Translations under genes and position numbers: made by a program | Notes under the pieces: generated by a model | Told to the model about the DNA's origin: nothing | The model's database searches: none | The model's input: only the letters and a program-made list of their open reading frames with translations | Shown: positions 1 to 64,000 of the stretch, one piece after another | Numbering within the stretch: the first letter of the stretch is position 1 | How the letters are laid out: every line of letters begins with the position of its first letter | Assembly: GCF_900094945.1 (NCBI RefSeq) | Contig: NZ_FMAQ01000009.1 | Coordinates: 1 to 64,000, forward strand | Reading direction: 5' to 3' | DNA from: Gilliamella bombicola | GTDB lineage: Bacteria; Pseudomonadota; Gammaproteobacteria; Enterobacterales; Orbaceae | Length of the DNA: 64,000 nt

Positions 1-230
1 GCCGCTCGGTCTTAACGCACCGTTTGTGGACGCGTTCCAGACGCACCACAAACTCGCCAAACATCCCTGTTTGGCGTGCTAACCTCACTCTGTTGTCGGC
101 ACATTCTGACGCCGGAATAAAACAGACAACATAACCTTGGGTATTTTATGTGAATTGCTTTTTTGTTAAAAAACAATGAAATTACATCCAAAAAGTGGTC
201 AGGAAAGGTATTGATTTTATTGAAGTTTTT
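1..230 (+). repeat. Repeat-arm copy A (cut by window start)
   Basis: Matches positions ~52766-52993 and ~55250-55475 in the same orientation. It holds the hairpin around GCCAAACATCCCTGTTTGGC and ends at 198-230 with the 33-bp terminal repeat beginning GTCAGGAAAGGTATTGATTT. The left part lies outside the window. Positions 735-1175 carry the same sequence inverted, so the two copies flank the CRISPR mini-array. No transposase is visible. I read it as a MITE-like or structured-repeat arm. Confidence 0.75.
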
Positions 231-476
231 ATTTTGCTGTTTTTAAGATAAATCAATCACTTACACAACCTAAGCAAAGCGCCGGCAACTAACAAATCAA
301 CAAAACCAAGAATAGCGCCCCAATAACAGCAAGTTAACCGCTCCAAACCCTTTTTTTAACGATAATTTAAAATTAAATAAAATCAATAAATTATAAAACA
401 CCTCAAAAAAAGGGTTTTCAAAGATGAAATTGTTGTTTATCTTTATACAGCAAGATTTATCAAATCTTAAGCTCTA
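231..476 (+). promoter_or_regulatory. CRISPR leader of mini-array 1
   Basis: AT-rich leader almost identical to 55476-55720. It contains a perfect 13-bp inverted repeat, AAACCCTTTTTTT at 345-357 and AAAAAAAGGGTTT at 405-417. It runs straight into the first CRISPR repeat. Run-of-T/GGGTTT motifs are familiar from type I-F leaders (recalled, not searched). The same motif pair occurs before the lone repeat at 40461. It probably drives rightward transcription of the array. Confidence 0.65.
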
Positions 477-684
477 CCTTAACGCCGTGTAGGCGGTTTA
501 GAAATGCAAGAATAGCCGTTTCAGCATTTAAATATTCCTTAACGCCGTGTAGGCGGTTTAGAAAGTCTAAAAAGTTGACTGATTCTGGCCATATTTCCTT
601 AACGCCGTATAGGCGGTTTAGAAATTGTGCTGTCGTATTGTCCAAATTAGAAAAATCCTTAACGCCGTATAGGCGTTTAATTCA
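477..684 (+). CRISPR. Type I-F-like CRISPR mini-array 1 (3 spacers)
   Basis: Three intact 28-bp repeats at 477-504, 537-564 and 597-624 share the core ACGCCGTGTAGGCGGTTTAG; the third has GTATA in the loop. A degenerate terminal repeat starts at 657 and decays after GGCG. Spacers are 505-536, 565-596 and 625-656, each 32 nt, giving the 60-bp period typical of type I-F. The repeat folds as a short CGCC/GGCG hairpin with a five-base loop, like Cas6f (Csy4) substrates. The degenerate last repeat and the leader on the left set the orientation. No cas gene is in the window. Confidence 0.85.
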
Positions 685-734
685 AATAAAATCAACAATA
701 TAATTATAAAAACACAACAATCTTCCCAAAAACG

Positions 735-1175
735 ATGGTTATGTTATTTGTCTTATTCCGGCGTCAGAATGTGCCGACAACAGAGCGAGGTTAGCACGCC
801 AAACAGGGATGTTTGGCGAGTTTGTGGTGCGCTTGGAGCGCGTCCACAAACGGTGCGTTAAGACCGAGCGCCGGCGTCGGACAAATTTGTCTGGAACAAA
901 TTTGAACATCTGAGCACAGCGAAGATGGCCTCGTAGAGGCGAGTATCAGGATGATACGAGTAGTGCCGCAGGCCACATTCTGCAGCCAAAGCGTGGGTTG
1001 TCAGGGAATTCGCTTTAATTCCCTGACTCGGACGTGGTCACGATAGCTATTTTGTTCCCCAAGGTCAAAACGTCCGAAACCACCACACCCAATCTATCCT
1101 ATTCACCAAAACAAAAAGGCCTGATTTTCCGCCCAAAAATCGGTCAGGAAAGGTATTGATTTTATTGAAGTTTTT
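735..1175 (-). repeat. Repeat-arm copy B (inverted)
   Basis: Reverse complement of the unit at 52459-~52890, ending at 1143-1175 with the outer terminal repeat. It contains several perfect hairpins, for example CGCCAAAC/GTTTGGCG near 799-820, the paired TTTGTGG/CCACAAA arms near 830-850, and AGGGAATT/AATTCCCT near 1001-1025. The inner end is lost where it meets the array. Short open frames here recur only because the repeat recurs. Confidence 0.75.
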
Positions 1176-1214
1176 CTGGATGTTTTTTATAAAAAAACAA
1201 TTCATTATTTTATT

Positions 1215-1315
1215 CTTCTTATTCCGACTGAACAACCAAAGCGCAAATCATCAGGGAATCGTCAATTCCCTGACTTAAACACACTCTCTATTGCTATTTT
1301 GAACACCAAAACCAC
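1215..1315 (-). repeat. Degenerate internal fragment of the repeat arm
   Basis: Resembles the arm segment around 975-1070: an AACCAAAGCG word, a TCAGGGAAT...ATTCCCTGA hairpin, then TATTGCTATTTTGAACACC. Much diverged. It suggests an older insertion just outside copy B. Confidence 0.4.
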
Positions 1316-1409
1316 AAACATCCCCCCCCCACACTTAATGCATGTTTAAGTATATTTCTTAAATTATTCAATATATGATATAGCAAAATAACCAATATAA
1401 AACAGAACA

Positions 1410-2354
1410 ATGAGTAACGAAATCGAATTAAAGTTTGAAATCAATACCAGCGATATTGCTAGTTTTAAATCTTTTTTAGATCAATGGTCAGATTGTGACG
1501 AAGCCGAGTTTTCGGCAATATCATCAACAAAACGAAGTTTTACAAAGCTAAATTTAACCAATACTTATTATGATACCAACGATCATTATTTACGTAATCA
1601 TGGTTGTGGACTTCGCGTAAGAGGGAGTGATGATGGTTTAGTGAAACGTTTTGAAATCACATTAAAACGTGACAAAAAATCGATTGCGGGGTTGCATGAG
1701 CGTGCAGAATTTAATGTTGATTTACCTGATTCTGTCCCCGATTTAACCGTATTACCTTGCCATGCATTACCAAATGGCTGTGATGTTGCTTTGCTACAAC
1801 GGGATTTACAACCTCTCTTTACCACCGATTTTGAACGGCAAGCGTGGTTAATTTCGTTTGCTAATAGCGAAATTGAAGTTGCGTTAGATCAAGGGCAAAT
1901 TAGCTCAAATAATCAGTCTATCCCCATTAAAGAAGTTGAACTGGAAATCAAACAAGGTAATAAACAAGATTTACTCAATTTTGCTATTGAGCTAACTCGA
2001 TTTAATTTGCATCTATTTTCACAAAGTAAAGCTTCTAGAGGTTATCGATTACTGAACAATCTGGCACCTAAAAAATGCGTTTATGCGCTTTCAAGCCAAT
2101 GTGATTTATCTGAGTTGCTCGAGTTTTGGCAACAAAACGAGGAATATGCGTTAGAAGTGGATGATTTAGCATACTACCTGCAAACCTTAAATCAGGTAAA
2201 TGATCAGTTAACCAATAAACCACTATCTCACGAACCGGAATTTGCCCAATGGCAAACGGCATTATTATCTGTTAATTCAATAAAAGCGTTTGCTTTTAGT
2301 GAGATAAATACCAAATTAAAATTGATGCTGATAGCCAGTATGCATTATTTGTAG
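1410..2354 (+). CDS. ygiF: CYTH-domain inorganic triphosphatase, short YgiF-like form
   Basis: The N-terminus has the CYTH signature ExExK (E4, E6, K8), which in this family binds metal and tripolyphosphate. Further basic and acidic CYTH strands (KRFEITLKRDKK, EVELEIKQG) run to about residue 200. E. coli YgiF is about 433 aa with a C-terminal CHAD domain; this protein is 314 aa and its last ~110 residues lack the His/Arg-rich helices of CHAD, so CHAD is lost or reduced. It lies directly upstream of glnE, as in enterobacteria. Start ATG at 1410 is the first in frame. Expected role: cytoplasmic hydrolysis of inorganic triphosphate. Confidence 0.85.
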   Translation: MSNEIELKFEINTSDIASFKSFLDQWSDCDEAEFSAISSTKRSFTKLNLTNTYYDTNDHYLRNHGCGLRVRGSDDGLVKRFEITLKRDKKSIAGLHERAEFNVDLPDSVPDLTVLPCHALPNGCDVALLQRDLQPLFTTDFERQAWLISFANSEIEVALDQGQISSNNQSIPIKEVELEIKQGNKQDLLNFAIELTRFNLHLFSQSKASRGYRLLNNLAPKKCVYALSSQCDLSELLEFWQQNEEYALEVDDLAYYLQTLNQVNDQLTNKPLSHEPEFAQWQTALLSVNSIKAFAFSEINTKLKLMLIASMHYL

Positions 2355-2444
2355 GAATAACTATATCAGTAGCAAAAGTCATTTATAATATAACTTTGTT
2401 GCGCTGATGCTATTTTGAGTACTAATTTCTAAGAGAGCTTGCCT

Positions 2445-5288
2445 ATGTCAGAATTTAACTCGTCGTTTTCTTCTTTGTTTGAACAACAAAAGCAAAAAGT
2501 TACCACTCAACTTCAACAATGCAATCTAGCTCAAGTGCAAGCTCACCTTGATGTTTTGGTGCAGAGTGATTTTTTGGTTGATGCTTTTAACCGATTCCCT
2601 AACTGGTTTGCTGACATAGTACAAAATCCACCGCAAGCAGATGAAAGGCTATTTTATCAATCTTGGTTAGATGCGCAATTGGCAGATGTGACCGATGAAG
2701 CTATTTTTATGAAAAAACTGCGGTTATTTCGACATTTTATGCTGGTGCGCCTTGCGTGGTCACAATTGGCTAGAATAAGCAATGATGAGCAGATTTTATT
2801 GCAATTGACCGAATTGGCCGAAGTGCTCATTGTCACCGCGCGTAATTGGTTGTACGAACTTAGTTGCAAAGAGTGGGGAACACCTTGCAATGCTCAAGGC
2901 CAAGCGCAACCTTTATTGATTTTAGGTATGGGGAAATTAGGTGGCGGAGAGCTGAACTTTTCGTCCGATATTGACTTGATTTTTACTTATCCCGAGCATG
3001 GGCAAACCCAAGGCGGTCGGCGGGAGCTTGATAATGCTGTCTTTTTTACTCGATTAGGTCAACGCTTAATTAAATCGCTCGATCAGATCACTGAAGATGG
3101 CTTTGTCTATCGTGTTGATATGCGCTTGCGTCCGCTTGGCGATGGTGGGCCTTTGGTGCTTAGCTTTTCTGCCATGGAGGATTATTATCAAGAGCAAGGG
3201 CGAGATTGGGAACGTTATGCCATGGTTAAAGCAAAAGTACTTGGTGATCAGAGCGCCCCTTATGTATGCGAACTGTATCAAATGCTGAAGCCTTTTGTTT
3301 ATCGGCGCTATATTGACTTTAGTGTTTTACAATCATTGCGTAATATGAAAAGTATGATTGAACGTGAAGTGCGTCGCCGTGGTTTAAAAAGTAATATCAA
3401 GCTTGGCGCAGGTGGCATTCGTGAAATAGAGTTTATTGTACAGGTGTTTCAACTTATTCGCGGTGGGCGAGTGGTTAGGTTACAAACTCGTTCGCTATTA
3501 AATGCCCTTCATGTGATTGAACAAGAAGGACTACTTGAATCGAACGAAGTATCATTGTTACGAGAAAATTATCTATTTTTGCGCCGTTGTGAAAATCTTC
3601 TACAAGCCATTGCCGACGAACAGACTCAAACATTACCAGACGATGCACTTGATCAAATTCGCTTAGCTACCAGTATGGGGTTTGGCAATTGGCATGATTT
3701 TGAAAAAGATTTATCTGGACGGATGGAATATAATCGCCAAATTTTTAATGAACTTATTGGCGAAAACGAATCAGAATCTACCTCAACCACCAAGCCTTAT
3801 AACGATCAATTTGACGATCTTTGGGTGCCTGATCTTCAAATAAGCGATGTTAGTGCAATATTACCTACCTATTCAGAAACAGAAGTTGCGCAGATCTACC
3901 AAATGTTAGTGCAATTTCGTGATGATATAGGTAAACGTACCATTGGCGTACGGGGGCGTGAAATCCTCGATCAGTTGATGCCACGTTTGTTAGAATCCGT
4001 CTGTAGCGAAAAGCAAGCAACAATGGTGCTAGCAAGGATTTTGCCATTGCTAGTGAATATTGTAAGTCGTACCACTTATTTAGAGCTGTTACTTGAATAT
4101 TCAACCGCTTTAAAGCAATTAATTCGCCTATGTAGCGCATCACCAATGATTAGCGATCAACTTGCTCATTATCCTATATTGTTAGATGAGCTTATTGATA
4201 TCAATTCGCTGTACCAAACCGTTGCACCTAATGAGTATAAAAGTCAGCTTTATCAGTATTTATTACGTATTCAGTTGGATGATGAGGAGCAACAGCTTGA
4301 AGCATTACGTCAATTTAAGCAGATGCAATTACTGCATATCGCCGCCGCCGATGTTGAGAATGTGTTAACCACCATGAAAGTTAGCGATCACCTAACTTAT
4401 GTGGCTGAATCCTTATTAGATTTTGTGGTACAAATGGCTTGGAATCAAATGGTTGCTCGTTATGGAAGACCAGAATATTTGGCAGATAATGATAAAGGAC
4501 TAGTTGTGGTTGCCTATGGTAAATTAGGTGGCTGGGAATTGGGTTATGGTTCGGACCTTGATTTAGTCTTTTTACATAATTGCCCAGCTAATAGCGTGAC
4601 CAATGGTGATAAGCAGATCGACAGTCGTCAATTTTATTTACGCCTTGTGCAACGTATCATCCATCTATTTAATGTGCGTACTAGCTTTGGTATTTTATAT
4701 GAAGTTGATGTTAGACTTCGTCCTCAAGGCGATGCAGGGCTTCTTGCTTGTAGTTTAGATTCGTTTGAAGATTACCAAATGAATGAAGCTTGGACATGGG
4801 AACATCAAGCCTTAGTACGTGCTCGAGCTGTATATGGTGAAGGTGAATTAATCAAACGCTTTAACCAAATTCGGCATAATGTACTTTGTAAAAAGCGTGA
4901 TGAAGTTGTATTAAAAAAAGAAGTGCGTGAAATGCGTGAAAAAATGAGAGTACATTTAGGTAGCACTCAAAACAATTTATTTAACTTAAAAATTGATGAG
5001 GGCGGTATTGGTGATATTGAATTTTTATCGCAATATCTGGTGCTTAATTATGCTTATCAATATCCTAAGATGACAACATGGAGCGATAATGTTCGTATTT
5101 TAGAACTCGCGGCAAATTACCAAATTATGGATAACGAAGAAGCCCAGCAGTTAACTAAAGCTTATATTGATATGCGTAACGAAATCCATCAATTAGCACT
5201 GCAAGTTTTACCGAGTACGGTTGAGAGCTCGTGTTTTAAACAAGAAAGGCATATTGTTAACCAGAGCTGGAAAAAGTGGCTAGCCTGA
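2445..5288 (+). CDS. glnE: Bifunctional glutamine synthetase adenylyltransferase/adenylyl-removing enzyme
   Basis: About 947 aa, matching E. coli GlnE (946). Both nucleotidyltransferase halves are visible: [18 protein letters not shown] near residue 160 (removing domain) and [18 protein letters not shown] near residue 690 (adenylylating domain), each with the GS-x-D-x-D metal site. The enzyme adjusts glutamine synthetase by adding or removing AMP under PII control. I chose ATG 2445 over TTG 2439 because AAGAGAG at 2431-2437 is well spaced from it. ygiF is upstream. The usual downstream partner hldE is absent; a LacI-type gene follows. Confidence 0.95.
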
Positions 5289-5352
5289 TATTTGGTGTTA
5301 GCAGCTTAATTTGGCAAAAAATCTTGTTTTAATTTTTGGAGTTTAAAACTAA

Positions 5353-7515
5353 ATGACAACGATCAAAGATATAGCTAAACAGGCAGGTGTATCACATGGT
5401 ACGGTTTCAAATGTACTTAATGGTCGTGGAAATGTTAGTGTTAAAAAAATTAAACTAGTGGAAGATGCAGCTAAAAAGTTAGGGTATCACCTTAATTTAC
5501 AAGCAAAAATACTAAAAGAAGGTGCGGCAAAGACGATTTCGGTTGTTTTGCCTAATATCTCATCTCAACAATATGCTAATCTTTATGATGGATTATTTCA
5601 TGATTTAAATCAGCTTGGTTATGAACTAACGTTATACCTAACTTATGATTCCAGAGAGCTAGAACAAAAACTTATTGAACAGATAGCTGTTAAGCGCGAT
5701 TATGCAGTGATAGCCGTTAGTTCTTTAGACAATGCCGATAGTTATTACCAAAAAATAAAAATAGCTAAAGAAAAAATTATTTTTGTTTATCGCCAACCTG
5801 AATCGGCTGTGCAATTTATTACGTTGGATTATGAGAAGGCTGGCGCTGATATTGCTAGTGAGATAATGAAACATGATTATAAACGTATTGGTTTACTGAG
5901 TAATTCTGAACACCATACTCATGCACAATCTTTTAAAAAAGGTCTGCAAAAGGCCTTTAATGTACAACATTATCCTATTGAATTAAAAAGTATTGAATCA
6001 ATTCCGTCAAATACTACTTATAATTTGTCTTTCAGTTTTTTTACAAAAGAATCTGAACCTTTTGATGCACTTATTACCATGGATATTGAGCGTGCTCGTT
6101 ATTTACGGAACGCTAGTTATTTTGGTAGCTTGCAACTTTGTCCGCCTATTTATACGCTTACTGATGATAGTTTTTTTTATGAAAACAATTTTTATCAATA
6201 TCATATGAATTATGGTATGTTAAGTCAGCAAATCATTAGCTTAATCAAAGGAGAGCCAGTTTATAAATTAGATAATAAAGGCTTTTTTTTATTGTCTGAT
6301 CAGATTGCTAATACCAAATTTAATAGCAATGAGCAAATCAATGTATTAATTATACCTAGTCCATCAACGGAGGCTTTAAAAAAGTTACTTCCACATTTTG
6401 AAAAAATGAGCGGAATAAAAGTTAATTTAATTATCGAACCGTTTGATAAAATTTATCATATCCTTAATGAGCTTGAACAATATAAACAATTTGATATTAT
6501 TCGTATTGATATGGCAGGATTACCTTGGTTTGCCCCAAAGGTATTTAAACCATTATCTGATTTAAATCTTAACTTAACTAATTTATTCAGTCGCTATTTA
6601 CCTGAAATTGTTAAACGATATAGTTATGTGAATAATACGGCTTATGCACTGCCTTTTGATCCCAGCGTACAGATGTTATTTTATCGTAAAGATCTGTTTG
6701 AAGATCCCTTAATTAAACGATCCTATTTTGAAAAATATCGTCAACATTTAGGTGTACCCGTTGATTTTAAACAATTTAATCAAATTGCTAGCTTTTTTAA
6801 CCAAGCACAAAATCCTGAATCACCAATAGAATTTGGTAGTTGCATAACCTTAGGTAATGACGAAATTATTGCATCTGAATTTCTAGTACGTTATTACGCT
6901 CAGGGAGGTGAGCTATTTAGCAACCAACAATTAGGTTTGGATTGTCCAATAGCTATTGAAACATTGACGCAATTACAGTCTTTTATGCAGATTGCAAACA
7001 AAGTAGATACGGCATGGTGGCAAGAGTCAGTTAATCAATTTGAGCAAGGTCGATTGGCTATGATAATGGTCTATGTTAACTTATTCAGTTATATCAACCA
7101 TCGAAATATTTTGCCATTAGTGGGGTATGCTCAAGTGCCTGGTAATAGCCCATTATTTGGTGGTGGCTCATTAGGTATTTCAAAATATAGTAAAAAAACA
7201 GTTTCGGCGTCACTATTTTTTGATTGGATTTATTCTAAAGAAATCAGTGAGCAAATTGCATTATTAGGCGGTACAACCGCACAAAATAGTATTCTTCAAA
7301 ACCAACGTATTATAAAAGGTTATCCTTGGTTGAAATTAGCACAATTACAGTATGCCAATGGAAAACGAGAAAACTATATAGGTAATCAAGCTATTAATTT
7401 AAGGCATATTGAACATATTATTGGTCGTTATTTATCAAAGTGGATTAAAGGACAATATAGTTCAGAGCAGGTTATTTTAAAAATTAACTCTCATATAAAA
7501 AAAGAATACTGCTAA
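5353..7515 (+). CDS. LacI-type regulator fused to an extracellular solute-binding domain
   Basis: 720 aa, about twice a normal LacI repressor. Residues 1-50 are a LacI helix-turn-helix (TIKDIAKQAGVSHGTVSNVL with the hinge helix). Residues ~60-325 form a periplasmic-binding-like effector domain. Residues ~330-700 resemble a type 1 ABC sugar-binding protein (PSTEALKKLLPHFEKMSG, then a YALPFDPSVQMLFYRKDLF segment). There is no signal peptide, so the binding domain should work in the cytoplasm. It converges on the MFS/hydrolase operon, whose promoter at 9705-9720 holds a LacI-type operator. The ligand is unknown; probably a sugar or glycoside. Confidence 0.8.
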   Translation: MTTIKDIAKQAGVSHGTVSNVLNGRGNVSVKKIKLVEDAAKKLGYHLNLQAKILKEGAAKTISVVLPNISSQQYANLYDGLFHDLNQLGYELTLYLTYDSRELEQKLIEQIAVKRDYAVIAVSSLDNADSYYQKIKIAKEKIIFVYRQPESAVQFITLDYEKAGADIASEIMKHDYKRIGLLSNSEHHTHAQSFKKGLQKAFNVQHYPIELKSIESIPSNTTYNLSFSFFTKESEPFDALITMDIERARYLRNASYFGSLQLCPPIYTLTDDSFFYENNFYQYHMNYGMLSQQIISLIKGEPVYKLDNKGFFLLSDQIANTKFNSNEQINVLIIPSPSTEALKKLLPHFEKMSGIKVNLIIEPFDKIYHILNELEQYKQFDIIRIDMAGLPWFAPKVFKPLSDLNLNLTNLFSRYLPEIVKRYSYVNNTAYALPFDPSVQMLFYRKDLFEDPLIKRSYFEKYRQHLGVPVDFKQFNQIASFFNQAQNPESPIEFGSCITLGNDEIIASEFLVRYYAQGGELFSNQQLGLDCPIAIETLTQLQSFMQIANKVDTAWWQESVNQFEQGRLAMIMVYVNLFSYINHRNILPLVGYAQVPGNSPLFGGGSLGISKYSKKTVSASLFFDWIYSKEISEQIALLGGTTAQNSILQNQRIIKGYPWLKLAQLQYANGKRENYIGNQAINLRHIEHIIGRYLSKWIKGQYSSEQVILKINSHIKKEYC

Positions 7516-7539
7516 TAACGTTAATATTATTAGCAGTAT
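7506..7539. terminator. Convergent terminator hairpin
   Basis: A 13-bp perfect stem, ATACTGCTAATAA at 7506-7518 paired with TTATTAGCAGTAT at 7527-7539. It overlaps the stop codon of the LacI/SBP gene and lies before the end of the convergent MFS gene. T-runs are weak. Confidence 0.55.
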
Positions 7540-7582
7540 GGTGTTTGTTATATCAATATTTACTTTATTTATTGTGTTTTAA

Positions 7583-8803
7583 TTATGAAATGGTTTTAGA
7601 GGTCGTAATAATATCTTTATCTCTAAAGAAAAACCAAAAACCAACAGCAACGACAGCGGCTACAGCAGCCGGATAGATCCAAAACTCTTGCCATTGTGGA
7701 CCTGCATTTGGTAAGGTTTTTGCTGTAACTACTCGGTTATTGATAAATCCGCATACTGATGCCGCCATAAATAGACCAAATCCATTGGATATAATAAGAC
7801 GTAAACCTTGAGCTTGAGCTTTAATTTCAGGACCTGCTTTTTTATCGACATAAATATCTCCTGCGGTAAAAAAGAAGTCCCAGCAAGCTCCTTGTAACAA
7901 TAAAGCACCAATAACATAAAAGAGCGTACTACTATCAGTAGTCGCAGCGAGAGATAACATTAAACTACGAATTACCCAGCAAATGGCACCGAACAAAATA
8001 ATCTTTTTAAAACCAAAGTGTCCCAATAAGAACGATAAAAGGAACATAAATAAAACTTCGGTAGCGATAGCAATTTGCATCATTGATGCTGGTTCAAGAC
8101 CAAGTACTGGTAAATATACCGGCAAGTAAGCACTATAAGCAGTTTTTGTTATCATCAATATAAAGGTTGATAACATAAAGATGGTGAAATATTTATCTTT
8201 AAATAATGATAATGCATCTAAACACAGTGCATCGCGGATTGAAAATTTCTTATTTTTGCTTGTTGGTGGCGTGTTTGGTAGGGTAAAGCAATAAACACCG
8301 TATACGATCGAAGCTACCGCTGCAAGTAAAAATGAGTTAATTGATTTTGAAAAACCAGTATAGCCAAGAATAAAACCGACAACCATAAAACCAATGGTGC
8401 CAAACACACGAATGATCGGGAACCAACGTACACCATCAATATGCCTAAAACTGACACTATTGGCTAACGCCGTAGTTGGGTAAAAGAGTAATCCAACAAT
8501 AAAGATCATAATTAAAAAGCCAACAGTATTGCTACTTTCAACAAAAGTAGGAATTAAAAATAGTACACCTGCATTAATAATGTGTAGTATCCCCATCATC
8601 TTCTGTGAGGCAATAAATCGATCTGCAATCATACCAATAAATAGTGGTGAAATAATGGTTGCAATTCCTAATACAGAATAAGTTGAACCAACGATCTCTT
8701 TTAACTCATAAGCGGCAAGTACCGCACCAATAACCATATTCCATGCACCTTGCACAAAATATTGTAAAAACATCATTATCAGTAAACGAGGTATTTTGAA
8801 CAT
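7583..8803 (-). CDS. MFS transporter, nucleoside:H+ symporter (NupG/XapB)-like
   Basis: 406 aa with about 12 hydrophobic segments. The N-terminus (LLIMMFLQYFVQGAWNMVIG) and the MIADRFIASQKMM loop fit the nucleoside-H+ symporter branch of the MFS. It starts 13 bp after the hydrolase gene ends, so the two are co-transcribed from the operator-bearing promoter at ~9719-9747. Likely an inner-membrane importer of a nucleoside, glycoside or sugar; the substrate cannot be read from sequence. Confidence 0.75.
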   Translation of the reverse strand: MFKIPRLLIMMFLQYFVQGAWNMVIGAVLAAYELKEIVGSTYSVLGIATIISPLFIGMIADRFIASQKMMGILHIINAGVLFLIPTFVESSNTVGFLIMIFIVGLLFYPTTALANSVSFRHIDGVRWFPIIRVFGTIGFMVVGFILGYTGFSKSINSFLLAAVASIVYGVYCFTLPNTPPTSKNKKFSIRDALCLDALSLFKDKYFTIFMLSTFILMITKTAYSAYLPVYLPVLGLEPASMMQIAIATEVLFMFLLSFLLGHFGFKKIILFGAICWVIRSLMLSLAATTDSSTLFYVIGALLLQGACWDFFFTAGDIYVDKKAGPEIKAQAQGLRLIISNGFGLFMAASVCGFINNRVVTAKTLPNAGPQWQEFWIYPAAVAAVVAVGFWFFFRDKDIITTSKTIS

Positions 8804-8816
8804 AGTAAGTTCCCTA

Positions 8817-9644
8817 TTAAATTATTTTTATTAAGCCGTCGTAAGCAACTTCAATATTGTAAGGTTTAAAAATCTCAACTAATTCATCGTGCATAAAGCC
8901 ACTGCTGTGAGAGTGATGAGAAGTGATGAGTTGCGTACTACTATGAAAAATGCCTTCATCAAGCATTCGTTTTTGTGCCGATATTACTGATTCAATACTC
9001 ATATGATTATTAGTACGATCATTTTGTTTATATCCATAAGTACACTCAAAAATCGCTAAATCGATTTTTTTACCACTATTTTTTAGCCATTGCCAAGTTA
9101 GTTCAGGGAAATATCCCGAATCATGACCGTGAAGTATGGTTTTGCCGTCTTTTTCAATTAAATAGATATAGCAAAATTCCCATTTAGCATGATTAGCCAG
9201 TAGTGGTGTAACTGTATATCCGGCCGATGTTATAACAGATTGATATGGCACTAATAAGTTGAACACAAAACGTTCATGGCTATATCCTGGTAATACATCT
9301 AAGCAACCATTGATTGCAATATCATTACCGTACACATAAAGTGGATGAGTGATATTAAATCCATAGTCCACCATACGGCTAAACAAATCCCCTACATTGA
9401 AGTGATCAGGGTGAGTATGAGTGAACAGCAGATCTTTTATTTTGGTGACATCAATATTTTCACGCATCACTTGATAGCTAAATTCTGGAGCAAAATCAAT
9501 TTGCATTATGTCATCAATGACAACAGAACTACGCGTGCGTATGTTTTTTCCTTTTATAATGCGTGATTTTTCGCATATTTGGCATTTACAAAAAGGATTG
9601 GGAATACCTTCAGATGCAGCCGTTCCCAAAAATTGTAGTTTCAC
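8817..9644 (-). CDS. Metallo-beta-lactamase-fold hydrolase, PhnP-like
   Basis: 275 aa. It has the metal motif THTHPDHF near residues 75-82, later HGHDSGYF and SHHSHSSGF histidines, and an N-terminal FCKCQIC cysteine cluster like the zinc site of PhnP phosphodiesterases. PhnP opens cyclic ribose 1,2-phosphate, but no other phn genes are near, so the substrate here is open. AGGAG sits just upstream of ATG 9644. First gene of an operon with the MFS transporter, probably controlled by the LacI/SBP fusion. Confidence 0.75.
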   Translation of the reverse strand: MKLQFLGTAASEGIPNPFCKCQICEKSRIIKGKNIRTRSSVVIDDIMQIDFAPEFSYQVMRENIDVTKIKDLLFTHTHPDHFNVGDLFSRMVDYGFNITHPLYVYGNDIAINGCLDVLPGYSHERFVFNLLVPYQSVITSAGYTVTPLLANHAKWEFCYIYLIEKDGKTILHGHDSGYFPELTWQWLKNSGKKIDLAIFECTYGYKQNDRTNNHMSIESVISAQKRMLDEGIFHSSTQLITSHHSHSSGFMHDELVEIFKPYNIEVAYDGLIKII

Positions 9645-9704
9645 ATTGTTCTCCTATAAGTTTAGTTTGCCATTATCGAGTTTTGTTTTTATCTATTTAT
9701 TAAA

Positions 9705-9747
9705 ATTGGAACGTTTCAATTTTATTTTACGATACATAATTCTACAA
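9705..9747 (-). promoter_or_regulatory. Promoter with LacI-family operator
   Basis: On the minus strand, -35 TTGTAG (9747-9742), a 17-bp spacer and -10 TAAAAT (9724-9719). The near-perfect palindrome ATTGGAACGTTTCAAT (9705-9720, one mismatched pair, central CG) overlaps the -10 and is typical of LacI-family operators. The fusion regulator at 5353-7515 is the obvious candidate ligand-responsive repressor. Confidence 0.6.
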
Positions 9748-9810
9748 TAAAAAAACGTGATTTTTTACTAATGCGTGAGCAAGATCATAAATTTTAGGGA
9801 GGAGGGAATA

Positions 9811-9841
9811 TTATCGGTGAATTAAAAAAATTCACCGATAA
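9811..9841. terminator. Hairpin between ttcA and the hydrolase operon
   Basis: A 13-bp perfect stem, TTATCGGTGAATT at 9811-9823 and AATTCACCGATAA at 9829-9841. It lies downstream of ttcA (minus strand) but has no clear T-run on that side, so terminator function is moderately supported. Confidence 0.4.
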
Positions 9842-9906
9842 CTTTTGAGACTGGGTTGATTTTGAAAGTTATTTAGCGGAACAATAAACTTTATTGATTG
9901 GATTAG

Positions 9907-10803
9907 CTATTTTGCTTCTTTCCATAAAATCATATCTTGTTCTTCAAGCTCGGAAGCATCAAAGCCAACGGTTGGCGTCATATCTTCGCGGTCAAAAGCG
10001 ATATCGCCACCATTAACGGCAAGATCACCTTTTTTAATCCCTTTGAAATCAAATAAATTGGTATCACACAGATGGGATAGGGTGATGTTTTGTGTTGCTC
10101 GGAACATGGTTTCAATGCGCCCGGGGAACTTTTTATCCCATTCATTGAGCATTTCTTTAATTACTTGTCTTTGTAAGTTGGGTTGTGAACCACAAAGATT
10201 ACAAGGAATAATCGGAAATTGTTTAATTTCAGCATATTTGGCGATGTCTTTTTCTTTGCAATAAGCTAGTGGTCGGATAATGATATGTTCGCCTGAGTCA
10301 TTCATTAGCTTCGGTGGCATTGCTTTGAGTTTACCGCCATAGAACATATTCAAAAACAGTGTTTCTAAAATATCATCACGATGATGTCCAAGGGCAATTT
10401 TTGTTGCACCAAGCTCGGTGGCTGTGCGGTACAATATTCCACGGCGTAAGCGAGAACAAAGCGAACAGGTTGTTTTACCTTCAGGTATTTTTTCTTTAAC
10501 AATACCGTAAGTGTTTTCTTGAACAATTTTATACTCAATGCCTAATGATTGCAGGTACTGTGGCAATACATGTTCAGGAAACCCCGGTTGTTTTTGATCT
10601 AAATTAACGGCTATTAAATCGAAGTTTATTGGAGCACTGATTTTCAGGTTAATAAGAATATCAAGCAAAGTATAACTATCTTTACCGCCTGATAAGCAGA
10701 CCATAATACGATCACCTGCTTCGATCATATTAAAGTCAGCAATTGCCTCGCCAGTTAAGCGACGCAATCGTTTGTGTAGTTTATTTTGATTATATATATT
10801 CAT
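9907..10803 (-). CDS. ttcA: tRNA 2-thiocytidine(32) synthetase TtcA
   Basis: 298 aa (E. coli 311). The PP-loop [13 protein letters not shown] near residue 40 binds ATP. The cysteine pairs [10 protein letters not shown] and [11 protein letters not shown] match the Fe-S/Cys motifs of TtcA. The enzyme thiolates cytidine 32 of certain tRNAs. It starts 14 bp after the yeiP stop and is probably co-transcribed with it. Confidence 0.95.
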
Positions 10804-10817
10804 TACAGTTTTATTGG

Positions 10818-11390
10818 TTACTCGGCACGACTCATATAACGACGTTCAGCAATATGGATTTTAACTTTTTCGTGGTTATCAATATATTCAGGAACTTGAA
10901 TAACAAGTCCGGTTGATAAGGTCGCTGGTTTAGTTCGCGCACTGGCTGAAGCACCTTTAATACTTGGCGATGTTTCAACAATTTCTAGATCAACTGTTTG
11001 TGGTAATTCCAAAGCAAGCACTTCACCATCCGCCATTAGCACCTGAATACCATTCATGCCACCTTCTGGAATAAACAGTAATTCATCTTCAATTTGCTCT
11101 TTTTTGAAGATATACGGGGTGTAATCTTCGTTATCCATAAACACATATTCATCGCCATCAATATACGAAAAACTAACAGGACGGCGTGATAGTTCAATCG
11201 TTTCGAGGATATCATCACCTTTAAAACGCTCTTCAACTTTTCCGCCATTTTTGACATCGGTAAAACGCATTTTATAAAGTGTACTTGCGCCACGAGCACT
11301 TGGACTTTGAACATCAATATCTTTAACTAGTAATAATTTACCATTATAAGTGACGGCATCGCCACGTTTTATTTCATTTGCTTTAGCCAT
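10818..11390 (-). CDS. yeiP: Elongation factor P-like protein YeiP (EfpL)
   Basis: 190 aa, same as E. coli YeiP. It has the N-terminal KOW-like barrel ([18 protein letters not shown]) and two OB-type barrels ending [12 protein letters not shown]. The family is an EF-P paralogue that acts on ribosomes stalled at difficult peptide motifs. First gene of an apparent yeiP-ttcA pair. It reads away from the ykgJ-type gene. Confidence 0.93.
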
Positions 11391-11504
11391 AGTATTTATT
11401 CTTCACAATTAATAAAAGAGTTAAAAATTAGCTCGCTATTTTACCGCTAACTTGCTATTGTCACCATCAAAATTTATTCAAGCGCCTTAAATTAAAGAAA
11501 AACT

Positions 11505-11771
11505 ATGGCAGATTTATTCAAATGCAGGCAAAACTGTGGTGCTTGTTGTATTGCACCATCGATTTCATCAATTATTCCCGGTATGCCTAAAGGGAAGCCG
11601 GCTGGTGTTGCTTGTATTCATTTAGATGATAATTATCAATGTAAATTATTTTTGCACCCATCAAGACCTGCAGTTTGTGGTCGATTGAAGCCCTGCTTCG
11701 AAATGTGTGGTAATAATCGAATACAAGCGTTAAATTATTTAACTCAATTAGAACAGCTAACTAAAGATTAA
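11505..11771 (+). CDS. YkgJ/YeiW-family cysteine-cluster protein
   Basis: 88 aa with cysteines in the UPF0153 pattern: CRQNCGACC at 7-15, then a CIHL...CKLF...CGRLKPCFEMCG series. The family is thought to bind zinc or an Fe-S cluster, but its role is not settled. ATG 11505 follows AAAGAAAAA, a weak ribosome site. Divergent from yeiP. Confidence 0.8.
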   Translation: MADLFKCRQNCGACCIAPSISSIIPGMPKGKPAGVACIHLDDNYQCKLFLHPSRPAVCGRLKPCFEMCGNNRIQALNYLTQLEQLTKD

Positions 11772-11984
11772 GTATTGCTTAAATTTAACAAAACAGTTCG
11801 ATTATTAGAATTATTTATCTCGCACAGTATTTTTTTTGATAAACTCCCCCGCACTTCATTATTCAACGATAGATATCAATACTTTTTAAGTTTGATTGGT
11901 CGTTACATGTAGTTTTATAAGCATATTAATTTAGTGATTACTTTTATTATCAAACTTAATCTCTTTAGACAGAAGAAAATCATT

Positions 11985-13427
11985 ATGAAAAACAAATTAA
12001 AACGAGATTTAAAAGCCCGCCATTTAGCCATGATAGCTATTGGTGGCTCGATCGGAACTGGGCTATTTGTTGCATCAGGGGCAACCGTTGCTCAGGCAGG
12101 TCCTGGAGGTGCATTGCTTTCGTATGCCATTATAGGTGTGATGGTATATTTTTTAATGACCAGCCTTGGTGAGCTAGCAGCTTATTTGCCTGTTTCAGGT
12201 ACTTTTGCAACTTATGGTTCACGTTATGTCGATGAAGCCTTTGGTTTTGCCATTGGTTGGAACTATTGGTACAACTGGGCAATTACGGTTGCTGTAGACT
12301 TAGTTGCAGCTCAATTAGTTATCTCTTATTGGTTTGATGCAGGACCTTATAGTTGGTTATGGAGCTTATTATTTTTAAGCATCATCTTTTGCTTAAACTA
12401 TATTTCAGTTAAAGGTTTTGGTGAAGCAGAATTTTGGTTTTCATTAATTAAAGTTGTTACGGTAATTGTTTTTATTATCGTTGGCTTATTAATGATTATT
12501 GGAATTTTTCAGGGGGCAGGAGGTGCAGGTTGGCAAAATTGGACAATTAAAGAAGCTCCTTTTGCTGGTGGATTTTCAGCAATGATTGGTGTGGCGATGG
12601 TGGTTGGATTTTCATTCCAAGGCACGGAACTTATTGGTATTGCCGCTGGTGAATCAAAAGATCCAGAAAAAAACATACCTAAAGCTATGCGCCAAGTGTT
12701 TTGGCGAATACTACTGTTTTATATCCTTGCGATTTTTGTTATCAGCATGATTATTCCTTATACCGATCCTAACTTGTTGCGTAATAACGAAACCGACATT
12801 AGCGTAAGCCCGTTTACCCTAGTATTCAAGAATGCGGGATTATTATCTGCGGCGGCATTTATGAATGCAGTGATTTTAACATCGGTATTATCAGCCGGTA
12901 ACTCAGGGCTCTATGCTTCAACGCGTATGCTTTATGCTCTTGCCAAAGAAGGTAAAGCGCCTAAAATCTTTGCAAAATTATCATCGTCAGGTGTGCCTCG
13001 TGCTGCGTTGTTAGCAACAACATTTGTGGCCATGCTTTGTTTCTTAACCTCAATGTACAAAGATCAAGCTGTTTATTTATGGTTACTTAATATGTCAGGT
13101 ATGACAGGCTTTATTGCTTGGCTAGGTATTGCAATTAGCCATTATCGTTTTAGAAAGGGTTACTTTATTCAAGGTAATGATGTTGATCAATTACCATATA
13201 AATCAAGCTGTTTCCCATTTGGTCCCATTTTCGCTTTTGTCTTATGCTTAATTATTACGCTTGGTCAAAATTACGAAGCTTTCTTGCAAGATACCATTGA
13301 TTGGAATGGTGTTATCGCGACCTATATTGGTATCCCATTATTTTTAATGATTTACTTTGGCTACAAGATAGTTAAAAAGACAAAATGGGTTAAATATGAA
13401 CAGATGGATTTTTCTAGAGAAGATTAA
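11985..13427 (+). CDS. lysP: Lysine-specific APC-family permease
   Basis: 480 aa, 12 predicted membrane segments. The N-terminus LKARHLAMIAIGGSIGTGLF is the amino-acid permease signature, and the GVAMVVGFSFQGTELIGIAAGES segment matches LysP closely. An upstream in-frame GTG at 11934 would add 17 residues; ATG 11985 gives the family's normal start. Inner-membrane lysine:H+ symport is expected. Followed by a strong terminator. Confidence 0.88.
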   Translation: MKNKLKRDLKARHLAMIAIGGSIGTGLFVASGATVAQAGPGGALLSYAIIGVMVYFLMTSLGELAAYLPVSGTFATYGSRYVDEAFGFAIGWNYWYNWAITVAVDLVAAQLVISYWFDAGPYSWLWSLLFLSIIFCLNYISVKGFGEAEFWFSLIKVVTVIVFIIVGLLMIIGIFQGAGGAGWQNWTIKEAPFAGGFSAMIGVAMVVGFSFQGTELIGIAAGESKDPEKNIPKAMRQVFWRILLFYILAIFVISMIIPYTDPNLLRNNETDISVSPFTLVFKNAGLLSAAAFMNAVILTSVLSAGNSGLYASTRMLYALAKEGKAPKIFAKLSSSGVPRAALLATTFVAMLCFLTSMYKDQAVYLWLLNMSGMTGFIAWLGIAISHYRFRKGYFIQGNDVDQLPYKSSCFPFGPIFAFVLCLIITLGQNYEAFLQDTIDWNGVIATYIGIPLFLMIYFGYKIVKKTKWVKYEQMDFSRED

Positions 13428-13458
13428 TTCGCTAGTTTAGTTCCGATTCTTCACTTTT

Positions 13459-13487
13459 CCGTCGACAAATGTCGACGGATTTTTTTA
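13459..13487 (+). terminator. Intrinsic terminator of lysP
   Basis: Stem CCGTCGAC (13459-13466), loop AAAT, GTCGACGG (13471-13478), followed by ATTTTTTT. A classical rho-independent terminator. Confidence 0.85.
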
Positions 13488-13500
13488 TTAAAAAAGAGAG

Positions 13501-13533
13501 AAATAAACTGTTATAGTTTTAAATAGTTTATTT
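13501..13533 (-). terminator. Likely terminator of infA
   Basis: AAATAAACT (13501-13509) pairs with AGTTTATTT (13525-13533). On the minus strand the hairpin is followed by a CTCTCTTTTTT tract. Confidence 0.5.
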
Positions 13534-13544
13534 TGATAACGATA

Positions 13545-13772
<228 letters not shown>

Positions 13773-13992
13773 TTAATAATAAATACAAATTAAATATACT
13801 CAACTGGTTTATCATGCTGCCATACTTAAGGCAGTAGTAAAACAAGAATCTGATGCTTTAATGCCATCTTATTCGTGTTTTATTTTATGATTTAGTAAAG
13901 TTAAGTATAAACACAAAAAAACTGAATTCAAAATATATAAACACAGCGGCGAAATAATGCCGAAAAAACTGCCAGATGTAAAGCCCTTTATA

Positions 13993-14646
13993 TTATTTCT
14001 TTGCGTTATAAAGCCCTTGCTGTTGAATATAATGCCACACTTTGGGCGGCAATAGATTTTCACAGCAGGCTTGATTGTTGATATTTTGCCTGATTTCAGT
14101 CGCTGAAATATCTTCAAGTGGGGTGTGCGCAAAAAAGATATGCCCTTGCGGTAAATCATGTAAATCTTGAACGTTTTGGGTTTGATGTTCATCTATCCAT
14201 TGTTTTAGTTCAATATTATCAGTATGCTCAGCATAACCGGGCCTACGGCAAATTAGCAAGTGGCAGTAATTAAGTAATGTTTTCCATTTATGCCACGTTG
14301 GTAAACTCAATAATGAATCTTGACCCATGATAAATGCTAATCCTTCACTATCCCCATTTTCTTGTCGCCATGCTCGAAGCGTTTCGATGGTGTATGAAGG
14401 GCGGGTTGATGCTTTAGGTAAAAGCTCTCTTACATCTAATGCAAATAACGGCAAATCTTCAATAGCTAATTTTATCATCGCTAAACGTTGCTCAGTACTT
14501 GCTTCAGGTTGTGGTTTATGGGGGGGAATATGATTGGGCAATAAATTAATTTGCTTTAACCCCACTTCGCTAGCTAATGAAATAGCAGGGCGAAGGTGTC
14601 CATAATGGATCGGATCAAAAGTTCCCCCTAATAACGCAGTTAACAT
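13993..14646 (-). CDS. nadD: Nicotinate-nucleotide adenylyltransferase
   Basis: 217 aa (E. coli 213). GGTFDPIHYGHL at 7-18 is the nucleotidyltransferase HxGH region and ISATEIRQNI near residue 180 is the second ATP site. It makes deamido-NAD from NaMN and ATP. It overlaps the end of holA by 7 bp and closes the leuS-lptE-holA-nadD operon, the conserved enterobacterial order. Confidence 0.95.
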   Translation of the reverse strand: MLTALLGGTFDPIHYGHLRPAISLASEVGLKQINLLPNHIPPHKPQPEASTEQRLAMIKLAIEDLPLFALDVRELLPKASTRPSYTIETLRAWRQENGDSEGLAFIMGQDSLLSLPTWHKWKTLLNYCHLLICRRPGYAEHTDNIELKQWIDEHQTQNVQDLHDLPQGHIFFAHTPLEDISATEIRQNINNQACCENLLPPKVWHYIQQQGLYNAKK

Positions 14647-15644
14647 TTATCTAATCCCATAAACTGCATTGATAAACTAAACATGGCATCCCATATCCGT
14701 GCTTGATTATCATGTTTTAAGCTGATTTCGATTTCGGTCAGTTTTGCTAGTATGCTAAACAGACTTTTTAGATCGAAACGGTTTAGATAATTGATATAAA
14801 TGGTTCTTTTGTTTTGCCAGACTTTGTACTCATCAAAGACTTGCTTTAGTGATTTTTGTTGTGAACCTTTTTTTAAATTAATCAGCAATATCAACTCACG
14901 TTGAATAATCCGCAATAAAAATAACGGTTCAAACTCATTCATCTTCAACTGTTGTAAAATATGAATAGCCCGTTTAGTTTTATTAGCAATCATTGCATCA
15001 GTCCAATGAAAGGGAGTAAATATAGCCGAATCGTTAATATTGCTTTCAACTTCATCATAAGAAATGTTTTGATCAGGATATAGCAACTTTAACTGTGCAA
15101 TAATCTGTGTTAGTGCCAGCAAATTACCTTCATAATAATAACAAAGCAGTTCTATTGCTTTAGGCTCAATGGTCATTTGTTGCTGTTGCAAATGATTTTT
15201 AATCCATTGCGGTAAATGTAACGTGTCAGGTGTAACACAGTTAACAACCACAAGCTTATCTGATAGTGCCTTATACCAAGCGGCATTTTCTTGCGATTTT
15301 GTGATTTTATTAAGGCTAATTACCAGCGCAATATCGGTCGTTAAAACTTCGCTTAACGTATTGAGCTTGGCGGTGATACTAGCATTTAATGCACCCTCAC
15401 CAAAATCAAGAAAAATCAAGGTTTGGCTAGAGAAAAGATTCATCGCTTGACAGCTATCTAAAATCGCGGTCCAGTCGGTTTGATTATCGATCACAAACGT
15501 TAGTTGCTCATCAAATCCAGCATGAATAAAGGATTTTCGTAACTCTGTTTGGACATAATGTTGTAAATAAGGATCACTACCTACAATCAAATAATAGGGT
15601 GATCCTAATTTATGGCTAATTTGATCGGCATTAATTTTTATCAT
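14640..15644 (-). CDS. holA: DNA polymerase III delta subunit
   Basis: 334 aa (E. coli 343). N-terminal YYLIVGSDPYLQHYVQTEL is the delta start of the clamp loader, followed by an AAA+-like fold without a functional Walker A and a helical C-terminal collar domain. Delta opens the beta sliding clamp. It is 7 bp downstream of lptE and overlaps nadD. Confidence 0.93.
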   Translation of the reverse strand: MIKINADQISHKLGSPYYLIVGSDPYLQHYVQTELRKSFIHAGFDEQLTFVIDNQTDWTAILDSCQAMNLFSSQTLIFLDFGEGALNASITAKLNTLSEVLTTDIALVISLNKITKSQENAAWYKALSDKLVVVNCVTPDTLHLPQWIKNHLQQQQMTIEPKAIELLCYYYEGNLLALTQIIAQLKLLYPDQNISYDEVESNINDSAIFTPFHWTDAMIANKTKRAIHILQQLKMNEFEPLFLLRIIQRELILLINLKKGSQQKSLKQVFDEYKVWQNKRTIYINYLNRFDLKSLFSILAKLTEIEISLKHDNQARIWDAMFSLSMQFMGLDKC

Positions 15645-15651
15645 GACAACG

Positions 15652-16146
15652 TTAATTTACCGCATCAATCGATTTTAATTTACGGATGACTTGCTTAGCG
15701 GCTTGCTTGAACATCTCATCTTCGATCAAATCTTGCTCGACTGTTTTTGCCAATGCTTCTGATGGATTATCAAAAAACGTTCTAAATACACGAACATTGA
15801 TTGGATATATCTGTTGACCTGCAATAACTACTTGTGCTTCAACAGTTAACACTAATTGATATTCGGCTGCTTTACCATCTTGATAAATTGAAATGGTATT
15901 GCGGCTTAGATTTTCACTTAGCATTCTTAATGATGGCACCGAGTTTGTAGCATTATTAGCGGTTAATGTCACTTTATTGTCGAGCAATAATTCTTTAATA
16001 TTACGAGACAATCGCCCATAAGGGTCATAGCTGGTATAAGACATTGTCTTAAACCTTGTTGGGACTTCTGTCTCATGCTGTAAGTGAAATCCACATCCTG
16101 TTAAGGATATCGCTAATAACATAAATAATGCTAAATACTTTTTCAT
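15652..16146 (-). CDS. lptE: LPS-assembly lipoprotein LptE
   Basis: 164 aa with a lipoprotein signal peptide ending in the lipobox LTGC, so mature Cys18 is lipidated. FHLQHETEVP follows, as in LptE. It is the outer-membrane plug and partner of LptD in LPS export. Position between leuS and holA confirms the call. Confidence 0.92.
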   Translation of the reverse strand: MKKYLALFMLLAISLTGCGFHLQHETEVPTRFKTMSYTSYDPYGRLSRNIKELLLDNKVTLTANNATNSVPSLRMLSENLSRNTISIYQDGKAAEYQLVLTVEAQVVIAGQQIYPINVRVFRTFFDNPSEALAKTVEQDLIEDEMFKQAAKQVIRKLKSIDAVN

Positions 16147-16181
16147 ATCTATAACCGCCTAAATTTAGTTATCAAACCATC

Positions 16182-18764
16182 TTAACCCACAACAAGATTT
16201 AATAATTTACCCGGCACGTAAATTACTTTACGGATAGTAACGTCGCTCAAGTATTTTTGAATATTAGGTTCTTGTTTAGCTTGCGACACAACAAAATCTT
16301 GATCGGCATCAGCTGGCACTGTAAATTTACCACGGACTTTACCGTTGATTTGCACAACAATAAGTTTTTCGTCCTCAATCATTGCTGATTGGTCAGCAAC
16401 AGGCCAAGTTGTGTTATCAATCGATTCGCTATGACCTAAAGCTTGCCACATAACAAAACAAGCGTGTGGCATCATAGGGTAAAGCAAACGAATAATCGCA
16501 TTTAATGCTTCACTCATGAGAGCACGATCTTGCTCGGTTTCTTGTGGTGCTTTTTGTAAGCGATTCATAAACTCCATCACAGCGGCAATAGCGGTGTTAA
16601 ACGTTTGGCGACGTCCAATATCATCACTCACTTTCGCAATGGTTTTATGTAGCTCACGGCGTAATGATTTTTGTTCACTATCTAAGGTTGTAATATCAAG
16701 TTTAGCAGTTTGACCTTTTTGGGCATGTTCATAAACTAAACGCCATACACGTTTAATAAATCGGTTAGCACCTTCAACACCAGACTCTTGCCATTCCAAT
16801 GTCATATCCGCTGGCGAAGCAAACATCATAAACAATCGAACAGTATCAGCACCATATTTTTCAACCATTTCTTGCGGGTCGATACCATTATTTTTGGATT
16901 TTGACATCTTTGTCATACCTGCATGGACTAGCTCATTGCCATGTTTGTCAACGGCTTTAGCAATGCGACCTTTTTCATCACGTTCAATAGTGACTTCGGT
17001 TGGTGAAACCCAAATGCGTTCATTGGTTGGGCTAGTGTAATAAAATGCATCGGCTAATACCATGCCTTGGCATAATAGACGTTTTGCCGGCTCATCGGAC
17101 GAAACTAAACCAAAATCACGCATTAATTTATGGAAAAATCTAAAATAAAGTAAATGCATAATCGCATGTTCAATACCACCGACATATTGATCGACAGGCA
17201 ACCAATAGTTAGCAGCTTTTTCGTCTAACATCCCTTTGTCATATTGTGGACAAGTATAACGGGCATAATACCAAGATGACTCCATAAAGGTGTCAAACGT
17301 ATCGGTTTCACGCAGAGCAGGCTGGCCGTTCACCGTGGTTTTTGCCCAGTTAGGATCGGCCTTAATTGGACTAGTGATACCGTTCATTTCGACGTCTTCT
17401 GGCAAAATAACCGGTAACTGATCTTCTGGTGTTGGAATCGTTGTACCATCTTCAAGCGTCACCATTGGGATAGGCGCACCCCAATAACGTTGGCGCGAGA
17501 CGCCCCAATCACGCAAACGATAATTGACTTTACGTTGACCAATACCTAACGCAATTAATTTATCGGCAACAGCATTAAACGCTTGATCAAAATCCAGACC
17601 ATCAAACTCGCCAGAATTAAATAATTTGCCATGCTCAGTATATGCTTTTTCAGACAAGTCTGGCGCGTTGCCGTCTTGAGTTAATATAACAGGATTAATT
17701 GGTAAATTATATTTTGAGGCAAATTCATAATCGCGCTCATCGTGCCCCGGTACGGCCATGACGGCACCAGTGCCATATTCAATTAATACAAAGTTAGCAA
17801 TCCAAACAGGGACTTTTTTTCCTGTTAATGGGTGGATAGCATAAAAGCCCGTTGCAATACCTTTCTTTTCCATGGTTGCCATATCGGCTTCGGCTGTTTT
17901 GGTATTTTTACATTCAGCAACAAATTCAGCAATTTTAGGATCGTTTTTTGCTGCTAATTGTGCAAGAGGATGCTCTGCCGCAACTGAGACAAAGCTCACC
18001 CCCATTAAAGTATCAGGGCGCGTTGTATAAACGCGTAATTTATCGGCATAATTTTCAACAGCAAAATCAAACTCCACCCCTTCAGAACGACCAATCCAGT
18101 TACGTTGCATAGTTTTAACTTGCTCTGGCCAGCTCTCTAAGGTATCTAAATCATTAAGTAGCTCTTCGGCATATTCGGTGATTTTAATAAACCACTGTGG
18201 GATCTCTTTACGTTCAACGGGTGTACTACAACGCCAACAGCAACCTTCAACCACTTGCTCATTAGCAAGTACGGTTTGGTCATTTGGACACCAGTTAACT
18301 GCGGATGTTTTTTTATAAACTAGACCTTTTTCGTATAACTTGGTAAAAAACCATTGTTCCCATTTATAATATTCTGGACGGCAAGTTGTTACTTCGCGAT
18401 CCCAATCATAACCGAATCCTAAAAGCTGCAATTGCTTTTTCATATAGGCAATATTTTCGTATGTCCATTTTGCAGGTGCAGTATTATTTTTAACAGCAGC
18501 CCCTTCAGCAGGTAAGCCAAACGCATCCCAACCAATTGGTTGTAGTACATTTTTACCATTTAAACGTTGGTAACGTGAAATGGTATCACCAATGGTGTAA
18601 TTGCGAACATGACCAAGATGCAAACGCCCAGACGGGTAAGGTAGCATCGATAAGCAGTAATATTTTTCTTTTGATGGATCTTCGGTAACGTGAAAGGTTT
18701 TATTTTCTTGCCAATGTTTTTGCACAGTGGCTTCGATTTCATCTGGGCGGTATTGTTCTTGCAT
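16182..18764 (-). CDS. leuS: Leucyl-tRNA synthetase
   Basis: 860 aa, identical in length to E. coli LeuS. The class I motifs are present: [15 protein letters not shown] (HIGH-type) near residue 42 and [12 protein letters not shown] (KMSKS) near residue 618. The editing domain includes the [12 protein letters not shown] segment. Charges tRNA-Leu. First gene of the leuS-lptE-holA-nadD operon. Confidence 0.98.
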
Positions 18765-19073
18765 GACGAGTTAATGTCCTATCTATTATTGCTAATAAAA
18801 ATATGTTGCTAATTGTATTGGTTATTGACACGTTTTACAAACGATATGTGAATCAAGAGTTAGTTTAAAATATGGCTATAGAGTATGAGATAATAACTTT
18901 TGTATTCCACATATTGTTTTCTCTAATATCGACAACAATGGAATTAATATTTTGTAAAGCTTCAGCTAACAAGGTTCCATTTTAATTTGCTAATTAATTG
19001 CCATTTAATCAAACTTAAATAGCAATTATATTATGCAGAATTATTAATGGTTGGAAGTCAAATCTAAAACAGC
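18765..19073. other. Intergenic region leuS/bamD, no gene seen
   Basis: 309 bp, AT-rich, between leuS start and bamD stop (both minus strand). It should contain the leuS promoter. I see no tRNA, riboswitch, strong terminator or plausible small gene. Confidence 0.5.
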
Positions 19074-19868
19074 CTAACCGCCATTAAAAACGCTAGTGAA
19101 GCGTGATAAAAATGAACGTTGCTCTTCTTTTGGCATGTTTTCAAGGTTGGCTTGAATTAGTTGATCTACTTTTTGTGTTTCGTTGACTAACCCTAATTCA
19201 TTATAAGCATTACGCATTAATAGCAACGCTTCTTTTGTTGAATCGGTATCTGGGAACGTCGATAGCATGTCAGTCACACGGTTAATTACTGCTACATAAG
19301 CGCCACGTTTAGTATAAAATTGAGCTACTTTTAGCTGATAGCGCGCTAATCGGTTTTTCAAAAATACAAGACGTTTTTGTGCATCGGCAGCGTACTGGCT
19401 ACTAGGGAAGCTAGACACTAAATAGGTAAAATCCTTAAACGCAGCTGCCGCGTAATCAGCATCGCGATCTGAACGATCAACATTAAACCAACCTTGGATC
19501 ATATTGTCATCTTGCGCCATATTTGAAAGGCCACGCATATAAATAACCCAGTCAATATTTTGATGTGTCGGATTCAACTTTAAAAATCGGTCAATTGAGG
19601 CAATCGCCAATGGCAAATCGGCAGACTTATAATAAGCATAAATCAAATCAAGTTGCACTTGTTGTGAATAAGGGCCAAATGGATAATTTTTATCCATGGA
19701 CTCTAATACTTTAATACTGGATTTTATATTCCCATTTTCAAGCTCTGATTTAGCTTTATTGTAAAGCTCAATTTCGGGTACATTTTCAACATCTGGCTTA
19801 GAAGAAGTACAACCAATTAGCATGCCAGTTAAAGCGATAGCTAACAAAGAGTGTAAGCGCAATTTCAT
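19074..19868 (-). CDS. bamD: Outer-membrane assembly lipoprotein BamD
   Basis: 264 aa (E. coli 245). The signal peptide ends in the lipobox LIGC. Several TPR helices follow (ELYNKAKSELENGN, YPFGPYSQQVQLDLIYAYYKS), typical of BamD. It is the essential partner of BamA in beta-barrel insertion. Divergent from rluD, as in E. coli. Confidence 0.95.
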   Translation of the reverse strand: MKLRLHSLLAIALTGMLIGCTSSKPDVENVPEIELYNKAKSELENGNIKSSIKVLESMDKNYPFGPYSQQVQLDLIYAYYKSADLPLAIASIDRFLKLNPTHQNIDWVIYMRGLSNMAQDDNMIQGWFNVDRSDRDADYAAAAFKDFTYLVSSFPSSQYAADAQKRLVFLKNRLARYQLKVAQFYTKRGAYVAVINRVTDMLSTFPDTDSTKEALLLMRNAYNELGLVNETQKVDQLIQANLENMPKEEQRSFLSRFTSVFNGG

Positions 19869-19960
19869 TCAGTTTTCAATCCAAATATAATTAAACATAA
19901 AAGGCGATGATTGGTATATAATACTCTAAAACAAAACAGCTTAAAATAGATAAATTACAC

Positions 19961-20935
19961 ATGCATGAGTTAAAATTATCAACCGAAATTGAACAACACC
20001 AATTAGGGATGCGCTTAGATCAAGCTTTGTCAGAGCTTTTCCCTGATTATTCACGATCAAGAATAAAAGATTGGATCGTCAATAATAAAGTCACTGTTAA
20101 TAACAATATAGTTAATAAACCCAAAGAAAGGGTTTTAGGTGGTGAAAAAATCGCAATTAATGCCGAAATCGAAGAAGAAACCTATCACCAACCTGAAGAT
20201 ATAAAACTTGATATTGTTTATGAAGATGACGACATATTAGTTATCAACAAACCGCGTGATTTAGTCGTACACCCCGGTGCAGGTAATCCGGATGGTACGG
20301 TATTAAATGCTTTATTACATTATCATCCTAACATCGCGCGTGTACCGCGTGCTGGTATTGTTCATCGACTGGACAAAGATACCACAGGCCTTATGGTTGT
20401 TGCTAAAACCATTAATGCCCAAACTCATTTAGTTGATGCACTTCAACACCGCGAAATCACCCGTGAATATGAGGCAGTTGCTATGGGTATTATTACAGCA
20501 GGGGGCACAGTAGATCAACCCATCACCCGCCACCCAACCAAACGTACCCATATGGCAGTATTCCCGACCGGCAAACCTGCGGTTACACACTACCGAGTGA
20601 TGGAAAAGTACCGCTTACATACCCGATTACGCTTACGCTTAGAAACAGGTCGTACTCACCAAATTCGTGTACATATGGCACATATTGCCCATCCATTAAT
20701 TGGCGATCCACTTTATGGTGGGCGCCCAAGGCCGCCCAAAGGCGCAAGTGAATCGTTTATTCAAACCTTGCGTGACTTTGACCGCCAAGCATTACATGCC
20801 ACCATGTTACGCCTGTATCATCCCATTACAGGAGAACTCATGCAATGGAATGCACCAATACCGCAAGACATGCAAACGTTAATTCAAGCTTTGCAAGAAG
20901 ACACTGAACAGCACAAAGATGAACTAGACTGGTAA
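19961..20935 (+). CDS. rluD: 23S rRNA pseudouridine synthase RluD
   Basis: 324 aa (E. coli 326). An S4 RNA-binding domain covers residues ~12-75. The catalytic HRLDKDTTGLMVVAK motif, with its nucleophilic Asp, is near residue 138. It modifies uridines in helix 69 of 23S rRNA. pgeF begins 5 bp after the stop, so they form an operon. Confidence 0.96.
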   Translation: MHELKLSTEIEQHQLGMRLDQALSELFPDYSRSRIKDWIVNNKVTVNNNIVNKPKERVLGGEKIAINAEIEEETYHQPEDIKLDIVYEDDDILVINKPRDLVVHPGAGNPDGTVLNALLHYHPNIARVPRAGIVHRLDKDTTGLMVVAKTINAQTHLVDALQHREITREYEAVAMGIITAGGTVDQPITRHPTKRTHMAVFPTGKPAVTHYRVMEKYRLHTRLRLRLETGRTHQIRVHMAHIAHPLIGDPLYGGRPRPPKGASESFIQTLRDFDRQALHATMLRLYHPITGELMQWNAPIPQDMQTLIQALQEDTEQHKDELDW

Positions 20936-20940
20936 CCAAC

Positions 20941-21708
20941 ATGATAAAATCGATTTACCCATATTGGACAGCACCCAAAAACGTCCATGCCCTCACCACA
21001 ACACGAACAGGCGGTGTTAGTATGGCACCATTTGCGAGCTTAAATATGGGGAGTCGAACAGGCGATAATTTAGAGCACATAGCGCAAAACCGCCAGCGCC
21101 TAATACAAACCGAACAGATACCCAGCGAACCTTATTGGCTAACTCAAACCCACAGCACCATAGCGCTGGATATATCGCAAATTGCTTTACAAACAGCAAC
21201 AGGCAACATTCCTAACCAAACGATAGAAGCCGACGCATCTTATACTCATCAACCCAAACAAGTGAGCGTAGTACTTACTGCCGATTGTATGCCAGTCTTG
21301 TTTTGTACAACTAATGGTGACGAAGTTGCGGCAGCACATGCCGGCTGGCGAGGATTATGTAACGGAATACTGGAAGAAACAGTCAAAAAATTTGTCTCGC
21401 CACCGTCAAACATCATCGCATGGCTTGGGCCAGCGATCAGTGCCAAAAAATTCGAAGTTGGTATTGATGTCAAGGAACAATTTGAAAAAGTCGACCGCAA
21501 TGCAAAAATTGCCTTTAAATTAATCAACCCTGCTGAACAAAAATACCTAGCCGACCTTTACTTAATTGCTAAACAACGCTTACAAGCAATGGGAGTAACT
21601 AAGATTTTTGGAGGGGATTTTTGTACTTATACTGAACAAGATAAGTTTTTTTCATACCGTCGGGAAAATCAAACAGGGCGGATGGCGTCAATGATTTGGT
21701 TTGAGTAA
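20941..21708 (+). CDS. pgeF: Peptidoglycan editing factor PgeF (YfiH)
   Basis: 255 aa (E. coli YfiH 243). It has the metal-site motifs TQTHS, TADCMPVLF and HAAHAGWRGLCNGI-like (AAAHAGWRG). Known family role: removing peptidoglycan precursors carrying L-Ser instead of L-Ala; older notes call it polyphenol oxidase. Operon with rluD, the conserved order. Confidence 0.93.
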   Translation: MIKSIYPYWTAPKNVHALTTTRTGGVSMAPFASLNMGSRTGDNLEHIAQNRQRLIQTEQIPSEPYWLTQTHSTIALDISQIALQTATGNIPNQTIEADASYTHQPKQVSVVLTADCMPVLFCTTNGDEVAAAHAGWRGLCNGILEETVKKFVSPPSNIIAWLGPAISAKKFEVGIDVKEQFEKVDRNAKIAFKLINPAEQKYLADLYLIAKQRLQAMGVTKIFGGDFCTYTEQDKFFSYRRENQTGRMASMIWFE

Positions 21709-21794
21709 GTTTTTTTATTTTAAAATAAAAAAAATAATAAAATCAAATATTTTTCTAACTGTTTTTTATTTGTAGATTGATTGTCAGTTATTTG

Positions 21795-22025
21795 TAGTGG
21801 TTTCGGACGTTTGCTGTTTGGTGATCAAAATAGTTATGAAGATTACGTTCAATTTAGGAAGTTTTTTTGCTAAAAATCAGTCAGAAAAGGTATTGATTTT
21901 ATTGAAGTTTTTATTTTCATCTTTTCAAAAAAATCAATTGTTTATACGCAGTTGGGAAGGTTGCGACATCTAACAAATCAACAAGACTACGAATAGGGAA
22001 CCATAATGAAAACCATTTAACCAAC
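21795..22025 (+). repeat. Decayed repeat-arm/CRISPR-leader fragment
   Basis: GTGGTTTCGGACGTTTG... matches the outer part of the repeat unit (compare ~52551-52610). 21880-21912 is the terminal repeat (GTCAGAAAAGGTATTGATTT). The following ~110 bp, with CTAACAAATCAACAAGACTACGAATAG, match the start of the CRISPR leader (231-345). No repeats or spacers follow. It looks like an internally deleted relic that ends just before the thiamine control region. Confidence 0.65.
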
Positions 22026-22157
22026 TAAAAAATGTCTAAAAAGATATCGAATTTAATCATATTTTTGTTTTGGTGTTTAAAAAAAAACGCAAACATACAC
22101 TCTTGGTCACTTTCGTTGTTTACAATCCTCACGCTAACCTCTAAACTACTCGACGTT

Positions 22158-22249
22158 CTCAACGGGGTGCCCAGTAGGGCTGAGAATGTTAGATTGGCTA
22201 ACATAACCCGTCGAACCTGAACTGGATCATGCCAGCGGAGGGATTTGAG
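22158..22249 (+). promoter_or_regulatory. TPP (THI-box) riboswitch
   Basis: Contains the conserved THI elements in order: CGGGGTGCC-type start (ACGGGGTGCCC), GGCTGAGA, ACCCGTCGAACCTGA, and GGATCATGCCAGCGGAGGGA. P1 closes by CTCAA (22158-22162) with TTGAG (22245-22249). It lies about 53 bp before the tbpA ATG. Binding of thiamine pyrophosphate should switch off tbpA-thiP-thiQ. Confidence 0.95.
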
Positions 22250-22302
22250 TTTATTGTATCTGCTCAAACCTTTTGTCTTTTATTTGCTATTTTGGAGGCA
22301 AA

Positions 22303-23307
22303 ATGTTTTTTAAGAATGTTTTATTACCTTTAGGCTTGTTTGCACTTTTTGTGGTCAACAATGCCAATGCTACTAGCGAAAAACCTACTTTGATTGTTTA
22401 TAGTTATAATTCGTTTATTTCAGAATGGGGACCTGGTCAGGCGATTGAAAAGGGCTTTGAAGCTCAGTGCGACTGCCAACTTGAAATTGTTGCATTAGGC
22501 GATGGGGTGGCGGTTTTAAATCGAATTCGCCTTGAAGGGAATAGAACCAATGCCGATGTGATCTTAGGGTTAGACAATAACCTTTTAGATCAAGCCAAAC
22601 AGGCAGGTATTGTTATTCCTCATCAAATCAGTAAGCCAAATAATTTAAATACCGACTGGTGGGATAGTAATTTTATGCCTTATGATTTTGGTTATTTTGC
22701 CTTTATTTATGATCAGCAAAAGATTAGTAACCCGCCACGCACTATGCATGAATTAGTTGATAATAAAGCCAATTGGAAGATTATTTATCAAGATCCAAGA
22801 ACGAGTACACCTGGTTTAGGTTTATTATTTTGGATAAAGAATATATATGGTGATGATGCGGCATCTGCATGGCAAAAAATAGCTAACAATACTGTGACTG
22901 TGACCAAAGGTTGGAGCGAAGCTTACGGTCTATTTTTAAAAGGTGAAGCTGATTTTGTGCTTAGTTATAGCACTTCACCTGTGGCTCATATTATGAATAA
23001 TAATGATCATCGTTATGCTGCGGCTATTTTTGACGAAGGTCATTATCGTCAAGTTGAAGTTGCTGGCATCACTAAGTACAGTCAGCAACCGGAGCTTGCA
23101 CGTTCATTTTTGAGATATTTATTAACCCCTGAGGTACAGCGCCAATTTGCTGAAAAAAATTTCATGTATCCGATTATTAATATTCCATTACCTGACGCTT
23201 TTCAGCAAATTAGGCCAGTTGATAAAGCGCTTGAGTTTGATGCCAAGCAAGTTGAACAGAATCAAAAAGCGTGGGTACGTGAATGGAAATCCACCATTAG
23301 TAAGTAG
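22303..23307 (+). CDS. thiB: Thiamine/TPP ABC transporter substrate-binding protein
   Basis: 334 aa (E. coli ThiB/TbpA 327). A signal peptide ends after NNANA. YSYNSFISEWGPGQAIEKGFE and the later DPRTSTPGLG segment match the thiamine-binding family. TTG 22273 upstream is in frame, but GGAGG at 22294-22298 before ATG 22303 decides the start. Periplasmic thiamine capture, delivered to ThiPQ. Controlled by the TPP riboswitch. Confidence 0.95.
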   Translation: MFFKNVLLPLGLFALFVVNNANATSEKPTLIVYSYNSFISEWGPGQAIEKGFEAQCDCQLEIVALGDGVAVLNRIRLEGNRTNADVILGLDNNLLDQAKQAGIVIPHQISKPNNLNTDWWDSNFMPYDFGYFAFIYDQQKISNPPRTMHELVDNKANWKIIYQDPRTSTPGLGLLFWIKNIYGDDAASAWQKIANNTVTVTKGWSEAYGLFLKGEADFVLSYSTSPVAHIMNNNDHRYAAAIFDEGHYRQVEVAGITKYSQQPELARSFLRYLLTPEVQRQFAEKNFMYPIINIPLPDAFQQIRPVDKALEFDAKQVEQNQKAWVREWKSTISK

Positions 23308-23321
23308 TTTTATTTAGTCTA

Positions 23322-24899
23322 ATGTTGAAATTAAGAACATTACTTCCTGGTTTTAGCGCTGCAAGCTTCATCTTAATTGTATTAGGCACAGCGCTATGTG
23401 CACTTTGCTTGGTCGCTATTAAGTCTAATAATTTAACTGTCTATTTTGATAGTTATTTAATGCATTTGATTTGGATAACAGTATTTCAAGCAACGCTATC
23501 GACATTATTATCTATTTTATCTGCAATAGTCATGGCGAAAGCTTTATCAATGGTCAATTTTTGGGGTAAACGGTTATTGTTACGCATAATGCCAATTACC
23601 TTCATTTTACCTACCCTTGTTGTGGTAACGGGGCTGCTGTCTGTTTACGGAAAACATGGCTTATTGGCAGGGGTGTTCAATTGTTTGGGATTACCATTTA
23701 TTACATCCATTTACGGTTTAAAAGGTATATTACTTGCGCATGTGTTTCTTAATTTTCCGTATGCTTGTTGTTTATTTTACCAAACATTAAATAACGTGCC
23801 TGTCGCACACAAACAGTTAGCAACGCAGTTAAATTTTTCGAGTTTTACTTATTTTAAATTGGTTGAATGGCCGCTACTACGTCGGCAATTGTTCCCGATG
23901 GCATCGCTTATTTTTATGCTTTGTTTTTCGAGTTTTGCCATAGTATTAACGCTTGGTGGTGGACCAAAATATTCCACAATTGAAGTGGCTATTTATCAAT
24001 CTATTCGTGAGTTTGATTTGATACAAGCTGTATTTTTAGCCTGTTTGCAGTTAGTTTGTTGTGTTAGTTTTATGCGGTTGATGCAAAAAACAAATTATAA
24101 CAAAAGACTTAGTGTGAACTACGTTAGGCAAAATTATTGCGTGCCAGTTTCGTTTCACTTAGTGTTGTTGAGTATGTTGATTATTGTTATTGGTGGGCTA
24201 TTTATTGTGCTGCCCATCATCACCATAATTATTGAAGGGATTTATTTTTTTAAGTGGTCATTTTTAACGGCAGCTTTCCAACACGCTGTTATGTTTTCGG
24301 TATTAATTGCTTTGGGATCGGCAATGATTGCTATGCTACTTGCTTTATTATTACTTTATACCAACAGTCGCCTATTGATTAACCAACACACGCAGTGGAG
24401 CAATCGATTAATGTTAGTGGGATCGCTGATTTTAATTATTCCAAGCATGGCACTGGCATCGGGTCTGTTTTTATTGTTATTTCCCTACGCGTATAGTTCT
24501 GTATTTGTGTGTGGCTTAATTATGTTGTGTAATGGCTTAATGGCATTACCTTTTGTATTAAAAAATCTTGCCGCACCAATGTATGATGTGACCGCACGCT
24601 ACTGGCAATTAACTCAATCACTCAATATTGATGGTTTGTTGCATTTTTATTTGATCGAATACAAAGCGCTAAAAAAATTAATCATTCAGAGCTTTGCTTT
24701 TTCAGCCATATTATCATTAGGTGATTTTGGTATTATTGCGTTATTTGGTGGGCAGTCAGTCATTACGTTACCCTACTATTTATATGAGCAAATATCGCAT
24801 TATTATTATCAAGAAAGTACCGTAACGGCTGCATTATTGTTAATATTATCTTTTAGTTTGTTGGTTGTGATAGATTATGATCGAACTGAATCACATTAA
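23322..24899 (+). CDS. thiP: Thiamine ABC transporter permease
   Basis: 525 aa (E. coli 536), about 12 membrane segments in two homologous halves. Each half has the EAA-type loop region for the ATPase (near ATQLNFSSFTYFKLVEWPLLRRQ and in the C-terminal half). It starts 14 bp after thiB and its end overlaps thiQ by 23 bp, a translationally coupled operon. Confidence 0.94.
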   Translation: MLKLRTLLPGFSAASFILIVLGTALCALCLVAIKSNNLTVYFDSYLMHLIWITVFQATLSTLLSILSAIVMAKALSMVNFWGKRLLLRIMPITFILPTLVVVTGLLSVYGKHGLLAGVFNCLGLPFITSIYGLKGILLAHVFLNFPYACCLFYQTLNNVPVAHKQLATQLNFSSFTYFKLVEWPLLRRQLFPMASLIFMLCFSSFAIVLTLGGGPKYSTIEVAIYQSIREFDLIQAVFLACLQLVCCVSFMRLMQKTNYNKRLSVNYVRQNYCVPVSFHLVLLSMLIIVIGGLFIVLPIITIIIEGIYFFKWSFLTAAFQHAVMFSVLIALGSAMIAMLLALLLLYTNSRLLINQHTQWSNRLMLVGSLILIIPSMALASGLFLLLFPYAYSSVFVCGLIMLCNGLMALPFVLKNLAAPMYDVTARYWQLTQSLNIDGLLHFYLIEYKALKKLIIQSFAFSAILSLGDFGIIALFGGQSVITLPYYLYEQISHYYYQESTVTAALLLILSFSLLVVIDYDRTESH

Positions 24900-25581
24900 T
24901 TATCAATATGATAATTTTAAAGTACATTTTGATATTGCTATAGTAGCAAAAGAACGCGTCGTTATTGTTGGGCCTAGCGGTGCAGGTAAAAGTACTTTAT
25001 TAAATTTAATTGCTGGATTTATTCATCCAAAATCGGGCGATATCATTCTTAATAAACAATACGCAAATAACTTACTTCCTGGTAAACGCCCTGTATCAAT
25101 GTTGTTTCAAGATAACAATTTATTTAGTCACTTAACCGTTGAACAAAACATTGCTTTAGGACTTAAGCCATCATTAAAGTTAACGGTAGCTGAGCAACAG
25201 ACTATTTGTGACATTCTAATTCAAGTGGGACTGGATGGATTTGGCAAACGATATCCAGAACAGTTATCAGGTGGGCAACGCCAGCGAGTGGCACTTGCGC
25301 GTTGTTTAATTCAGCATCGGCCTATTTTATTATTGGATGAGCCTTTTTCAGCGCTTGATCAAGCTTTACGTTATGAAATGCTAGCGCTAGTTAATCAAAT
25401 TTGTGATAAGTTTAATTTAACATTAATGATGATATCGCATTACCTTGATGATTCGCTCAGTTACTTTTCGCGTTGTTTGGTCGTGGATAATGGGCAGATT
25501 GTTTTTAATGGTTTGCCAAAACAGCTAAAACAACCTGAAAATAGTCACATTGCCAAAATGTTGGGGTTTAATTTTCAATAA
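24877..25581 (+). CDS. thiQ: Thiamine ABC transporter ATP-binding protein
   Basis: 234 aa (E. coli 232). Walker A GPSGAGKST near 32-40, signature LSGGQRQRVALAR near 127, Walker B PILLLDEP, and an H-loop SH. Energises ThiBP-mediated thiamine import. Last gene of the riboswitch-controlled operon. Confidence 0.95.
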   Translation: MIELNHINYQYDNFKVHFDIAIVAKERVVIVGPSGAGKSTLLNLIAGFIHPKSGDIILNKQYANNLLPGKRPVSMLFQDNNLFSHLTVEQNIALGLKPSLKLTVAEQQTICDILIQVGLDGFGKRYPEQLSGGQRQRVALARCLIQHRPILLLDEPFSALDQALRYEMLALVNQICDKFNLTLMMISHYLDDSLSYFSRCLVVDNGQIVFNGLPKQLKQPENSHIAKMLGFNFQ

Positions 25582-25769
25582 ATAGTCGTTGTTAAGGGCT
25601 AAATAAAGGTCTTTAGCTGTCTATTTATCTATTATTCATCTAAATTAATTCACGATTATTCTTTGTTGATAACTTATTATTTAAATAAAAATTTTTATGT
25701 CTTAAGGTTTTATTAATCTATTTTGCGTAGATTATTTTTAATAATTAATAACAAACTTATTTAATATCT

Positions 25770-27476
25770 ATGCAAAACACCAAAGCAAATCGTTCTTTTA
25801 GTCGATCAGCACTTATCTTTAATATTCTATTTTTTACTTATTTTTCTAGTGCGTTGCAATTGTATATTTTCTTTTCTGGTCATTCTAATGTTATTGGATT
25901 GCGTGATTCTATTATTTATAGTTTGATTTGGCTTATTCCTGTTTTAATTTTTCCTAACTATACGCGGAGGATTGCGACTGTTTTTGGAATGATTGTGGGC
26001 AGTTTGTCTTTGATTTCTGTTGGATATTTTATTATTTATCGACAGGAATTTTCGCAAAGTGTCTTTTTTATTATGGCGGAATCAAACTTTGCTGAGTCTA
26101 GTGAGTTTATTCAGCAGTATTTGAGTATTAAATTAGTTGTGATTCTGATTATTTATAGCTTGGTAGGGATTTATCTGTGGACTAAAGTAAAACCAGTTTA
26201 TGTTAAAAGCTGTACAAAATGGATTGCATCACTGTTAATTGTGATTTATGCCATTATGCCAGTGTTTATTAGTGTCACAATAAAAAAATCATCCATCAGG
26301 AAAGCGGGATCGCACCTGCTATCACGTATGGAAACAACCGTACCATGGCAATTGCTTAATGGTTATTTAGCTTATCGTTCACAATTATCAAATATGAAAG
26401 ATATTTTAAACCATTTGCAAACATTACCACCGTTAGAAAATTTAAAAGATGCCAACGGTAATACCCCAAGAACGTTAGTGCTAGTAATAGGTGAATCAAC
26501 AACACGCAATAGAATGGGAATTTATGGCTATGGACGGGATACTACACCACAAATTGAGCAGTTCAAAAAAGATAATCCGAATTTTGTGGTATTTAATGAT
26601 GTGATTTCATCAAGACCTTATACCATTGAAATTTTACAACAAGCATTAACTTTTGCTGATGAACAGCACCCAGATTTATATTTAAAAACGCCATCTTTAA
26701 TCCATTTAATGAAACAAGCAGGTTATAAAACGTTTTGGATCACCAATCAGCAAACAATGACTCGCCGTAATACGATGTTAACGATGTTTTCTCAGCAAAC
26801 GGATGAACAATTTTATATGAATAACGATCGTAATCAAAGTGCAAGGCGATATGATGAGTCCGTTTTTGAACCATTTAAAAAAGTGTTGAATGATCCAAGT
26901 GAGAAGAAATTCATTGTTATTCATTTGCTAGGCACGCATATGAAATACGCGTTCCGTTACCCAAAAGATAGTGTGTATGATCGTTTTAAAGATAAAACAG
27001 GTATTACATTTAATATCGATGACGATAAAGTCGATGTGTATAATACTTATGATAATGCCATAAGTTATAACGATTATATTACGACAACGCTTTTTAATAT
27101 CTTTAAAGATAGCCAAGAAAATGGTTTTATGTTGTATTTTTCAGATCATGGCGAAGATGTTTATCAAACCCCACCACACAATATCTTAGGGCGAAACGAA
27201 AAAGCACCAACTCGCACCATGTATACTGTGCCATTTATGCTGTGGCAATCACCAACATGGGTGGCAACGCATCCGAATCATTATCAACATTATGTGGATC
27301 GCAAATTTAGTACGCAAGATTTGATTCACACGTGGTCTGATTTAGCGGGATTAAGCTATAACTTATACGTTCCTGAAAAAAGTATTGTTAATCCTAGTTT
27401 TCATCAATCAACGCGCTGGATTGGCGATCCTTATGATAAAAATGGTTTAATTGATTTTGATAAATTGGCTAAGTAA
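25770..27476 (+). CDS. Phosphoethanolamine transferase, CptA/EptC-like
   Basis: 568 aa. Five membrane helices are in the first ~185 residues; a periplasmic alkaline-phosphatase-fold domain follows. GESTTRNRMGIYGYGRDTTP near residue 240 holds the catalytic Thr. HLLGTHMKY and FSDHGEDVY supply metal ligands. The family adds phosphoethanolamine to the LPS core or lipid A. The length and the GESTxRxRMxxYGYxRxTTP style fit CptA better than EptA, but this is not certain. Single-gene unit. Confidence 0.8.
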   Translation: MQNTKANRSFSRSALIFNILFFTYFSSALQLYIFFSGHSNVIGLRDSIIYSLIWLIPVLIFPNYTRRIATVFGMIVGSLSLISVGYFIIYRQEFSQSVFFIMAESNFAESSEFIQQYLSIKLVVILIIYSLVGIYLWTKVKPVYVKSCTKWIASLLIVIYAIMPVFISVTIKKSSIRKAGSHLLSRMETTVPWQLLNGYLAYRSQLSNMKDILNHLQTLPPLENLKDANGNTPRTLVLVIGESTTRNRMGIYGYGRDTTPQIEQFKKDNPNFVVFNDVISSRPYTIEILQQALTFADEQHPDLYLKTPSLIHLMKQAGYKTFWITNQQTMTRRNTMLTMFSQQTDEQFYMNNDRNQSARRYDESVFEPFKKVLNDPSEKKFIVIHLLGTHMKYAFRYPKDSVYDRFKDKTGITFNIDDDKVDVYNTYDNAISYNDYITTTLFNIFKDSQENGFMLYFSDHGEDVYQTPPHNILGRNEKAPTRTMYTVPFMLWQSPTWVATHPNHYQHYVDRKFSTQDLIHTWSDLAGLSYNLYVPEKSIVNPSFHQSTRWIGDPYDKNGLIDFDKLAK

Positions 27477-27559
27477 CCGTAAAGGCTATTTACACAACAG
27501 TTTTAGTTATGATATTGTATATTTATACAGTATATTTTTAAGTGTTGTGAAGCCGTTTT

Positions 27560-28615
27560 ATGCGAAAAATTATTCATGTCGATATGGATTGTTTTTATGC
27601 CGCCGTTGAAATGAGAGATAACCCCCGTTATCGCAATTTGCCCATTGCGGTTGGAGGTGATCCCCGTAAACGTGGTGTGGTTGCCACTGCCAATTATTTA
27701 GCTCGTCAATATGGTATACACAGTGCTATGTCAATGGCACAAGCGATTAAACTGTGCCCTAATCTTAAAATTATACCCGGTAGGCATGCGGTGTATAAAG
27801 ACGTATCAAAACAGATCCATCAAATTTTTAGGCGGTATACTGAATCTATTGAGGCGCTATCACTTGATGAGGCTTACCTTGATGTGACCGATTGCAAGCT
27901 TTGTTACGGTTCAGCTACCTTAATTGCTCAAGATATTCGCCAAGCTATTTTTAAGGAACTTGAATTAACGGCGTCGGCTGGTGTTGCTCCACTTAAATTT
28001 CTTGCCAAAATTGCTTCAGATATGAACAAGCCTAACGGCCAGTATGTGATAACACCTGATGAGGTCGATGGGTTTATTGCGCAGCTTCCCTTAAAAAAAA
28101 TCCCCGGTGTAGGTAAAGTCACTGAAAAGAAACTGGCACAATTAGGGCTATTTACGTGTAAAGATGTTGTTAATTACGACGTAACAAAATTATTCAATCA
28201 ATTTGGTAAATTTGGACGCATATTGTATGAGCGATGCCAAGGTATTGATGATCGTGAAATTTATAATGACAGGCAACGTAAATCCGTTGGGGTAGAGCGT
28301 ACTTTAACTGACGACATCCATAGTTGGAATGAGTGTTTATTGCAGTTTGACCCATTATTTGAAGAGATAGAAAAACGATTAAGTAAAGTGCGTGCTGATT
28401 TGTCGATTGCTCGGCAGGGTGTCAAATTTAAGTTTGACGATTTTCAGCTGACAACACAAGAGCATGTATGGTCTAAATTAGATAAAGCCGATTTGATTGA
28501 ACAAGCGCATAAAGTTTGGTTAGAACGGCGTAATGGTCGTGGTGTTCGGTTAATTGGTTTTCATGTAACGTTAATTGATCCGCAAGTTGAAAAACAGTTA
28601 ATTTTTCCGTTTTAG
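27560..28615 (+). CDS. dinB: DNA polymerase IV
   Basis: 351 aa, the E. coli DinB length. IIHVDMDCFYAAVE at 4-17 and SLDEAYLDVT near 100 carry the catalytic acidic residues of Y-family polymerases. A helix-hairpin-helix (PLKKIPGVGKVTEKKLAQLG) and little-finger domain follow. Error-prone lesion bypass. No clear LexA box was found by eye in the short upstream gap. Confidence 0.96.
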   Translation: MRKIIHVDMDCFYAAVEMRDNPRYRNLPIAVGGDPRKRGVVATANYLARQYGIHSAMSMAQAIKLCPNLKIIPGRHAVYKDVSKQIHQIFRRYTESIEALSLDEAYLDVTDCKLCYGSATLIAQDIRQAIFKELELTASAGVAPLKFLAKIASDMNKPNGQYVITPDEVDGFIAQLPLKKIPGVGKVTEKKLAQLGLFTCKDVVNYDVTKLFNQFGKFGRILYERCQGIDDREIYNDRQRKSVGVERTLTDDIHSWNECLLQFDPLFEEIEKRLSKVRADLSIARQGVKFKFDDFQLTTQEHVWSKLDKADLIEQAHKVWLERRNGRGVRLIGFHVTLIDPQVEKQLIFPF

Positions 28616-28634
28616 GTCTTTTTCGTCATAAAAT

Positions 28635-28665
28635 GAGGATGCGGACAAAACTTGAACGCATCCTC
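28635..28665. terminator. Bidirectional hairpin between dinB and bglA-like gene
   Basis: GAGGATGCG (28635-28643) pairs with CGCATCCTC (28657-28665). It sits in the gap of two convergent genes. Confidence 0.6.
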
Positions 28666-28691
28666 TTAATAAAATTTCTGTTAACTGATAA

Positions 28692-32034
<3,343 letters not shown>

Positions 32035-32112
32035 CCATAATACTCCTAAAAGCAATTTAGTAAGATTATTTTATCGACAATTTCAAAATTGTTAATTACC
32101 AATTATATTGTT

Positions 32113-32163
32113 TGTGATCTTGATCGACTTTTACATCATTTAATTTAAAAGTTAAAATAACTT
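32113..32163. promoter_or_regulatory. Candidate CRP half-site and GntR operator
   Basis: Between the divergent PTS operon and its regulator. AAGTTAAAATAACTT (32149-32163) is a perfect 6+3+6 palindrome suited to a GntR dimer. TGTGATCTTGATCGAC (32113-32128) matches one arm of a CRP site. Both are inferences from pattern only. Confidence 0.4.
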
Positions 32164-32208
32164 GTATAAAATAATGTTTAAATTTTTCATTAAATAAAAG
32201 ATATAAAA

Positions 32209-32913
32209 ATGATTAAATATCAGGATGTTGCAAAAAAAATCAAACAAACGATTTATCAGCAGCAATTAGCTAAGGGCACCCAACTTGCCAATATTGAAGG
32301 GTTAATTAATCAGTATCAGGTAAGTCGTAGCACAATTATTAAAGCGCTCAATTGTCTGGAACGACAAGGTGTTATTTATCAAGTGCAAGGCAGTGGCATT
32401 TTTGTTCGTGAACGCAAAAAAAGAGGCTACCTCAATTTTTTACAAAGTCATGGTTTTACCGTTGATTTAGAAGATGTTTATGGTTCATCGACAGTATTTA
32501 ATGTCGATATTATCAAGCCCTGTTCAAAGGTTAAAGAAAACCTACAATGTGATGACGATGAAGAAGTTTATTTTGTTAAGCGATTACGTTACGTTGAAGG
32601 CAAATTATATGGCTTAGAGCAGTCATACTATCGCAAAAAGCTCATTTGTTATTTAAATAAAGAGATCGTTGAAAATTCAATTTTTAATTATATTCAAGAA
32701 AATTATAATATTAATATTGGTTTTTCTGATAAATATATGCAAGTAATAAAGCTTGATGCTGAAATGGCGCAATATTTAGGACTGCAAGCCGGTGAGCCAG
32801 CACTTTGTGTTGAAGAAATATTTTATACTTCATCAGGTGAACCATTTGATTTTTCAAAAATCATTTATCATTATGAAAATGCAAGATTTTGCATACAAAA
32901 TCACTCAAAGTAA
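32209..32913 (+). CDS. GntR-family (HutC/UTRA) transcriptional regulator
   Basis: 234 aa. A winged helix-turn-helix at ~5-70 (YQVSRSTIIKALNCLERQGVIYQVQGSGIFV) is followed by a UTRA ligand domain (~85-230, with VKRLRYVEGKLYGLEQSYYRK). Divergent from the PTS/phospho-beta-glucosidase operon, so it most likely senses a phosphorylated glucoside and represses that operon. Confidence 0.88.
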   Translation: MIKYQDVAKKIKQTIYQQQLAKGTQLANIEGLINQYQVSRSTIIKALNCLERQGVIYQVQGSGIFVRERKKRGYLNFLQSHGFTVDLEDVYGSSTVFNVDIIKPCSKVKENLQCDDDEEVYFVKRLRYVEGKLYGLEQSYYRKKLICYLNKEIVENSIFNYIQENYNINIGFSDKYMQVIKLDAEMAQYLGLQAGEPALCVEEIFYTSSGEPFDFSKIIYHYENARFCIQNHSK

Positions 32914-32932
32914 GTTTCAGTGATGAGTTATT

Positions 32933-32968
32933 AGGAAGATGAATAAGAAATCGATCATTCATCTTCCT
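32933..32968. terminator. Bidirectional terminator, gntR/hsdR
   Basis: A perfect 12-bp stem, AGGAAGATGAAT (32933-32944) with ATTCATCTTCCT (32957-32968), between convergent genes. Confidence 0.65.
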
Positions 32969-32998
32969 TTAATTATTAGCAAATTTAACTGTTAACAA

Positions 32999-35900
32999 TT
33001 AAATTCTACCACCAACCCCCTTAAACTTTTCAACCAATGCGGCGATTTTTTCAAAGACTCGGCTCTTTTTAATTAAATATTGAGGATTAAGTGGACTCAT
33101 TTTAGGTAGAATCTCGTTCAGCTCTGTGCCATTTTCAGTTGCATACTCTCGCTTTAACGACGAGGCAATATAGCGTTTTGTGGCTGCTTCGTTTAAATTT
33201 TCTTCTTCAATTAAGGTATTTAGTTCTACCTGTAACTCTTGCTGTGCATATAAGAAAAACGCATCAATAATCGAAGCTTTATCTGGAATAGCGTCAAGAT
33301 CGGTTTGTTTTATAAATTCGACAACTAGCTCCTCTTTAGCGCGATTTTCTAAACTTGATCGAATTAATCGCTGAGCATCTTCGACAATGTCTTGTTTGGT
33401 TTTTTCTTGCTTATTTTGTTCATAAATTAACTCAAGAATATAATCCAGATTGATCTCTTGCGATTTTAATAGATCAATTTCGAAAACCACATCATCCCAG
33501 TCAAATCTTTGCTGATCTTGTTGATTGGCTTCTTTTTCTCGGCGTAGCCAATCACGAATATCATTATAAGTTGAACGATAATTTTGAATGGCGCGATCAG
33601 TTGGTAGTTTAACAGCTTGCATTTTTTGCAGATCTTCATCAGTTACATAATGCTTGTTTTTAAACGCTAAAACCGCTTGCTCATCAGTCATATCTAATTG
33701 TTGGAAATCTTTTAATGCAACAAATTCATCATAATTTTGTAATATATTGTCAGCACGCAAGTACTCGCCAAATAATTTAACAAATGCTTTTTTATCTTTG
33801 TCGGTAATAATTTCGTCAGGATGTGGGAATTTATCTTGCAACTCGGTAACGATAGCTAAATATCCTTGGTGCAATTCGCCTGAATTTTTATCAGTAAATC
33901 CTTCCATGTATTCCTTAAAGCTTTTTTCTAACACCACTTCACGAGTATTACTTTTACCAAATGTTTTTATCGCATCAATGGTGGCTTGTTCTAAATCACG
34001 GAACGCCACAATATTGCCAAAGGTTTTAGTGGCATTATAGATACGATTGGTGCGTGAAAAGGCTTGAATTAATCCATGATATCGCAGGTTTTTATCGACA
34101 AATAACGTATTGAGCGTTGGTGCATCAAAGCCAGTTAAGAACATGCCAACGACAATTAATAGATCGACTTCTTGATTTTTGACTTTTAAAGACAGATCAC
34201 GATAATAGTTTTGAAATTGATCGCAACTGACATCAAAGTTAGTTTTAAACATCTGATTATAATCTGCTATCGCAGCAGCTAAAAACTCTTTAGCACTTTG
34301 ATTTAAGGCATCGGTTTCAAAACTTTCATCGGCAAAATTACCTTGTGCATCTTGTTCTTCATTAGCAGAATAAGAAAATATCGTGGCTATTTTTAACGGC
34401 TGATTTGCACCTTCTTGTAATTTTTTGAATGATTCATAATAAAGTTTAGCCGCATCTACACTACTCACTGCAAACATGGCATTGAACCCTTTACTTTTGC
34501 CCATTAATCGGTGGGTTTTTTGTTTAAAATTATTCAGAATATATTGTGTGATTTGCTCAATACGGTTTGGGTGGAGCAATGCTTTTTTATTTTCAGCAGC
34601 GCTAAGTTTTTCGAGATCTTGTTCTTGCTCTATCGATTTAAAATTAGGACGCACATCATTATAGTCGACTTTAAATTTTAGTACCTTTTCGTCACGAATT
34701 GCATCGGTTAATACATAAGCGTGCAGTTCACGGCCAAAAACATCCGCTGTGGTTTGCGTTCCGATTGCGTTAGTATGCATAATCGGCGTACCAGTAAAAC
34801 CAAATTGGTAATATTTTTTAAATTTACGCTTTAAGTTTTTTTGCGCTTCGCCAAACTGAGAGCGGTGCGCTTCGTCAAAAATAAATACCACATGTTTATC
34901 ATAGATTGCCAAACTATCGTCGCTTTTCATTAAGTTATTAAGCTTTTGAATCGTTGTGACAATAATTTTATTATCGGTTTTCTCAATATTGCGTTTAAGC
35001 CCTGCAGTACTATTTGAGCCATTGACACTATCTTTTGAAAATTTTTGATACTCTTTCATGGTTTGATAATCCAGATCTTTACGATCCACCACAAAAAAGA
35101 CTTTATCAATAAATTCTAATTCGGTTGCAAGGCGTGCCGTTTTAAAACTGGTTAATGTTTTGCCTGATCCTGTTGTGTGCCAAATAAAACCGCCACTTTG
35201 TAAGCTACTCCACTTTTTGGCATGATAAGCGCTAGTGATTTGCCACAATATACGCTCGGTGGCGGCAATTTGGTAAGGGCGCATAATTAACAATGTGTCA
35301 TTCACATCAAGCACCGAATAAGTCAGTAACACATTTAACAGCGTGCGACTGGCAAAAAAGGTGGTAGTAAAGTCTTTTAGATCTTTTATCGGTTCATTTT
35401 TAACATTTGCCCAATTCATTGTAAAATCAAAGCTGTTTTTATCGCGCTTAGTGGTGTTAGCAAAATAGCGCGTGTCAGTGCCATTTGAGATAACAAACAG
35501 TTGTAAATATTTAAACAGTGAATTGTCTTGATTAAAACTCTCTTTACTGTAGCGATGCACTTGATTAAAGGCTTCCCTAATGGCAATACCTCGCTTTTTT
35601 AATTCAACTTGAACAAGTGGCAAGCCATTCACCAAAATAGTCACATCATAACGATTTGCATAATTGCCAGTTTGCTGAAATTGATGGATAACTTGTAATT
35701 TATTATTGGTGACATCTTTTTTATCTAACAGCTTGATATTTTGGATATGACCATCATCAAAAACAAAATCATAAATATGATCGTGGTGGATTTTGCGACT
35801 TTTATCGATCATCGATTCATTGGGTTTATCTAAATACTCTAATACAAAACGTCGCCATTCATCATCGGTAAATTGCATTTTGTTTAGTGTTTGCAACTGC

Positions 35901-36100
35901 TCGCGAATATTGGCTAATAACTTTTCATGCGTATTTAAATTCGGTAAATATTCATAGCCTTGTCGAGTTAAATCATGAATAAATTCGTTTTCTAAATCCG
36001 TTTCAGTCTGATAAACAGCTGCTGTCTCTTCAAGTTTGTTGTAGTTATCTAAAATAATATAGCTATTGGTTTCGGCAATTGGTTTTGTATAAGTCGTCAT
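32999..36100 (-). CDS. hsdR: Type I restriction endonuclease subunit R (type IC, EcoR124-like)
   Basis: 1033 aa. The N-terminal nuclease core is [19 protein letters not shown] (D...ExK, near 150-168). Walker A HTTGSGKT is near 308 and the helicase DEAH box [12 protein letters not shown] follows; later helicase motifs end with [15 protein letters not shown] and AFSRTNRIY. Sequence style and length match EcoR124I. With HsdM and HsdS it forms the ATP-dependent translocating nuclease. Last gene of hsdM-hsdS-prrC-like-hsdR. Confidence 0.95.
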
Positions 36101-36112
36101 ATTCTATTCCAG

Positions 36113-37213
36113 CTATTTAAAATTATAATTTTTAAGTAAATGATTAAGTAAAAATGCAACAGTTTGCTTTTCAGGTTCAGAAGGTTCGGAAACCATTTCA
36201 TTAGATAAGGTTGAATGGCTGGTAAAATTGATAATCCGTGTTAAGTAAAGTTTTTTATCGCCAGGCAATAAGTCTGACCATTGCGGATAGCCTAAAAAAC
36301 TGGCGGTTTTTTCATATAAGTTACGTAATAGGGTAAAATGATATTTTTCAATTTTATTTTCCTTAACCGCTTCTTGCAGCAACTGTTTTAAATAAAGATG
36401 ATAGGAAAAACTACGGTTTGAATCGCCTTTTTTCTCTTCTAATGCAAATTTACCGTCCTCAAATCGTCTTAAAATATAACTATCTTTTGAAGTTAATTCA
36501 TTATAAAGCACATTATAAAACAGCGGGTTATGGGTCGTAATAATAAATTTAATGTCAGATTCACAGGATGTGATTAATTGGGCAATATCTACCGCCAATT
36601 GGATAAGGTGATTTTCGTCCAATGAACTGACGGGATCATCAATAAAAATATAGCGTAAATGGTCAAATTCATTAGTCGAGCGTTCGCTTTTGTCAGTAAT
36701 ATTGCGCTCTGCGATAACTAAGTTAATCAGTGTAAAAAAAATGCTCCAAATTAAATTGTTTTCTTCGCCTTTAGAAATTTTAATATTATCAATACGCTGA
36801 TCATTATCCCCAGCTAGCGAAAAAGTAATAGCAGAAAAATCCTCATTGAAATGTGGCTGTAATCTTTGATGGGTATAGGATTGAAAGTAACGAACAATAT
36901 TTTGGTCTTGTCCTTGATCTTTTAAAATCCAGTCAGTAAATGAGTTAGGTTGTATGATTAATTGATGTTCACCCTCTTGGTGTTTATCATTATTCCAAGC
37001 AAATAAATCCTCAGTAAAGGCGTTATAGTACAGGATATTGTGCCTTGTTAAGGCGGCATTATTCTCTTTATCATCTTTACGTTGCGATATAATTAAATTC
37101 TTAAAGGTTTGAGATAAACGTGTTTTACCAGTGCCGTTAAAGGCATAGATTAATTGGACTTTTCTATTGTTTTTATCCAGCTTTTCAGCAATATTCCTTA
37201 ATGTGGTATTCAT
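36113..37213 (-). CDS. prrC: PrrC-like anticodon nuclease (ABC ATPase + ACNase triad)
   Basis: 366 aa. ABC-ATPase parts: Walker A AFNGTGKT (K30), signature ISKGEEN, Walker B/D-loop YIFIDDPVSSLDENH, H-loop ITTHNP. The C-terminal part has R297-x3-E301 and H333, 32 residues after E301. This equals the spacing of the PrrC anticodon-nuclease triad (Arg320, Glu324, His356, from the literature). In E. coli prrC also lies between hsdS and hsdR of a type IC system, where the enzyme is kept silent and cuts tRNA-Lys when a phage disables restriction. Gaps to hsdS (20 bp) and hsdR (12 bp) show one operon. The target tRNA is unknown. Confidence 0.75.
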   Translation of the reverse strand: MNTTLRNIAEKLDKNNRKVQLIYAFNGTGKTRLSQTFKNLIISQRKDDKENNAALTRHNILYYNAFTEDLFAWNNDKHQEGEHQLIIQPNSFTDWILKDQGQDQNIVRYFQSYTHQRLQPHFNEDFSAITFSLAGDNDQRIDNIKISKGEENNLIWSIFFTLINLVIAERNITDKSERSTNEFDHLRYIFIDDPVSSLDENHLIQLAVDIAQLITSCESDIKFIITTHNPLFYNVLYNELTSKDSYILRRFEDGKFALEEKKGDSNRSFSYHLYLKQLLQEAVKENKIEKYHFTLLRNLYEKTASFLGYPQWSDLLPGDKKLYLTRIINFTSHSTLSNEMVSEPSEPEKQTVAFLLNHLLKNYNFK

Positions 37214-37233
37214 CTTTTTATAACTCTATCTTA

Positions 37234-38427
37234 TTATTCTTGCACTTTCGGAAAGTCTAATAATAAATTCCGATAATATTCATATTGTTTTTGGCGTAAT
37301 GCAATCTCACGCGGTAAACCTTCGGTGATTGAGTTGGTAAGCGCATCGAATGTATCTAAGATTTCGACAATACGAGCTTGTTCCTTGAGTGGGGGAATGG
37401 GGATTTTGAAAGTTAAAAACTTCTCAGATTGAATGCGAATAACCTTAGTACCATTAGCATATTTTTCTTTAAATTTTTGAAAATGGGTTGTTTGTAAAAG
37501 ATATGTTAAATATTTCGTATTAACTAAATTATTAGGTCTGAATGCATACATATCTCCAGAAAAAACAATTTCTCCACCAAGCCATCCTAAAGGAGTCATC
37601 ACATCTTTAACATTTTCACTTGTTCCTGCAAGTAAAATATCGCCATATTTAGCTTTTTTTAATTTTTTTGCTAATTCAGCTGAAACAAATGATTTAGTTT
37701 CAGTAGCAAAAGTTCCATAGTAAGTATAAATTTGCCCATAATGAATGGCAGGCACGCCAGTTTCGGTAAAGTCTTTTTTTTGTAATCCATTACCTCGAAT
37801 TAATTGACCGACTTCGCCTAATGTTTTCCACTCAACCTCATCCTCTTTAAAGGTCAACAATTTATCACGATAATAGTTGTATTGTTTTTTTCGTGTAGTA
37901 AGCTCTGCTTTGAGTTCTGCTGTGAGCTTTGCAGTGAGGGCTGTGAATGTGTCTAAAATACGGACTATTTCGGTTTGAACGAAGGTAGGGGGAATAGGTA
38001 TTCGAATTTTTTCTACTTGATTACTCATAAGTTTGGGATTTCCCATTCCTGAATAAACATGTTTTTTGGTTTCAATTGACAGCCAATAAAATAAAAATTT
38101 GTAATTTAATTTAGAAGAATTATTAAGTTTAATTAATCCACTTACGTTAGTAATTGAAAATTTTCCTTTTCGGTAAAAGACAGTACCAGCATTTGCTCCA
38201 TCAGTGGTCCAATTAACGAATTCTCCGTCAAAGTCAAAAGTGTTTATTTTACCAATTTCTCCATTTTTTGCTGTTTGAGAGCTGTATACTGGATAATAAC
38301 CTATATTTTTAGCCAGATCTTCTTTTGATATTACACGCCCACGTCTTAATTCAGCCACTTCCCCCAGTGTCTTCCACTCAACTTCAACACCTTTCAGCAA
38401 CTCAGTTATATTACTATTCTTAATCAT
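37234..38427 (-). CDS. hsdS: Type I restriction specificity subunit S
   Basis: 397 aa with two target-recognition domains. Each begins with the same phrase VEWKTLGEV (near 15 and 199) and ends with an RILDTF / EILDTF coiled-coil entry. Between them lies [13 protein letters not shown] (about 160-178), three tetrads like the TAEL repeats of EcoR124-type S subunits, whose number sets the spacer length of the bipartite DNA target. It overlaps hsdM by 4 bp (ATGA). Confidence 0.93.
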
Positions 38428-39989
38428 CCCTCAATCTCCGCCACAATTGCATCGATTTGGCAACGTAAGCTATCAATTTTAGCTACCGTATCTTTTATTT
38501 CGGCATTAAGCTTGGTGATATCAATCACTTCACGGGTATCTTCGGCTTCAACATACGAACTGACTGATAGATTATAGTCATTTTGTGCAATGGTTTGATT
38601 ATCGACCGATTTAGCAAAATATTCGATATCTTGCTTGCTATCAAATACTTGCATAATTTCTTGAATATGATCCTCAGTGAGGACATTATTATTAGTCTCT
38701 TTTTTAAACAGTTTGCTGGCATCAATAAATTGTGTCGTTTTGACGGTTTTATTTTTAGCAAGCACCAAAATATTAACCGCAATCGATGTTCCATAAAATA
38801 AATTTGGTGCCAGTGAGATTACGGTTTCAACAAAATCATTATCGACCAAATATTTGCGAATTTTTTGTTCTGCACCACCACGATAAAATATCCCTGGGAA
38901 GGTAACAATCGCAGCTCGCCCGCACTCGGACAGATAACTTAGTGCGTGCATAATAAAGGCAAAATCGGCTTTCGATTTTGGTGCTAGCACGCCAGCAGGT
39001 GCATATCGCTCATCATTAATTAATGTTGGATCGTCACTGCCAATCCATTTAATTGAATAGGGTGGATTAGAAACGATTGCATCAAATGGTTTTTCGTCGC
39101 CAAACTTTGGATTAAGTAACGTGTCGCCTAAAGCAATTTCGAATTTATCATAGTTGATATTGTGTAAAAACATATTCATTCGAGCAAGGTTATAGGTGGT
39201 ATGATTAATCTCTTGACCGAAGAATCCATCCTCAATGATATGTTCATCAAACTGTTTTTTCGCTTGTAACAATAAAGAACCCGAACCTGCCGCTGGGTCA
39301 TAGATTTTATTGACCTTTGTTTGCTTGTGTAAGGCTAATTGTGAGATCAATTTCGACACATTTGGTGGCGTAAAAAATTCACCACCAGATTTACCGGCAT
39401 TCGAGGCATAATTAGAGATCAAAAACTCATAAGCATCGCCAAACAGATCGATTTGATTGTCGGCAAAATCACCAAAATCGAGTTCGGCAACACCATTAAG
39501 TACCGCCGCTAACCGTTTGTTTTTATCGGCAACAGTATTACCTAATCGGTTACTGGTGGTATCAAAATCGGCAAATAATCCTTTAATATCGCTTTCTGAC
39601 GGGTAACCATTAGCTGAGCTTTCAATCGCATTAAAAATATTGGCCAAATCAGTATTTAAACTTGAATTGGTGTTGGCTTGAGCTACAATTTTACAAAATA
39701 ATTGGCTAGGATAAATAAAATAGCCTTTGGTTTTTATTGCGTCTTTTTTAATTTCATCGGTAATGACATCATCGGATAATGTGCTGTAATCGATACCTTC
39801 TTCACCACCTTCAATATAATTAGCAAAATTTTCACTAATAAATCGGTAAAATAATGAACCTAAAACATATTGCTTAAAATCCCAACCATCGACAGCACCG
39901 CGAACCTCGTCGGCAATTTTCCATATTTGGCGTTGTAGTTGATCGCGTTGTTGCGTTCCGGTCATTGATTGGGCGTTATTAGAAGTCAT
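38424..39989 (-). CDS. hsdM: Type I restriction-modification methyltransferase M
   Basis: 521 aa (EcoR124 HsdM 520). The AdoMet motif [12 protein letters not shown] is near residue 235 and catalytic NPPY (SNPPYSIKW) near 308, indicating N6-adenine methylation. The N-terminal helical region starts [20 protein letters not shown]. First gene of the hsd operon; makes M2S methylase with hsdS. Confidence 0.96.
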
Positions 39990-40328
39990 ATTTTCAAAAT
40001 TCCTAAATAAAAAATAGGTATTGCCTAATTAGAAAGTAACTGATTTTTACTTCCTTATTAGTCATTTTATCGCTAACTGTTATAGGTGCTATATCATAGC
40101 TGATTTGTTGTTAATTTTCTATCTGCGAGCTTTTATTTGCTTTATTAAGGATGATAAATCCAACCCTAATTATTTTCTCATTTTTCATATATCAGAAAAA
40201 TTGAACTGGTCGCGCTTCTTCATTCTATTGTTGCTTGAAAGTTGTTGATGAACATCATTCAATATCTTTTTTGAGTTTTAGGTTTGGGTAGTACTAAGTC
40301 ATGACACAGTCAAAAAACTAAAAAACAG

Positions 40329-40460
40329 AACCCTTTTTTTTGCCATATTTTAAAAATAAATAAAATCAAATAATTAAAAACTCACTTCAAAAAAGGGTTT
40401 TTAAAACCTAAATAGCTATTTGCCTTTTTACATACAATATTGATAGTATATTAACTTCTA
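40329..40460 (+). promoter_or_regulatory. CRISPR leader relic near hsd
   Basis: AACCCTTTTTTTT (40329-40341) and AAAAAAGGGTTT (40389-40400) with an AATAAATAAAATCAAAT core correspond to the leaders at 231-476 and 55476-55720, ending in ACTTCTA directly before a repeat. More diverged than those two are from each other. Confidence 0.6.
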
Positions 40461-40488
40461 GTTCACTGCCGTGTAGGCAGTTTTAATT
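40461..40488 (+). CRISPR. Single I-F-type CRISPR repeat, no spacer
   Basis: GTTCACTGCCGTGTAGGCAG followed by TTTTAATT. The first 20 bases are nearly the canonical type I-F repeat (stem CTGCC/GGCAG). The 3' end decays to TTTTAATT, just as the terminal repeats of the two mini-arrays decay to TTTAATT. So the locus is a leader plus terminal repeat with no spacer. No second repeat is seen within 300 bp and no cas gene is nearby. Confidence 0.65.
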
Positions 40489-40843
40489 CATCACGAAACG
40501 GTATAGAATCCTGAATATTTTTTACAAAAATATAGCCTAAAACGTAACAGTTGTGTAAATACTTCATAATGAGCATACAACTTAATAAATAATTACGCTG
40601 CTTGTTTTTGTGCTGTATATGCAATGGGAATTATGTTAGTTGATGTTTCATGAGGTCTTTTGGGGGTATCAATGGTTGGATAGCAACTGGTCATATACGT
40701 TTAGCCAAATCAATAATGACGGTTATTTTTTCTAGGGTATTATCGCCATAGCACTTGTTGATGATACGGCGATAATTTTGTTTTATGTATATTCATTACA
40801 GTCGTTTTTTTACTACTGTAACCGAAGCAAGTAATTTCTACCA
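40489..40843. other. Non-coding or decayed stretch
   Basis: No intact gene. On the minus strand, a stop-interrupted run of codons (about 40555-40800, including YRRIINKCYGDN and LEKITVIIDLAKRI) could be a decayed coding sequence, but I cannot name it. Confidence 0.3.
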
Positions 40844-41941
40844 TTAAATTAATAAGGTATTTTTAATATCTTCGATCGTTTTTGTGCCAGCTAATTGCAT
40901 GGTAATAGACAGTTCTTTGTTAAGATGATCAAAGACTGATTTTACTCCCTCAGCTCCACCTAAATTCAGACCATAAAGAATAGGGCGTCCAATAGCAACA
41001 AGATCAGCGCCACTTGCCAATGCTTTAAATACATGTTCGCCACGTCGTACACCGCTGTCAAAAATGATTGGAACACGTTTGGCAACAGTAGCTGCAATAC
41101 TAGGCAATACCTCAAATGAAGCGGGAGCGCCATCTAATTGTCGCCCACCATGATTTGATATCCAAATCCCATCAGCTCCGGCAGATATTGCAATTGATGC
41201 ATCTTCAGGTGATTGAATTCCTTTTACAATAACAGGTAAATTTGCCATATCTTTAATTTTTTGAATATCAGAAGGAACGATACCTTGTTTGGCTGCGGCA
41301 TAAATTTCGCTAATGCCTTTACCTGAACCATCGCCATTGCCGTTTGATTGACTGTAAGCACTGAGATTTTTCATAGGGAGTGGAAATTGAAATTTATTAA
41401 CGATATCCTCTTCGCGATAACCGCCTAACGTTGAATCAACTGTTAGAATGATTGCTTTTGTGCCTGCTTTAACGGCTTTATCGATAATAAAACGGTTAAA
41501 ATCATCATCTTTACTCATATAGAGTTGAAAAAAATACGGTACATTGGGTGCAGCATTGGCGGCATCTTCAATAGATGTATTGGCATAAGTACTAATACAG
41601 AAAATAGATCCCGCAGCAGCGACGCCTTTAGCAGTGTCCTTTTCGCCTTGTTCATGAGCCAATCCTTGCGCAGCTGACGGTGCTTGAATAATGGGTGTTT
41701 TTAAGGGGATATCCCACAATTTTGTTGATAAATCTGCGTGATCAATACCTTGTAATACACGAGGAATAATTTTTTTGCGATTAAACGATAAGGTATTTTC
41801 TCGCATTGTCCATTCGTCTTCGGCACCACCACGGATATAACCAAACGCCCCAGCTTCCATTCTTGCTTTAACTAATGCTTCTAAGGAAGCAATATTAACG
41901 ATCTCTATAGCGTGTTCTTCATTACTTGTATGGTATGACAT
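40844..41941 (-). CDS. FMN-dependent L-lactate oxidase-like protein
   Basis: 365 aa alpha-hydroxy-acid oxidase barrel. It shows FGYIRGGAEDEWTMRENTLSF near the start, the catalytic His in SNHGGRQLDGAPA, and the phosphate-binding FDSGVRRGEHVFKALASGAD and IGRP ends. The overall style is that of lactate oxidases of lactic acid bacteria (lactate + O2 to pyruvate + H2O2), not the membrane-linked LldD. It stands alone beside the hsd/CRISPR-leader segment, so lateral acquisition is plausible but not proved. Confidence 0.8.
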   Translation of the reverse strand: MSYHTSNEEHAIEIVNIASLEALVKARMEAGAFGYIRGGAEDEWTMRENTLSFNRKKIIPRVLQGIDHADLSTKLWDIPLKTPIIQAPSAAQGLAHEQGEKDTAKGVAAAGSIFCISTYANTSIEDAANAAPNVPYFFQLYMSKDDDFNRFIIDKAVKAGTKAIILTVDSTLGGYREEDIVNKFQFPLPMKNLSAYSQSNGNGDGSGKGISEIYAAAKQGIVPSDIQKIKDMANLPVIVKGIQSPEDASIAISAGADGIWISNHGGRQLDGAPASFEVLPSIAATVAKRVPIIFDSGVRRGEHVFKALASGADLVAIGRPILYGLNLGGAEGVKSVFDHLNKELSITMQLAGTKTIEDIKNTLLI

Positions 41942-42254
41942 GATTCGCTCCTAATTATGAGAGTTAATACAACAGTATGGTTATATCACAGCTATTTTTT
42001 ATTTAAAATTAAATAAAAATCATTTTTGACAAAATAGCACTTTTTTATATTCATCTTTGTAGGCGCTTGGTTAAGTACAGATCATAGCCTGAAATATAAA
42101 GAAAATAGCAATGCAGTTATTTGGATTTTTTAATTTGCTGTAAAGGGATTCAATAAAAAGCTTATTTTTTGCTAAACAAAAAAATAAACCTCGATATTAT
42201 TCGAGGTTTTTTAATAATTATATATTAGCCATTGTATATTCAAATACTAATAGC
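41942..42254. other. Intergenic region with a terminator, no gene
   Basis: 313 bp. It should contain the promoter for the lactate oxidase (minus strand) and, at 42187-42208, the terminator of rph-pyrE. No further gene seen. Confidence 0.5.
42187..42208 (-). terminator. Terminator of rph-pyrE
   Basis: AACCTCGA (42187-42194) pairs with TCGAGGTT (42201-42208). T-rich tracts are on both sides, so it can act in both directions. Confidence 0.8.
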
Positions 42255-42902
42255 TTATTTTATCCCATATTCAGCCCGATAAGCCTCAACTTGTACTACT
42301 TGATCTTTTCGAGCTGGATCTTGGTAAAGGTATTGGATCAAATCATCAAGCGTAATAATTGAAATAACATCACAATGATAGGTTTGTTTAATTTCTTGAA
42401 TTGCAGATAGTTCACCACGACCTTTTTCTTGACGGTCTAGGCAGATGAGTACACCAGCGAGTTTTGATTGATTATCTTCTAATATTTTCATCGATTCACG
42501 AATTGCGGTACCGGCGGTAATAACATCATCAACCAGCATAACGCGTTGCTGATAGATAGAACTACCTACTAAGTTACCCCCTTCACCATGGTCTTTGGCT
42601 TCTTTGCGGTTAAAGCAATAAGGCACATCGATATTATGATGTTCAGAGAGTGCAACAACGGTTGATGAAACAATAGGAATACCTTTATAAGCTGGACCAA
42701 AAATAACATCGTATTCTAAGTTGGCATCCATGAGTGCTGCAGCATAAAAACGACCTAATAAAGCCAGATCTTTACCGGTATTAAACAATCCTGCATTAAA
42801 AAAGTAGGGGCTTTTGCGTCCTGATTTTAAGGTAAATTCACCAAATTTTAATGCTTGTCTATTTAAAGCAAATTCAATAAATTCACTTTTATATGATTTC
42901 AT
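42255..42902 (-). CDS. pyrE: Orotate phosphoribosyltransferase
   Basis: 215 aa (E. coli 213). The PRPP-binding motif [17 protein letters not shown] is near residue 120. Conserved start [22 protein letters not shown]. Converts orotate and PRPP to OMP in UMP synthesis. It is 13 bp after rph, the usual rph-pyrE operon. Confidence 0.96.
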
Positions 42903-42915
42903 CGATTTTCTCCAA

Positions 42916-43632
42916 TTAATCTTTTAAGGACTGTTTTTGTGCATCAATAATTGTTGCAATGCCATTTTTTGCTAATTCTAACAGTTTTAATAATTCGTCA
43001 TGACTAAATGGTTCGCCTTCGGCAGTGCCTTGCACTTCAATCATACGACCATCATCTGTCATAACAACATTCATATCGGTTTCTGCGTTTGAATCTTCTA
43101 TATATTCCAAATCACAAAGCGCTTCACCCTCAACAATACCAACAGATACTGCGGCCACTAATGATTTAATTGGGTTTTGTTTGATTTTTCCATTGGCTAG
43201 CATTTGGTTGATAGCATCATTTAAAGCAACACAAGCGCCAGTAATTGATGCGGTTCGAGTACCACCATCGGCTTGAATGACATCACAATCTAACGTGATG
43301 GTGTATTCGCCTAATAATTTAAGGTCAATCATGGCACGTAGTGAACGGGCAATAAGGCGTTGAATTTCCATAGTGCGACCAGTTTGTTTGCCTTTAGCTG
43401 CTTCGCGCTGGGTACGTGAATTGGTTGCACGCGGTAACATGCCATATTCAGCGGTTACCCACCCTTGGCCTTGTCCTTTTAAAAAGCGAGGAACCCCTTC
43501 GTCAACAGTGGCATTACAAAGTACTTTGGTTTCACCAAATTCGACTAATACAGAACCTTCTGCATGCTTAGTATAATGACGGGTTATTTTGATTGGGCGG
43601 ACTTGTTCCGCAGATCGACCAGACGGGCGCAT
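42916..43632 (-). CDS. rph: Ribonuclease PH
   Basis: 238 aa, full length. [20 protein letters not shown] and the [18 protein letters not shown] phosphate-site region are diagnostic. A phosphorolytic 3' exonuclease that trims tRNA ends. Divergent from yicC, as in E. coli. Confidence 0.96.
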
Positions 43633-43792
43633 GCAATTCTCCAGCAGTTTTAATTAAAAATTATCGTTTTGAGTTAATCATTTAGGAGGACATCAACAAG
43701 ATTTAAGCGATGTTTAGCCTAAGCTAAGAGCGCATTATACAGAATTTATGATACAATGCCCAGTAAGTTTTTTACAATTTTAGGATTTTATT

Positions 43793-44659
43793 ATGATTTC
43801 AAGCATGACTGCTTATGCAAGAAAAGAGGCCAACCAACCATGGGGAACGGCTTCTTGGGAATTACGCTCAGTCAACCAACGTTACTTAGAAACGTATATT
43901 CGTTTGCCCGAGCAATTTCGTTCACTTGAACCTATCGTTCGCGAAAAATTACGTAATCGCCTAACTCGTGGTAAAATCGAATGTAATTTGCGTTTTGAAT
44001 TAGATCCTTCAGCACAACATCAAGAACTTTCATTAAATAAAGAACTGGCTAAACAGATAATTAATGCTGCAAGTTGGATTCAAACTGAACAAGATACAGC
44101 TCAAATTAACCCTATTGATGTATTACGTTGGCCAGGTGTTATGTCGGCAAAAGAGCAAAATTTAGATACTATCTCACAAGAAATTTTAGCTCTACTTGAT
44201 ACCGCAATTGATGAGTTTATTGCGGTACGTGAGCGCGAAGGTAAAGCGCTTTGTGATCTTATTATCAAACGATTAGAAGCGATTACCGTAGAAGTTGACA
44301 AAATCCGCCAATGGATGCCACAAATTCTTGAATGGCAAAAAGAAAGGCTAAAAAGTAAATTAGAAGAAGCCAATATTGAACTTGACAATTCCCGTCTAGA
44401 ACAAGAAATTGTTATGGTTGCACAGCGCATTGATGTTGCCGAAGAGCTTGATCGATTAATGACTCATGTAAAAGAAACTTATTCAATCTTGAAAAAGAAC
44501 GAAGCAGTAGGGCGCAGGCTTGATTTTATGATGCAAGAATTTAATCGAGAGTCTAACACTATTGCGTCTAAATCAATTAATGCTGATGTTACAGCTAGTG
44601 CGATTGAACTCAAAGTGCTTATTGAACAAATCAGAGAGCAAGTACAAAACATTGAGTGA
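43793..44659 (+). CDS. yicC: YicC-family endoribonuclease
   Basis: 288 aa, the E. coli length (287). Starts MISSMTAYARKEA with the ELRSVNQRYLE motif and ends with the conserved EVGRRLDFMMQEFNRESNT-type phrase (here AVGRRLDFMMQEFNRE) and IEQIREQVQNIE. The family has been linked to RNA cleavage and stationary-phase survival. The stop overlaps the first possible start of the next gene. Confidence 0.95.
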   Translation: MISSMTAYARKEANQPWGTASWELRSVNQRYLETYIRLPEQFRSLEPIVREKLRNRLTRGKIECNLRFELDPSAQHQELSLNKELAKQIINAASWIQTEQDTAQINPIDVLRWPGVMSAKEQNLDTISQEILALLDTAIDEFIAVREREGKALCDLIIKRLEAITVEVDKIRQWMPQILEWQKERLKSKLEEANIELDNSRLEQEIVMVAQRIDVAEELDRLMTHVKETYSILKKNEAVGRRLDFMMQEFNRESNTIASKSINADVTASAIELKVLIEQIREQVQNIE

Positions 44660-44670
44660 TCATTTATTCA

Positions 44671-45570
44671 ATGAATAGAATACTTGGCATTTTAGCCGTC
44701 ATATTGGCATCTATTTTATGGGGGACAACGGGCACAGCAGCTACATTTGCTCCCTTGCTTTCTCCTTTACTTATTGGCTCGTTAGCAATGGGCATTGGTG
44801 GCATTTTACAATGCACATTGGCGATACCCAAAATAATCAAAGAGCGTCATTTATTAACCAAACATTTTGGTTTTCTTATTGTTGGTGCCATTGCGGTAAT
44901 GATTTACCCTTTAGCTTTTTATAGCTCGATGCGATTGTCTGGCGTGACAATAGGAACGGTGGTCTCTATTGGCTCTGCGCCGATTCTTTCAGCCATTATT
45001 GAATATATTAGCCGTGATTTTCGGCTAACTAAACAATGGTTAATAGGAGCTAGCTGTGGTATTTTGGGAATAATTTTACTTGCCTTTTCAGAAAATAACT
45101 CCACTACAAATCAATATGATCATATCACTATTGGCATTTTGCTAGGCCTAATCGCTGGATTCACTTATGCTCTGTATTCATGGTCTGCACGGCAATTAAT
45201 GTTAAAAGGTATCGCAACAAAATCGGCCATGGGCGCGACTTTTGGTTGTGGTGGCATCTTACTTATACCTGTTATGCTACTTACAGGATCTGCATTATTT
45301 GACTCATTAACCAATATGACTGTTTGCATTTATATGGCATTGATTCCCATGTTTCTTGGGTATTTATGTTATGGCTATGGTTTATCTAAAATATCAGCCA
45401 GCTCAGCTATTACTATTAGCTTGTTAGAGCCGGTTATTGCGGCCATATTAGCGATGTTAATTATTGGCGAACAAATGTCATTAGTTGGATGGTTTGGGGT
45501 TATATTGATTTTTCTGTGTCTTATGTTTGTGACCTTATCGAGTATTACAAACTTATCGGCTTCGGCATAA
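44671..45570 (+). CDS. DMT-superfamily (EamA) transporter
   Basis: About 299 aa, ten hydrophobic helices in two EamA repeats, starting GILAVILASILWGTTGTAATFA. GTG 44656 overlaps yicC by 4 bp and would add five residues; ATG 44671 is the conventional start, and neither has a strong ribosome site. Probably a metabolite or drug exporter; substrate unknown. Confidence 0.82.
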   Translation: MNRILGILAVILASILWGTTGTAATFAPLLSPLLIGSLAMGIGGILQCTLAIPKIIKERHLLTKHFGFLIVGAIAVMIYPLAFYSSMRLSGVTIGTVVSIGSAPILSAIIEYISRDFRLTKQWLIGASCGILGIILLAFSENNSTTNQYDHITIGILLGLIAGFTYALYSWSARQLMLKGIATKSAMGATFGCGGILLIPVMLLTGSALFDSLTNMTVCIYMALIPMFLGYLCYGYGLSKISASSAITISLLEPVIAAILAMLIIGEQMSLVGWFGVILIFLCLMFVTLSSITNLSASA

Positions 45571-45715
45571 TAAGGCTACAATACGAAATACTGAACGGAA
45601 TTAATAGACTTTTGTTTTATTTTGATTTTACTAAAAATAGTTCAGTAATTTTAGTTTATAATAATTTAGAATATATATTTTAATTTCATTAAGTTTTGCT
45701 AATAAGGAATATAAC

Positions 45716-46399
45716 GTGAAAAAATTAGTTGCATTATTTTTATTGTTCATATGTTTCTCAAACCCATCTTATGCTCAAGATTTTCGAGATTTGAGTTTTG
45801 ACGAATTATACAAAAAAGCGGCAGAAGAAAATAATCCAGAAGCACAATTTTATCTTGGCGTTAGGTACCTTTATGGTATTTCTGTCACAAAAGATGCGCA
45901 AAAAGCAATAGAATGGTACGAAAAAGCTGCGGCACAAGGTATTGTATATGCTATGACTAATATCGCTAACTTATATTATAAAGGTGAAGAAGTTGAACAA
46001 GATTACACCAAAGCTTTTGAATGGTTTCAAAAAGCAGCAGAAAAAGACGACGAAGCTCAATTTAGTTTAGGGTATATGTACGAAAAAGGCCAAGGTGTTG
46101 AACAAAATATAACGAAAGCTTTGGAATGGTATCAAAAAGCGAGCGAAAATGGCAATGTAAATGCTCAATATTCTTTAGGTGATATGTATTTTGATGGTAA
46201 AGTTGTTGAACAAGATTATAGTTTAGCTAAAATTTGGTTGGAAAAAGCGGCCGAGCAAAATGATCCTTACGCACAATGGAATCTTGGCGTGATATATTTT
46301 AATGGCTATGATGTTAAAAAAGATACCAAAAAAGCGAAAGAATTGTTTAAAAAAGCTTGTGAAAATGGAATTAAGCATGAATTTTGTGAACAAAAATAA
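45716..46399 (+). CDS. Secreted Sel1-repeat protein
   Basis: 227 aa with a signal peptide (MKKLVALFLLFICFSNPSYA). Five Sel1-like repeats of about 36 residues follow, each with the pattern AQxxLGxxYxxGxxVxxDxxKAxxWxxKAA. Predicted periplasmic protein-protein scaffold. An AAGGAA ribosome site precedes the start. Such proteins are common in host-associated bacteria; a partner cannot be named. Confidence 0.85.
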   Translation: MKKLVALFLLFICFSNPSYAQDFRDLSFDELYKKAAEENNPEAQFYLGVRYLYGISVTKDAQKAIEWYEKAAAQGIVYAMTNIANLYYKGEEVEQDYTKAFEWFQKAAEKDDEAQFSLGYMYEKGQGVEQNITKALEWYQKASENGNVNAQYSLGDMYFDGKVVEQDYSLAKIWLEKAAEQNDPYAQWNLGVIYFNGYDVKKDTKKAKELFKKACENGIKHEFCEQK

Positions 46400-46432
46400 A
46401 AACAACTTCAGTAAATAAAATTGGGCCAAATT

Positions 46433-46451
46433 AAAAAGGGCGTTAAGCCCT
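46433..46451 (-). terminator. Terminator of the MATE gene
   Basis: On the minus strand AGGGC-TTAAC-GCCCT followed by TTTTTAATTT. Short stem but good T-run. Confidence 0.55.
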
Positions 46452-46471
46452 GATTAACTTAAACGGCAGTA

Positions 46472-47851
46472 TTAATTACAACAATGTCTTTTCTTGAGTG
46501 ATTTAAAATACCAATAAAGTATCAAGCAAGCTGTAAAAGTTGATAACAAATCTGCCGTTGGTGCTGCTGCCCAAACGCCATCAAGCCCAAAGAATAATGG
46601 CAAAATATAGAGTGTTGGCAATAAAATAAGGATCTGTCTAGAAAGGCTGAGTAAAATCGATACTTTTGCCATACCAATGCATTGGAAAAAGCTTGTGGTC
46701 ACCATTTGGAAACCAATAAAAGCAAAAGAAAGTGTGGTATAGCGTAGTGCAATGGCTGATATTGAGATTAAATCCTCGTCAGCACTAAATGCACGGACTA
46801 AAATATCCGGAATAAAAAATCCAAGAATAAAGCCAATACTGGTAATTACAGTTGCTACTTTAACGGCATAGAAAAAAGTGGTTTTGACACGCGAATAGTT
46901 TTTTGCTCCGTAATTATAACCAATAATGGGTTGCATACCTTGATTAATCCCAATAACAATCATAATTACTAATGTGATCAATCGGTTGGCATTAGAATAG
47001 CCCGCAATAGCATCATCACTTGACACGTTAGACAGTGGTGCATAATGTACTAATTGCCAGTTGATAAAAACCACCACTATAGAAGCTGCAACCTGCATGG
47101 CAAATGGCGACATACCGATTGATATAATCGATTTAATATAGGTCAAGTTAAGGGTGAAATTGCGCCGATATAGCTTAATATTACTGTTTTTGCCAATAAA
47201 GTGTTGCATAACAAATAAGAAGCTAATAAACATGGATAACGTGGTTGCAAAAGCTGCTCCACGCATGCCCCAGCCTAAACCAATAATAAAAATCGGTGCC
47301 AAAGTAATATTGGCAATTACACTAATAAACATGGTAACCATTGCTTTAAATGGATAACCACTGGCGCGCATCATATTGTTATAATTAAACGTTAACGTAA
47401 TAAAAATACTACCCGGTAAATAAACCTCTAAAAATTCTCGAGCATATACATGATTAGTCGCACTAGAGCCGACAAAATGTAAAACGGGATCGACAAAATA
47501 GAGCAATAACGAAAGCGTAATGCCACTCAGCACTGCGGTTAGCATAAACGAGGTACCTGCGACTTTTTCGGCTTTGTCGTTTTCGCCACGACCCAAAAAA
47601 ATCGAAATCCGGCTCGCCGAGCCAATACCTACCAGCATACCAATGCCTGCAGTTAGGTTCATAACTGGCAAAATAATGCCTGCACCACTCAATGCTTCAC
47701 GACCAATCCAATGGCCAATAAAAATACCATCAATAATGTTATACAGCGTATTTACAATTGTGCCAATTACCGCAGGCAGTGCATATTGCCAAAATAATAA
47801 ACTGATTTTTTTATTTTTAAAATCATTATAAACATCAAGAGAGTGAACCAT
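46472..47851 (-). CDS. MATE-family efflux transporter
   Basis: 459 aa from ATG 47851; an upstream in-frame start at 47956 would add 35 residues not typical of the family. About 12 membrane spans. LFWQYALPAVIGTIVNTLYNIIDGIFIG and GMLVGIGSASRISIFLGRG are MATE signatures of the DinF/MepA-like group. Likely cation-coupled drug or metabolite export. Single gene. Confidence 0.85.
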   Translation of the reverse strand: MVHSLDVYNDFKNKKISLLFWQYALPAVIGTIVNTLYNIIDGIFIGHWIGREALSGAGIILPVMNLTAGIGMLVGIGSASRISIFLGRGENDKAEKVAGTSFMLTAVLSGITLSLLLYFVDPVLHFVGSSATNHVYAREFLEVYLPGSIFITLTFNYNNMMRASGYPFKAMVTMFISVIANITLAPIFIIGLGWGMRGAAFATTLSMFISFLFVMQHFIGKNSNIKLYRRNFTLNLTYIKSIISIGMSPFAMQVAASIVVVFINWQLVHYAPLSNVSSDDAIAGYSNANRLITLVIMIVIGINQGMQPIIGYNYGAKNYSRVKTTFFYAVKVATVITSIGFILGFFIPDILVRAFSADEDLISISAIALRYTTLSFAFIGFQMVTTSFFQCIGMAKVSILLSLSRQILILLPTLYILPLFFGLDGVWAAAPTADLLSTFTACLILYWYFKSLKKRHCCN

Positions 47852-48234
47852 TGCTTTTATTTTTCCGCTGCTAATATTGTAAAGAAGTTTTAGGTAGCTA
47901 TATGTTTGAGTATAAGGCAGTATCATTATTATTCGAATTATCCATGATATGATCATGGCTGCGTATAGGCTATGTTACCAAAATAATATACTGGATTTAC
48001 TATTTTTACTTATTTTTTATGATTATAGCTTATAGTAATTATCTAAACTTTTCTATTGTTACTGTGTAGTTAAATCTTGTCAAAAAATTTCAGATAACCA
48101 TGCATTTCAGTATAGATTTAATGCAAGTTAACAGCACTAGTTTAACAGAGTGATAAATTGTTAATAGCACTTTTTTGACGCTTTGATAGAATAACGCTCT
48201 TACTGATTATTGCGATCAAATAGGAACCTCACCG

Positions 48235-49239
48235 ATGAGCGTACAAATAGAAAAGATCATATTGCATAAATTAATTAGAAAAAGCGACACCGAAATCGAA
48301 TTACAACTTCGTGAATCAATGCTAGGTAATGAGCAAGCCGTTGTTAATCTAATCGAAGATATCAACCGCATCTACAATAACAAAAGCAAAGCCTATGGAC
48401 TATTTAATAGCGATAGCTTATTCGAACAATCACTAAAAGAACTACGCCTTGGCAATCAAGACTTTTTACATTTTAGCCAAGAATCGACCAAACAACTGCG
48501 TAACGAATTAGCTAAATACCCTTTTGCTGAAGGGGGAACGGTAGTATTTTGCCAATACCGTTATTTGGCAGTTGAATACTTGATTATTGCGGTTTTAAAT
48601 AGTTGTTTAAGTATGTTAGTGAATGAAGATTTAGATATCAGCGAAACACAATACTTAGACATTGACCATGCCGATATTATTGCCCGTATCGACATTACCG
48701 AATGGGAAACCCAAGCCGACTCAAAACGTTATTTAACTTTCTTAAAAGGACGAGTAGGGCGCAAAGTATCTGACTTTTTTATGGACTATTTAGGTGCTAG
48801 CGAAGGATTAGATGCGAAAGCGCAAAACAAAACACTGGTTAAAGCGGTTGATGATTACTGCCAAGAAATGCAATTTGACAAGCAAGACAAAACCAGTGCG
48901 CGCGAAAACGTTTACAACTACTGCCAAGCCCAATTACAAGCAGGTGAAGAAATTGAACTGAAAAATTTGGCCAACGAACTACCTGCCAGTGTTGACAATA
49001 ACTTTATTGAATTTATTAAAAACAGTGAATATGATTTAGAAGAAACATTTCCCGTTGATCGCAGTGCACTGCGTCAGCTTAAAAAATTCTCCGGTAGTGG
49101 TGGGGGATTAACGTTAAGCTTTGATTCAAATTTATTAGGTGAACGCATTAAGTGGGATCCGCAAACTGACTCCCTAGTAATTAAAGGTGTACCACCTAAT
49201 TTACGTGATCAGCTACAACGCAATAGCGGTTCCAACTAA
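48235..49239 (+). CDS. yejK: Nucleoid-associated protein YejK (NdpA)
   Basis: 334 aa (E. coli 335). Starts [14 protein letters not shown]; the middle segment [25 protein letters not shown] is conserved in YejK. Family members are nucleoid-associated; exact role unsettled. nfo follows 31 bp later. Confidence 0.93.
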
Positions 49240-49270
49240 TTATCAACCAACAACGTTATTAGGACACAAC

Positions 49271-50116
49271 ATGAAATACATTGGTGCACATGTCAGTGCA
49301 GCAGGTGGGGTAGACAATGCCCCAATTAACGCCTATCAAATTGGCGCAACCGCATTTGCGCTATTTACTAAAAATCAACGACAATGGCACGCCAAACCGC
49401 TTGAGACCACAATTATCGACAGCTTCAAAAAGCGTTGCGAAAAATATGGCTTTACTAGCAAACAGATCTTGCCTCACGATAGTTACTTAATTAATTTAGG
49501 TCACCCAGATCAAGAACAGCTCGAAAAATCACGCACCGCCTTTTTAGACGAAATGCAACGGTGCGAACAGCTAGGGCTGACATTACTTAACTTTCACCCC
49601 GGTAGTGACTTAAAACAGATTTCGGTCGATGAATGTTTATCTCGCATTGCCGAATCGATTAATATCACGCTTGATAAAACACAAAATGTGGTTGCCGTTA
49701 TTGAAAACACTGCGGGGCAAGGCTCTAACTTAGGCTATAAATTTGAACATCTTGCCCAGATCATTGACCAAGTTGAAGACAAAAGCCGAGTTGGCGTTTG
49801 TATTGACACTTGCCACGCCTTTGCTGCTGGCTATGACTTGCGTACTGAAAAAGCCTGCCAAGAAACCTTTGCCGAATTTGAAAAAATTGTAGGTTTTGAA
49901 TACTTGCGAGGCATGCACTTAAACGATGCCAAAAGCGAATTTGCCAGCCATGTTGATCGTCATCATAGCCTAGGCAAAGGCAATATTGGCGAAGCAGCTT
50001 TTAAATATATTATGCAAGATCCAAGAATTGATGAAATTCCCCTTATTTTAGAAACCATCGATCCCGACATCTGGGCGCAAGAAATAAGCTGGTTAAAGCA
50101 GCAGGTAACTGCATAA
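49271..50116 (+). CDS. nfo: Endonuclease IV (AP endonuclease)
   Basis: 281 aa (E. coli 285). The three-zinc motifs are in order: [60 protein letters not shown] and [15 protein letters not shown] 49271 ([13 protein letters not shown]) is the family start; the longer frame from 49187 overlaps yejK. Incises DNA at abasic sites. Confidence 0.96.
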
Positions 50117-50150
50117 AAATTATTATATTTTCTATTTGACTATAAACAAA

Positions 50151-50169
50151 GTGGGTAATGCTTACCCAC
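50151..50169. terminator. Hairpin between convergent nfo and the yccS-like gene
   Basis: GTGGGTAA (50151-50158) pairs with TTACCCAC (50162-50169). No strong T-run. Confidence 0.4.
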
Positions 50170-50210
50170 AAACTAGGTTAAACATTACATAAATGTTTAA
50201 ACATGTTTCG

Positions 50211-52352
50211 TTATTCCAATTGCGCTACAAGTCCAATTATTTCCGGCAAAATATCCAAAATCAAAGCTAATTGTTGCATTACAAGCAGATCATTATTGGC
50301 TTTATCGTCATCTACTGAATTGACGGAAATGGTATCGATATAATCGACAACAGACTTCTTAATGAATTGGTATTCGCCATCTATCTTTTTATCGCTTAAC
50401 AGATTAATAATATAGACCGACAAATCGTCAAACAGATCGAGCGTCTGTTTTGATATACATTTATCACGATGTGCGCCTAAAGTTGAAAGATAACTAATTA
50501 AAGTATGATTAAGCGTCAATAGACGAAATCCCTGATCAATAACCACCGGATTCATATGTGGCTCTTTGGTCATCAAACTAATTAACGACGATAAATCTGC
50601 ATTACTATCATGCGTAGCTCGTCTTGCTAATCGATATTGTAGATCATTAGTTTTGCCAGACAAATACTGGCGTCCAATTAACGCCAAATAGTGACTATCA
50701 TCATGACAAACACGATCAACGAGTTTAGGCAGATTTCTAAACTGCCAGTCAGGCCAAATAAAGCTCACGGCAAACCAAGCAATAAAACAACCAATCAACG
50801 TTGCAATAATGCGCGAAACAGCCACCGCAATACTGCTTTCGCCAATCAAGCTAAAACTAAAAAACACCAGTAATGTAATAAATGCTGTCGCGTAAGCATA
50901 TTGTGAATTCTTAAATAGAAAAAATAGCCAACCGGTAATAATAATTAACACCAACTGTTCAGGTACACTTGGAAATAAAAACGTTAACGGAATACCTACT
51001 ATGATCCCCAAAATTGTCCCCATTACGCGCAATTTTAGGCGATGTTTTGTGGTGGAATAGTTTGGTTGGCACACAAACAAGCTAGTTAAAATAATCCAAT
51101 ACCCATGTGATAAATCAGAAAAACAAATGACCATATAACCCACAAAAAATACCACACACATACGAATCGCATGGCGAAACAGTGCGGACTTAACCGTCAA
51201 ATTCCCTTTGATTTTGACAAAAATATCATGAAAACGAGTTAACTCCTCGTCAATTAACTGATTATCTTCTTGCTCTTTTGATAAATGTTGCTCGGTATCA
51301 ATATTGGCAAGTAACAGATCAATAGATAGCAAATTTTGATGCAAACTTCTTAGCGCCTTCACCATCATCATATCGGCTTTATTGCTTGCGTGATACTGAT
51401 TAATTGCCTCTTCAAGATACAAAAAATAACGCGAAAACAACGGATCATGCTGATAAGTCTGATTTAACTTAATCGCCATTGCCAACTGAGCACATGCCTT
51501 CGCCTGTAAATTTAAAATACGCGCAAATCGAAACAAGATATCACTATGCTTAAAATGCAGACTCAGTGCTTGATAATTTCCATGTGCCGAACTTGCGCGC
51601 TCGTGGATATCTTGTGCCACAAAATAGTAGCTCAGCATCTTCCTAATATAAGCCTGCCCACGATAGCTTTTTAGCCGATTAAATAGCGAACGCTTGGTGT
51701 GATTAAATGCGCTCACAAGCTGATTATTACTATCGGTCAACTGCAATGTCTGCTTTACAAAATCATTGGTCTCATCAGGATCGAACATTGCCGCCTTAGC
51801 ATCAAGATATTGCGCCAAATAAATAAAACACAGTGACAGCGACTGCTGGGTTGTACGAATAGGTTGAATGATCGACTCAATTAACGAAACAACATTATAC
51901 CAAAGCGCTCCAAGTAACAAAAAACAAGGCAACGTATAATTGTCGGTATATAGGTTATGTCCAAGCATGGTATAAGCCGCAATCAAAAGCGATCCAAAAG
52001 CAATCACCCCATAACGTTGACCAAGCGACCCAAGCATAATAAAAATAAAAGTCGAAGACACCAAACCGACAATAAATAACACAGGAATATCAAATAACAG
52101 CTCGACCGAAAAAGTCGCAATAGCAAAACAGAACAACGTAAAGAGCAAATTAATACAACGGCTTAATAAACGCGTATCAATCTCGGTCAATCCTGCCGCA
52201 ACCACCCCAAGTGTAAGGGGAATCACAAGCGATGTTTGCCCCAAATACCAAGGAACCAAAGTCGATCCAGTCAAACTAATTAACATTCGAAGACTAAAAA
52301 GAAGGTTGCTACTATAAAAGACTTTGCGTAAAGTCAAAATGAATCCGTGCAC
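50211..52352 (-). CDS. yccS: YccS/YhfK-type integral membrane protein (FUSC family)
   Basis: 713 aa (E. coli YccS 717). Two blocks of six or so membrane helices (~20-160 and ~395-525) are separated by a long cytoplasmic helical region, the YccS/YhfK layout. GYWIILTSLFVCQPNYSTTKHRLKLRVMGT is the conserved FUSC-type segment. Relatives are aromatic-acid exporters (AaeB); the substrate here is unknown. Confidence 0.85.
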   Translation of the reverse strand: MHGFILTLRKVFYSSNLLFSLRMLISLTGSTLVPWYLGQTSLVIPLTLGVVAAGLTEIDTRLLSRCINLLFTLFCFAIATFSVELLFDIPVLFIVGLVSSTFIFIMLGSLGQRYGVIAFGSLLIAAYTMLGHNLYTDNYTLPCFLLLGALWYNVVSLIESIIQPIRTTQQSLSLCFIYLAQYLDAKAAMFDPDETNDFVKQTLQLTDSNNQLVSAFNHTKRSLFNRLKSYRGQAYIRKMLSYYFVAQDIHERASSAHGNYQALSLHFKHSDILFRFARILNLQAKACAQLAMAIKLNQTYQHDPLFSRYFLYLEEAINQYHASNKADMMMVKALRSLHQNLLSIDLLLANIDTEQHLSKEQEDNQLIDEELTRFHDIFVKIKGNLTVKSALFRHAIRMCVVFFVGYMVICFSDLSHGYWIILTSLFVCQPNYSTTKHRLKLRVMGTILGIIVGIPLTFLFPSVPEQLVLIIITGWLFFLFKNSQYAYATAFITLLVFFSFSLIGESSIAVAVSRIIATLIGCFIAWFAVSFIWPDWQFRNLPKLVDRVCHDDSHYLALIGRQYLSGKTNDLQYRLARRATHDSNADLSSLISLMTKEPHMNPVVIDQGFRLLTLNHTLISYLSTLGAHRDKCISKQTLDLFDDLSVYIINLLSDKKIDGEYQFIKKSVVDYIDTISVNSVDDDKANNDLLVMQQLALILDILPEIIGLVAQLE

Positions 52353-52458
52353 GGTATATGAACTTTGAATGGGATAATAGCTAATAGGATACTATATTGA
52401 GGGAGATTGGGAAAGTATACTTTGTAATCGTTGTTTTTTTGTTAAAAACAGTTAAATA

Positions 52459-52993
52459 AAAAACTTTAATAAAATCAATACCTTTCCTGACCGATTTTTG
52501 AGCGGAAAATCAGGCCTTCTTGTTTTGGTGAATAGAATAAATTGGACGGTGGTTTCGGACGTTTTGACCTTGGGTGAACAAAATAGCGATTGTGATCACG
52601 TCCGAGCAAAGGGAATTAGAGCGAATTCCCTTTGCAATCCCATGCTTTAGCTGCAGAATGTGGCCTTCGGCACTACTCGTATCATCCTGATACTCGCCTC
52701 TACGAGGCCATCTTCGCTTTGCTCAGATGTTCAAATTTGTTCCAGACAAATTTGTCCTCCGCCGCCGCTCGGTCTTAACGCACCGTTTGTGGACGCGCTC
52801 CCGACGCAGCACAAACTCGCCAAACATCCTTGTTTGGCGTGCTAACCTCACTCTGTTGTCGGCACATTCTGACGCCGGAACAAGACAAACAGCATAGCCC
52901 TAGGTGTTTTTTGGTAAATTGTTTTTTGTTAAAAAGCAATGTAATTACATCCAAAAAGTGGTCAGGAAAGATATTGATTTTATTTAAGTTTTT
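52459..52993 (+). repeat. Full-length repeat unit with 33-bp terminal inverted repeats
   Basis: The left end (52459-52491) and right end (52961-52993) are inverted copies of each other with 2 mismatches in 33. The interior holds many hairpins, including AGGGAATT/AATTCCCT, GTATCATCCTGATAC, and the GCCAAACATCC/TGTTTGGC stem. About 535 bp, no transposase. Same family as 1-230, 735-1175, 21795-22025, 55117-55475 and 55970-56331. MITE-like. Confidence 0.75.
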
Positions 52994-53127
52994 ATTTTGT
53001 GGTTTTTAGCCAAAAATATCACCAAAACCATCCCCCCAAAAAAATAGGCCAACAAAAGTTTAACCTTACACACTTAACAAAACCTTAAAATTTTTAACAA
53101 AAACTAGCGTATTCTTAATCAACCGGT

Positions 53128-53220
53128 TATAATTCAAGCGCATTTAAAACAAGAGAAAGCTCATTAATTGAGCGGAAATTTTAAAAAATCGAAATAAAAC
53201 AAAAAATTACTTGACAGGAT
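53128..53220 (+). promoter_or_regulatory. Possible promoter and ribosome site for the surface-protein gene
   Basis: TATAAT at 53128-53133 is a perfect -10, with a poor -35 match. GCTCATTAATTGAGC (53159-53173) forms a leader hairpin. AGGAT at 53216-53220 is ideally spaced for ATG 53228, not for the open frame's own ATG 53242. Confidence 0.4.
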
Positions 53221-53233
53221 AATTAAAATGCGC

Positions 53234-53273
53234 TGCCATGCATGGCATCTGGCATCTGGCATCTGGCATGCCA
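53234..53273 (+). repeat. 7-bp tandem repeat framed by palindromes
   Basis: GGCATCT occurs three times in a row plus a partial fourth (53244-53269). The perfect palindromes TGCCATGCATGGCA (53234-53247) and TGGCATGCCA (53264-53273) bound it. Seven is not a multiple of three, so copy-number changes move the frame. Confidence 0.8.
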
Positions 53274-54888
53274 AACCTACGCCCTAAATCTTTTTCAATT
53301 TCACCGTAGTCTAAATCAGATACAGTTCTTATTATCATCACCGAAGTCATTTCGCGTAGCGAAATCGGCGACGTTGTCGGCAAGGTTATCGCCGATTCCC
53401 AAATTGTTATCTAAAACTTCATTATTATCTAAATCTGCATTGGTCTTTGCTCTATTGTTGTTATTGTCGTATAAGCAGGATACAGAGGCGTTGACGGTAA
53501 AGACAACCAATACTATTTACGGTAGTGCACCGTATTTAACGTTTGATGGAGGACCGACAAAGGTAACCGATACAGACACCTTTTTGGCAATAGAGTTGCC
53601 GGATGGTAGAACTATCACGCCTTCAACTAACACATCGAGTTCGACAAACCCGATAAGGTTACCCAATGGTAATTTTACATTTAATGATATTCATATGGTG
53701 TTGCCGTCGGGTTCAGATAGCATAAGTCTCAACAATTTAATTACCCAAGGGAAGTGGGGAGATGATGATGGAGATGGACAGGGAGTCAATGGAGTTACCG
53801 CATCAGGGAGTATAGATTTAATAATAAAGGATAAAGATGGCAATACCATTAATCGTAGTGATTCATTAAGTATATGTGGTGCCCCTTATAAAGTAACTTT
53901 AAGTAGTACAGGAGGGAATTTAGTTACGCAGTATGGTGTGCCGAATAGGAGTACGTTTGGAGGGGGTACAGCGGAGTATTATATCACTTTGTCGTCGCCA
54001 GTTATTTGTTCGGTCAGGCCGAATTTGTTGTTGGGTGGCACAACTGGTATAGATTCTCGCGACGGCCCTTACCGAGCAGGCCCATCTAACATATGGAATC
54101 CTGATAAGGGCTTTTTAGTTCAGTCAACGAGTTCATTATCTTACGACCGAAATTTTCCTACAACCGGTTCAGATGGATTGTATTTTGATTTGGATATTGG
54201 TGGGATAGATGGAAGTCAGTTGAGTTGGTCTATTTACACAAGTGGTGATATCAGTGCAACGGTGATATGGACAAGGCCGCGTTCAGGCTCACATCAAGAC
54301 CCATTTATGGGAACAGTTCAAAACGACGCTTGGATTAGAAATAAATCACGGAACGTAACACGGGTAACGTTGAATGGTCCTAGGGCGAGTAGTAGTCAGA
54401 TAAATTCAAATTATCCTAGTTCACTTAGACGTCCATCTTTGCCGCAGACCTTTGAGTTGGTGGGTAGGGATAGAAGTGGTAATGAGGTGAAGTATGGATT
54501 TGTGTTGAGGCAGTGGTTCGTCAATCGGGACGTTCAAATGGCTCACGTTTCTAATCAAGCCACATGGTGTAATAGTTTGGGTTATCGTATGCCAAGGGTA
54601 AGTGATTTAACCAATGCGAAGTGTGGTGTAGATAATAGTTGGTTCCCATGTGTAAATGGCATAGATGGCGCCAGTCCGTCGTCAGATGGTTATTATTACC
54701 AGCGTCACATAGGGGCGGGTTTTTTCACAGAGTGGGGCTCTATGGGTTACTCCTCTGATGCAGGCTTCGTCGATGGTGTCTACTGGACGAGTGATGCAAC
54801 AGGTAGCAACCAGTTCTTTGTCTCCTCGGGCACCGGCGCCGTCCGCAGCGATAGCAGTGGCTACTATACTGTTTGTACCGCACCTTAG
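53242..54888 (+). CDS. Putative exported adhesin-like protein with lectin-like C-terminus
   Basis: 548 aa, function not recognised with certainty. A hydrophobic run KSALVFALLLLLSYK near 65-79 could be a signal segment, so the true start may be later or alternate. The body is Ser/Thr/Gly-rich and beta-like. The C-terminus (WCNSLGYRMPRVSDL, then VYWTSDATGSNQFFVSSGTGAV) resembles DUF1566/lectin-like ends of enterobacterial invasin-type proteins. The 5' end carries 7-bp tandem repeats (GGCATCT); the best ribosome site serves an out-of-frame ATG at 53228. Flanked on both sides by repeat arms. The 3' end is visibly more GC-rich than the rest. Confidence 0.6.
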   Translation: MASGIWHLACQTYALNLFQFHRSLNQIQFLLSSPKSFRVAKSATLSARLSPIPKLLSKTSLLSKSALVFALLLLLSYKQDTEALTVKTTNTIYGSAPYLTFDGGPTKVTDTDTFLAIELPDGRTITPSTNTSSSTNPIRLPNGNFTFNDIHMVLPSGSDSISLNNLITQGKWGDDDGDGQGVNGVTASGSIDLIIKDKDGNTINRSDSLSICGAPYKVTLSSTGGNLVTQYGVPNRSTFGGGTAEYYITLSSPVICSVRPNLLLGGTTGIDSRDGPYRAGPSNIWNPDKGFLVQSTSSLSYDRNFPTTGSDGLYFDLDIGGIDGSQLSWSIYTSGDISATVIWTRPRSGSHQDPFMGTVQNDAWIRNKSRNVTRVTLNGPRASSSQINSNYPSSLRRPSLPQTFELVGRDRSGNEVKYGFVLRQWFVNRDVQMAHVSNQATWCNSLGYRMPRVSDLTNAKCGVDNSWFPCVNGIDGASPSSDGYYYQRHIGAGFFTEWGSMGYSSDAGFVDGVYWTSDATGSNQFFVSSGTGAVRSDSSGYYTVCTAP

Positions 54889-55116
54889 TTTTTAGCGTTT
54901 ATTCCTTAATCCTTGGGCCGCGGGGGCGGTTATGGTACCTGAGAGGATAATCTATCAAAGAATAAAGCCCCCGCGTCAGTTGGGGCACTTTTCCTTAGGG
55001 TTGCGCTGTTGCGGCGAAGCCACAATCGCGCCGTCCCCCGCCGCCGACGCTGAAAGTGTCGATGGCAATCCTAGTGGATAATGCTGTGGCGGTTTAAATT
55101 TGTGGTCTATTTATAG
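54889..55116. other. GC-rich structured region after the surface-protein gene
   Basis: No gene. CGCGGGGGC (near 54918) and GCCCCCGCG (near 54968) form a 9-bp inverted repeat with a ~45-nt loop, followed by another GC-rich stretch with a CGAC...GTCG hairpin (near 55045). It contrasts sharply with the AT-rich surroundings. Confidence 0.5.
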
Positions 55117-55475
55117 TACGGCAAGGTTGACCTTGGGTGAACAAAATAGCTACAGTGACCACGTCCGAGCAAAGGGAATTAAAGCGAATTCCCTTTGCAA
55201 TCCCACGCTTTGGCTACAGAATGTGGCCTGCGGCTGCCCGACGCCGCCGCTCGGTCTTAACGCACCGTTTGTGGACGCGCTCCCGGCGCACCACAAACTC
55301 GCCAAACGTCCTGTTTGGCGTGCTAACCTCACTCTGTTGTCGGCACATTCTGACGCCGGAACAAGACAGACAACATAATCTTAGGTGTTTTTTGGTGAGT
55401 TATTTTTGTGTTAAAAAGCAATGTAATTACATCCAAAAAGTGGTCAGGAAATTTATTGATTTTATTGAAGTTTTT
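55117..55475 (+). repeat. Repeat-arm copy (left end missing)
   Basis: Matches the unit 52459-52993 from the GACCTTGGGTGAACAAAATAG word onward, but lacks the middle ~65 bp (GTATCATCC... and CAAATTTGTTCC stems) and the outer terminal repeat. Ends with the terminal repeat at 55443-55475. Leads straight into a CRISPR leader. Confidence 0.75.
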
Positions 55476-55720
55476 GTTTTGCCGTTTTCAAGCTAAATCA
55501 ATCAATTAAACAACCTAAGCAAAGCGCCGACTACAACAAATCAACAAAACCACAAATAGCGCCCTAATAACAGCAAATTAACCGCTCCAAACCCTTTTTT
55601 TAACGACAATTTAAAATTAAATAAAATCAATAAATTATAAAACACCTCAAAAAAAGGGTTTTCAAAACCAAAATTGTTGTTTATCTTTATACAGCAAGAT
55701 TTATCAAATCTTGAGTTCTA
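55476..55720 (+). promoter_or_regulatory. CRISPR leader of mini-array 2
   Basis: Near-identical to 231-476, with the same AAACCCTTTTTTT (55589-55601) / AAAAAAAGGGTTT (55649-55661) inverted repeat and the TTTATACAGCAAGATTTATC word before the first repeat. Confidence 0.65.
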
Positions 55721-55928
55721 CCTTAACGCCGTGTAGGCGGTTTAGAAAGCTGAGTCAGAAAAAACTTGGATAGCGCCCAACCTTAACGCCGTGTAGGCGG
55801 TTTAGAAAGTTGAAAATAGTAATCCCTGTTGATATCGCACCCTTAACGCCGTGTAGGCGGTTTAGAAATCCGGCGGGGTGGTTTGAGTGCAACGGCGCTC
55901 CCTTAACGCCGTGTAGGCATTTAATTGA
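55721..55928 (+). CRISPR. Type I-F-like CRISPR mini-array 2 (3 spacers)
   Basis: Intact 28-bp repeats at 55721-55748, 55781-55808 and 55841-55868 share the core ACGCCGTGTAGGCGG; the terminal repeat at 55901 decays after TAGGC into ATTTAATT. Spacers 55749-55780, 55809-55840 and 55869-55900 are 32 nt each and differ from those of array 1. The third spacer is very GC-rich for this genome, pointing to foreign origin. No cas gene nearby. Confidence 0.85.
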
Positions 55929-55969
55929 AATAAATTATATAATTATAAAAAACAATATCTTCCAAAAAA

Positions 55970-56331
55970 GATGGTTATGTTGTTTGTCCTATTCCGGCGT
56001 CAGAATGTGCCGACAACAGAGCGAGGTTAGCACGCCAAACAGGGATGTTTGGCGAGTTTGTGGTGCGCCGGGAGCGCGTCCACAAACGGTGCGTCAAGAC
56101 CGAGCGTCGGCGTCGGGCAGCCGCAGGCCACATTCTGCAGCCAAAGCGTGGGTTGTCAGGGAATTCGCTTTAATTCCCTGACTCGGACGTGGTCACTGTA
56201 GCTATTTTATCCACCCAAGGTCAAAACGTCCGAAACCACCGCACCCAATCCATCCTATTCACCAACCCAAAAAGGCCTGATTTTCCGCCCAAAAATCAGT
56301 CAGAAAACATATTGATTTTATTAAAGTTTTT
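55970..56331 (-). repeat. Repeat-arm copy (inverted)
   Basis: Inverted relative to 55117-55475 and parallel to 735-1175; outer terminal repeat at 56299-56331. It also lacks the ~65-bp middle segment missing from 55117-55475, so the two arms of cassette 2 match each other better than those of cassette 1. Confidence 0.75.
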
Positions 56332-56364
56332 ATTTTGTGTTTTTACATAAAAACCTACATAAAA

Positions 56365-56394
56365 AAACAGCAGCCAAATAGCTGCTGTTTTTTT
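56365..56394. terminator. Terminator of pgm
   Basis: AAACAGCAGC (56365-56374) pairs with GCTGCTGTTT (56381-56390), with T-runs on both strands. Confidence 0.85.
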
Positions 56395-56414
56395 ATTGCA
56401 TTTGTTTTTTTCGA

Positions 56415-58052
56415 TTATTTAATCGCTTTAGCCACAATTTGTTGCGCCTCTTGCTGTAACGTATTTAAATGCTCATTACTTATAAAGCTTTCAGCATAAA
56501 TTTTGTAAGCATCTTCTGTTCCAGAAGGACGAGCGGCAAACCAGCCATTTTTAGTTATCACTTTAAGTCCACCAATTGCAGCATTGTTAGCCGGTGCAGT
56601 GGTTAGGCATTGAGTGATCTTTTCACCGGCTAGGTTGTCGGTGGTTAGTTGGCTGGCATCAAGTTTAGCTAGTTTTTGTTTTTCGCTAAACGATGCAGGC
56701 GCTTGGATTCGTCCATAATAAGAAACACCAAATTTATCTTCGAGTTCTTGGTACTGTTCTTGTGGGTTTTTGCCCATTTTGGCTGTCATTTCGGCTGCAA
56801 GTAGGCATAGGATAATACCATCTTTGTCGGTTGCCCATACTTTGCCGTTGGTTCTTAAAAACGATGCACCTGCGCTTTCTTCGCCTGCAAAGCCTAGCTT
56901 GCCGTTGTAAAGCCCATCGGCATACCATTTAAATCCAACAGGGTATTCTAGGTATTTTTTGTTGAGGCTGTTTGCCACGCGGTCGATCATCGAGCTTGTA
57001 ACTAGTGTTTTGCCAATAGCGATATCTTTGTGCCATTGTGGACGATTTTGGAATAAGTAATTGACACAAGTTGATAGGTAGGCATTTGGGTTCATTAGTC
57101 CTTTAGGTGTGACAATACCATGGCGGTCAAAGTCGGTATCATTGCCAAAGGCTAAATCAAATTGGTCTTTTAATTTTAATAACCCTGCCATGGCCCAGCG
57201 ACTTGAGCAGTCCATTCGAATCACTTCGTCATGATCTAGGTGCATAAAGCTGAATGTTGGATCGACTTTGTTATTTACAATATTGAGGTTGATACCGTAT
57301 TTTTCGGCTATTCGAGGCCAATAGGTGATGCCAGCACCGCCCAGTGGGTCAACGCCAATTTGTAGCGATGATGATTTGATCAGCGCTAAATCTAAAATAT
57401 TTTCAAGGTCGTTGATGTAGTCAGTTTCGTACTCTTTGGTATGAATGTAATTTGAATTAATAGCCTTGTCTAAAGTTACGCGCTTGACTTCATTGAGTTT
57501 GTTTTTTAATAGTTCGTTGGCGCGGTTTTCAATTTGTTTGGTGATGTCCGTATCAGCAGGACCGCCATTGGTTGGGTTGTATTTTATTCCGCCATCTTCT
57601 GGTGGATTGTGCGATGGGGTTATTACAATGCCGTCGGCTAGTTGAGTTTGTTTGCCTTGGTTGTAGGTTAAAATAGCATGCGATATCACAGGCGTTGGTG
57701 TATAACCCCAATCTTGCGCCATGACAACTGTTTGTTCGTTGGCAACAAAGACTTCAAGCACTGATTTTAATGCGAGTTCTGATAATGCATGAGTATCTTG
57801 CCCTATAAAGCATGGCCCTGTGATATTGTTGGTTTTGCGGTATTCGGCAATGGCTTGAGCTACAGCTAGTATATGTGCTTCGTTAAATGTGCCTTTGTTT
57901 GAACTGCCACGATGGCCAGAGGTGCCAAATATGACTAGTTGGCTAGCATTATCCGTGTCAGGTTGAATTTGATAATAGTTATTTCGTAATGTTTCAACGT
58001 TAATAAGATCTGATGGTTGAGCTAACATTCCTGCGCGGTTTTGCTTGGCCAT
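56415..58052 (-). CDS. pgm: Phosphoglucomutase (alpha-D-glucose-specific)
   Basis: 545 aa (E. coli 546). The phosphoserine loop [11 protein letters not shown] is near 146, the Mg site DTDFDRHG near 305, the sugar loop [11 protein letters not shown] and the phosphate loop [12 protein letters not shown]. Interconverts glucose 1- and 6-phosphate. Downstream of seqA, the enterobacterial order. Confidence 0.97.
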
Positions 58053-58155
58053 TTTTTAATCCTCTTTCATAAAATAGTATTTTTATAATGGCTAAAAACG
58101 TGAATGAGTTAGAAGGGATCGCGTTTTTAGCTTTTATTCGTTTTTATTTGTCCGG

Positions 58156-58659
58156 TTAAGGTAAAAAAGCATTGGTGACTTGGTTTATCATCGTTTCGGA
58201 TATGCCCATGTCACTCATTATTGATTCTATAATATATTGTTTTCTGGCAGTGTTGGTGTTGCTAATAACCCAATAAGGTGTGCCAATGATTTCACGGGGT
58301 TTGGTGTTTTTACCTGATGTTTCTAGCAATTGTTTGTCTTTGGCCAAATATTGGCGTTTGCTGCCGTGTAATGAGGTGGCCGCAATGGCAAAGAGTGCTG
58401 GGTTGTAGTTATACAGTGCACTAAGTAATAATATAAAGCGATTAATAATGGATTTTTCATTTGTGAAGGTATCGCTGGTTAATAAGTCATTAAAAGGCGT
58501 ATAATGGCTTTCTTTTTGTGCGGTGATATTTTGTTTTGCCAAGGTTGGCTGATCTATTTTCAATAAACGTCGTAATATACTTGATGCATTTTCGCCGATG
58601 TGTTTAGTTTGGCCGGCAATAAATTGGTATAATTCTTCGTCGATTTCTATCGTTTTCAT
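58156..58659 (-). CDS. seqA: Replication initiation regulator SeqA
   Basis: 167 aa (E. coli 181). The N-terminal multimerisation motif MKTIEIDEELYQFIAGQTKHIGE is followed by a C-terminal DNA-binding domain with GTPYWVISNTNTARKQ. Binds hemimethylated GATC sites and sequesters oriC, which implies Dam methylation in this host. 103 bp upstream of pgm. Confidence 0.95.
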   Translation of the reverse strand: MKTIEIDEELYQFIAGQTKHIGENASSILRRLLKIDQPTLAKQNITAQKESHYTPFNDLLTSDTFTNEKSIINRFILLLSALYNYNPALFAIAATSLHGSKRQYLAKDKQLLETSGKNTKPREIIGTPYWVISNTNTARKQYIIESIMSDMGISETMINQVTNAFLP

Positions 58660-58681
58660 TGTGTTACATGTGCCTATTAAA

Positions 58682-58867
58682 TTATTTTACGGGACATCCT
58701 AAAGCAGGAGTGCTGTCTAAATGCAAATTATTCGCCGATGAGTGGTTTAAACAATTATTTGATGGTTGTTTTAATTCAGCACTATCATTTTTTTTGGGCG
58801 CTTGATTTGCATCATGGCAAGCCGTTATCATAACTGATAATATTAATGGAAAAAATAACCGTTTCAT
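58682..58867 (-). CDS. Small predicted lipoprotein
   Basis: 61 aa. The signal peptide ends in the lipobox ITAC (Cys17). The mature part is Asn/Ser-rich with two more cysteines and no recognisable domain. Ends 22 bp before seqA starts, so it may be co-transcribed. Function unknown. Confidence 0.6.
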   Translation of the reverse strand: MKRLFFPLILSVMITACHDANQAPKKNDSAELKQPSNNCLNHSSANNLHLDSTPALGCPVK

Positions 58868-59037
58868 ATACTCATTGTTCGCTCTATAAACTATTGCGCT
58901 GAGTATAACCTAACTTAAGGATAAATTGTATTGGCTATTGATAAAATAATGAAAATGATGTTGTCGTTTTTCAAAAACGATATTATCCTAAACAAGGTAT
59001 AATGAGTAAGATACCGATATTATATGAGGAATTAATT

Positions 59038-59535
59038 ATGAAAAAAATCGTCACATTAGCTATTTTAGCTACAATTTTATCTGGATGTAGCAATAGTGAT
59101 CTTTATTCTGGCGATGTTTATACTGCTGATCAAGCAAAACAAGTTCAGCAAGTGAGTTATGGTACAGTTGTTTCAGTACGTCCTGTTAAAATTCAAGCTA
59201 ATGCATCATCAGACGGTAAGAGCGAAAACGTAGCAGGTAACTTAGGCGGTGCGGTTTTAGGTGGTGTATTAGGTAATACTATTGGTGGTGGTACTGGTCG
59301 AGTGCTAGCTGTTGCAACCGGTGCTATTGGTGGTGCAATTTTGGGTGATACCATTCAAGATAAAACTAGTCAAGCTAGTGCTGTTGAATTAGAAATTAAA
59401 CAAGAAAACGGATCAAATATTGTTATTGTACAAAAAGGTTCAGCTAAAGATTTCTTTGCTGGTCAAGCGGTTCGTTTAGTTACTAACGGTAAGAAAATTA
59501 GTGCATCACCACGTTATAACAACCAATCAAAATAA
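59038..59535 (+). CDS. slyB: SlyB/Pcp-type outer-membrane lipoprotein
   Basis: 165 aa (E. coli SlyB 155). Lipobox LSGC, then the glycine-zipper segment NLGGAVLGGVLGNTIGGGTG and C-terminal SH3-like strands. GAGGAA before ATG 59038 decides the start over 59002. In enterobacteria SlyB is a PhoPQ-regulated envelope-stress lipoprotein; regulation here is unknown. Confidence 0.88.
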   Translation: MKKIVTLAILATILSGCSNSDLYSGDVYTADQAKQVQQVSYGTVVSVRPVKIQANASSDGKSENVAGNLGGAVLGGVLGNTIGGGTGRVLAVATGAIGGAILGDTIQDKTSQASAVELEIKQENGSNIVIVQKGSAKDFFAGQAVRLVTNGKKISASPRYNNQSK

Positions 59536-59564
59536 TCACTAATTGAAAATATAATACTTGATTT

Positions 59565-59590
59565 TGCTCATCTTGATGATGAGCATTATA
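59565..59590 (+). terminator. Terminator-like hairpin after slyB
   Basis: TGCTCATC (59565-59572) pairs with GATGAGCA (59578-59585). Weak T-run. Confidence 0.5.
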
Positions 59591-59737
59591 TTTAGTTGAG
59601 TGAGTGGCGATCTGTTTTTTATCCATCATTATTCTTCATACATGTCTCCCTTTCAATAACAAAAATTTGCCTGTCTAAATACTAACGTATAAACTCTATG
59701 TGATTTTTATTTGTTATGTTTAAAGGAACAATAAGCA

Positions 59738-60145
59738 ATGCGTATTTTACACACGATGATCCGAGTTGGTGATTTGCAGCGTTCGATCGATTTTTATACC
59801 CGTGTAATGGGGATGCGAGTGCTAAGAACAAGCGAAAACACACAATATAAATATTCATTAGCCTTTGTCGGCTATGGCGATGAGACAACGAGCTCAGTTA
59901 TTGAGCTAACTTATAATTGGGACACAGATACATATGATCATGGAACGGCATTTGGTCATATTGCTATTGGTGTTGATGATGTCGCCCAAATGTGTCACGC
60001 CGTTAAGCAAGCCGGAGGTAAAGTAACACGCGAAGCAGGGCCAGTAAAAGGTGGTTCAACGATTATTGCTTTTGTTGAAGATCCTGATGGTTACAAGTTA
60101 GAGCTGATTCAAAACGATCAGGCTGATCAAGCCTTAGGTCATTAA
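59738..60145 (+). CDS. gloA: Lactoylglutathione lyase (glyoxalase I)
   Basis: 135 aa, the E. coli length. Metal ligands are visible at H5 ([11 protein letters not shown]), the Glu in VIELTYNW, the His in [10 protein letters not shown] and the Glu in YKLELIQ. Isomerises the methylglyoxal-glutathione adduct. Convergent with gmk. Confidence 0.96.
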
Positions 60146-60158
60146 CCGATCCTAATAG

Positions 60159-60190
60159 TATATCGCCGGTGTTTTGGCGATATATTTTGT
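60159..60190. terminator. Bidirectional terminator gloA/gmk
   Basis: TATATCGCC (60159-60167) pairs with GGCGATATA (60176-60184), followed by TTTTGTTTTT. Confidence 0.75.
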
Positions 60191-60192
60191 TT

Positions 60193-60873
60193 TTAATTCG
60201 ATTGAGTACTCAATAAATCAGCTAATAATTGTTTGTTGATAATTGCTTGTTTTTGTTGCTCTAAGCTAGCCGCGGTAATGATTGCGTTTAATGCGTTTAA
60301 TGAAGCATCAAAATCATCATTAATAATGATATAGTCGTATTCGTTATAATGCGAAATTTCGGCTTGCGCTTTTTGCATTCTTTTGGCTATGACGGCACTG
60401 TTATCTTGGCCACGTTTTATTAGGCGGTTTTCTAGCTCTTTTAGCGAAGGTGGTAATATAAAGATGCTTTTTGCTTGAGGCATTTTTTTGCGTACTTGCC
60501 GTGCACCTTGCCAGTCAATATCTAAAAAGACATTAATTCCTTGTGATAGGCTTTGTTCTATTTCTGCTTTGGATGTGCCGTAATAGTGGTCAAATACGTT
60601 GGCATATTCTACAAATGCATTTTTATCAATTAAGGATTCAAAGTGTTTATGATCGACAAAATAATAATGTTCGCCATGTGTTTCACCAGGTCGTGGTTCG
60701 CGTGTTGTATGCGAAATTGACACTTTGGCTTGATGTGGTTGTTGGTTTAGATAAGCACGAATAAGGCTTGATTTACCTGCACCACTAGGCGCAGAGATGA
60801 TAAATAGAGTTCCTGTATACATAGATATGTTTGCCACGTTGGTTGCTATTGAGTTATTTGTTTTTATTGCCAT
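60193..60873 (-). CDS. gmk: Guanylate kinase
   Basis: 226 aa from ATG 60873, or 209 aa from ATG 60822, which matches the family length (E. coli 207); neither has a clear ribosome site. Walker [16 protein letters not shown]-binding [14 protein letters not shown]-type segment, and [11 protein letters not shown] are diagnostic. GMP to GDP in nucleotide metabolism. Confidence 0.95.
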
Positions 60874-61024
60874 TAATACAAGTTAAACGATATTATAGCA
60901 AAATTTGGCAATATATTGTGGCTTATTGTTAGTTGAGTAGCTTAATTTAGTGTTTAGGTTTTCGTTTATAAGCACTTTGTTACTTGTTTGCAATATTCTG
61001 TATAGGTGTATGTTATCGTAAGGG

Positions 61025-61726
61025 ATGATTATGTCTTTGACTTTTAAAGATGGCGTTTATGCGTGTATTCCAACGTTATTAGGCTATATTGGTATTGGCA
61101 TTGCTGCAGGGGTTGTGGGTAAGTCGGCAAATCTATCTGTGTTTGAAATTACATTACTGGCTATTATTGTTTATGCTGGTGCATCGCAATTTATTATTGC
61201 GGGTTTGATGATGGTGGCTACACCTGTTTCAGCTATTATTTTTACTGTTTTTTTAGTTAATTCCCGTCATTTTTTAATGAGTATGGCAACAGCGCCAGCT
61301 TTTCGTAAATTTTCATTTTTAAATAATATCGGTATTGGTAGTTTGTTAACCGACGAAAGCTTTGCTGTTGTGATGAATGCCATTGCCAATAAAGTACCTG
61401 TAAATGCTGCTTGGATGCATGGGCTTAATGTTACGGCTTATTTGACTTGGATTATGTCTTGCTTTTTAGGTGCGGTAATCGGTGAATGGTTACCCGATCC
61501 TAACTTGTTTGGTTTAGATTATGCCTTAGTTGCCATGTTTATTGGTTTACTTTATTTGCAATTGATTGGTGATAAAAGTAAGAGCCTTAAAAATTGACTG
61601 TTAGTAATGGTTACCGTTGCTGTTATGTTAATTTTGTTAATGCGTTTTGTGTCACCTGAAATGGCGATTTTAATTAGCACTTTTGGTGGCTGTTTTATGG
61701 GTATGGCAATGGAGCGTGATGGATGA
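61025..61726 (+). pseudogene. azlC: AzlC-family branched-chain amino acid exporter subunit, interrupted by TGA
   Basis: Codons 1-190 encode an AzlC permease (GIAAGVVGKSANLSVFEITLLA, YAGASQFI, NSRHFLMSMA). An in-frame TGA at 61595-61597 stops it, but the same frame continues for 42 codons (LLVMVTVAVMLILLMRF...MAMERDG) to TGA 61724-61726, giving 233 codons, the usual family length. The second stop overlaps azlD's ATG (ATGA). So the ancestral gene was full length; a Trp TGG to TGA change is the simplest cause. The short protein would lack the last membrane helix. Confidence 0.8.
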
Positions 61727-62046
61727 CAGTTTATAGTCTAATGATTATTTTAGGTTGTGGCCTAGTTACTTGGTTGCCAAGAGTAATTCCTTTTATGTTG
61801 GTTCGAAAGTTGCAGTTGCCAAATGTGGTGATTCGTTTTTTGTCGTATGTACCTTTGTGTATTTTAACTGCACTGTTTGTGCAAAATCTGTTTGTGGCAA
61901 AAGAGGGGCAGTTTCCTAGTTTCCATGTGGAATATTGTTTGGCGACAATTCCAACTGTCATTGTTGCTGTTATTACGAAAAACTTAATGTGTATTGTAGT
62001 TGCAGGTATGTGCTTTATGGCACTGATTCGTTATTTTGTGGTTTAA
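61723..62046 (+). CDS. azlD: AzlD-family partner of AzlC
   Basis: 107 aa with four membrane helices; WLPRVIPFMLVRKLQLP is the AzlD/YgaH motif. ATG 61723 overlaps the distal azlC stop, so translation was coupled to full-length azlC. With the azlC break, expression or function may be reduced. Confidence 0.88.
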   Translation: MTVYSLMIILGCGLVTWLPRVIPFMLVRKLQLPNVVIRFLSYVPLCILTALFVQNLFVAKEGQFPSFHVEYCLATIPTVIVAVITKNLMCIVVAGMCFMALIRYFVV

Positions 62047-62097
62047 TTTAGGTCAATTGAACTGACGTTTATTGTTGTTTTTGTGAACTGTTAAAAT

Positions 62098-62125
62098 AAA
62101 ACAGGGCTATTTGCCCTGTTTTTTT
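62098..62125. terminator. Bidirectional terminator azlD/hemY
   Basis: AACAGGGC (62100-62107) pairs with GCCCTGTT (62113-62120) followed by TTTTTT; A-run on the other side. Confidence 0.85.
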
Positions 62126-62126
62126 G

Positions 62127-63026
62127 TTATGTTCTTTCTTTTTGTTCTAGTTTGCTAATCGATTTTAATAGCTTTTCGGCCTCGTTATTTTGGCCTAGTT
62201 GATTAAGATAGGTAGCCATCGCTTTTTGATAAGTCATGTTGTTCATAATAGCTCGTGGTTGTGAGTGCCACCATTTTATAAGTGCTTGTGTATCGCTATC
62301 GGTCGATAATTGCTTGATTCTAGCAATATAAGCCGCTTGTTTAAACTGATCGAGTTGCGATTCGCTATATGCTTTAGTTTTATACATTACTGGTAATAGA
62401 TCTATAACTGCTTGGTAATCGCCAGTTTCGTAATAAAGTTGATCGGCTAATCTAAGCACTTCGACATTGCGAGGCTTTTCATTTAGTAATTTTTCTAATA
62501 CGCTACGTGCGGCAGTGTATTCGCGGTTTTTTAGTTGTAGCCGAATTTGTACTAATTGAAAGGCAAAAATTTCTTTAGGCTGACAGCTTTTAGCTGCTTG
62601 TTCTAGCGATTGATTGGCCTGAATTAATTCGTCATTGTCGATTTGCGCTTGCGCGGCAAGTAAATACGATAAAGTAGTGTTTTTTGCCCCTTTGGCACTT
62701 TTTACAAAGAGTTTTGCTGCTTGTTGATAATCACCTTCTAGCAATAAAATTTGCGCTTGTTCAATGCGTTTTATCGATTTTTTAGGTGATTTTAAGCGTA
62801 ACCAATTGCCTAATACAGTTTTAGAATTTAATATTTTATTGAAAATAGAATAAATTAGGTAAAGGAAAAGCAGACCAATTAATTCAAGTATAATAAATGA
62901 ATTAAACGACATGCTGACACGGTAATTTACAAATTCAAATACCGCCGAACCTTGATGTCCTTGTAATAATGGTCCAAGAAAAAATCCACCCACTAGCACT
63001 AAGAAAATAATCAGTATTTTTATCAT
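62127..63026 (-). CDS. hemY: HemY-like membrane TPR protein (short form)
   Basis: 299 aa against about 398 in E. coli HemY. Two N-terminal membrane helices (IKILIIFLVLVGGFFLGPLL and FIILELIGLLFLYLIYSIF) precede TPR helices. The C-terminal ~100 residues of the E. coli protein are absent, and no remnant is seen before the terminator. The role in haem biosynthesis is poorly defined in the family. 10 bp after hemX. Confidence 0.85.
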   Translation of the reverse strand: MIKILIIFLVLVGGFFLGPLLQGHQGSAVFEFVNYRVSMSFNSFIILELIGLLFLYLIYSIFNKILNSKTVLGNWLRLKSPKKSIKRIEQAQILLLEGDYQQAAKLFVKSAKGAKNTTLSYLLAAQAQIDNDELIQANQSLEQAAKSCQPKEIFAFQLVQIRLQLKNREYTAARSVLEKLLNEKPRNVEVLRLADQLYYETGDYQAVIDLLPVMYKTKAYSESQLDQFKQAAYIARIKQLSTDSDTQALIKWWHSQPRAIMNNMTYQKAMATYLNQLGQNNEAEKLLKSISKLEQKERT

Positions 63027-63036
63027 TATTATTCTC

Positions 63037-64000
63037 CTATTTTGCCAACATTGAACGAACGCGAGTTTGCATTAGTTTTTCAAGTTCGCTGATACTAGTT
63101 AGATTTTCAGGAACGTTTTGGTCGCTGATTGATTGACTTTGTAAAGTCTCGAGTTCATTAATAAATGCTTTAACGCTTGGTGCATTACCATCAAAATAGG
63201 CATTCACCCAAGTTGCGGTATCGCTAAGTGCACGTTGATAAATAAGATCTTGATGCCTTGGTACCGCTTGTGCTGCAATCAATAGGCGGAAACGGATATT
63301 TTCACGCAGATAAAGCGATTGTTCTATGCTTAACGGTGCTTTTAATATTTGGCAATGGATGATTTGCTTTTCATCTTGGCCAGCGTGTTCTAAGCATGCT
63401 TTGAAGCTGTTGTCTTTATTATCAAGCTTTTCAATGGTAATGAATTTATCCATAAAAGTCTTGGTGCTGTTGTATAAATTGTTAGACCAATCACTGGTTG
63501 ACGATGATATTTCGCTATTTGTATTGTCAGTTGCATTATTTGCTTGTGCTTGCTGATTGTTTGCTACGTTAGCGCTTTTGGTTTGTGGTTCTTTGTTGTC
63601 ATCTGTATTGGTTGAATCTTCGTTATATTGGGTCATGCCAAGATCGATTTCTTGGTAATGACCCACTAAAGGTAATTCGGTAAGCGAATCTGACAATCCA
63701 ATTAAGTTAATAATAATGCCGTCAGTATCAATAAAGCTTACTTGAGCAAGTGAGTTAATATCTTTACTGATCGCTTGCCGAGCAGGTAATAGGCTAGGAT
63801 CATCAGCTTGAGCTAGACTTTCGTCAGCACTTTTAAGGAGTAGTCGTGCTGATGTGTAATCTTGGTCATTCCAAATTTTGCGTCCCGCTAAGTGTACTAA
63901 ATAATTTGCTTGTGAAATCAACCAAACTTTATGATCTGTGGTTGACATAGCCGCTAAACGTTCGTTGATGTTTTGTAAGCTTTGTTCGTTGAGCTTTAAG
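63037..64000 (-). CDS. hemX: HemX-like protein, 5' end beyond the window
   Basis: Frame is open to the window edge, so the N-terminal membrane anchor lies outside. The visible part begins LKLNEQSLQNINERLAAMST (coiled coil) and has the conserved VWLISQANYLVHLAGRKIWND segment. A low-complexity Asn/Ala/Thr insert lies around the middle. Homolog of the non-catalytic HemX encoded between hemD and hemY in enterobacteria. ATG 63948 is internal, not the real start. Confidence 0.85.
   Translation of the reverse strand, partial: LKLNEQSLQNINERLAAMSTTDHKVWLISQANYLVHLAGRKIWNDQDYTSARLLLKSADESLAQADDPSLLPARQAISKDINSLAQVSFIDTDGIIINLIGLSDSLTELPLVGHYQEIDLGMTQYNEDSTNTDDNKEPQTKSANVANNQQAQANNATDNTNSEISSSTSDWSNNLYNSTKTFMDKFITIEKLDNKDNSFKACLEHAGQDEKQIIHCQILKAPLSIEQSLYLRENIRFRLLIAAQAVPRHQDLIYQRALSDTATWVNAYFDGNAPSVKAFINELETLQSQSISDQNVPENLTSISELEKLMQTRVRSMLAK

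What the first reader, a model, noticed from the sequence alone, without database searches (positions are those of the whole stretch)
55117..56331. CRISPR mini-array 2 with the same architecture
Arm, leader, three spacers, decayed terminal repeat, inverted arm: the same plan as 1-1175 but with different spacers, 55 kb away. Its two arms share the same ~65-bp internal deletion, suggesting that the cassette arose by copying one arm or moved as a unit.
Basis: partly seen in the sequence, partly recalled or inferred. Interest (0 to 1): 0.75.

Follow-up and report, generated by a model that had tools for sequence, protein, structure and literature searches.

The report
Scattered copy-and-refill CRISPR mini-arrays
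A bee-gut bacterium keeps its CRISPR virus memories in about ten tiny arrays scattered round the chromosome instead of one long array beside its cas genes; the arrays look like copies of one another that were later refilled, which gives a natural record of how CRISPR arrays multiply.

Summary
At 55117-56345 a type I-F CRISPR mini-array (three 28-nt repeats, decayed terminal repeat, three 32-nt spacers, leader with an IHF site) lies between inverted copies of an abundant intergenic repeat. It is one of 10 such cassettes in this Gilliamella genome. The single intact cas operon lies on another contig with no array beside it. A further leader at window 40461 is joined directly to a terminal repeat, without spacers, where relatives hold 11-16 repeats. 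Relatives show separate expansions: 19 arrays of three or more repeats in held stretches of one single-contig genome (G001). Spacers shared between G001 arrays are mostly leader-distal (17 of 21 pairs, from three spacer families), as expected if cassettes are copied and then refilled.

The arm inference fails: the two arms of this cassette do not pair on a tree, and the 'shared deletion' occurs in at least 15 copies. A ~550-aa surface-protein-like gene lies directly upstream in 5 of 5 cassettes whose upstream is assembled. Spread by recombination among repeated islets fits best; transposition is not excluded (no target-site duplication readable, no transposase search). Expression, interference and targets are unshown. 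Verdict: new, unusually multi-copy variant of a known kind.

The parts
55127..55488 (+). left arm: copy of the abundant intergenic repeat (MITE-like) lacking its left end; its right terminal repeat (55442-55475) lies next to the leader
55489..55720 (+). leader; IHF consensus WATCAANNNNTTR at 55625-55637, 96 nt before repeat 1
   Evidence: 90.6-96.6% identical in the seven other G000 cassettes with a leader; IHF site
55721..55748 (+). CRISPR repeat 1
55749..55780 (+). spacer 1
   Evidence: no target found
55781..55808 (+). CRISPR repeat 2
55809..55840 (+). spacer 2
   Evidence: no target found
55841..55868 (+). CRISPR repeat 3
55869..55900 (+). spacer 3 (leader-distal)
   Evidence: no target found
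55901..55928 (+). decayed terminal repeat; the same kind of decay (TTTAAT after GGC) is seen at the ends of the other cassettes
55929..55985 (+). trailer, passing into the right arm
55947..56345 (-). right arm: inverted copy of the same repeat lacking its right end; same internal deletion as the left arm
53242..54888 (+). gene of a large surface-protein-like family (548 aa, no Pfam or NCBIfam match) directly upstream of the cassette
52441..53020 (+). full-length solo copy of the arm element with both terminal repeats, at the left border of the 4.06-kb interval before pgm
1..1175 (+). sister cassette: left arm 1-245 (cut by contig start), leader 245-476, repeats at 477, 537, 597, terminal repeat 657, right arm 716-1175
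40311..40488 (+). collapsed array: leader (to 40460) joined directly to one terminal repeat (40461-40488), no spacers
   Evidence: the syntenic place holds 16 repeats in G034 and 11 in G022; terminal repeat and following sequence nearly identical to those of a G017 array; leader class; sequence

Best explanation
A type I-F CRISPR-Cas system works in trans from scattered mini-array cassettes. One intact cas operon supplies adaptation, processing and interference. The arrays are multi-copy cassettes (leader + repeats/spacers + decayed terminal repeat) embedded in repeated surface-protein/MITE islets. A cassette is copied by recombination (duplication or gene conversion) among these repeats and inherits at least the leader-distal spacer. 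It is then refilled at the leader end by Cas1-Cas2/3 and trimmed by repeat-repeat deletion, which can shrink an array to leader + one repeat. Shown by sequence: cassettes, cas operon, scattering, homology, shared leader-distal spacers (strongly in G001, one case each in G000 and G006), leader joined to a lone terminal repeat. Inferred: transcription, processing, continued acquisition, interference, and recombination rather than transposition.
For: Ten cassettes with spacers on C8, C11, C15 (two), C16, C17, C18, C20 (two) and C24; 23 distinct spacers in 24 counted slots. One Csy4 hit in the genome; intact cas1, cas2-3 and csy1-4, NCBIfam I-F models above cut-off; csy4 ends 118 bp from the next gene and the repeat search (up to 3 mismatches) has no hit on the operon's contig C19. 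Hairpin covariation over 31 repeat variants: 89.7% of cells paired (shuffled 72.6%), covariation 0.56 against 0.21, both 0 of 500 shuffles. IHF site at -95 to -98 in 56 of 69 leaders, 9 of 9 in G000; Markov control mean 1.5, max 7. Leader hits in 20 of 21 csy4-positive and 5 of 14 csy4-negative genus genomes. Leader tree: nearest neighbour in the same genome for 37 of 57; shuffled mean 7.2, max 19. Shared spacers in G001: 17 of 21 pairs leader-distal in both arrays, permutation mean 1.5, max 13 in 2000. Tandem cassettes in G001 (L111) share the spacers at positions 2-5 (one base differs at position 2) but not the leader-proximal one. Surface-protein-like gene directly upstream, same orientation, in 5 of 5 G000 cassettes with assembled upstream.
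Against: No target found: the two window arrays have no match in 50,697 phage records at E up to 1, and near-exact patterns of five of the six window spacers and of one C8/C24 spacer have 0 hits in IMG/VR. Window repeats have A6.G20 where the canonical I-F hairpin (recalled) has C6-G20, which could weaken Csy4 processing; 14 of 31 variants lack a standard pair there. Two of five covariation measures do not exceed shuffles (pairs changed on both sides 129 of 500, further pair types 455 of 500). Arrays are short (1-4 spacers as assembled), as dying arrays would be. Five of ten cassettes are cut by a contig end (C8, C15 at 1, C17, C18, C20 at 373 kb). The 17 leader-distal pairs come from only three spacer families. 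In G000 and G006 one of two shared pairs is leader-distal, and for G000 that is no more than permutation gives (mean 0.39, max 1).
Confidence: 0.68

Rival explanations
1. Composite-MITE transposition: two inverted MITE copies with their outer ends carry the leader-array as cargo, moved by a transposase acting in trans.
For: The interval at 52.4-56.3 kb is bordered by the same end sequence in inverted orientation; 133 such ends in the genome, control 0; the plan MITE(+)-leader-array-MITE(-) recurs in G027 (L122), G034 (L126) and G017 (L127); 0 of 5 relatives carry an array directly upstream of the gene beside the sister cassette.
Against: No target-site duplication could be read at the pgm locus; the arrayless sites of G009, G022 and G028 hold short matches to the element ends (15, 26 and 15 nt) and G028 also to the gene family (47 aa, 43%), so loss is as likely as gain; G034 holds none to the element. 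The left arm lacks its left end where it is assembled (this cassette, C11, C16, and the arrayless C20 one). In G001 no inverted arm adjoins the arrays; two inverted pieces lie 2.3-2.7 kb beyond one cluster. In G009 (L128) only the right arm fits the plan.
Confidence: 0.2
2. Dying orphan arrays: passive passengers of repeat expansion that no longer acquire or defend.
For: 1-4 spacers each; A6.G20 at the hairpin base; no targets found; 5 of 14 csy4-negative genomes keep leaders; a cassette without repeats at C20:5454-6139.
Against: Leader IHF site and first repeats intact; different leader-proximal spacers on top of shared leader-distal ones; intact cas operon.
Confidence: 0.2
3. MITEs inserted independently on each side of old, separately inherited arrays.
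For: MITE copies are very common in the genome and solo copies mix with arms on the tree.
Against: The same truncation points and trailer recur in several cassettes; the eight G000 cassette leaders form one recent group with one G009 leader.
Confidence: 0.06

Closest known systems
Type I-F CRISPR-Cas (Ypest/Csy) with several arrays
   Same: cas1, cas2-3, csy1-4; 28-nt repeat with hairpin and GTTTAGAAA end; 32-nt spacers; IHF site in leader
   Different: No array beside the cas operon in this genome; ten scattered cassettes of 1-4 spacers inside repeated islets; 19 arrays of three or more repeats in held stretches of G001. PMC12814883 (section 13 and passages read) gives a median of two arrays for I-F, numbers up to around 10 as rare, and 23 (one V-A locus) as the maximum.
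Array duplication with shared last spacer, as discussed in PMC12814883
   Same: Shared leader-distal spacer as a mark of common ancestry (4.1% in that paper's comparison)
   Different: Here lineage-specific multiplication within a genus, with a visible physical carrier and drifted leader-distal spacers
MITEs (transposase-free inverted-repeat elements)
   Same: Multi-copy, short, terminal inverted repeats in full-length copies
   Different: Target-site duplication not found and partner transposase not tested; one strand resembles TwoAYGGAY RNA
MITE inserted in a CRISPR array of Haloquadratum walsbyi (PMC3119063, passages read)
   Same: A MITE physically joined to a CRISPR array
   Different: There the MITE interrupts a spacer; here it flanks whole cassettes

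Membership tests
Type I-F CRISPR-Cas | csy1-4, cas1f and cas2-3f genes | tested here: met
   all above NCBIfam cut-offs (Cas2-3 scored on its C-terminal 680 aa; the N-terminal part is open in the same frame)
Type I-F CRISPR-Cas | 28-nt repeat with 5-bp hairpin, ~32-nt spacers | tested here: met
   period 60; covariation. Caveats: pair 6-20 is not standard in 14 of 31 variants, the window's included; Rfam CRISPR-DR4 hit below its gathering score (20.7 against 35)
Type I-F CRISPR-Cas | leader with IHF site | tested here: met
   9 of 9 G000 leaders, 56 of 69 in all
Type I-F CRISPR-Cas | leader-end spacer acquisition | tested here: inconclusive
   indirect: leader-distal sharing in G001 strong, in G000 one pair only
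Type I-F CRISPR-Cas | protospacers with CC PAM | tested here: inconclusive
   no window target found; a G001 leader-distal spacer matches Rosemountvirus phages at 27 of 32 without CC
Type I-F CRISPR-Cas | crRNA production and interference | not testable with these tools
   needs RNA and phage work
MITE | terminal inverted repeats, multi-copy | tested here: met
   (full-length copies; cassette arms are truncated)
MITE | target-site duplication | tested here: inconclusive
   AT-rich junctions, none readable by eye
MITE | partner transposon with the same ends | not tested
   the genome was not scanned for a transposase between such ends
CRISPR-associated transposon (Tn7-like I-F3) | Cascade without cas1 and cas2-3 | tested here: not met
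   the operon has cas1 and cas2-3
CRISPR-associated transposon (Tn7-like I-F3) | tns/tniQ genes | not tested
   no search was made for them

The most novel reading that the evidence does not exclude
CRISPR arrays as true mobile cargo: a non-autonomous composite element (inverted MITE copies) that moves a leader-array cassette round the chromosome and between Gilliamella strains. Each landing is a refillable memory bank served in trans by one cas operon, lying beside surface-protein (perhaps phage-receptor) genes that diversify by the same recombination.
Probability: 0.2. Interest if true: 0.85.

Novelty: new variant of a known kind. Interest (0 to 1): 0.6.

Why it matters
How CRISPR arrays multiply inside a genome is mostly inferred from statistics. 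Here a genus shows apparent steps side by side: arrays with the same drifted leader-distal spacer but different later spacers, tandem copies, an array reduced to leader and terminal repeat, and a recognisable repeated carrier. It makes array duplication, refilling in trans and loss testable in bacteria that can be grown from bee guts (culturability recalled).

Tried and rejected
Arms as a copied pair: not supported by the arm tree (28 of 35 arm sequences kept, 7 dropped as too gappy). Array next to cas: none in this genome. Frameshifted cas2-3: first suspected because the ORF listing began at an internal ATG near the locus edge; one search shows an open frame. Spacers aimed at the surface-protein genes: 476 distinct spacers against 1.27 Mb of held loci gave three matches of 24 nt or more outside arrays, none in that family by position: two to csy2 and one to a stretch of L064 before the cas genes. 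Viral targets of window spacers: none. Arrays of G001 and G017 as queries: repeated with spread rows, gave 89 records: 47 Vibrio (those listed are ICP1 and JSF phages, matched over much of the array at about 70-73%, which fits ICP1's own I-F array, recalled) and 42 others, of which those listed are short single pieces; most of these are one spot in Rosemountvirus phages matching the last spacer (27 of 32, E 0.08-1, no CC PAM); 44 of 89 records were not listed. Searches gave only weak hits (E 0.2-1), not followed. Rows dropped: two chance arrays (27408, 16247); from 59 repeat variants, 24 seen once and four from the non-Gilliamella loci L058-L061 (checked), leaving 31. The leader set (69) kept only leaders with the AAAAAAGGGTTTT motif within 2 mismatches and only from loci that I had fetched. 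Arrays counted include split pieces (12 pieces for 10 G000 cassettes; 22 for G001, against 19 of three or more repeats). One search scored at most 21 candidates per genome, so its counts are lower bounds.

Full report
WHAT IS THERE. The window is contig C15 (1-64000) of a 2.32-Mb genome in 29 contigs. The reported array is real: three exact 28-nt repeats, a decayed fourth, three 32-nt spacers, a leader and two inverted arms. The repeat resembles that of type I-F (recalled; Rfam's CRISPR-DR4 hit is below its cut-off).

NOT ONE BUT TEN. The repeat occurs 25 times, control 0, in ten cassettes with 1-4 spacers as assembled, on eight contigs. Eight have the leader; C8 and C17 are cut before it by the contig end. 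The one Csy4 gene found lies in an operon on C19 with csy4, csy3, csy2, csy1, cas2-3 and cas1, all intact, and C19 has no repeat hit. At window 40461 a leader of another class is joined straight to a terminal repeat; the syntenic place (same side of the gene at 43793) holds 16 repeats in G. mensalis and 11 in G022. So this genome seems to have lost a longer array and works, if it works, from scattered small ones.

ARMS. The arm element is an abundant intergenic repeat of ~570 bp with terminal inverted repeats in full-length copies; its end motif occurs 133 times, control 0. A full copy stands at 52441-53020. In the cassettes the left arm lacks the element's left end and the right arm its right end. 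On the tree of 28 arms and solo copies the arms of this cassette and of C11 do not pair; those of C16 do; solo copies are mixed in.

GENE NEIGHBOURS. A family of ~550-aa proteins with a conserved C-terminus (often ...VCTTP or VCTAP), without Pfam or NCBIfam match, gives 63 tblastn matches in the genome, pieces included. In 5 of 5 cassettes whose upstream side is assembled (C11, C15 at 55 kb, C16, C20 at 343 kb, C24) such a gene lies 0.5-0.95 kb upstream, in the same orientation. 'Surface protein' is an inference from its look only.

SYNTENY. Between the gene at 50211-52352 and pgm, G009 has 145 bp, G022 299 bp, G034 329 bp and G028 867 bp without array, while this genome has 4.06 kb and G020 2.9 kb with an array and a gene of the family. 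G009, G022 and G028 hold short matches to the element's ends, G028 also a fragment like the gene family; G034 has no match to the element. So some arrayless sites may be deletions. At the sister cassette's site, 0 of 5 relatives have an array directly upstream of the gene at 1410, in 1.2 kb (G009) to about 10 kb held.

COPY AND REFILL. A tree of 69 leaders from 24 genomes shows lineage-specific expansion (18 leaders of G001 in one clade; 8 of G000 with one of G009); the nearest neighbour is in the same genome for 37 of 57, shuffled mean 7.2, max 19. In G001 (one contig) the held stretches have 19 arrays of three or more repeats, several as tandem ~950-bp cassettes, with 125 distinct spacers in 129 slots. 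Of 21 spacer pairs shared between its arrays (up to 5 mismatches), 17 are leader-distal in both; permutation mean 1.5, max 13 in 2000; they come from three spacer families. G006: 1 of 2 (permutation mean 0.06, max 2). G000: 1 of 2 (mean 0.39, max 1), namely C17 and C24, whose flanks are 92.6% identical. Copying followed by leader-end acquisition predicts this; the case rests mainly on G001.

FUNCTION SIGNS. Compensating changes keep the repeat hairpin over 31 variants on three of five measures; the other two do not exceed shuffles. Pair 6-20 is A.G in the window's repeats. An IHF consensus sits at a fixed distance in 56 of 69 leaders. Leaders are found in 20 of 21 csy4-positive genus genomes and 5 of 14 csy4-negative ones (one hit, G011, is marginal at E 9.4e-4). 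No target of a window spacer was found. The leader-distal spacer shared by five G001 arrays matches a structural or hypothetical gene of Rosemountvirus phages at 27 of 32 without CC PAM: a hint, no more.

LITERATURE. [quoted passage not shown] Three bee-gut phage papers (passages of PMC12586679, PMC9040601, PMC13331135) use or cite CRISPR spacers of bee-gut bacteria for host calls; the passages seen do not describe scattered cassettes. In listings of searches for Gilliamella CRISPR, array duplication or MITE-borne arrays (open-licence library only; most papers listed were not opened) I saw no such report.

VERDICT. A new variant of a known kind: a type I-F system with multi-copy, scattered, apparently refilled mini-array cassettes. 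Recombination among repeated islets is the likelier carrier; composite-MITE transposition remains open.

Noticed in passing
window 56028-56099 (+), 55255-55325 (-), 52773-52844 (-); L078:2009-2079 (-): One strand of the arm element resembles TwoAYGGAY RNA (RF01731): below the gathering score in the window (37.6, 31.4, 35.1 against 43), above it in one copy (L078, 44.4). A multi-copy repeat may carry hairpins with GGA loops (CsrA-type binding is recalled, not tested).
   Followed up: partly
L095 (G028), spacer after the repeat at 3075 (-); target L064:13234-13265: A spacer of G028 matches csy2 of this genome at 31 of 32 and that of G027 at 28 of 32, with no match within 5 mismatches in G028's own cas region held (L234), and without a CC PAM; recalls anti-cas spacers of E. 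coli I-F arrays.
   Followed up: partly
C8 array spacer 1 (L023) and C24 array spacer 3 (L028): Two spacers differ at only 3 of 32 bases, at positions 3, 4 and 5 from the leader-side end; could be re-acquisition from an escape variant.
   Followed up: no
G001: last spacers of L111-3350, L111-4300, L113-3660, L113-4670, L113-6515; phage stretches L240-L242: The leader-distal spacer shared by five arrays, with 1-3 differences among copies, resembles one spot in Rosemountvirus phage genomes (best 27 of 32, E 0.08).
   Followed up: partly
C20:5454-6139 (L065): Cassette with arm parts and part of the leader joined to trailer, no repeats left: a dead cassette.
   Followed up: no
   Followed up: no
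L064:15133-15465 (-): A 110-aa ORF lies between csy1 and cas2-3 in the cas operon; not identified.
   Followed up: no
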